From the NCBI GenBank assembly GCA_947446605.1, contig CANFHJ010000015.1, forward strand, positions 1 through 36,111: DNA of 36,111 bases, given 5' to 3'. This DNA comes from Bacteroidota bacterium (lineage in GTDB: Bacteria > Bacteroidota > Bacteroidia > UKL13-3). Positions 1 to 36,111 of the stretch are shown piece by piece; positions within the stretch are counted from its first letter, which is position 1; every line of letters starts with the position of its first letter. A program made the position numbers and the translations under genes. Under the pieces are notes generated by a model that saw only the letters and a program-made list of their open reading frames with translations, was not told the origin of the DNA and searched no databases.

Positions 1-218
1 CCGAATATAATTTATGACAATTTGTCTTAATATTGGGCATAACTAGTTTATACAAGCAACAAACCTTCTCCTATATACCCAAGCTTGCTTGTATTGGGGC
101 AGTTTTGTTTCCTTATTTAAATCTAAAAATAAATATACAACTTTAATTATAAGTTCAAGTAATAAGTGCAATTTTCTTTAAACACTGAATAAAATTTATT
201 AATAGCGTAATTGCTGTT

Positions 219-1361
219 TTATCCCTCCAAAATTCGAATCAAATCATTGTTGATATAATACACTTCCCTGCCATCTGTTTGTGAACTTAGGATGCCTAAT
301 TCTGTTAGTTGAAGCATGTATTTGGTTAAGGTTGTTCTGCTTTTGGCACCTGTTATTTCACCTACCAGTTTTTGTTTGATATAGGGCTGCGAAAACAATG
401 CTTGGTTCAATTCATAACTGTACCACTTTATTTTGGCATTGGCATATTGATAGGTAATAGCCATTTGTGCCAAAATTTCATCAATTTTTTGGTTGCTTTG
501 TTCTGCCGTTCCTTCCACTGCCTTTAGCATAAAAAGTATCCAAGGCTTCCACATGCCACGCTGGGTAACACCTGCCAAATGATAATAGTAATCGTCTTTG
601 TGGTGAATAATATATTTGCTTAAATATAAAACGGGATGTGTAAGAAGTTTTTGGTCTACCAAATACAGCAAGTTTAAAATTCGGCCAGTTCTGCCATTGC
701 CATCAATAAATGGGTGAATAGCCTCAAATTGATAATGGGCAATAACCATCTTTAATAGTGGGTCCAAGCCTTTTTCTTGATTTAAAAAGGCAAATAAATT
801 GTCTATCTTTTTTTCAATAATTCCAGCGCCCCTTGGTGGCGTGTAAATTATTTCTCCCGCCCTAAACTCACTTTGCCCGCGCTTTATAACTACTTGCGAT
901 TGCGGCGAACGAATACCCTGCCTGGTGTTTTTTATTTGTTGAAATATTTTTACCGCAACCGACTTATCAAATGTTTTCTTTTTTTGTAGTGCGCCGTATC
1001 CTCCCCATAAGGCTTCTCTATAACGCAAAACTTCCTTGGTTGCAGGGTTTGCTAATTCTTCTTTGGTTTGATCCGATATGGCTTTGTATAATTCGTCCTC
1101 TGTTGTGAAAATATTTTCAATAGCCGTAGAGCTCTGCGCTTCCTGCAAGGAAATGGTATTTACCAACATCAATGGATTTGGAATGCGCATAATATTTTTA
1201 TTTAACGCTGCCAGTGCCCTCGACGATAAACCCCATTGTAGCAAAATATCTTTGTCTATTATTTCGTCTGCTATTGGTAATTCTGGTAAATCATTATAAG
1301 GTATGGTTCTATCGAAAACCCCCTTTTTTGATTTGTTCATTTTTTTAGAATTATTGGACAT
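219..1361 (-). CDS. Fic family protein (Fic/DOC with Fic_N region and C-terminal winged-helix-like region)
   Basis: Fic core HPFIDGNGRTGR; N-terminal STAIEN matches the [S/T]xxxE[G/N] inhibitory helix motif; C-terminal wHTH-like segment KQKLVGEITGAKSRTTLTKYMLQLTELGIL. Confidence 0.95.
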   Translation of the reverse strand: MSNNSKKMNKSKKGVFDRTIPYNDLPELPIADEIIDKDILLQWGLSSRALAALNKNIMRIPNPLMLVNTISLQEAQSSTAIENIFTTEDELYKAISDQTKEELANPATKEVLRYREALWGGYGALQKKKTFDKSVAVKIFQQIKNTRQGIRSPQSQVVIKRGQSEFRAGEIIYTPPRGAGIIEKKIDNLFAFLNQEKGLDPLLKMVIAHYQFEAIHPFIDGNGRTGRILNLLYLVDQKLLTHPVLYLSKYIIHHKDDYYYHLAGVTQRGMWKPWILFMLKAVEGTAEQSNQKIDEILAQMAITYQYANAKIKWYSYELNQALFSQPYIKQKLVGEITGAKSRTTLTKYMLQLTELGILSSQTDGREVYYINNDLIRILEG

Positions 1362-1402
1362 GTGGTAAAAATAGGTCCATTTTTTGAATAAATCAAGCTA
1401 TC

Positions 1403-1449
1403 TGTTCATTTTTTACTAAAAAACTGAACATATCATAAAAATCTGTTCA
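1403..1449. promoter_or_regulatory. Operator-like cluster upstream of fic: TGTTCA (1403), inverted TGAACA (1425), TGTTCA (1444)
   Basis: ATCTGTTCA repeated directly at 1400 and 1441; TGTTCATTTTTT...AAAAAACTGAACA inverted repeat 42-69 nt upstream of the fic start. Confidence 0.35.
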
Positions 1450-1515
1450 AATTGCTCGTTTTTAGAAACAGCCTATAGTGTAATATGTATATTTGTTAAA
1501 ACAAATTATTTTACC

Positions 1516-1851
1516 ATGAAAAACTTTCTCTTCTTCCTTTTTCTTATTGCAGCAATTGGTTCGGCAAAAGCGCAAAAAGTATTTGGTGTAAACTATGCCA
1601 ACCAAGCAGATGTAAAAGTTTTTGTGGTGCAGTACCAAAACCAAGCCGATTTAAAAGTATACAAAGTGAAATACAGCAACCAAGCGGGAAACAACGATGG
1701 CCATTGGTTCTTCACTGATTACAGCAACCAGGCCCAAAAGAAAATTTTCTTTGTAGATTACGCCAACCAAGCGGATATTAAAATATTCTTTGTGCAATAC
1801 GAAAACCAAGCTGGATGGATCAATGCCTCCAAAAAAAGTTTTATGTATTAA
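1516..1851 (+). CDS. Secreted small repeat protein, DUF6150-like / 7(1) septoil knot domain protein
   Basis: Signal peptide MKNFLFFLFLIAAIGSAKA, then 13-aa repeats YxNQA(D/Q)xKxFxVx and terminal YENQAGW. Confidence 0.75.
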   Translation: MKNFLFFLFLIAAIGSAKAQKVFGVNYANQADVKVFVVQYQNQADLKVYKVKYSNQAGNNDGHWFFTDYSNQAQKKIFFVDYANQADIKIFFVQYENQAGWINASKKSFMY

Positions 1852-1890
1852 TTAAAAATACGAAATCTAAACCTCATCCTCATCCTCAAT

Positions 1891-2601
1891 ATGCAGATCT
1901 TACACAAAGCAAATACCCGCGGTTACGCCAACCACCAATGGCTCAAATCTTTTCATACCTTTAGTTTTGCCAATTATTATAACCCAGAACGGGTGCATTT
2001 TGGTGCCTTGCGTGTGCTCAACGATGATGAAGTGGCTGCTGGAATGGGATTTGGCAAGCACCCGCATGAAAATATGGAAATTATCTCCATTCCTTTAGAA
2101 GGAGATTTGGAACACCAAGACTCCATGGGAAATACCACCGTAATAAAAAATGGCGATATACAAGTGATGAGTGCGGGTACTGGAATTTTCCATAGCGAAT
2201 ACAATAAGAACAAAGACAGGCTGACTAAATTTTTGCAAATTTGGGTTTTCCCTAATCAACAAAATGTAACGCCGCGCTACGATCAAATTACCCTTCATAA
2301 AGCCGATCGTAAAAATTGTTTGCAACAAATACTTTCTCCAAATGTTGCCGATGAAGGCGTTTGGATTCACCAAGACGCCTGGTTTCATTTGGCAGATTTA
2401 GATGCAGGTGTGAAATTAAATTACACGCTTAAAAATCCTGCAAATGGAGTATATGTTTTTGTGCTTGCCGGCGATGTTCTTATAAATAACCAAAGCCTCA
2501 ATCAACGCGATGGACTTGGCCTTTGGGAATTAGATGCGTTTCCTATTGAAGCCTTCAGCAACCAGGTTGAATTGCTATTAATGGAAGTGCCGATGTGCTA
2601 A
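1891..2601 (+). CDS. Pirin family protein
   Basis: Pirin-type cupin motifs: FGALRVLNDDEVAAGMGFGKHPHENMEIISIPLEGDLEHQDSMGN, GDIQVMSAGTGIFHSEYN. Confidence 0.95.
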   Translation: MQILHKANTRGYANHQWLKSFHTFSFANYYNPERVHFGALRVLNDDEVAAGMGFGKHPHENMEIISIPLEGDLEHQDSMGNTTVIKNGDIQVMSAGTGIFHSEYNKNKDRLTKFLQIWVFPNQQNVTPRYDQITLHKADRKNCLQQILSPNVADEGVWIHQDAWFHLADLDAGVKLNYTLKNPANGVYVFVLAGDVLINNQSLNQRDGLGLWELDAFPIEAFSNQVELLLMEVPMC

Positions 2602-2602
2602 A

Positions 2603-3940
2603 TTAGCGGTTGAATTTCAAACGCTTGCCCTTTTCACTTTCATCAAATTTGCCATTTTCATAAACCAATTTGCCATTCACAAGGGTATGTGTTACCACCG
2701 AATCAAATTGGGTTCCCTCAAATGGGCTCCAGCCACATTTGTACAATATATTATTTTTGCTTACCGTATAGTGTTGGTTCAAATCTACCAAAACCAAATC
2801 GGCATAATAACCTTCTCTGATAAAGCCCCTGCGGTCTATTTCAAATAAAATAGCCACGTTATGACAAGCTTTTTCTACTATTTTTTCTAAACTCAATTTG
2901 CCTTGCTTGTATAATTGCAACAAGGCATTTAAGCTATGCTGAACCAATGGTCCGCCCGAAGGCGCCTTTAAATAAGATTGGCTTTTTTCTTCTAAAGTAT
3001 GCGGCGCATGGTCTGTAGCAATTACGTCAATTCTATTTTCATTAATTGCTTTCAAAATGGCATCTCTGTCGCTGGCATTTTTAACCGCCGGATTCCATTT
3101 AATGAAATTGCCCTTGGTGGCATAATCTTCTTGTGAAAACCACATATGGTGCACGCAGGCTTCAGCGGTAATTTTTTTCTGAACCAAAGGCAGCGTTGGG
3201 TCGAACAGTGCCAACTCTTTTGCTGTACTTATATGAAGAATATGCAAGCGGGTTTGGTGCTTTTTAGCAAGCCCCACCGCAAAGGAAGAAGATATATAAC
3301 AGGCTTCTTCATTTCTTATGCGGGCATGAAAGGTAGCATCAATGTCTTCTCCAAATTCCTCCACAATGGCAGCTTGGTTTCTTTTAATCAATGGGTCGGT
3401 TTCGCAATGGGTAGCTATCAAAGTTTTTACTTCACTGAAAATACTTTCCAATGCCTTTGGATCGTCTACCAACATATCGCCAGTACTCGAACCCATGAAT
3501 ATTTTTACACCGCAAATTTTAGTTTCATCTACCTTTAATAACTCTTGTAAGTTATGGTTGGTAGTACCCATAAAAAAACTATAATTGGCCAAACTACATT
3601 GTGCCGCGCGATCGTATTTTTGTTCCAATAATTCTATAGTAGTAGCTGCAGGGGAGGTATTGGGCATTTCCATATACGAGGTAATACCGCCAGCAACGGC
3701 CGCTTTGGCTTCGGTATAAATTTCACCTTTGTGTGTTAAACCGGGTTCCCTAAAATGTACTTGATCGTCTATTAAGCCAGGTAAAAGGTATTTGCCTTCT
3801 GCATTAATAACAATATCTGCAGGCATTGCAATTCCTTGGCGTTCTATTTTTTCAATGAAATTTCCTTTGATAAAAACGTCTGCATGAAAGATCTCTCCTT
3901 CATTGATGAGTTTGGCATTTTTAATTAATATAGTTTTCAT
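2603..3940 (-). CDS. pyrC: Dihydroorotase
   Basis: DDQVHFREPGLTHKGEI metal-binding motif, ATDHAPHTLEEK, GGPLVQHSLNALL. Confidence 0.93.
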   Translation of the reverse strand: MKTILIKNAKLINEGEIFHADVFIKGNFIEKIERQGIAMPADIVINAEGKYLLPGLIDDQVHFREPGLTHKGEIYTEAKAAVAGGITSYMEMPNTSPAATTIELLEQKYDRAAQCSLANYSFFMGTTNHNLQELLKVDETKICGVKIFMGSSTGDMLVDDPKALESIFSEVKTLIATHCETDPLIKRNQAAIVEEFGEDIDATFHARIRNEEACYISSSFAVGLAKKHQTRLHILHISTAKELALFDPTLPLVQKKITAEACVHHMWFSQEDYATKGNFIKWNPAVKNASDRDAILKAINENRIDVIATDHAPHTLEEKSQSYLKAPSGGPLVQHSLNALLQLYKQGKLSLEKIVEKACHNVAILFEIDRRGFIREGYYADLVLVDLNQHYTVSKNNILYKCGWSPFEGTQFDSVVTHTLVNGKLVYENGKFDESEKGKRLKFNR

Positions 3941-3956
3941 TCTGCTACGAACTTAC

Positions 3957-3964
3957 TAAATTTG
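3957..3964 (+). promoter_or_regulatory. Candidate Bacteroidota -7 box TAAATTTG for the DUF421 gene
   Basis: Exact match to TAnnTTTG; 7 nt before ATG at 3972. Confidence 0.45.
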
Positions 3965-3971
3965 ATTGCAA

Positions 3972-4487
3972 ATGGAGAATTTAATAGAGATAGTTTTACG
4001 AAGTGTATCGGTTTATTTGTTTATGATTATTGCCCTGCGCTTAATGGGTAAGAAAGAATTGAGTCAGCTCAACACCTCCGATTTAATTCTAATTCTCCTT
4101 ATTTCCAATTCGGTTCAAAATGCCATGGTAGGCTCAGATTCCAGCCTGCAGGGGGGCTTAGTTGCTGCCTCCAGTTTGTTTGTTTTAAATTATATTCTAA
4201 AACAGGTCTTGTACCGCAATGCCAAATTTCAGAATTTAGTAGAAGGGGAGGCCCTTGTTTTAATTTATAAAGGTGAGCTGAACCTAGCCAATTTGCAGAA
4301 AGAAAAAATAAGTATTGCCGAACTACAAGAAGCCATCAGAGAGCATGGTGTTTCTGAATTTTCTGAAGTGGGTTTAGCTATGTTGGAACGCGATGGAAAT
4401 ATTTCTGTAGTTTCCAATAACATGGAAAAGCAACACCTGTATAAGCGCAAAAAGGGTTTATCCATGCGTCTTTCAAGAAAAAAATAG
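3972..4487 (+). CDS. DUF421 domain-containing (YetF-like) membrane protein
   Basis: N-terminal TM helices and LRLMGKKELSQLNTSDLILILLISNSVQNAMVG, VEGEALVLIYKGE; ATG at 3972 preferred over TTG 3966. Confidence 0.88.
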   Translation: MENLIEIVLRSVSVYLFMIIALRLMGKKELSQLNTSDLILILLISNSVQNAMVGSDSSLQGGLVAASSLFVLNYILKQVLYRNAKFQNLVEGEALVLIYKGELNLANLQKEKISIAELQEAIREHGVSEFSEVGLAMLERDGNISVVSNNMEKQHLYKRKKGLSMRLSRKK

Positions 4488-4533
4488 AAAAAGCTATTTG
4501 TCATTCCTTACTTTCGTGACTTAGCTAATTCCT

Positions 4534-5427
4534 TTGACAAAAAATCCTAAGTTCTTTCCTTGGCTAGCTTTTGCAGCCGTTGCCTTTTTCTGGGGTACCA
4601 CCTTTTTGGGTATTTCCATTGGCGTAAAAACCTTGCCTCCATTGTTTATGGCTGCCTGTAGGCATACCATTGCGGGTTTTATTTTGCTTACTTATTTTCT
4701 ATTGAAGGGTTATAAATTACCCGAATGGAAATCCATGAAATCTTATGGAATTAATGGAATTTTGATGTTAGCAGGTGGCAATGGTATTATCAGTTGGGGC
4801 ATGCAATATGTTGGAAGTGGCCTAACCGCGCTCATTTGCGCACTAACACCGGTTTATATAGTGCTTATCAATAAAATTTTAGGCGACAAAGAAAAGCTGC
4901 ATCCCTTTGCTATTTTGGGTTTTGTGATTTGTATTGCAGGACAATTTTTCTTGTTTAAAGACAAAATAAAACTTTTTGAAAACGACTTGTACTTTTGGGG
5001 AATTATGGCAGTATTGCTCTCTAATTTCCTTTGGGCCTTGGGAACCGTATATTCTAAAAACCATAAAACAGATGCCCACCCATTGTTTGCAAGTGCCATG
5101 CAAATGATTCCTGGCGGTTTTCTGTTGTTCATTGTTTCTTTTCTGCGTGGTGAAATTCACGATTTACATCCAGCGCCAGAAGCCATTTATGCCTTGGCCT
5201 ACCTCATTGTTTTTGGATCCATCATTGCCTACGGATCATACATGTATATCCTCAAACAATTGCCTGCAACCATTGTTTCTACTTATGCCTATATCAATAC
5301 CATCGTTGCCATTTTATTGGGTTATATTGTGCTCCATGAAGCATTAGATTATACAACCATCGTTTCAGTAATTCTAACACTCATTGGCGTATTTCTCGTA
5401 AGTCAAAATTCTGCCAAAAGCCATTAG
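4534..5427 (+). CDS. EamA/DMT family transporter
   Basis: About 10 TM helices; WGTTFLGISIGVKTLPPLFMAACRH and a second EamA half PGGFLLFIVSF...YAYINTIVAILLGYIVLHE; TTG start. Confidence 0.9.
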   Translation: MTKNPKFFPWLAFAAVAFFWGTTFLGISIGVKTLPPLFMAACRHTIAGFILLTYFLLKGYKLPEWKSMKSYGINGILMLAGGNGIISWGMQYVGSGLTALICALTPVYIVLINKILGDKEKLHPFAILGFVICIAGQFFLFKDKIKLFENDLYFWGIMAVLLSNFLWALGTVYSKNHKTDAHPLFASAMQMIPGGFLLFIVSFLRGEIHDLHPAPEAIYALAYLIVFGSIIAYGSYMYILKQLPATIVSTYAYINTIVAILLGYIVLHEALDYTTIVSVILTLIGVFLVSQNSAKSH

Positions 5428-5431
5428 CTTT

Positions 5432-5466
5432 ATGAATTATGAATTATGAATGATGAATGATGAATT
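5432..5466. repeat. Heptanucleotide tract (ATGAATK)x5
   Basis: atgaatt-atgaatt-atgaatg-atgaatg-atgaatt. Confidence 0.85.
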
Positions 5467-5524
5467 TGAAAATATTTATCTTTTCCAAAATGACCATAAA
5501 GATGGCAGACCGGCGTCATAAAAG

Positions 5525-5552
5525 TCTCGATTCTCGTCTCTCGATTCTCGTT
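5525..5552. repeat. Heptanucleotide tract (TCTCGWY-like)x4
   Basis: tctcgat-tctcgtc-tctcgat-tctcgtt. Confidence 0.85.
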
Positions 5553-5568
5553 TCTTAAAGAAAAAAAC

Positions 5569-6504
5569 ATGATTGAAAAAACAAACCTCCATCCGCGTAA
5601 CGCGCATAGAAACGGATATGATTTTCCTGCATTAATTGCCAGTTTACCTGCGCTTGCTGCATTTGTTGGGCCTAATAAATATGGTAACCAAAGTATAGAT
5701 TTTGCCAATCCTAAAGCGGTAAAAACTTTAAATGCCGCGCTCTTGAAGCATTTTTACCATGTGAACGATTGGGATATTCCTGCATCCTATTTGTGCCCTC
5801 CCATTCCTGGAAGAGCAGATTATGTGCATTTCCTTTCAGATGTACTAGCAGAATCCAACAAAGGAAAAGCACCTTCCAATATCATTGGTTTAGACATAGG
5901 CACAGGTTCCAATCTCATTTATCCGCTTTTGGGTCAGGCCGTTTACAATTGGAAATTTGTAGGAACAGAAACAGATGCAGTAGCCATACAAAATGCCCAA
6001 AAAATAATTGATGCCAATACTGCCGTCCAAGGCAAAATAGAATTGCGCAGGCAATACCAAAACACAGCTTATTTCAATGGAATTATTCAAGCAAATGAGC
6101 ATTTTGATTTTACCATGTGTAATCCGCCCTTCCATGGAAGTGCCGAAGAGGCTATGGGTGCAGCCATTAGAAAAGTAAGTAACCTCAATAAAAAAATGGT
6201 TCAAAAGCCAGTTTTAAATTTTGGTGGAACCAATCAAGAACTATGGTGCAAAGGCGGTGAAACCAATTTTATTAAAAACATGATGGACGAAAGTGTAAAA
6301 TATGCCCGTGCTTGTTTTTGGTTTACCAGTTTGGTTTCTAAAGGAAATACCCTCGATAGTTTGGGTGCAAAAATAAAGAGCTTACCCATTCAAGAAACCC
6401 GTTTAATTGAAATGAGCCAAGGGCAAAAGCAAAGCAGGTTTATTGCATGGACATTCCTCACCAAACCCGAGCAATCGCAGTGGCGCGCTAAATTTTGGTC
6501 CTAG
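5569..6504 (+). CDS. rlmF: 23S rRNA (adenine(1618)-N(6))-methyltransferase RlmF-like
   Basis: LHPRNAHRNGYDFPALIASLPAL; GLDIGTGSNLIYPLLG SAM motif; MCNPPFHGSAEEA catalytic NPPF. Confidence 0.95.
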   Translation: MIEKTNLHPRNAHRNGYDFPALIASLPALAAFVGPNKYGNQSIDFANPKAVKTLNAALLKHFYHVNDWDIPASYLCPPIPGRADYVHFLSDVLAESNKGKAPSNIIGLDIGTGSNLIYPLLGQAVYNWKFVGTETDAVAIQNAQKIIDANTAVQGKIELRRQYQNTAYFNGIIQANEHFDFTMCNPPFHGSAEEAMGAAIRKVSNLNKKMVQKPVLNFGGTNQELWCKGGETNFIKNMMDESVKYARACFWFTSLVSKGNTLDSLGAKIKSLPIQETRLIEMSQGQKQSRFIAWTFLTKPEQSQWRAKFWS

Positions 6505-6591
6505 TTTTTTTTGATTAATAATTTCAGGTTCAATCTTAATAAACCAATTGCCTATTGCCCCACAATAGTTTATAATTTAAATTAGGGCTAT

Positions 6592-6972
6592 ATGGAAGAA
6601 AATGAAAAAGCCCGCAACAAGGAAACGGGGCGACTAGGAGAAGATTTAGCCACGCAATTTTTAGCGCGTTCGGGCTATCAAATTATTGAAAGAAATTATG
6701 TAGCAGGGAAAGTTGAAATTGACTTAATCTGTAGGAAAGACAAGCTTTTGGTCTTTGTTGAAGTGAAGTCGAGATTCAATGCTTTGGTGCAACCAGAACA
6801 AGCTGTAGATTTTGCCAAACAGAAAAATATGGCCCGCGCTGCCAGCGTCTATTTATATAAAAATGCCATTGTCGACCCCATCCGTTTTGATATCATTGCC
6901 ATCAATTTTTTTCATGGAAAAGTTGATATAGCCCACTTCGAAGATGCATTTTATCCGGTTTTCTATAAATAA
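6592..6972 (+). CDS. YraN family protein (UPF0102, endonuclease-like fold)
   Basis: GRLGEDLATQFLARSGYQIIERNY..GKVEIDLICRKDKLLVFVEVKSR. Confidence 0.95.
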   Translation: MEENEKARNKETGRLGEDLATQFLARSGYQIIERNYVAGKVEIDLICRKDKLLVFVEVKSRFNALVQPEQAVDFAKQKNMARAASVYLYKNAIVDPIRFDIIAINFFHGKVDIAHFEDAFYPVFYK

Positions 6973-7020
6973 TATTTCTGCAAAATTCTTTCCTTTGCTA
7001 ACCAATAGAATGGGCAAACT

Positions 7021-7545
7021 ATGAATATTGAAAAACAATTGGCTTTAGAACATTCCAAACCCAATGCACTTCTGATTGTTAATTTTATTGGGGATGATCA
7101 AAAGAAATTCAAAGAATTGTTAGCTGTATTTGCAAAAGGAGATGTGCGCCTTACCCAAAGAGCCGCATGGCCTTTAAGTATTGTCTTAGAACAATATCCT
7201 GCATTGGCTAAAAATCATGTTCCTTTTTTTGTTTCCTTATTAGACATACAACTTCATGTTGCTGTAAAAAGAAATGTGCTTAGGCTATTGCAAACTATAC
7301 CAATTCCAGAAAGCGAATTAGGCACCCTGGCAGATAAATGTTTTCAATACTTGCATGATAGGCACGAACCAATTGCCGTGAAAGCCTTTGCCATGACAGT
7401 TCTCTACAAAATTTGTTTGTTGGAACCAGAACTTAAAAATGAAGTAATACCAACCATTGAAGACATGCTCCCTTTTGCCAGCGGCGGCATTTTAGCCCGT
7501 GGCAAAAAAGTCCTAGCCCAATTAGCAAAAATTAAAGTGCAGTAG
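7021..7545 (+). CDS. Hypothetical HEAT-repeat-like protein
   Basis: Helical ORF with HEAT-like pattern (RAAWPLSIVLEQYPAL, VKRNVLRLLQTIPI, VKAFAMTVLYKICLLEPEL); no specific family recognised. Confidence 0.6.
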   Translation: MNIEKQLALEHSKPNALLIVNFIGDDQKKFKELLAVFAKGDVRLTQRAAWPLSIVLEQYPALAKNHVPFFVSLLDIQLHVAVKRNVLRLLQTIPIPESELGTLADKCFQYLHDRHEPIAVKAFAMTVLYKICLLEPELKNEVIPTIEDMLPFASGGILARGKKVLAQLAKIKVQ

Positions 7546-7629
7546 CAGGTGTCTTAATAATTTCTTTAATCTCTCCAACAGTTCTCTCTCCAAATAAACA
7601 GCTGCAAGTTTTTAATTATTATTGCTTCA

Positions 7630-9174
7630 ATGAAAAAATTTCTTTTCAGCAAACCAGTTTGCTTTGTGTTTTTTGTTCTGCTAGTTGTTAATCAGTCATT
7701 GCATGCACAAAAGCCTGTTTTATTGAAAACAGGTGTTGCAGATTCTGCTTTACTCGATTATAAAACCATTGGCGATACTTGTTTTTTTAAAGTTAAACAA
7801 GGTGGCTTTTTTCAGCTTTGGAAAACAGATGGAACTACCGCTGGAACGGTGCTTGTGAAGGATTCTTTTGTGAGCGAAATTGGCAATTTTGTTTCCTTAA
7901 ATAATACACTTTATTTCTTTGGTCCGAACCGATTTGGCAAACCTGCCTTATATAAATCTAATGGTACAAAATTAGGTACGGTAGTGGTTCGAAACTTCTC
8001 TGCCGATTCATCTATTTTGTTAGGATTAAGCGTAATAAACAATGTAGGCTATTTTAGTTATATGCATGGCAATCCTCATTACGAAGGCATTTGGAAAACC
8101 TATGGTGATTCTGCAGGAACCACTGAAATAAAAGCGGGTATTTTAGTAAAAAAAACATTTCAAAACAATGCGTTTTTTAAAGCTGGAACCACACCAATTA
8201 TTTTTATGGTTAACAATCCCGGTAGCAGCTATGCTGCCATTTGGAAAACAGATGGAACACTTGCAGGAACCATGAAATTAAAAGACAGTGCTTTTTTGTA
8301 TAGCATTAGTAAAATTGGAGGATTGGTGCAAACCACAACTTGCACCATCTTTACTGATTATGCTGGCGCGTCAAATTTATGGCGCAGTGATGGAACTGTT
8401 GCAGGCACCTATATTCTTCGCGGCGGGAGTATCAATAATTTAACATTGTACAACAACAATGCCTATTTTTTATCGGGTGCAATTTATAAAGCATTGAACA
8501 AAACTGATGGCACTTCAACAGGTGCAGTGTTAGGTTTAAGTAATGTGGGCAATAGCCTTGGCGTATTGGGAAATAAATTGTTTTTGGGAGGAAAAGACAA
8601 CAACGATTGGGAACCATATGCCGGAGATGGCACGCCTGCTAATACCAATTTGTTAAGAGATATTCATTTGGGAGCAGATGCGGGTGGTTCAGATCCAAGA
8701 TATTATACAGCATTAAATAATACGATGTTTTTTATTGCCAACAACAATGTGCATGGCGATCAAATATACCGCAGCAATGCCACTATTGCTGGAACTACAC
8801 TGGCCTATGCCTTAGCAGATACCATTCCTGGTTTTAATACAAAAGGCTTAAGTGCAAGTGGTTCTTATCTCTTATTTGTTTCAAACAACAATGCATTGTA
8901 TGTGTTGCGTCCTACAGCAAATCCAGCTGGTTTATTCGGTTCGAACCAAATGCCGATGCTGAAAGTATTTCCCAATCCAACCAATTCAATACTTTATATT
9001 GATTACCCTGCATCCCAAAATACCTTTATTCAATTGCATTCATACCTTGGACAAGAAATTTTAGCAGTACCTTTTACCAATAAATTAGATTTATCGGCCC
9101 TCAGCAAAGGAATTTACTTCCTCAGCATTACTGACAAGGATAAAAAATATACGCAAAAAATTATTGTTGATTAG
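7630..9174 (+). CDS. Secreted ELWxxDGTxxGT-repeat protein with T9SS type A sorting domain
   Basis: Signal peptide; repeats FQLWKTDGTTAGT, AAIWKTDGTLAGT, SNLWRSDGTVAGT and diverged copies; C-terminal KVFPNPTNSILYIDYP...LSALSKGIYFLSI...QKIIVD. Confidence 0.9.
   Translation: MKKFLFSKPVCFVFFVLLVVNQSLHAQKPVLLKTGVADSALLDYKTIGDTCFFKVKQGGFFQLWKTDGTTAGTVLVKDSFVSEIGNFVSLNNTLYFFGPNRFGKPALYKSNGTKLGTVVVRNFSADSSILLGLSVINNVGYFSYMHGNPHYEGIWKTYGDSAGTTEIKAGILVKKTFQNNAFFKAGTTPIIFMVNNPGSSYAAIWKTDGTLAGTMKLKDSAFLYSISKIGGLVQTTTCTIFTDYAGASNLWRSDGTVAGTYILRGGSINNLTLYNNNAYFLSGAIYKALNKTDGTSTGAVLGLSNVGNSLGVLGNKLFLGGKDNNDWEPYAGDGTPANTNLLRDIHLGADAGGSDPRYYTALNNTMFFIANNNVHGDQIYRSNATIAGTTLAYALADTIPGFNTKGLSASGSYLLFVSNNNALYVLRPTANPAGLFGSNQMPMLKVFPNPTNSILYIDYPASQNTFIQLHSYLGQEILAVPFTNKLDLSALSKGIYFLSITDKDKKYTQKIIVD
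8938..8950 (+). repeat. CGGTTCGAACCAA word, copy 1
   Basis: attCGGTTCGAACCAAat, within the T9SS repeat protein gene. Confidence 0.8.
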
Positions 9175-9216
9175 TCGTTTGTTTTTAAAACCAAAAACAA
9201 GCAACCAAAGAAAAAA

Positions 9217-9285
9217 GCCAGAAGCCAGCTGCCAGAAACCAGAAACCAGAGAAAAAAGCCAGAAGCCAGCTGCCAGAAGCTAGCT
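9217..9285. repeat. Heptanucleotide tract (GCCAGAA/GCCAGCT/ACCAGAA), two blocks
   Basis: gccagaa-gccagct-gccagaa-accagaa-accagag / aaaaaa / gccagaa-gccagct-gccagaa-gctagct. Confidence 0.88.
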
Positions 9286-9286
9286 G

Positions 9287-10564
9287 CTAATACCCATACT
9301 TCTCCTTCCATCTCGCTTTTAAAAAAGCACGCTGTTCATTTTCTCTGGCATTGTTTCCTGGTTCGTAAAATTTCTGTCCAGCTATGTTATCGGGTAAAAA
9401 TTCTTGTTCCACAAAATTGTTTTCGTATGCATGCGCATAGCCATAATTCTTGCCGTAGTTTAATTCTTTCATCAATTTGGTTGGTGCATTTCTTAAATGC
9501 AAAGGAATCTCTAAGTTGCCTGTTTTTTCAACTGTTTCCATGGCTTGGTTAATGGCCATATAAGAGGCATTGCTCTTTGGCGATGTGGCCAAATAAACGG
9601 CACATTGCGATAAAATTATCCGCGATTCTGGCATCCCAATTTTATGCACGGCATCAAAACAATTACTCGCAATTAAGAGTGCATTGGGATTTGCATTTCC
9701 AATATCTTCACTCGATAAAACCAACAGTCGTCTGGCAATAAATTCTACCGATTCACCTCCAGCCAACATCCTTGCCAACCAATACACTGCGGCATTTGGA
9801 TCGCTGCCCCTTATAGATTTTATAAAGGCCGAAATAACATTGTAATGTTCTTCGCCACCTTTATCGTATTTGGTAGTTTTCTTTTGTAATATTTTTCCAA
9901 CCCATTCATTGGTTAAAATAATTTCTTCTTGGTCTAGCACTTGGCTTACCAATAATTCCAAGAGGTTTAAGAGTTTTCTACCATCACCTTCGCTGTGTTG
10001 CAACAAGAGCTCATTCTCTTTTAAAATAATTTTATGTTGTTTTAAATAGTCGTCCTTTTCTATGGCTTGGTGCAGTAAGTCTATGAGTTCATCTTTGCTC
10101 AATTCATTTAAAACATATACCTGCGACCTGCTCAACAAGGCATTGTTTACTTCAAAGCTTGGATTTTCTGTTGTGGCGCCAATTAAAATAATAGTACCAT
10201 TTTCAACAGCACCCAATAAGGCATCTTGCTGACTTTTATTAAACCGATGGATCTCATCTAGAAACAACAATACCTTGCCTATTTTTTTTGCTTCCTCAAT
10301 TACCTTTCTAACTTCTGCAACGCCCGCTTGAATGGCACTTAAATAATAAAAATGTAAGCCTAATTCATTGCCAATTATTTTTGCAAGCGTTGTTTTTCCA
10401 ACTCCTGGAGGTCCCCAAAAAATCATCGATGGAATATTTTTATGTTGGATGGCCTGGTACAAAGGTGCACCTGGAGCAATTAAATGTTGTTGCCCAATCA
10501 TGTCCTCAATGCGCAATGGTCTAACACGCTCAGCAAGTGGTTTTAATGGCGTTGAAACTGTCAT
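9287..10564 (-). CDS. rarA: Replication-associated recombination protein A (MgsA/RarA AAA ATPase)
   Basis: PLAERVRPLRIEDMIGQQHLI, WGPPGVGKTTLAKII, FLDEIHRFNKSQQDALLGAVENGTIILIGATTENPSFEVN. Confidence 0.95.
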   Translation of the reverse strand: MTVSTPLKPLAERVRPLRIEDMIGQQHLIAPGAPLYQAIQHKNIPSMIFWGPPGVGKTTLAKIIGNELGLHFYYLSAIQAGVAEVRKVIEEAKKIGKVLLFLDEIHRFNKSQQDALLGAVENGTIILIGATTENPSFEVNNALLSRSQVYVLNELSKDELIDLLHQAIEKDDYLKQHKIILKENELLLQHSEGDGRKLLNLLELLVSQVLDQEEIILTNEWVGKILQKKTTKYDKGGEEHYNVISAFIKSIRGSDPNAAVYWLARMLAGGESVEFIARRLLVLSSEDIGNANPNALLIASNCFDAVHKIGMPESRIILSQCAVYLATSPKSNASYMAINQAMETVEKTGNLEIPLHLRNAPTKLMKELNYGKNYGYAHAYENNFVEQEFLPDNIAGQKFYEPGNNARENEQRAFLKARWKEKYGY

Positions 10565-10589
10565 AAAATTACCTAAATTTAGAAATGCT

Positions 10590-10597
10590 TATATTTG
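10590..10597 (+). promoter_or_regulatory. Candidate -7 box TATATTTG for the rlpA-like gene
   Basis: Exact TAnnTTTG, 8 nt before ATG 10606. Confidence 0.4.
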
Positions 10598-10605
10598 CCA
10601 AAGTA

Positions 10606-11076
10606 ATGCAAAAAATATTTCTACTTCTTTATTTTTTATGCGCATGGTTTGGTTCAAACCAATTGTATGCCCAAACCCTTGTGCCAATGGATACTTCCAT
10701 GTATTCGGTGGAGCTTGGAACCTATTTTGAAGGTAAAGCATCATACTATGCCAATAGCCTCCATGGGAAAAGAACTGCCAGTGGACAAAAATACAATAGA
10801 AATAAACTCACAGCTGCCCATAGAACTTTGCCATTAGGCTCGCGCTTAAAAGTTACCAATAAGCAAAATGGTAAATGGGTTATTGTGGTGGTAAACGACA
10901 GAGGTCCTTATTCTAAAAAATATATTTTAGATTTATCCTACCGTGCAGCTAAGCACCTTGGCATGACCCGTGGAAAAGGTTATGCAAAAGTGGTGATTGA
11001 ATTGTTGCCAATAAAAGACGAGCCCTGGCCACAAAAACATGTGCCAGAGCCTGCTGGTCAAGGACTACAAAATTAG
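10606..11076 (+). CDS. rlpA: Septal ring lytic transglycosylase RlpA family protein (DPBB domain)
   Basis: GKASYYANSLHGKRTASGQKYNRNKLTAAHRTLPLGSRLKVTN..VVVNDRGPYSKKYILDLSYRAAKHLGM; signal peptide begins at MQKIF (10606). Confidence 0.9.
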   Translation: MQKIFLLLYFLCAWFGSNQLYAQTLVPMDTSMYSVELGTYFEGKASYYANSLHGKRTASGQKYNRNKLTAAHRTLPLGSRLKVTNKQNGKWVIVVVNDRGPYSKKYILDLSYRAAKHLGMTRGKGYAKVVIELLPIKDEPWPQKHVPEPAGQGLQN

Positions 11077-11082
11077 CCTCAA

Positions 11083-13092
11083 CTATAAACTATCAATTAT
11101 ATCCAAGATTATTCTAATTGATTCATCTAAAATCAAATTGCTATCATCTGGATTTGTCTCTTTCAATTTGGCCTTTTGCGCTTCTCTTTCTTTTTTCTTA
11201 AGCTCACCAATTTCCAATTCAGCTTTGTATTTCTGCTCGTTTAAAGTTAAATACTTTCTGTCTCTATTGGATTTAACTGTAGCAATATCTTCTAACAAAA
11301 AGGTATACGCTTGCGAAGATTGCATGCGGCCATCATGCCTTCCAATAAGCAATGGTAATTTACGGTGCACTAAATTCATGCTCACATACATTTGAGGTTT
11401 AATTTCATCGTAAGGAAGGGCAAATTTGCTGGCCTCCTCGCCATATTCTTTATCTGAATATAAGCTAGGAAATTCTATATCTGGAATTACACCTTTAAAC
11501 TGTGTACTGCCTCCAGAAATTCTATAAAATTTAGCAATGGTGAGTTTTAATTGTCCCAATTTTTTACCATCAATATTTACAAAATTATTGAGGTCTAATA
11601 AATTTTGAACCGTTCCCTTACCATACGTTTTTTCTCCAATTACCAAGCCTCTGTCGTAATCTTGAATGGCTGCTGCAAAAATCTCTGAAGCCGAAGCACT
11701 GAACCTATTTACCAAAACAGTCATAGGTCCTTCCCAGGTAATACTTTCATCATTGTCTTCCTCAGCTTTGCTGGCGCCAAAATGATCTTTAACGGTTACT
11801 ACAGGACCTTTTTTAATAAACAATCCTGTAAGCTCAACTGCTTCTTGTAAACTACCGCCGCCATTGTTTCTCAAGTCAATTACCAAGGCTTGTATGGTAT
11901 CTTTCTTTAAATCTTCAATCAATTTTTTTACATCACGGGTAGTACTTTTGTAGTTTTTATCTCCTTTTTGCAAGGCAGCTACATCTAAATAAAAAGTAGG
12001 TAAAACAATAACGCCAACTTTAAAGCGCTTGCCATTGTGCATCACAACTTTGGTGCTGCTTTTAGCCCCTTGGTCTTCCAAAACAATTTTGTCGCGAACA
12101 ATTTCAATAATCTTGGTTTTATTGTTAATGGCATCGTTTGAAATAATTTCTAAGCGCACTGTTGTACCTTTTTTGCCTCTTATTAAACTTACCACATCAT
12201 CCAAACGCCAGTCTAATACATTTACCATTTCACCCTCTTTTCCTTGTCCTACCGCTGCAATTTTATCATTGGCAAATAGTAGTTTGCTTTTATCGGCCGG
12301 GCCACCTTTTACCACTTCCCTAATTTTGGTATACTCGTTTTCTGTAGTTAATGTAGCACCAATTCCCTCTAGACTTAAGCTCATTGTAGTTGCAAAATCT
12401 TCTGCTGCCCTTGGTGAGAAATAATTGGTATGTGGATCTGCAATTTCTGTTAAGGCATTGGCAAAAAAAGAAAACACATCTTCATTTTTTGTTTTGGCCA
12501 ATTGTTTCAAAAGATTGTAATAACGTTTGCGCAAAATTTCAGAATAGCTTTTAAAGTCTTTGCCATCTGCTTTTAATTGTAAAGCTTCACTTTTTGTTTT
12601 TTGCTTCCACAATAAATCATATTCTCTCTGCGATTTTACCCAAGGCGCATGGTCTCTATCCAATTCAAAAGAATCATTTTGGTTGAAATCAAACTCTTGG
12701 TTCAATAAATCAAAAGTATATTGAATACGCTCGTATAAGCGTGTTTGGTATAAATTGTAAATGGTAAAAGCCTTGTCTACATTTCCTTGCATCAAATCAT
12801 CGTCAAATTGGTACCTGAATTTCTCCAATTTGTCCATATCAGCTTGCAAAAAGTAAACACGCGCTGGGTCTAAATTTTCAATATAGTTGTCAAATAATTG
12901 CGACGACAATGAATCGTCAATGGCTACTTTGCGGTAATGGTAGGAGTTTAAAACCTGACCAATTAATTGATACAAAACGGGGTGTTGGTTTTCTGGGGCA
13001 AAGGTTTTTAAACTAACTTTTGTGCTGTCGTTGCCTTTCGCCAAATTCAAAAACAGGAGGGCGGCTAGGCCTAGAATTACTTTCTTTATCAT
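11083..13092 (-). CDS. Carboxy-terminal processing protease (S41 family, Prc/Tsp-like)
   Basis: PDZ region, ALVIDLRNNGGGSLQEAVELTGLFI, VLVNRFSASASEIFAAAIQDYDRGLVIGEKTYGKGTVQ; signal peptide from M at 13092 (ORF opens at 13125). Confidence 0.93.
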   Translation of the reverse strand: MIKKVILGLAALLFLNLAKGNDSTKVSLKTFAPENQHPVLYQLIGQVLNSYHYRKVAIDDSLSSQLFDNYIENLDPARVYFLQADMDKLEKFRYQFDDDLMQGNVDKAFTIYNLYQTRLYERIQYTFDLLNQEFDFNQNDSFELDRDHAPWVKSQREYDLLWKQKTKSEALQLKADGKDFKSYSEILRKRYYNLLKQLAKTKNEDVFSFFANALTEIADPHTNYFSPRAAEDFATTMSLSLEGIGATLTTENEYTKIREVVKGGPADKSKLLFANDKIAAVGQGKEGEMVNVLDWRLDDVVSLIRGKKGTTVRLEIISNDAINNKTKIIEIVRDKIVLEDQGAKSSTKVVMHNGKRFKVGVIVLPTFYLDVAALQKGDKNYKSTTRDVKKLIEDLKKDTIQALVIDLRNNGGGSLQEAVELTGLFIKKGPVVTVKDHFGASKAEEDNDESITWEGPMTVLVNRFSASASEIFAAAIQDYDRGLVIGEKTYGKGTVQNLLDLNNFVNIDGKKLGQLKLTIAKFYRISGGSTQFKGVIPDIEFPSLYSDKEYGEEASKFALPYDEIKPQMYVSMNLVHRKLPLLIGRHDGRMQSSQAYTFLLEDIATVKSNRDRKYLTLNEQKYKAELEIGELKKKEREAQKAKLKETNPDDSNLILDESIRIILDIIDSL

Positions 13093-13173
13093 TATTTGCA
13101 AGGTATAAAATTTAGGCATTCCCACAAATGGGGCATTTAATTAGCATGTAATTTTTTGTTTATTAATCGGTTT

Positions 13174-13186
13174 CGGTTCGAACCAA
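13174..13186 (+). repeat. CGGTTCGAACCAA word, copy 2 (intergenic)
   Basis: tttCGGTTCGAACCAAaa, between the thioredoxin-like and protease genes. Confidence 0.8.
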
Positions 13187-13192
13187 AAATAG

Positions 13193-13717
13193 CTATTTGT
13201 AAAAGGATTGAATGGACATTTCTAAACTCGAATCTGCTTTTTCGATGATACGTCCACATTCCTTGCCATCTTTGTAGAAGATAAACGTGGGAATATGGCT
13301 AATTTGTATCGACTCTACATTCATATACGCACATTTTTTATTTTGATCCAACATGATACAATCCATTTGCTTGGCTTCAATCCCCGCTAAATCCATGATT
13401 TTATAAAACCTTGGTAATTCTCTTTGGGTATCAGAACACCAAGAGCCGGCAAATACCAGCGCATGGATGTCTTTAGATTTTAATTTTAAATCTGTAAGAA
13501 TACTTGTGTCTGGCTTGTATATCCTGTATTCGTAATTAAACCATGGGAATAATTGGGCATTTAGAAGTACTTCTTTTTGGACACTTCCGTTTAATATTTG
13601 GTCACTTCCAATCTTGGTGAGCGAGTAATTTGTTTTCATTTTGCAGCTGCTAAAACCTAATAATGTCAGTAAAATAAGGATGTTTTGTTTGTTTTTGTGT
13701 AGCTTTGGCCAATACAT
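13193..13717 (-). CDS. Thioredoxin-like lipoprotein
   Basis: Lipobox LLGFSSC; GSWCSDTQRELPRFYKI (WCSDT active-site-like), SHIPTFIFYKDGKECGRI; start at MYWPK rather than the ORF 5' end. Confidence 0.8.
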   Translation of the reverse strand: MYWPKLHKNKQNILILLTLLGFSSCKMKTNYSLTKIGSDQILNGSVQKEVLLNAQLFPWFNYEYRIYKPDTSILTDLKLKSKDIHALVFAGSWCSDTQRELPRFYKIMDLAGIEAKQMDCIMLDQNKKCAYMNVESIQISHIPTFIFYKDGKECGRIIEKADSSLEMSIQSFYK

Positions 13718-13778
13718 TTTAAAAGATTTTATTTTTGGAATGTAAATTGTAAAATTGAATCTATCAAATAAAAAGACA

Positions 13779-14366
13779 ATGAAAAAAATAATTTTAGCTT
13801 CTGGGTTTGCTGCTATGCTGGTTTTAAGTAATTGCGGCCCCGCTCGTAAAGTAGAACGCATGGATCCAAACACAGTAACCGATATTAGTGGTCGCTGGAA
13901 CGATACAGATTCTAAATTGGTTGCCGAAGAAATGATTAAGGATGTATTAGACAGACCTTGGCGTACCAATTTTGAAATGAAAAACAGTAAAAAACCTACC
14001 GTAATTATTGGTCAGGTTAAGAACAAAACTTCAGAACACATTGAAACCATTGCCTTTATTAAAAATATGGAACGTGCCTTTATTAATTCAGGTACTGTTA
14101 GCGTAGTTCAAGGAGGCGAAGAACGCAACGAAATACGCGATGAGCGCAGCGATCAACAAACTTTTTCTAGTGAAGAAACCCGCAAAAAATGGGGCAAAGA
14201 AAAAGGTGCAGATTTTATGTTAAATGGTGTTATTATAAGCATTGTTGACCAATACAAAAATCAAAAAACTATTAAATACCAAGTTAATTTAGAACTTACC
14301 GATTTGGAAACAAATGAAAAAGTTTGGATCGGCGAAAAAGAAATTAAGAAGTTCATTAAAAACTAA
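13779..14366 (+). CDS. LpoB-like penicillin-binding protein activator lipoprotein
   Basis: Lipobox VLSNC; RWNDTDSKLVAEEMIKDVL, PTVIIGQVKNKTSEHIET, GADFMLNGVIISIVDQ. Confidence 0.88.
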   Translation: MKKIILASGFAAMLVLSNCGPARKVERMDPNTVTDISGRWNDTDSKLVAEEMIKDVLDRPWRTNFEMKNSKKPTVIIGQVKNKTSEHIETIAFIKNMERAFINSGTVSVVQGGEERNEIRDERSDQQTFSSEETRKKWGKEKGADFMLNGVIISIVDQYKNQKTIKYQVNLELTDLETNEKVWIGEKEIKKFIKN

Positions 14367-14371
14367 ACCAC

Positions 14372-15802
14372 TTGAAGACCTTTCTCTCAAAAAACGGCAT
14401 AGGTTCCTATGCCGTTTTTGTATCCTTATTTTTGTTGCTGTTAACTGGTTGTGCCACTTATTATCAGAAGAACGAAGCCCTTATGAGTGCCGTTTACAAC
14501 AGCAATTTTGAATCGGCAAATAAAATTTTGTCCGATGATGTTAAATGGGAGAAAGTTAAGCGCAATCGTTTGTTGTTTTACCTTAACAAAGGAACCGTTC
14601 TTTGGATGCAAGGTGATTATGTAACAAGCAATACTTATTTTAGAAAAGCAGATTATTTTGTAGAAGATTATAACCTCAAAATGGGGGATGCCGTTATGAC
14701 CATGTTAGTGAATGCTAAAATGGCAACTTATGGAGGTGAAGGTTTTGAACAAATCTTATTGCATTACTACGGCGCCCTTAATTACTTGGCATTGGATCAG
14801 CCCGATGAAGCCTTAATTGAAGGTAAGCGCATGCTCGAAAAGATGCAGAAAATTACCGATAAATACGGCAATAAAAACAAATACAAACGTGATGCCTTTG
14901 CCCATAACCTTATAGGTTTAATTTATGATTTAAAGGGCGAATACAATGATGCCTTTATTTCCTATAGAAATGCTTACGAGGTATACAAAACAGATTACAT
15001 AAGTCAGTTTGGTACCAATGTGCCACTGCAGTTGAAAAAGGATTTAATTAGAACCGCAAAAGCAATTGGCTTTTATGAAGAACAACATGCCTACGAGACC
15101 GAATTTAATTTAAAGGCTGAGGATTTGGACAAAGAAAAAGGTTCGGTGCTATTCTTTTGGAATAATGGACTGGGACCAATTAAAGATGAATTTAGCATTA
15201 ATGTAACCATAATTGACTATGGCAATGGTTGGGTGCAATTTGTAAATCCAGAATTAGGTATTTCTATTCCATATAGAGTGGAGAACAAAGACCAGCACAA
15301 AGACATGTTGGCCATGAAGATTATTCGTTTGGCCTTGCCAAAATACATCACAAGAAATCCATTGTATGCAAGGGCTTTATTGCAAAGTGCAAATAAGCAA
15401 ACGCCATTTGAATTAACTGAAAATATCAATGCCATTGCCTACAAAAGTTTAGCCGATAGAATGGGGAAAGAATTGGCTGTAGGCCTTATGCGAGTAGCAT
15501 TAAAACAATTGGCCGTTTATAAAGCGCAACAAAATAAAGACCAACAGGGATTAGCGGCAGCAGCTATGTTATATAGCGCCATCTCAGAACAAGCAGATAC
15601 ACGCAATTGGCAATTACTGCCGTATTCCATAAACTACGCCAGAATGCCATTAGATACTGGTTTGCAAAAAGTAGATTTTATGGCCTACAATACAGATAAC
15701 CAATTGGGCGCACAAAAATCTTTTGATCTAAATATCCTAAAAGGAAAAACCAAAGTGCTTTCCATCCAAACACTAGAGTTCGCAGGGTTCTCTGGAAATT
15801 AG
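14372..15802 (+). CDS. COG3014 family lipoprotein
   Basis: Lipobox LLTGC; YYQKNEALMSAVYNSNFESANKIL, LNKGTVLWMQGDYVTSNTYFRKAD, HNLIGLIYDLKGEYNDAFISYRNAYEVYK; adjacent to LpoB-like gene; TTG start. Confidence 0.8.
   Translation: MKTFLSKNGIGSYAVFVSLFLLLLTGCATYYQKNEALMSAVYNSNFESANKILSDDVKWEKVKRNRLLFYLNKGTVLWMQGDYVTSNTYFRKADYFVEDYNLKMGDAVMTMLVNAKMATYGGEGFEQILLHYYGALNYLALDQPDEALIEGKRMLEKMQKITDKYGNKNKYKRDAFAHNLIGLIYDLKGEYNDAFISYRNAYEVYKTDYISQFGTNVPLQLKKDLIRTAKAIGFYEEQHAYETEFNLKAEDLDKEKGSVLFFWNNGLGPIKDEFSINVTIIDYGNGWVQFVNPELGISIPYRVENKDQHKDMLAMKIIRLALPKYITRNPLYARALLQSANKQTPFELTENINAIAYKSLADRMGKELAVGLMRVALKQLAVYKAQQNKDQQGLAAAAMLYSAISEQADTRNWQLLPYSINYARMPLDTGLQKVDFMAYNTDNQLGAQKSFDLNILKGKTKVLSIQTLEFAGFSGN
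14390..14419 (+). terminator. Intrinsic terminator-like hairpin within the 5' end of the COG3014 CDS
   Basis: AAAAACGGCATAGG-TT-CCTATGCCGTTTTT, 14-bp perfect inverted repeat ending in T5, 24 nt after the lpoB-like stop. Confidence 0.75.
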
Positions 15803-15821
15803 CCTTATTAGCACTTTGCTG

Positions 15822-16952
15822 CTATAAATTAAAGCCCAAACTCCATTCCATAAAATCTGATTGCAATTGCTGTTTTTTGTTAATGGTTCCTTTGAAAAAC
15901 AAGCCTGAATAAAGGTGTTTGGTGATTTGATAACCTAGGCCAAATCTTACGTAAATGGGTTCTTTCACGTATTTCATTGGAGTTAAATAATGGTATATGC
16001 CAAGTGGGAAAAACAATTTACCCAATTCCATTCGGTTGTATAGTCCAATTGCCAAAAAATACTTTTGGTTTTCGGCAACATCGCTAATCCTTAATTTGGA
16101 CGCGTATAATAATACTTGTGTGGCATCGTAAAATGCATCCAAACCTAAACCAATTCCATATAATTTATTTAAAGACAAATAGGCATTGTTACTAATGGTG
16201 AAAACAGGAAATTTGGTGATATAATTAAAATAGCCTAATTCCCTGTATGCACCAGCAATATTGAGCATATAGTGCAATTTCTTTTGACTTATTTGGTAAT
16301 TCGGTTTTTGAATAAGAATGCCATTTTTGCCATGAGGAAAATAACTCAATCCCACATTTCCATAAATAATATTGATGCCTCCATTGGGCATCTTTAAGCT
16401 GCCATTGGATACATGGTATAAGCCTGTACCCAAAGTAAGTTGCAAATTCTCCTTGAGTTGAATTTGCGAATGAATGCCCCAATCAAATGCAAAATTTACC
16501 CCAGAACTAATTGCCCTGTTATCGAAATTATTTTGTTCGTGGTATTGTTTGCTGTTGAAGTTAATGCCATAGGATAACTTCATGCCAATTTGAAATTGCT
16601 GCTTATTTAATAATGGAACAAAATAGGAGGGAAGTATGCCCAAACAATAGCCAAAGGTATCCACATTATTCATTTGAATAATTCTTGCCTGAAGTGCCAT
16701 TCTTGCCTTCCCAAAGCTTTCGGTAAATGCCTCTTTTTTTAAGCCATATTGAACCCATGAAATGTCAATACCTTGGGGAATACCATTTAAACTGGCTCCT
16801 GTCTTTATAACTGGATTCGAAGCAAAATGATAACCAGTAAAATAAGCTACTTCAAAACCTCTTGTTCTTTCATTATCGGTTTGAGCCAATACCAATTGAG
16901 GACTTAAAAAAATAAAGCAATAGAAAAAAAATGCATTTATAGCAGGTTTCAT
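15822..16952 (-). CDS. Acyloxyacyl hydrolase / PagL-like outer-membrane protein
   Basis: Signal peptide; beta-barrel pattern with GTGLYHVSNGSLKMPNGGINIIYGNVGLSYF (HxSN motif). Confidence 0.8.
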   Translation of the reverse strand: MKPAINAFFFYCFIFLSPQLVLAQTDNERTRGFEVAYFTGYHFASNPVIKTGASLNGIPQGIDISWVQYGLKKEAFTESFGKARMALQARIIQMNNVDTFGYCLGILPSYFVPLLNKQQFQIGMKLSYGINFNSKQYHEQNNFDNRAISSGVNFAFDWGIHSQIQLKENLQLTLGTGLYHVSNGSLKMPNGGINIIYGNVGLSYFPHGKNGILIQKPNYQISQKKLHYMLNIAGAYRELGYFNYITKFPVFTISNNAYLSLNKLYGIGLGLDAFYDATQVLLYASKLRISDVAENQKYFLAIGLYNRMELGKLFFPLGIYHYLTPMKYVKEPIYVRFGLGYQITKHLYSGLFFKGTINKKQQLQSDFMEWSLGFNL

Positions 16953-16968
16953 TGGTTCGAACACAATT

Positions 16969-17850
16969 TTAAAAACGCCAAAAGCACATACTTAAAATGC
17001 CGGTTAACATAATTACTTTGGCAATAAAACTCAATTGTGTAAAGTTCTTTTTTATATCAGCTTTGTTAATGAGATTGGCCATATAGGCCATGGGTAACAA
17101 AACAAAAATACCCATATAAATTAAGAAATATTTATTGGTATTGGCGCCACTTAAACTTAAATTGGTAAAGGCAGAACAATAGAGCAATGTTAATCCAATT
17201 AAAATAATATGTAAACCCATAATTACCTTTTTTGTCTTTCTAATACCTAAAACAATTGGAAGCGTTTTGCACTTGAATTTTTCGTCGCCTCTCAAATCCT
17301 CTGTATCTTTAATAATTTCTCTTTGAAGGGTGCTTAAAAAGGCAAATATGCCATACACCCAAATTCCTGCTTGCATTACATTTGAATCGTATGGGAGTAA
17401 AATAAAAATGGTGAATGCTGTAAGTAAAGCTACCAAAACATTTCCAGTGAGGTACATTTTTTTGAGCAACTGCGAGTAAATCCATAAACTCAATGCGCAA
17501 AGACTTACCATAAGTGCTAATTTCTTGCTCAATTGATAGCTGATGAGAATTGCAATGGCATTTAACCCTAAATGCAAAAACATGGCCCATCGCCTCGAAA
17601 TACTTTTACCTACAATAACTTTCTCTGGTTTGTTTACCAAATCAAGCATTACATCCATATAGTCATTAATAATATAACCTGCTGCTGCTACTAAAAATGT
17701 TAGGGTTAATAAGCCAATAAAATTAGGCGCTAAAAGTTGTTGAATGGCAATGCTTGGACTCAAAAAATAATATGCAAAAATTTGTGCGGCAACAATAATT
17801 AATAGGTTATTGATCCGTATGAGTTTGCAAAAATTTTTCAAGGTTTCCAT
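16969..17850 (-). CDS. UbiA family prenyltransferase (geranylgeranylglycerol-phosphate geranylgeranyltransferase-like)
   Basis: AAGYIINDYMDVMLDLVNKPEKVIVGKSISRR (NDxxDxxxD), REIIKDTEDLRGDEKFKCKTLPIVLG. Confidence 0.9.
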   Translation of the reverse strand: METLKNFCKLIRINNLLIIVAAQIFAYYFLSPSIAIQQLLAPNFIGLLTLTFLVAAAGYIINDYMDVMLDLVNKPEKVIVGKSISRRWAMFLHLGLNAIAILISYQLSKKLALMVSLCALSLWIYSQLLKKMYLTGNVLVALLTAFTIFILLPYDSNVMQAGIWVYGIFAFLSTLQREIIKDTEDLRGDEKFKCKTLPIVLGIRKTKKVIMGLHIILIGLTLLYCSAFTNLSLSGANTNKYFLIYMGIFVLLPMAYMANLINKADIKKNFTQLSFIAKVIMLTGILSMCFWRF

Positions 17851-18455
17851 TATAAAGTATCTTCGTTTTTGTCGTTTAGGTTAATAGCTCCACCCGAAAT
17901 AATAAACTGCATCAATTTACTACTTTCGCCCTGGAATGGTTTGATTTTATTTTTATCGACAAAAAACAAATTCCCCGAAAAGGCATAAGAATGCGGCATG
18001 TAAACGGCAACTATTCCTGGTAAATTAAGTTGTGTTAAATCGTCTTGCGTAATAAATCCTGGTTTGTAAACCCCCGGATTTAATTCAACAATTACAGGTT
18101 TAGAAAATTTCTTTTTCTCTCCAACAAAAGCTTCAATTAAATCTTTAACTGATGTGTAAATTGTTTTTACCAAAGGTATGCTCGAGAAAAAATCGTCCAT
18201 TAAATCTACTATAGGACGCGTAATGATGGTTGAACCTATAAAACCCATGCTGGTGATGGTAACAATTACAATAATAAAGCCCAGACCCGGTGTGTCTAAT
18301 AGCAATACCGCATCAATGGATTCCATTAATGAACGAATAATTTTATAAGTTGCGTAAATAGGTAATGTTATGAGCAATCCCTTTAGGAAGTAGCTCAATA
18401 ATTTACGCATCCTTGCGCCAAAAGTTTTTTTTATTTTTTCCTTACCTAAGTCCAT
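17850..18455 (-). CDS. DUF502 domain-containing membrane protein
   Basis: YFLKGLLITLPIYATYKIIRSLMESID, PLVKTIYTSVKDLIEAF, GIVAVYMPHSYAFSGNLFFVDKNKIKP. Confidence 0.88.
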   Translation of the reverse strand: MDLGKEKIKKTFGARMRKLLSYFLKGLLITLPIYATYKIIRSLMESIDAVLLLDTPGLGFIIVIVTITSMGFIGSTIITRPIVDLMDDFFSSIPLVKTIYTSVKDLIEAFVGEKKKFSKPVIVELNPGVYKPGFITQDDLTQLNLPGIVAVYMPHSYAFSGNLFFVDKNKIKPFQGESSKLMQFIISGGAINLNDKNEDTL

Positions 18456-18457
18456 TG

Positions 18458-20233
18458 CTAATAGTCAATTTCTAATCCAAGACCTTGAACCAAATCCCCT
18501 AATTCGGGTTTTTTATCAATCATACGTTTCAGTTGGTCAGATTTGCTAACCTTACTCAAATGTACTATTCTGTCTTTATTGATGGTGAAATTAATTTCTA
18601 AATCAAAATTCTGAAGGGTTTTTCTCAGAAATGGAATTAAATCCATTCTTTCTTCTTCCATCATTTCACTTTCGAGCTGACTCTTTAATTCAATTTCTAC
18701 TTTTATTGGGCTAGCAAAATTAATAGGAGATTCTTTTAAAAATGCGGTATATCTGGATTTTCCACCATTTTCAAGTTTGTTTAGATAGTTCGTCCAAACT
18801 TCTTTAAATTCTTCTTCAGTAAAAGGTTTATTGTCAACTTTTGCTTCAATAATTCCTTCTCCTAACTGTTGCTGCTGAACTTCTTCCTCCTTTTGTTTTG
18901 TTACCTGTTCGCGCATTCGCTCTAATTGCGTTTTTCCATTGCTTTGTATTGCATTTGGAGCAACTAAATCTTGGCTTGAAGTAGTTATAGGATTTGTTAT
19001 TTCAATTGCATCTGGAATTGCAGGAACTGGATTGCTTGCAATTTGTGGAGTAGCTGTAATTACTGGGGATGGGGTATTGCTGACTACATTAATTTTTTTT
19101 TTCTCATCAACCATTGGTTGCTGAGTAGAAAGTTGAATGGCTCTTTGAAGATTACATAACTTCATTAAGGCTAATTCTACATGCAATCGTTGGTTCTTAC
19201 TAAGTTTATAGTTAAAGTCGGTTTGGTTCAGCATATTCAATGCATTTAATAACCAACTGCTATTACAACTTTGCGCTTGTTGAGAAAATTTAGCCGCCAC
19301 ATTGGGTGCAACCTCCAATAATCTTAATGTGTCTGGATGTTTACAAACCATTAAATTTCTAATATGCTCACTAAAGCCTTGTAAGAAATGTTGTGCCTCA
19401 AAACCATTGCTTAAAATATCATCAAACAACAATAAGCTGCCGGCTAAATTTCCTGAAAGCAATAAATTGGTCGCACGAAAATAATAATCGTAATCAAGAA
19501 TATTTAAATTAGCAATAACATCTGCATAGCTAATTTTATTGCCGCTAAAGCTTACAATTCTATCAAAAATTGAAAGGGCATCACGCATGGCACCATCAGA
19601 TTTCTTGCCTATTACATGCAATGCTTCTTCCTCTGCTTGAATGTTTTCCTTTTCGCAAATGGTTTTTAATTGCTTAACAGCATCGTCTATTTTTATTCTA
19701 TGGAAATCAAAAACCTGGCAACGACTTAAAATTGTTGGAAGGATTTTGTGTTTCTCTGTGGTGGCTAAAATAAATTTAGCGTAGGGAGGAGGTTCCTCTA
19801 ATGTTTTAAGAAAGGCATTAAAAGCTTGCGTACTCAACATGTGCACCTCATCTATAATATAGATTTTGTATTGCGCACCTTGTGGAGCATAACGCACTTG
19901 GTCAACCAATGCCCTAATATCATCTACCGAGTTATTGGAAGCAGCATCCAATTCATATATGTTAAAGGAAGCATTTGCATTAAAAGCCCTGCAACTGTCA
20001 CATTCGTTGCAAGCTTCAAAATCTGCACTTAAATTGGTGCAATTAATGGTTTTAGCTAATAAACGGGCAGAGGTTGTTTTACCTACACCCCTTGGTCCAC
20101 AAAACAAAAAGGCGTGAGCCAAGTGCCTATTCTTAATCGCATTTTTGAGTGTTTGAACAACATGTTCCTGCCCAACCACCGTGTCAAAACGATCGGGTCT
20201 GTATTTGCGCGCACTCACCACAAAATTTTCCAT
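18458..20233 (-). CDS. dnaX: DNA polymerase III subunit gamma/tau
   Basis: ARKYRPDRFDTVVGQEHVVQTLKNAIKNRHLAHAFLFCGPRGVGKTTSARLLAKTINC; Zn ribbon CNECDSC; IIDEVHMLSTQAFNAFLKTLEEPP. Confidence 0.98.
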   Translation of the reverse strand: MENFVVSARKYRPDRFDTVVGQEHVVQTLKNAIKNRHLAHAFLFCGPRGVGKTTSARLLAKTINCTNLSADFEACNECDSCRAFNANASFNIYELDAASNNSVDDIRALVDQVRYAPQGAQYKIYIIDEVHMLSTQAFNAFLKTLEEPPPYAKFILATTEKHKILPTILSRCQVFDFHRIKIDDAVKQLKTICEKENIQAEEEALHVIGKKSDGAMRDALSIFDRIVSFSGNKISYADVIANLNILDYDYYFRATNLLLSGNLAGSLLLFDDILSNGFEAQHFLQGFSEHIRNLMVCKHPDTLRLLEVAPNVAAKFSQQAQSCNSSWLLNALNMLNQTDFNYKLSKNQRLHVELALMKLCNLQRAIQLSTQQPMVDEKKKINVVSNTPSPVITATPQIASNPVPAIPDAIEITNPITTSSQDLVAPNAIQSNGKTQLERMREQVTKQKEEEVQQQQLGEGIIEAKVDNKPFTEEEFKEVWTNYLNKLENGGKSRYTAFLKESPINFASPIKVEIELKSQLESEMMEEERMDLIPFLRKTLQNFDLEINFTINKDRIVHLSKVSKSDQLKRMIDKKPELGDLVQGLGLEIDY

Positions 20234-20286
20234 GCCGCAAAATAAAAATAAAAAGTGAATTTAAAACGGAAAAGCGTCTTCTTAAT

Positions 20287-22314
20287 TTAAGAAAGGGGTA
20301 ACTCTATGTAAAAGGTTGAGCCAGAATTAGGTGTGCTTTCCACATTAATTTTTCCGCCATGACTTTCAACTATAGATTGGGTAATGGCTAAGCCAATTCC
20401 AATACTGCGTTCCATCTCCAATCCAACTCTACCCGATGGTGTATTTCTTTCAAAAATTTGGCCAATCAAATCTTTACCCATTCCAATGCCTTCATCCCTG
20501 ATGCTAATTTTGCAATAATTACCATCAATCAATTGATTGATATAGATATTACAACCTCTCGGACTAAATTTAATGGCATTCATAAGAATGTTCATCAAAA
20601 CCCTTTTTATGCGTTCGTGATCAAATTTTAATTCTAAATCGCTCGATTGCTCAAATAAAATTGAAATATGTTTAGGCTTTGCTCTAAATTGTAGCAAATG
20701 GATAGATTCTTGAATGAGGTGCTTAATATTGCCATGTCTTTTATTTAGTTGGAGCTTGCCATTGTCAATCATGCTCTCATCCAAAATATCTTCCATGATA
20801 TTTAATGCCAATAAACAGCTGCTGCGTATAAGTTTAATATAATCTGCGGCTTCTTGTTCCTTTAGATCGGTTTCAGAAAGAAAATCATTTAAATTCATCA
20901 CATTCCCAATTGGAGTGCGCAAATCATGGGCAACACTTTGAATTAAAAAAGATTTATTCTTGTTTACTTTTATCAATTCTAGGTTCAAGACCTCCGTGGC
21001 ATTTTTTTGCTCATTTATTTTGAGGTTAAAATCGCTGAGCAATTTATTTTTTTGCCTTAGTTTAGCCTGTCCAATAAATGCCAAAACAGTCAATAGAATG
21101 GCAAGAACCACCATAGTAATAACAACCTTGTTTGTTAATCCCTTGTAATTATTTTCACTGCGTAAAAGATCATTGAGTGTTTTTTGGTTCTCCAAATCAT
21201 GAATGAGAATTTCTTTACTATAATTTCTATTTTCTGTTATTTTATCTATTGAATCCTCAATTGCCATATATAACTTCTGCGCCTCAAAAGCATTTTTATA
21301 ATCTTGCTTGGCAAATTTCAATTCAGCTAATTGCTTATAATAACTACTTTTTGCCTCTTCAAAATTTTTACCGCTATTGATTAATGACCAAACTATTCCT
21401 AATTCTACTTCTGCTAAAGCAAATTTCTTCTGTTTAGTTAAGAAATTTATTAAGGTAATTTTGCTGTAAATAGCATGCAAAGTTTCGTGATTTTTAGGTT
21501 CAAGGGAAGTTTCAATTCCTTCTCGTAAATATTTTTCTGCAAGGGCATAATTACCCATTCTTCCATAAATTGAACCGATATTGCTATTTAACACAGCCAT
21601 TGGTCGTTCATTGTCTATGATTGATTCTTGGCAATACAACAAAGCCTTTTTTGAGTAGGCCAAGGCTTTGCCAAAATCTTTGGTTTGCAGATAGGTAAGG
21701 GAAATATTACTTAAGCTGTTTTGAACCCAATAAGCACATTCTGGATCTTCTCTATCGTACTTTTTATATATAGAATAGGCCGAGAAAAAATAAGAACGTG
21801 CCTTAATATAATTTTTGTCTGAATAATAAATCAGCCCAATTTTATTATATAAGTAGGCTATTTTTTGAGCATTATTAATAAGTTCATACTCATCTAATGC
21901 TTTTAGAAAATAGGGAATAGCATTTTTTAAATCGCCTATATGCTCAAAATGGCTGGCAAATCCTAAAAAAGCACTGGCTAATAAATCATGGTTCTCAATT
22001 TTCTTTGCCGCGTTTAAAAATAATAACAAATATTCTTGCTGTTCCCCTAGTCTTTCCTCATGCAGCGCTGTAGAAGCTTTTATTTCATAATAAATGGCCG
22101 TTTCATCATTTTCGCGCCATAATTCAATTTTCTTTTCTAAGCTTTTGGTAGCAAGCTTGGCCTGTTCAATTTTTTCTTGATCCAATAAGGATTTTATTGT
22201 AAGCAATTGATCTTTAATGCTTTCTTTTTGTGAAAAGGCAAACTCAGCATTAAATAGCATGGTAAAAGCCAAAATAATTGGCAGGGCAATTTTGATTGTT
22301 TTGTTTTTTACCAT
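20287..22314 (-). CDS. TPR-repeat membrane sensor histidine kinase
   Basis: TPRs; H box SVAHDLRTPIGNVMNLNDFL; N box RVLMNILMNAIKFSP; G boxes DEGIGMGKDLIGQIFER, SIGIGLAITQSIVESHGGKI; start at MVKNKT. Confidence 0.92.
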   Translation of the reverse strand: MVKNKTIKIALPIILAFTMLFNAEFAFSQKESIKDQLLTIKSLLDQEKIEQAKLATKSLEKKIELWRENDETAIYYEIKASTALHEERLGEQQEYLLLFLNAAKKIENHDLLASAFLGFASHFEHIGDLKNAIPYFLKALDEYELINNAQKIAYLYNKIGLIYYSDKNYIKARSYFFSAYSIYKKYDREDPECAYWVQNSLSNISLTYLQTKDFGKALAYSKKALLYCQESIIDNERPMAVLNSNIGSIYGRMGNYALAEKYLREGIETSLEPKNHETLHAIYSKITLINFLTKQKKFALAEVELGIVWSLINSGKNFEEAKSSYYKQLAELKFAKQDYKNAFEAQKLYMAIEDSIDKITENRNYSKEILIHDLENQKTLNDLLRSENNYKGLTNKVVITMVVLAILLTVLAFIGQAKLRQKNKLLSDFNLKINEQKNATEVLNLELIKVNKNKSFLIQSVAHDLRTPIGNVMNLNDFLSETDLKEQEAADYIKLIRSSCLLALNIMEDILDESMIDNGKLQLNKRHGNIKHLIQESIHLLQFRAKPKHISILFEQSSDLELKFDHERIKRVLMNILMNAIKFSPRGCNIYINQLIDGNYCKISIRDEGIGMGKDLIGQIFERNTPSGRVGLEMERSIGIGLAITQSIVESHGGKINVESTPNSGSTFYIELPLS

Positions 22315-22319
22315 GTACG

Positions 22320-22327
22320 CAAAAATA
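22320..22327 (-). promoter_or_regulatory. Candidate -7 box TATTTTTG for the histidine kinase gene
   Basis: Exact TAnnTTTG on the minus strand, 5 nt before ATG at 22314. Confidence 0.35.
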
Positions 22328-22440
22328 GCAATTGGAATAATATTTCTCCCGATAAGCATGTAATTTTGGCGTTTTATGATATAATTTAGGGTTTTTAGGA
22401 TAATATTTAGGCATTTGCTTGATTATCTAAAAAAAAAGCC

Positions 22441-22448
22441 TAGTTTCG
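22441..22448 (+). promoter_or_regulatory. Candidate -7 box TAGTTTCG for the rpsF operon
   Basis: TAnnTTYG with upstream TTTG at 22414 (23 nt spacing), 31 nt before rpsF ATG. Confidence 0.4.
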
Positions 22449-22479
22449 CGGTCCTTTTTAAATAAATTCCTCAGTAAAG

Positions 22480-22890
22480 ATGGCAACTAAAACCAAATCT
22501 AAAACAGCAGAGACGGTTGTCTTAAAAGACTATGAGTCAGTGATTGTATTCACTCCCGTACTCTCCGAAGAGCAGTTGAAAGATGCAGTATCTAAGTACC
22601 GCAAATTGATCACTGACGACGCCGGCGAGCTGGTTCATGAAGAAAACTGGGGTTTGACTAAACTAGCGTATCCAATTCAGAAGAAGTCAACTGGCTTCTA
22701 TGTTTTGCTAGAGTACAGGTCAAAACCAGATTTTATTTCAAAATTTGAACTAGCTTTCAGACGCGACGAACGTATCATGCGTTATTTAACTGTGTCTCTA
22801 GACAGACATGCAGTAATCTACAACCAACGTAAACGCAATGGTGAATTCAACCAGGGCAAAAAAGATCAAAAACAGGAAGGAGCGAAGTAA
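22480..22890 (+). CDS. rpsF: 30S ribosomal protein S6
   Basis: YESVIVFTPVLSEEQLKDAVSKY..ENWGLTKLAYPIQKKSTGFYVLLEYRSKPDFISKFELAFRRDERIMRYLTV. Confidence 0.98.
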   Translation: MATKTKSKTAETVVLKDYESVIVFTPVLSEEQLKDAVSKYRKLITDDAGELVHEENWGLTKLAYPIQKKSTGFYVLLEYRSKPDFISKFELAFRRDERIMRYLTVSLDRHAVIYNQRKRNGEFNQGKKDQKQEGAK

Positions 22891-22892
22891 GT

Positions 22893-23171
22893 ATGAAAAA
22901 GAAAGCAAACGCATCATCTCCAGCTATGGTTTTTAACACCATGCCTGAAGCACCTCAAAAGAAGAAATTCTGTCGATTCAAAAAGAATGGTATCAAGTAT
23001 CTTGATTACAAAGACGCAAATTTCCTTTTGAAATTCGTAAACGATCAAGGGAAAGTTCTTCCCCGCAGGTTAACCGGTACTTCTTTGAAGTATCAGCGCA
23101 AGGTGTCACAGGCAATTAAACGTGCCCGTCACATCGCAGTATTACCTTTTACAGGCGATTCTTTAAAATAA
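22893..23171 (+). CDS. rpsR: 30S ribosomal protein S18
   Basis: KKKFCRFKKNGIKYLDYKDANFLLKFVNDQGKVLPRRLTGTSLKYQRKVSQAIKRARHIAVLPF. Confidence 0.98.
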   Translation: MKKKANASSPAMVFNTMPEAPQKKKFCRFKKNGIKYLDYKDANFLLKFVNDQGKVLPRRLTGTSLKYQRKVSQAIKRARHIAVLPFTGDSLK

Positions 23172-23183
23172 GGAGACCAGACA

Positions 23184-23624
23184 ATGAAGATTATTTTAAA
23201 AGAAAACATGAAAAACCTTGGTCACCAAGGTGATGTTGTGGAAGTAAAAAATGGTTATGCAAATAACTTCTTATTCCCACGTGGCATGGCAATCATGGCA
23301 ACAGCCAGTAACCTAAAAATGCACGAAGAAAACAACCGTCAAGGTGCGTTGAAACGTGAAAAAATGAAAACCGATGCTTTGGCAATGGCTGAGCAATTGA
23401 AAGAAATGTCTATTACCATCGTAACCAAAGCTGGTGCAAATGGTAAAATATTTGGTTCAATTACACCATTACAAGTAACACAAGGTCTTAAAAACAAAGG
23501 CTTTGAAATCGACAGACGTAAAATTGAAATACACGATGTGAAAACATTGGGTAGCTATGAAGCAACTTTAAACTTACACCGTGATGTTACAGTTAACATT
23601 ACAGTTGAAGTAGTTGGTGAATAA
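23184..23624 (+). CDS. rplI: 50S ribosomal protein L9
   Basis: MKIILKENMKNLGHQGDVVEVKNGYANNFLFPRGMAIMAT. Confidence 0.98.
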   Translation: MKIILKENMKNLGHQGDVVEVKNGYANNFLFPRGMAIMATASNLKMHEENNRQGALKREKMKTDALAMAEQLKEMSITIVTKAGANGKIFGSITPLQVTQGLKNKGFEIDRRKIEIHDVKTLGSYEATLNLHRDVTVNITVEVVGE

Positions 23625-23644
23625 TTATTACGACTTAATTAATT

Positions 23645-23672
23645 AAAAAAACCACCTTCGGGTGGTTTTTTT
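23645..23672. terminator. Bidirectional intrinsic terminator between rplI and ribE
   Basis: AAAAAACCACC-TTCG-GGTGGTTTTTTT; C(UUCG)G tetraloop; right edge overlaps the ribE stop codon. Confidence 0.88.
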
Positions 23673-24264
23673 ATGCCCTATTGGCAAGCTGCTTCTGGAT
23701 ATACTTACCTAAAATATCAAATTCTAAATTTACGGCATCCCCAATTTCTAATCCTTTGAAATTGGTATGTTCATAGGTATACGGAATAATAGCTACCGAA
23801 AAAATATTGCCATCGCATTGAACAACGGTTAAACTGGTGCCATTAATGCAAATACTTCCCTTTGCTACCAATAAATCTGCCTGTTGCTTTTGGTTCAATG
23901 TAAATTCAAATTCCCAACTGCCATTTTTATCTTCAATTTTGCTACATGTTGCCCAATCATCTACATGGCCCTGCACAATATGACCATCAAACCTGCCATT
24001 GGCCATCATGCAGCGCTCTATATTCATTTTATGCCCTATGGCCAAACTTCCTAAGTTTGTTTTAGCAAGCGTTTCGGCAATGGCTGTTACCCTGTGCGCA
24101 TTTTCTCTTAGTTCAACAACTGTTAAACACACGCCATTATGAGCCACACTTTGGTCTATTTTTAATTCATGGCTTAGCTTCGATCCAATCCATAAGTCTA
24201 AATTACTATTGCTTTGAATAAGCTCCAAAACAGTTCCTGTGGTTTCAATTATTCCTGTAAACAC
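23671..24264 (-). CDS. ribE: Riboflavin synthase (alpha subunit type)
   Basis: MFTGIIETTGTVLEL, VAHNGVCLTVVE, RFDGHIVQGHVD, GSICINGTSLTV. Confidence 0.97.
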   Translation of the reverse strand: MFTGIIETTGTVLELIQSNSNLDLWIGSKLSHELKIDQSVAHNGVCLTVVELRENAHRVTAIAETLAKTNLGSLAIGHKMNIERCMMANGRFDGHIVQGHVDDWATCSKIEDKNGSWEFEFTLNQKQQADLLVAKGSICINGTSLTVVQCDGNIFSVAIIPYTYEHTNFKGLEIGDAVNLEFDILGKYIQKQLANRA

Positions 24265-24268
24265 TGCC

Positions 24269-26944
24269 TTATCTGATTATATTAACGGTGCCTCTAAGCA
24301 CGCGTTTTTTTGTTCCTTCTAAATAACTTTCACTAACCTCGGCTATATAATAATATACACCCTCACTTAATTCTGCACCACTTTTTTGATCGTTTCCATT
24401 CCAATTAATATCCAAGTCGTTGGTGTGAAATACTTCCTGCCCCCAACGGTTGAAAATACTGATATCCACCTTGTCTATAAAACGATAAGGGAATGGGGTC
24501 AATAAATCATTTTTGCCATCTGCATTGGGTGTAAATACAGTTGGAATGCTGTAGAACGGACAATTGTCAATACATTTGGCATTGGTTAAGTAACTTTGGT
24601 TATTAAAGGAATCAACCGCTGCAACAGCATAACAACCTGCAATTGAAAATTTTAATTGCTCGCGTTTATCTATGTATTGGTTCGAACCGAAAACAACACT
24701 GTCTAATAAATTCCAATTCTCAATTGTGTTTTTCCGCCAATAAATGCGATACTTCACCACATCTTGGTCGCATGTTGCTGGATAGGTCCAATTTAATTTT
24801 ACCTCTAATGCGGTGAAAGAATTACATGGAGTATCTATTGTAAAAGTTGGGGCGCATGGCCTAATGGTATCAATTGGAATAGCACAAATTTCTTGTGATT
24901 TATTGCGCAAAATTGAAGCATAATATTGTGGATTATAGGCGCCTTTTGTTTCTACAAAATAGCAATAATTTTTACCATTTACTAGGCCTGTATCTAAGTA
25001 TTGTGAATTGCTTGTAATGCCTATAGAATCAAAGGTATTGCTTGTGTTCTTTTTATAAATGATGCTCTCTTTATTGATCCAAGGAACATCTGCTTTCCAA
25101 CTCAAAAGTAATGCCCTATTGGTACTGCCAATTGACAATCGTACAGAACCAGCAACATTGCTTTGTTCAATCAATTGGTCATTGCCATTATTGGTGCAAT
25201 AAAATAAAACTTGGTAATAATAAGTTTGGTTCAAAGTATTAAGCATGGAATCTAAAAAGACAGCATCCAATAATTGAGCGAAGGAGGCATATACAAAAGA
25301 ATTGCCCACATTTGTAAAACCTGCATTGGCTTGGTTCGACCTTTGTAATTGAAATTTATAGGGTGGCTTAAATTGGTTTGAATCCAAAATGGTTGGTTTG
25401 AGCCATTCTATTTGAATTTTTCCTGCTGTGTTTGAAGTGCTTTCAACACTAACTTTGGTGATAATGGGCTGTGTTCTTAAGATAATACCACAAACTTCTT
25501 TACTCGCATAGCTCTCTGTTTTTTCACCAATTAAAATAACAGTACCATCTTCATTTCTTGGATAATACCAACTTGTAATCATATAGCAATACCGAATAAG
25601 AGGTGATATTCCTTTGCCATTGTTGTTGTCAAAATAATTGGCATTGTTAACCCCTTTTGTGGTATCAAATAATACATATCCGGTATAGGCAGGAACCCCA
25701 GTTTCGCAAGCGGCATGTTGCCAATAACTTGAATCAATTCTCCTGTATATCTTATAACCTAAAGCAATTTTACAAGTGTCTCTGTCCCAATTAAGTTTAA
25801 AACCATTGCTGTCTTTTTCAATGCTTACATTTTGTGGTGCTGGTCCAACCACTTTGATGTTCCAATAGTTAATATCAAATAAAGGATTTGTATTGTGGTT
25901 ATCCATGGCTTTAAAAACAGCCATATGCGGTGTATACCTTATGGCATTGCAGCTTGGGGTCCATTTAAAAGTACCTGTAACTCCTGAATAAGGTCCTTCT
26001 GGGTAGGTAGGAGTCATTTTTGCAGGACTGTTCTTTTGTACAAAGGGTCCACCAAAATATTGCAGTTTGATAGTTTGTCCGGGGTTTGGATCATTGGCAA
26101 AAATGTTTGCCTGTAAGAGTTTATTTGCCTCTACACACGTATCACTGTGGGAGCTTAAAACAGGAGGAGAATTATCACAATTATTATAAATATATACTTG
26201 CATATCCCTCACCACAAATCCAATCATTTTACCACCTCTAAATTCTTGAATTAATATGGCCCAATTATAATGTCCAGCTTGGGTTGGTTTATCCCATGTA
26301 AGCTGACCAGTATTTAATTCAATACTAAAAGAATTGGAATGTGCAGGTATGGTAAAGCTGGGCACTTCAATTCCCATAGACATTTTTGGTGCAATAATGC
26401 TGAAAACTAAACTATCACCATCTGGGTCATAAGCGGAAGGATTATGCGTAAAAGTTTTATTTACGCAGCCAACATCTACAGGTGGCATAAGTAATATTGG
26501 CGATTGGTTATTTCCAATTGCGGGCTTTACAATAAGCAAGCATTCTATATAAATGGGAATACTTACACTCTTACCATTATTAATGTTTTGAATACCATCT
26601 ACACGGTTTTGGTCTGTAATATTAATGAGGTAACTGTAGGGGCCAGGATAGGTATGTGTGGTACGATAAATATTCATCTTTATCGTGTTGTTAATATCCG
26701 GATTTACTATTTGTCCATTGCCATTTGCACGTGGTACAATTTCAGATTTACCATCCCCAAAAAATACTTCTATTTCTTGTCGGTCTGCTGCGGTATTTCC
26801 TGGATCGGTATAAGTAAAAACAGTAACTTCATAGGTATAACCCGAAATTTGCTTATAGGTTATTTCTCCTGCTCTGTAATGCGTAGCATACATTGAAGTG
26901 ATGCCACTCAAGAACAAAATTACAACTACTATAAATTTACGCAT
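24269..26944 (-). CDS. Gliding-motility-associated C-terminal (T9SS type B) domain protein with Fn3-like regions
   Basis: Signal peptide from MRKFIVV; C-term FYSIPTVFTPNADGKNDLLTPFPYRFIDKVDISIFNRWGQEVFHTNDLDINWNGNDQKSGAELSEGVYYYIAEV. Confidence 0.92.
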   Translation of the reverse strand: MRKFIVVVILFLSGITSMYATHYRAGEITYKQISGYTYEVTVFTYTDPGNTAADRQEIEVFFGDGKSEIVPRANGNGQIVNPDINNTIKMNIYRTTHTYPGPYSYLINITDQNRVDGIQNINNGKSVSIPIYIECLLIVKPAIGNNQSPILLMPPVDVGCVNKTFTHNPSAYDPDGDSLVFSIIAPKMSMGIEVPSFTIPAHSNSFSIELNTGQLTWDKPTQAGHYNWAILIQEFRGGKMIGFVVRDMQVYIYNNCDNSPPVLSSHSDTCVEANKLLQANIFANDPNPGQTIKLQYFGGPFVQKNSPAKMTPTYPEGPYSGVTGTFKWTPSCNAIRYTPHMAVFKAMDNHNTNPLFDINYWNIKVVGPAPQNVSIEKDSNGFKLNWDRDTCKIALGYKIYRRIDSSYWQHAACETGVPAYTGYVLFDTTKGVNNANYFDNNNGKGISPLIRYCYMITSWYYPRNEDGTVILIGEKTESYASKEVCGIILRTQPIITKVSVESTSNTAGKIQIEWLKPTILDSNQFKPPYKFQLQRSNQANAGFTNVGNSFVYASFAQLLDAVFLDSMLNTLNQTYYYQVLFYCTNNGNDQLIEQSNVAGSVRLSIGSTNRALLLSWKADVPWINKESIIYKKNTSNTFDSIGITSNSQYLDTGLVNGKNYCYFVETKGAYNPQYYASILRNKSQEICAIPIDTIRPCAPTFTIDTPCNSFTALEVKLNWTYPATCDQDVVKYRIYWRKNTIENWNLLDSVVFGSNQYIDKREQLKFSIAGCYAVAAVDSFNNQSYLTNAKCIDNCPFYSIPTVFTPNADGKNDLLTPFPYRFIDKVDISIFNRWGQEVFHTNDLDINWNGNDQKSGAELSEGVYYYIAEVSESYLEGTKKRVLRGTVNIIR
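24677..24689 (-). repeat. CGGTTCGAACCAA word, copy 3
   Basis: TTGGTTCGAACCG on + strand, within the gliding-motility-domain gene. Confidence 0.8.
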
Positions 26945-27014
26945 ATAGGCCATTACCATGGGGTAAAATTAGAAGATGCTAAATTAAGTGTTTTTGTTGC
27001 ATTTGCTCAATAAA

Positions 27015-27048
27015 AAAACCACGATTACATAAATGTAACCGTGGTTTT
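27015..27048 (-). terminator. Intrinsic terminator downstream of sdhB
   Basis: AAAACCACGATTACAT-AA-ATGTAACCGTGGTTTT; on the minus strand the stem is followed by a T run. Confidence 0.8.
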
Positions 27049-27073
27049 ACGTGATTTTCCTTTTTAGGGATAA

Positions 27074-27835
27074 TTATTTAGCTGAACTTAATTCGGCTGA
27101 AATATAATCTCTGTTCATTCTGGCGATGTGTGTAAGTGATATTTCTTTAGGACATTCTGCGCTGCAAGCACCAGTATTGGTGCATGAACCAAATCCTTCG
27201 CTGTCCATTTGAGCAACCATTTCCATAACGCGTTGTTTTCTCTCAGGTTGTCCTTGCGGTAACAAAGCAAACTGAGAAACTTTAGCCGAAACGAATAACA
27301 TAGCAGAAGCATTTTTACAGGCTGCTACGCAAGCGCCGCAACCAATGCAAGAAGCTGCTGCAAAGGATTCATCTGCATCGTCTTTTGGAATTGGCAAAGC
27401 GTTTGCATCTTGCGCATTTCCTGTATTAATTGAAATAAAACCACCCGCAGAAATAATTCTGTCGAATGCCGTTCTATCTACTACTAAATCTTTGATAACG
27501 GGGAATGGGGAAGCTCTCCATGGTTCAACCACAATGGTATCGCCATCATTAAAGCTGCGCATGTGCAATTGGCAAGTTGTGATACCTTGCTTTGGTCCAT
27601 GTGGTCTGCCATTAATAAACATACTACACATGCCACAAATACCTTCACGGCAATCGTGGTCAAATGCAATTGGTTCTTTTCCTTCTACAATAAGTCTTTC
27701 ATTTAAAACATCAAACATTTCAAGAAACGACATGTCTGTAGAAATATCGTTTACTTTATAGGTTTCAAACTGACCTTTATCTTTCGCGTTTTTTTGACGC
27801 CAAACTTTTAAACTGAGATTTAAATTTTTTTCCAT
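27074..27835 (-). CDS. sdhB: Succinate dehydrogenase/fumarate reductase iron-sulfur subunit
   Basis: [70 protein letters not shown]. Confidence 0.96.
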
Positions 27836-27844
27836 TTTTATTTA

Positions 27845-27947
27845 AGCTTTTAGCCTTGAGCTTGATAGCCTTTGGCCTTTTAATTATTAGGTTATTTTTT
27901 TAAAATGTTTTTAACTAAGAGCCAAAATGCCCTTAGCTAAAAGCCTT
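27845..27947. repeat. Two opposed degenerate heptanucleotide tracts in the sdhA-sdhB spacer
   Basis: agctttt-agccttg-agcttga-tagcctt-tggcctt (27845-27879) and aactaag-agccaaa-atgccct-tagctaa-aagcctt (27913-27947). Confidence 0.65.
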
Positions 27948-29950
27948 TATTTATAGCTTCTTTGGGCAATTTTTATGTTTTCGTAAACCAAATCTTCTTT
28001 GTGTAATTCCCAAGTGTTTCCTTCAAAATACTCCCAAGCGGCTACGTATTTGTAATTTTCGTCATCACGCATTGCTTCACCTTCTTCTGTTTGGAATTCT
28101 TCACGGAAATGGCCACCACAACTTTCGTTACGGGTTAATGCATCTTTACACATTAATTCGCCAAGCTCTAAGAAATCGGCCACGCGAACTGCTTTTTCCA
28201 ATTCAGGATTCATTTCATTGGCATCTCCAGGTACGCGCACATCATTCCAAAACTCTTTTCTTAATGCTTGAATTTCGCTAATGGCTTTGGTTAATTCTTC
28301 AGAATTACGCGCCATACCGCATTTGTTCCACATAATTAATCCTAAACGCTTGTGGAAATAATCTACAGATTTAGTTCCTTTAATACCCATTAATTGGTCA
28401 ATGGTACCTTTAACTTTATTCTCTGCAGCTACAAATGCCTCATGATCTGTTGGAATAGCCTTGGTCATGATTTCTTTGTTCAAATAAGCACCAATGGTGT
28501 AAGGAATTACAAAGTAACCATCTGCTAAACCTTGCATTAATGCAGAGGCTCCCAAACGGTTTGCGCCATGTTCTGAGAAGTTGGCTTCTCCCAAAGCATA
28601 TAAGCCTGGGATATTGGTCATCAAATTATAATCAACCCATAAACCACCCATGGTATAATGTACCGCAGGGTAAATCATCATTGGTTGTTCGTAAGGATTA
28701 ACACCGGTAATTTGTTGGTACATGTCAAATAGGTTACCATATTTTTCTTTCACTACGGCACGACCCATTTCTACAATTTGATCCTGTGTTGGGTTATGCA
28801 TGCCTTTTTTAGTGGCTTCCATATTTCCATAACGAATGGTATTAAATGCAAAATCCAAGAACACCGCTTCGCCAGTTTTATTTACACCAAATCCTGCATC
28901 ACATCTTTCTTTGGCAGCTCGGCTAGCAACGTCACGTGGCACCAAGTTACCAAAGGCAGGGTATCTTCTTTCCAAATAGTAATCTCTGTCCTCTTCTTTA
29001 ATATCATTCGGTTTGATCCTATTTTCACGCAATGCAACAGCATCTTCTTTTTTTGCAGGTACCCAAATTCTACCATCATTTCTTAACGACTCACTCATCA
29101 AAGTTAATTTTGATTGGTGATCGCCAGAAACTGGAATACAAGTTGGGTGAATTTGTGTGAAGCAAGGGTTTGCCATCATAGCACCTTTTTTATGCGCTTT
29201 CCATGCAGCAGTTACGTTAGAACCCATTGCATTGGTTGAAAGGTAAAATACGTTTCCGTATCCACCAGTACATAACAATACAGCATGTCCGAAGTGACGT
29301 TCTAAATTACCAGTAGTAAGGTCGCGGGCAATAATACCTCTACAAACGCCATCAATGGTAACTACTTCTAACATTTCATGACGGGCATACATTTTTACGT
29401 TACCCATACCAACTTGGCGTTGTAGGCCGCTATAGGCACCTAATAACAATTGTTGGCCGGTTTGTCCAGCAGCATAAAATGTTCTTTGAACCTGTGTGCC
29501 ACCAAACGAACGGTTGCTCAATAAGCCTCCGTATTCACGTGCAAAGGGTACACCAGACGCAACGCATTGGTCGATGATATTTGCGCTTACTTCTGCTAAA
29601 CGATAAACGTTTGCTTCACGTGCACGGTAATCACCTCCTTTAATTGTATCGTAAAATAAACGGTAAGTTGAATCACCATCATTTTGGTAGTTTTTTGCCG
29701 CATTGATACCACCTTGTGCCGCAATACTGTGCGCACGACGAGCAGAATCTTGGAAACAAAATACTTTTACTTTATAGCCTAATTCTGCCAATGAAGCAGC
29801 TGCTGAGGCTCCGGCAAGGCCCGAACCAATTATAAGAACTTCCAAACTGCGTTTGTTGGCAGGATTTACCAATGGAACAGTAGAACGGTATTTGGTCCAT
29901 TTTTGTTCCAAATTACCTTCAGGAATTTTTGAGTCTAATTTCGATGTCAT
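27947..29950 (-). CDS. sdhA: Succinate dehydrogenase/fumarate reductase flavoprotein subunit
   Basis: [79 protein letters not shown]. Confidence 0.97.
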
Positions 29951-29968
29951 AGCTGTATGTTCAAAAAA

Positions 29969-30760
29969 TTATTTAAAGAAAAAGAATAAAGGCATGGCCG
30001 CAAAACTGGCCGGTATAATAACAGAGAAAAACCAAATGCCAATAAAATTAATAAGCCCATTGAATTTACTATGATTAATGCCAAAGGTTTGAAATGCACT
30101 TTGAAATCCATGATATAGATGGAAAGCAACGGCAAACATGCATAGCACATATAAAGCAACTAGCCACCATTCTTTAAATTCAACTGCAACTTCTTTGTAA
30201 AGGTCTTTTACAATAGTTACATGGTATTGACCAGATTCGTTTGAGTAATTTACTTCCTCAATTTTCTTTACCTGGGTGTAACTTGGCTCCATGGCCTGAG
30301 AAACCAAGGTGTCTTTATGTATGTCTTGAATATATGCGGTGTATCCAATCTCATGTCCAAACTTATATTCATACCAAAAGTTCTTCATGTGAACAACAAT
30401 GAACAATAAAATAATTGTTCCCAATAAACCCATGCTTCTGCTTGTCCAATGGCTATTAGCTGCACCATCTTGCACAGCATATTTTACTGGACGCGCTTTT
30501 CTGTTTTTTGCTACCAACATAAAACCTTTGAATGCATGGAAAAGAACACTCGCATAAAGTAAATAAGACACTACTTTAATAAGTGGAAACGTGGTCATGA
30601 AAACTGCGTATGTATTAAACGCAAGTCCAAAATCAGATTTGAATAATTGCAAGTTTCCAATCATGTGAATCACAAGAAAGGTGCAAAGAAATAATCCAGT
30701 TAAAGCCATGATAAATTTTTGGCCTAGTGAGGATGAAAACATTTTAGTAACCCAATTCAT
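29969..30760 (-). CDS. sdhC: Succinate dehydrogenase cytochrome b subunit (b558 type)
   Basis: SSSLGQKFIMALTGLFLCTFLVIHMIGNLQLF; LYVLCMFAVAFHLYHGFQSAFQTFGINH. Confidence 0.93.
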   Translation of the reverse strand: MNWVTKMFSSSLGQKFIMALTGLFLCTFLVIHMIGNLQLFKSDFGLAFNTYAVFMTTFPLIKVVSYLLYASVLFHAFKGFMLVAKNRKARPVKYAVQDGAANSHWTSRSMGLLGTIILLFIVVHMKNFWYEYKFGHEIGYTAYIQDIHKDTLVSQAMEPSYTQVKKIEEVNYSNESGQYHVTIVKDLYKEVAVEFKEWWLVALYVLCMFAVAFHLYHGFQSAFQTFGINHSKFNGLINFIGIWFFSVIIPASFAAMPLFFFFK

Positions 30761-30867
30761 TCTGTATAATTTTTAAATTTGACTGCGAATTTAGAGTTCT
30801 CTTTAATTTCTTATTGTCTATTGTTTAACATTTATGCACATTTTTAGTATTTATACCTATTCTAAAT

Positions 30868-30880
30868 AGCGTTAAACGCT
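30868..30880. promoter_or_regulatory. Inverted repeat AGCGTT-A-AACGCT between divergent sdhC and pyrD
   Basis: Perfect 6-bp arms around one base, in the 211-bp divergent intergenic region. Confidence 0.3.
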
Positions 30881-30940
30881 TGATTTTAAAGGCTTACTCC
30901 ACTTTGTAAACTTTTGTTATTAATTGCGTTTCCTGGATTG

Positions 30941-30948
30941 TAAATTTG
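30941..30948 (+). promoter_or_regulatory. Candidate -7 box TAAATTTG for pyrD
   Basis: Exact TAnnTTTG 23 nt before the TTG start; TTTG at 30913. Confidence 0.45.
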
Positions 30949-30971
30949 TTGAAATTTAAATCAAACACATT

Positions 30972-32009
30972 TTGTACGCAATTTTACGTCGTTTCTTGTT
31001 TTTGATGCCCGCAGAAACTGCACATCATGTTACATTTCATTCCTTGCGATTGTTAATGAAAATTCCATTTATTAAGGCTTTGTGTTTGCATAATTTTAAA
31101 GTGGAAAATAGCTTTGATTTTATTGGATTGAAATTTAGAAATAGGGTAGGGCTTGCCGCTGGATTAGATAAAAATGCAGCCTACCTCAGTGAACTAAGTT
31201 CTTTGGGTTTTGGTTTTATTGAAATAGGAACTGTTACACCAAAGCCACAGCCAGGAAATGAATTACCACGTTTATTTCGTCTAAGAGCAGATGAGAGCTT
31301 AATTAATCGCATGGGCTTTAACAATGAAGGTGTAGATGCTGCGGTTGAACGATTAAAAAATCGTCCTAAAGGATTAATTGTAGGTGGAAATATTGGAAAA
31401 AACAAAATTACGCCAAACGAATCTGCTGTTGAAGATTATGCCATATGCTTTAATAAATTATACCAATACGTAGATTATTTTGTAGTGAATGTAAGTTCTC
31501 CAAACACGCCCAACCTGCGCGAATTACAAGACAAAAAGCCTCTTTTGGAAATATTAAATCGATTGGTATTACTTAGAAATGAATGGATCAAAAAAGGCAA
31601 AATTAGCAAACCTGTTTTATTAAAAATTGCACCAGATTTAAGTGATAGTCAATTGGATGATGTTATTGAAATTGTGCAAGAAAGCGGCATTGATGGTTTG
31701 GTAGCAACCAATACTACACTATCAAGAGATGGCCTAAAAACTTCAAATGAGATGGTTACCGCAATTGGTGCGGGAGGTTTAAGTGGTAAAATTTTGCAAG
31801 CGCGTGCCAACGAAGTTGTAAAATATATTCATGAGAAAACAAATGGTGAAATGCCAATTATTGGTGTAGGTGGAATACACGATGTGGCCTCTGGAATTGA
31901 AAGAATAGAAGCCGGTGCTGGCTTAATTCAATTGTATACAGGATTTATTTACAGTGGTCCTAATTTGGTGAAACACCTTGCAAAAGCAATTAAAGAGACC
32001 AAGTTTTAA
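30972..32009 (+). CDS. pyrD: Dihydroorotate dehydrogenase (quinone, class 2)
   Basis: LKFRNRVGLAAGLDKNAAYLSELSSLGFGFIEIGTVTPKPQPGNELPRLFRL; NVSSPNTPNLRELQ; TTG start. Confidence 0.96.
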   Translation: MYAILRRFLFLMPAETAHHVTFHSLRLLMKIPFIKALCLHNFKVENSFDFIGLKFRNRVGLAAGLDKNAAYLSELSSLGFGFIEIGTVTPKPQPGNELPRLFRLRADESLINRMGFNNEGVDAAVERLKNRPKGLIVGGNIGKNKITPNESAVEDYAICFNKLYQYVDYFVVNVSSPNTPNLRELQDKKPLLEILNRLVLLRNEWIKKGKISKPVLLKIAPDLSDSQLDDVIEIVQESGIDGLVATNTTLSRDGLKTSNEMVTAIGAGGLSGKILQARANEVVKYIHEKTNGEMPIIGVGGIHDVASGIERIEAGAGLIQLYTGFIYSGPNLVKHLAKAIKETKF

Positions 32010-33292
32010 AGTGCTTCTGCCACAATAAAAGTGCTACCTCCAATAAATATTAAATCTTTCTCACCTGCTGCTTTTTCTGCGGCAGCCTTGGCTTCTTTTA
32101 CACTATCATAAGTTTTACCCTGTAAGCCAAATTGAATTGCTTGTGCTTGTAATTCATTTTCTTCTAAGGCTCTTGGAATTGATGCCCTGGTGAAATAATA
32201 AGTAGCTTTTTTGGGTAACAATGCCAAAACTTTACTTATTTCTTTATCCTTTACCATGCCTAAAACGAAATGTAATTCATGGAAGTTTTGTGCTTCAAGT
32301 TGTTTCACCACATAGGCTATACCATCCACATTATGTCCTGTATCGCATATAGTAAGCGGCAGTGTATTTAATACCTGCCATCTTCCCATTAAGTGGGTAT
32401 TGCTTTTAACATGTGATAAACCATTTTGTACTGCCTGGTCGCTAATAATAAAACCAGCATTTCTTATGGGTTCAATAGCCGCTAATACTGTTCCAATATT
32501 TTTTTGTTGGTATTGGCCATTTAAATCGCAATCAACATTTTTCCATAACTCGCCAAACTGAAATTGCACATCAAAAACTGCTTGGTATAGGTTGCTTTTA
32601 AAATAAAGAATATTTACTTTTTGATTTGCCAAAGTAATTGGGCTCTCCAATTCTTGTGCTTTAGCTAAAAAAACCGGGAAAGTTTCTGATTGGTATTCGC
32701 CAATAATTACTGGGGTTTTGACTTTAATAATCCCGGCTTTTTCTGCTGCAATTACCTCCAAAGTATTGCCCAATAAATCTGTATGGTCCCAACCAATATT
32801 GGTAATAATACTTAAAAGGGGATGTATAATATTACTTGAATCTAATCGTCCTCCAAGTCCGGTTTCAATAATGGCAATATCAACTTTTTCTGAGGCAAAT
32901 TGTTCAAAGCACAATGCCATTGTCCATTCAAAAAAGGAAGGTTTAATTTGTTCAAAAAGCGCTTTGTGTTGCTTTACAAAATCAATTACTTTCTCTTCAG
33001 AAATCATTGCGCCATTCACACGAATTCTTTCTCTAAAATCTATTAAGTGTGGCGATGTAAATAAACCAGTTTTATAACCTGCTTCTTGTAAAATGGAAGC
33101 AAGCATGTGGCTTGTAGAACCCTTGCCATTTGTACCTGCAATATGAATGGTTTTTATTTTTTCTTGAGGATTTCCCAAAGCCTCGCACAAGGCAATTGTA
33201 TTGTTTAAGTTTGGTTTTAAGGCCGCACTTCCAATACGTGTAAACATGGGTAATTGGCTATATAAATAGTCCAGCGTTTCTTGGTAAGTCAC
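32006..33292 (-). CDS. folC: Bifunctional folylpolyglutamate synthase/dihydrofolate synthase
   Basis: HIAGTNGKGSTSHMLASILQEAGYKTGLFTSPHLIDFRERIRVNG; ETGLGGRLDSSNI; GTG start. Confidence 0.95.
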   Translation of the reverse strand: MTYQETLDYLYSQLPMFTRIGSAALKPNLNNTIALCEALGNPQEKIKTIHIAGTNGKGSTSHMLASILQEAGYKTGLFTSPHLIDFRERIRVNGAMISEEKVIDFVKQHKALFEQIKPSFFEWTMALCFEQFASEKVDIAIIETGLGGRLDSSNIIHPLLSIITNIGWDHTDLLGNTLEVIAAEKAGIIKVKTPVIIGEYQSETFPVFLAKAQELESPITLANQKVNILYFKSNLYQAVFDVQFQFGELWKNVDCDLNGQYQQKNIGTVLAAIEPIRNAGFIISDQAVQNGLSHVKSNTHLMGRWQVLNTLPLTICDTGHNVDGIAYVVKQLEAQNFHELHFVLGMVKDKEISKVLALLPKKATYYFTRASIPRALEENELQAQAIQFGLQGKTYDSVKEAKAAAEKAAGEKDLIFIGGSTFIVAEAL

Positions 33293-33385
33293 AGTAGAGG
33301 ATTTTTCTCTTTAAGAAAAAATCTTTGTTCAAAATTAGGTGAGCTTTTGTGAAAACAAAAGAAATTATTTTGCTTAGAAATCTTT

Positions 33386-34225
33386 TTACGGTTTGAACCT
33401 AAATATAATTGTCATTGTCCCAGTTTGGTCGTCTGAGCCATCAGATCTTGAATTGAACCTGGTTTTTAATGCACCTTCTTTTGCTTTTTCTAAAAGGGTA
33501 GGTTCAGTGGTGGTACTTCCAACCTGGCCAGGTACAGCTTTTATTACTTGTCCATCGCTATTTACTGTTATGCTCACAACAACCTTTCCAACAGATTTTG
33601 AATGGTCTTCAATGTTTGGTAATTGTTTTACTTTTCTGCCACCTGGCATTACGTATGAAATACCGTCAGGACCAGTATCTCCGCTTCCTAGGCCGCTTGT
33701 TCCACCGCCATGACCATCCTTGTCGCCATTTGGGTCGCCATTGGCTTGGCCTTGGTTTCCTAATTGATCGCCATCTCCATATCCTCCTGCATTGTTGTTG
33801 TTATTCCTTTTGGTGAATAAGGCTTGCTGGTTAACTTTTTTAGGAAGTTCTAATTGGGGTACTTGCTCCTTTGGTTTATCAGGCTTTACATCTTTAATGT
33901 CTTTAGGCTTTGGCGTATCTTTGGTTTTAATAGCTATACTTTCTTCGTCGTTAGCAGTTAAGGGAGTTTCCTCCGTTTGTTCACTAATAGGAACATAATT
34001 CTCCGCTTGAGAAGGGTCAGGCACAGGCTCGTTAGAAGCTCCTCCCATATCTGCTTCGCCCAAACTTACTTGAACTCCTTGAAATTCTAGAGGAGGATCT
34101 GGCGGGTACATCACAACCAAAAATAAAGCCGCCAAAATAATTCCATGCACCAAAGTGGTTCCTAAGAATCCGTAAATTTGATGCTTGTGGTCTTTTCTCT
34201 CGATGTAATATTGTTCTGCCGCCAT
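33386..34225 (-). CDS. Energy transducer TonB-like protein
   Basis: N-terminal TM; proline/lysine-rich spacer KPKDIKDVKPDKPKEQVPQ; Asn/Gly/Asp-rich segment; C-term KVVVSITVNSDGQVIKAVPGQVGSTTTEPTLLEKAKEGALKTRF. Confidence 0.85.
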   Translation of the reverse strand: MAAEQYYIERKDHKHQIYGFLGTTLVHGIILAALFLVVMYPPDPPLEFQGVQVSLGEADMGGASNEPVPDPSQAENYVPISEQTEETPLTANDEESIAIKTKDTPKPKDIKDVKPDKPKEQVPQLELPKKVNQQALFTKRNNNNNAGGYGDGDQLGNQGQANGDPNGDKDGHGGGTSGLGSGDTGPDGISYVMPGGRKVKQLPNIEDHSKSVGKVVVSITVNSDGQVIKAVPGQVGSTTTEPTLLEKAKEGALKTRFNSRSDGSDDQTGTMTIIFRFKP

Positions 34226-34326
34226 AATGTGGTAAAATTACAAAGATCTGTTGAGCTCTAGGTTTAAGCTTTTTAACCTTTTAACAGCTATCAACGCTGT
34301 CTGACTTATTTTAAGTACAATTAAAC

Positions 34327-34971
34327 TTATTTTCTTTTAAGGTCGCCATTTTGGAGCGCTTTTAAAAATTTACTCCAAGCCATTACATCCAAAACGGGAA
34401 TGGGTTGCGCCTGTCCGCCATAATAGGCTTTGTTGGCGTAATCATTAAATTTCCACCTGGCATTATCTGCACCATCATTTTCTAATTGGTCAGCCATTTC
34501 TTTTAAAGGCTTTCTTCTTAAATTATTTTGAGCCAATATATAATCGTCTTCAGGTAATTTGGTTCGAGAAAATAAATAATCCATTTGCTCTGCCGTTGGT
34601 CTTCCAATAATTACAATTTCTTCCATTCTAAAAGTATCTTCCACCATGGCAATCACACTCTTAAATTTAGAGCCTTTTACATTGTTTGGTAAAGAGAAAA
34701 ACATAGTTTCAAAACCTATACAAGTAAAAATAATAATGTCTGAACGCTTTGCTACAAAGGAGAAATATCCTTGCATATCAGAATAGGTTCCTCTACTACT
34801 TCCTTTAATTTTAATAGTTGCAAATGGAATGGTTTTGGTGCTATCGTAATTAACCACAAAGCCTGTGAATTGCACCAAATCAGAATCATTCCTGCTTTGC
34901 GCTTTGGTTCGAACCGAGTTACAAAAAAATAACAAGGTAAATATAATTGCGATATTTTTGATTGAATTCAT
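34327..34971 (-). CDS. Carboxypeptidase-like regulatory domain protein
   Basis: Signal peptide; FTGFVVNYDSTKTIPFATIKIKGSSRGTYSDMQGYFSFVAKRSDIIIFTCIGFETM. Confidence 0.85.
   Translation of the reverse strand: MNSIKNIAIIFTLLFFCNSVRTKAQSRNDSDLVQFTGFVVNYDSTKTIPFATIKIKGSSRGTYSDMQGYFSFVAKRSDIIIFTCIGFETMFFSLPNNVKGSKFKSVIAMVEDTFRMEEIVIIGRPTAEQMDYLFSRTKLPEDDYILAQNNLRRKPLKEMADQLENDGADNARWKFNDYANKAYYGGQAQPIPVLDVMAWSKFLKALQNGDLKRK
34904..34916 (-). repeat. CGGTTCGAACCAA word, copy 4
   Basis: TTGGTTCGAACCG on + strand, within the carboxypeptidase-like regulatory domain gene. Confidence 0.8.
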
Positions 34972-36110
34972 TACAAAAAATAACCTCCGATTAAACAGCC
35001 CAAAACAATAAAGGGGCTAGGAACTTTGGTTGACAATAATAAGAATAATGTTGTTAATAATACGAGCATATTTTCTTCATTTACTTGTACGGGCAAAAAA
35101 AGCAAATAAGCAGATGCCACCACTAAGCCTGCAGATGCTGCATTAATGCCCTCAATGGCGTTTTTTACAGGAGCAAAATGTTTTAATTGATTCCATATTG
35201 GATATACAAAAAATAGCAATAGAATGCCGGGTAAAAATATCCCAACTGTTCCAGAAATCATTCCTGCAACTTGGCCCCAAAAGCCAAAATCTTTCATGCT
35301 CATGGCACCTGTAAATGTGGCAATAGAAAATACTGGTCCGGGCATGGCTTGCAAAAAACCTATTCCAGCTAAAAACTCTGGTGCAGCTATATAATGTTTG
35401 TACTCTACAAATTGATTGTACATTAATGGAATCAAAACATTTCCTCCACCAAAAACAATACTGCCATACCTAAAATGGTTTTCAAATAAAAGCATAAACC
35501 TGTTTTGCGTGGCCACTCCAATTATGGCTGCCAATAAAAATATACCAAAAAACAGCATTAAATTATCCCATCTAATATTAGTTATTGGGTCAGGCTTTTT
35601 TATTGCTCCTCTTGTATTTATATAACTAGATATTACGCCTCCAATGAAAAGCATCACTGGAATTAAAAAGGGCGATTGTTGCAAAATGCCAATACTTGCC
35701 GTGCCCAATAGCAATGCCCAATGGTAACGTTTTGTTACAAACATTTGTATAAAACTATAAGCGGCATAAATAAGGAAACCACTGGCCATGGGTTGCAAGT
35801 ATTTTAAAAAATCTAACTTAGGATTGTCTAATGCTAAATGTGTAAATAAAATTGCCAAGGTTCCCATTATTAAGCATGCGGGAAAAATCCAGGTAGCCAA
35901 TGTTAAAAATGCAAAACTTGGTCCGCCTAATTTATACCCAATGGAGGTAATTGTTTGGGTAGATGTGGGGCCAGGTAGCATAGAACAAAAAGAATTTAGT
36001 TCAGCTAAATCTTCCTCACTAATGTATTTTTTCTTAAAAACTAAGTGCTTTCTAAATTGGGTATAATGAACCTGTGGCCCGCCAAACGCAGTTAGCGCAA
36101 GCTTTAGCAC
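34971..36110 (-). CDS. chrA: Chromate transporter, CHR family (5' end truncated by window edge)
   Basis: LALTAFGGPQVHYTQFRKHLVFKKKYISEEDLAELNSFCSMLPGPTSTQTITSIGYKLGG and a second half FGGGNVLIPLMYNQFV..FLAGIGFLQAMPGPVFSIATFTGAM. Confidence 0.93.
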   Translation of the reverse strand: MLKLALTAFGGPQVHYTQFRKHLVFKKKYISEEDLAELNSFCSMLPGPTSTQTITSIGYKLGGPSFAFLTLATWIFPACLIMGTLAILFTHLALDNPKLDFLKYLQPMASGFLIYAAYSFIQMFVTKRYHWALLLGTASIGILQQSPFLIPVMLFIGGVISSYINTRGAIKKPDPITNIRWDNLMLFFGIFLLAAIIGVATQNRFMLLFENHFRYGSIVFGGGNVLIPLMYNQFVEYKHYIAAPEFLAGIGFLQAMPGPVFSIATFTGAMSMKDFGFWGQVAGMISGTVGIFLPGILLLFFVYPIWNQLKHFAPVKNAIEGINAASAGLVVASAYLLFLPVQVNEENMLVLLTTLFLLLSTKVPSPFIVLGCLIGGYFL

Positions 36111-36111
36111 A

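Follow-up and report, generated by a model that had tools for sequence, protein, structure and literature searches.

To our knowledge, no protein fold more tangled than that of the DUF6150 (PF19647) family has yet been solved. The solved members of this knot class that we found amount to one protein, Q9PR55 (UU089.1) of Ureaplasma, with PDB entries 8IWA, 8IWB, 8IWC, 8JRM, and 8W68. The 7_1 knot of this 89-residue protein was predicted by AlphaFold and then confirmed by X-ray crystallography (PMC9278004; PMC11223836; PMC13352647), and its published knot core comprises residues 27–83 (PMC9278004). The homologue P73136, which is 48% identical to Q9PR55 and has one winding fewer, is predicted to form a 5_1 knot; in the same study, a knot is regarded as deep if it survives the cutting of at least 5 residues from both ends (PMC9278004).

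The present protein is encoded by an open reading frame at positions 1516–1851 of the plus strand of the window (the whole 36,111-nucleotide stretch of DNA that was analyzed), which runs from ATG to TAA and specifies 111 amino acids, the stop codon being included in the frame. The initial annotation had assigned the repeat pattern to DUF6150, and a Pfam HMM search bears this out: the PF19647 profile matches with 81.8 bits (E = 3.8e-23) against the Pfam cutoff of 27 bits, from position 5 to 96 of its 98 columns. By this profile match, the window protein is a clear member of DUF6150. It shares with the Pfam family the full-length match, the six-unit architecture, the longer third unit, and the Trp, with no structural difference, and it represents the putatively exported, Bacteroidota-type form with YxNQA units. 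NCBIfam holds no model for it. A near-identical protein (L088) occupies the same site in genome G012. Taken together, we consider it highly probable that the gene encodes an exported, stand-alone DUF6150 member with a knotted fold like that of Q9PR55.

The N-terminus (1516–1572, plus strand, as are the features that follow) resembles a Sec signal peptide. The segment MKNFLFFLFLIAAIGSAKA displays a Lys, a hydrophobic stretch, and the site AKA|Q, with probable cleavage before Q20; the reading is based on these sequence features and on a like pattern in most relatives. AlphaFold confidence is low (59–60) at residues 1–20. Export to the periplasm is thus suggested. Cleavage at AKA|Q would leave a mature protein of 92 residues rather than the about 91 given previously, and the first strand, QKVFGV (S0, 1573–1590), would lie at its very start, ahead of unit 1; the model places this strand at mature residues 2–5.

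The remainder of the mature protein consists of six YxNQA units, delimited by both the repeat reading and the model: unit 1, YANQADVKVFVVQ (1594–1632); unit 2, YQNQADLKVYKVK (1633–1671); unit 3, YSNQAGNNDGHWFFTD (1672–1719), which has 16 residues because of an insert and carries the Trp that is the sole invariant column in the mature-protein alignment; unit 4, YSNQAQKKIFFVD (1720–1758); unit 5, YANQADIKIFFVQ (1759–1797); and unit 6, YENQAGW, followed by the C-terminal helix INASKKSFMY (together 1798–1848), modeled as a helix at mature residues 85–91. At the DNA level, AACCA(A/G)GC occurs at 1600, 1639, 1678, 1726, 1765, and 1804 and at no other plus-strand site in the window. The spacings are 39, 39, 48, 39, and 39 nucleotides, the value of 48 corresponding to the 16-residue unit. 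Shifting the mature protein against itself by 13 residues yields 32 identical matches, compared with a mean of 10.5 (sd 1.5, maximum 17) in 5000 shuffles. The 13-residue periodicity is therefore far above chance, and the six units with a longer third one, as well as the signal-peptide-like start, are as the initial annotation described them.

The full-length chain was modeled by AlphaFold with a pLDDT of 88.4. For the 92 mature residues, with 38 aligned sequences, the pLDDT was 96.7 and the pTM 0.85, all five models falling between 95.9 and 96.7, so that the prediction called for earlier is a confident one. The mature model comprises six short strands, a one-turn helix at the NQA motif between each pair of strands, and a C-terminal helix. 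In a Foldseek search of the PDB, only the Q9PR55 entries rose above background. The best match was the NMR entry 8JRM, entitled a 7_1 knotted solution structure, with a probability of 0.97, an rmsd of 2.8 Å over 76 columns, and TM scores of 0.51/0.53. The Foldseek E-value was weak (0.009–0.09), and the Q9PR55 crystal chains superposed poorly on the model (about 10 Å), perhaps owing to a register slip in a repeat protein. Against viral structures, used as a negative control, the same model reached a probability of 0.11 at most. The comparison with 8JRM agrees with the knotted fold first proposed, and the model argues for the same three-dimensional fold in the window protein as in Q9PR55, its best and only real fold match.

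The two proteins are alike in being built from strand–turn repeats, in having six strands (read from the sequence in the case of Q9PR55), and in the equivalent placement of the longest connection. They differ in that the units of Q9PR55 are 11-residue SFPD units, whereas those of the window protein are 13-residue YxNQAD units, and their identity is 18–21%. In addition, Q9PR55 has about 26 residues ahead of its knot core, compared with about 2 in the window protein after cleavage.

Searches of the PDB with the single window protein and with the family profile returned no match to 8IWA, and a profile–profile comparison with a Q9PR55 fragment extended over 10 columns only and was uninformative. 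The relationship to Q9PR55 instead emerges through a bridging relative, the protein L025 of genome G010. It matches 8IWA (Q9PR55) in phmmer with an E-value of 1.1e-4 and the Q9PR55 fragment in BLASTP with 5e-9, over Q9PR55 residues 29–88. On the other side, it matches the G012 twin, near-identical to the window protein, with 4.5e-6 and a protein of G019 with 1.4e-7. L025 (also L148) is short and without a signal peptide, and it has SFPD units like those of Q9PR55 next to the WFF insert unit and the AGW end seen in DUF6150. The comparisons support sequence homology of the window protein to Q9PR55, through this intermediate only. The bridging protein would be a good target for structure work.

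We propose that removal of the signal peptide leaves a chain that would wind round itself through its six strand–turn units, giving a torus-type knot of six strands and very small size, as in Ureaplasma Q9PR55 (PDB 8IWA, 8JRM). When VVNSFPD (Q9PR55 residues 29–35) is aligned by motif with GVNYANQAD (mature residues 5–13), the core falls at about mature residues 3–68, so that roughly 2 residues precede it and roughly 24 follow it. Therefore, the designation of the protein as deeply knotted is doubtful, finding no support at the N end, and 5_1 becomes a live alternative. The alignment suggests little depth for a 7_1 knot on its N-terminal side, and also that the N-terminus freed by signal-peptide cleavage could take part in the final threading step. 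The knot of the window protein would accordingly be 7_1, or 5_1 should the short tail at the N-terminus be disregarded.

That the mature protein retains the family and the overall fold but is a 5_1 knot, with almost no chain left N-terminal to the first strand, seems to us possible though rather doubtful. Such a reading draws on the core limits of Q9PR55 and the 5_1 prediction for P73136 (PMC9278004) and on an aligned core that starts at mature residue 3; it is harder to reconcile with six strands and a longest connection placed as in Q9PR55 and with how well the model superposes on the 7_1 NMR structure. We regard an unknotted β-solenoid, or another open repeat fold, as very unlikely: a 13-residue repeat would suit it, and the topology of an AlphaFold model can be wrong, the program being able to pass chains through one another (PMC10672856), but no Foldseek match stands out save the 7_1-knotted protein, and homology to that protein is reached through the G010 bridge. 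Among the relatives, the divergent exported proteins L023 (G059), L124 (G459), L125 (G258), and L126 (G164) have AGC in place of the terminal AGW and a second Cys close to the N-terminus; were the two ends joined by a disulfide, the chain would be closed and the knot could no longer be undone. A 239-residue ORF in G076 (L024, L026) has an N-terminal DUF6150-like repeat domain without a signal peptide, a Ser-rich linker, a likely transmembrane helix, and an SH3_3-like domain, and it is possibly a cytosolic knot tethered to the membrane.

The six motifs of a given protein tend to be of one type. Position 3 of the motif (the N of YxNQA) is uniform across the six units in 90 of 103 proteins, being N throughout in 69, S in 18, Y in 2, and H in 1 (G062), with the remainder mixed. 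Among 18 representatives below 72% identity, the identity between units within a protein exceeds that between the same units of different proteins at motif positions 1–4 (0.86/0.68, 0.50/0.24, 0.88/0.35, and 0.83/0.49, respectively). The strand positions behave in the reverse manner (p7, 0.15/0.50; p9, 0.22/0.75; p11, 0.25/0.70). Strand residues keep their unit identity while the motifs are uniform within a protein, so the units were differentiated before the motif types diverged, and the six motifs later changed together. Motif positions 1–4 thus change in all six units at once, at the level of the protein. A tree built without the motif columns requires a minimum of 13 motif changes, but it is too poorly resolved for independent switches to be counted, and very few of them are required by branches with strong support. 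In many proteins, the second motif position is mostly Glu in units 2, 3, 5, and 6 but varies (A, S, P, or E) in units 1 and 4, which have it in common; this pattern would be in keeping with a chain that goes round twice, three units per lap.

Tandem repeats often undergo concerted evolution, and the uniformity could in principle stem from gene conversion or unequal crossing-over in the DNA, without functional meaning. We find this highly improbable, and no result of the present analysis backs it. The identity of codons at matched positions (0.556) equals that expected from each gene's own usage (0.550), AGY and TCN serine codons occur side by side in 12 of 20 Ser-type genes, and unit-specific strand residues are kept across proteins. 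With codons not homogenized and strand residues retaining their unit identity, gene conversion at the DNA level is rejected in favor of selection on the protein. Selection could also act if the six motifs were equivalent binding sites for a repetitive ligand, such as a glycan, peptidoglycan, or a metal, and switched together for that reason and not by mutual contact. Motif positions that are alike in all six units yet change between proteins are compatible with such sites, as are the all-His type and a protein that is probably exported and monocistronic. Conversely, every unit of the two Tyr-type proteins (SKYDA and SEYQA) has its Tyr shifted to position 3 from position 1, which resembles packing compensation. 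We hold ligand-driven switching to be possible but on the doubtful side.

A ring of contacts between the units appears to us a reasonable, if still tentative, proposal. In such a ring of mutual contacts among the six turns, one change would force the others. The broader statement that the six turns act as one unit, whether as a closed contact ring that locks the knot or as a six-fold equivalent binding surface, is one we put forward with similar reserve, a little short of an even chance. If it is true, the means by which a torus-knot protein is stabilized could be read from the sequence. The co-switching of the six motifs offers a direct and testable approach to the forces that keep the knot in place, and it may hint at function. 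The product would be a cell-envelope domain, highly stable and resistant to proteases, with a binding or structural task, and not an enzyme; a binding role there, specifically, we would call conceivable but somewhat unlikely. We know of no earlier report of six-fold co-switching, and no paper on the family was found. The literature searched contained no mention of DUF6150 or PF19647, and the word 'septoil' was confined to a soft-matter paper. Both family and knot class were already known; the window protein adds a member, and the co-switching is the new element.

The occurrence of DUF6150 in Bacteroidota is patchy. Matches were found in 23 of 98 related genomes, including 5 of the 19 from the same genus, and in 22 of 393 genomes sampled across the phylum. 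A scan of named genomes yielded 132 relatives, of which 80 were kept, labeled as Bacteroidota almost throughout, and the family is strongly conserved across this phylum. Flavobacterium and Gelidibacter are among the carriers (L041, L051, L055, L087). Together with at least 130 relatives from named genomes, the window protein makes up an extensive set of strongly conserved, probably exported proteins, in which knot type, folding after export, and stability can be compared. No DUF6150 relatives were found in the phage, plasmid, and viral-contig collections searched. The gene is usually present in a single copy per genome; two copies are seen in the pairs L123 and L127 (G242, within 1 kb of each other), L031 and L037, and L034 and L047. 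A weak second match in the genome of the window (L002) belongs to a larger peptidase-like ORF and so is no paralogue. Two copies are apparently broken, L114 (G479) by an in-frame TAG in unit 4 and L020 (G015) by an early stop that shortens the repeats.

In the window, the gene lies between a divergent gene for a SoFic-like Fic-domain protein (Fic_N, Fic, and SoFic-like_C; 219–1361, minus strand) and a co-directional pirin gene. At the pirin site, DUF6150 is present in the closest relative, G012 (L088, L129), only and is absent from the other readable pirin loci of the same genus. A survey of 80 loci from many lineages revealed no conserved partner gene, the largest neighbor clusters comprising 7–9 loci, and the fuller clusters represent lineage-specific synteny. 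The solitary position noted in the initial annotation thus holds both here and across the family. In seven loci (L038, L043, L054, L058, L065, L067, and L075), DUF6150 directly precedes genes read from their sequences as a PnuC-like transporter and a NadR-like kinase of NAD salvage, an association that is probably lineage-specific synteny as well.

A Bacteroidota-type -7 promoter box, TATATTTG (consensus TAnnTTTG), is located at 1488–1495 on the plus strand, 28–21 bases ahead of the start codon. Boxes of this type are present in the 100-base upstream stretches of 21 of 73 relatives, mostly between -40 and -10, compared with 5.2 ± 2.2 in shuffled sequences. With a promoter box to itself and no conserved partner gene, the DUF6150 gene is most likely monocistronic. 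Elsewhere in the window are a protein with a type IX secretion sorting tail (7630–9174, plus strand) and one with a PagL-like lipid A deacylase domain (15822–16964, minus strand), both of which fit a Bacteroidota genome.
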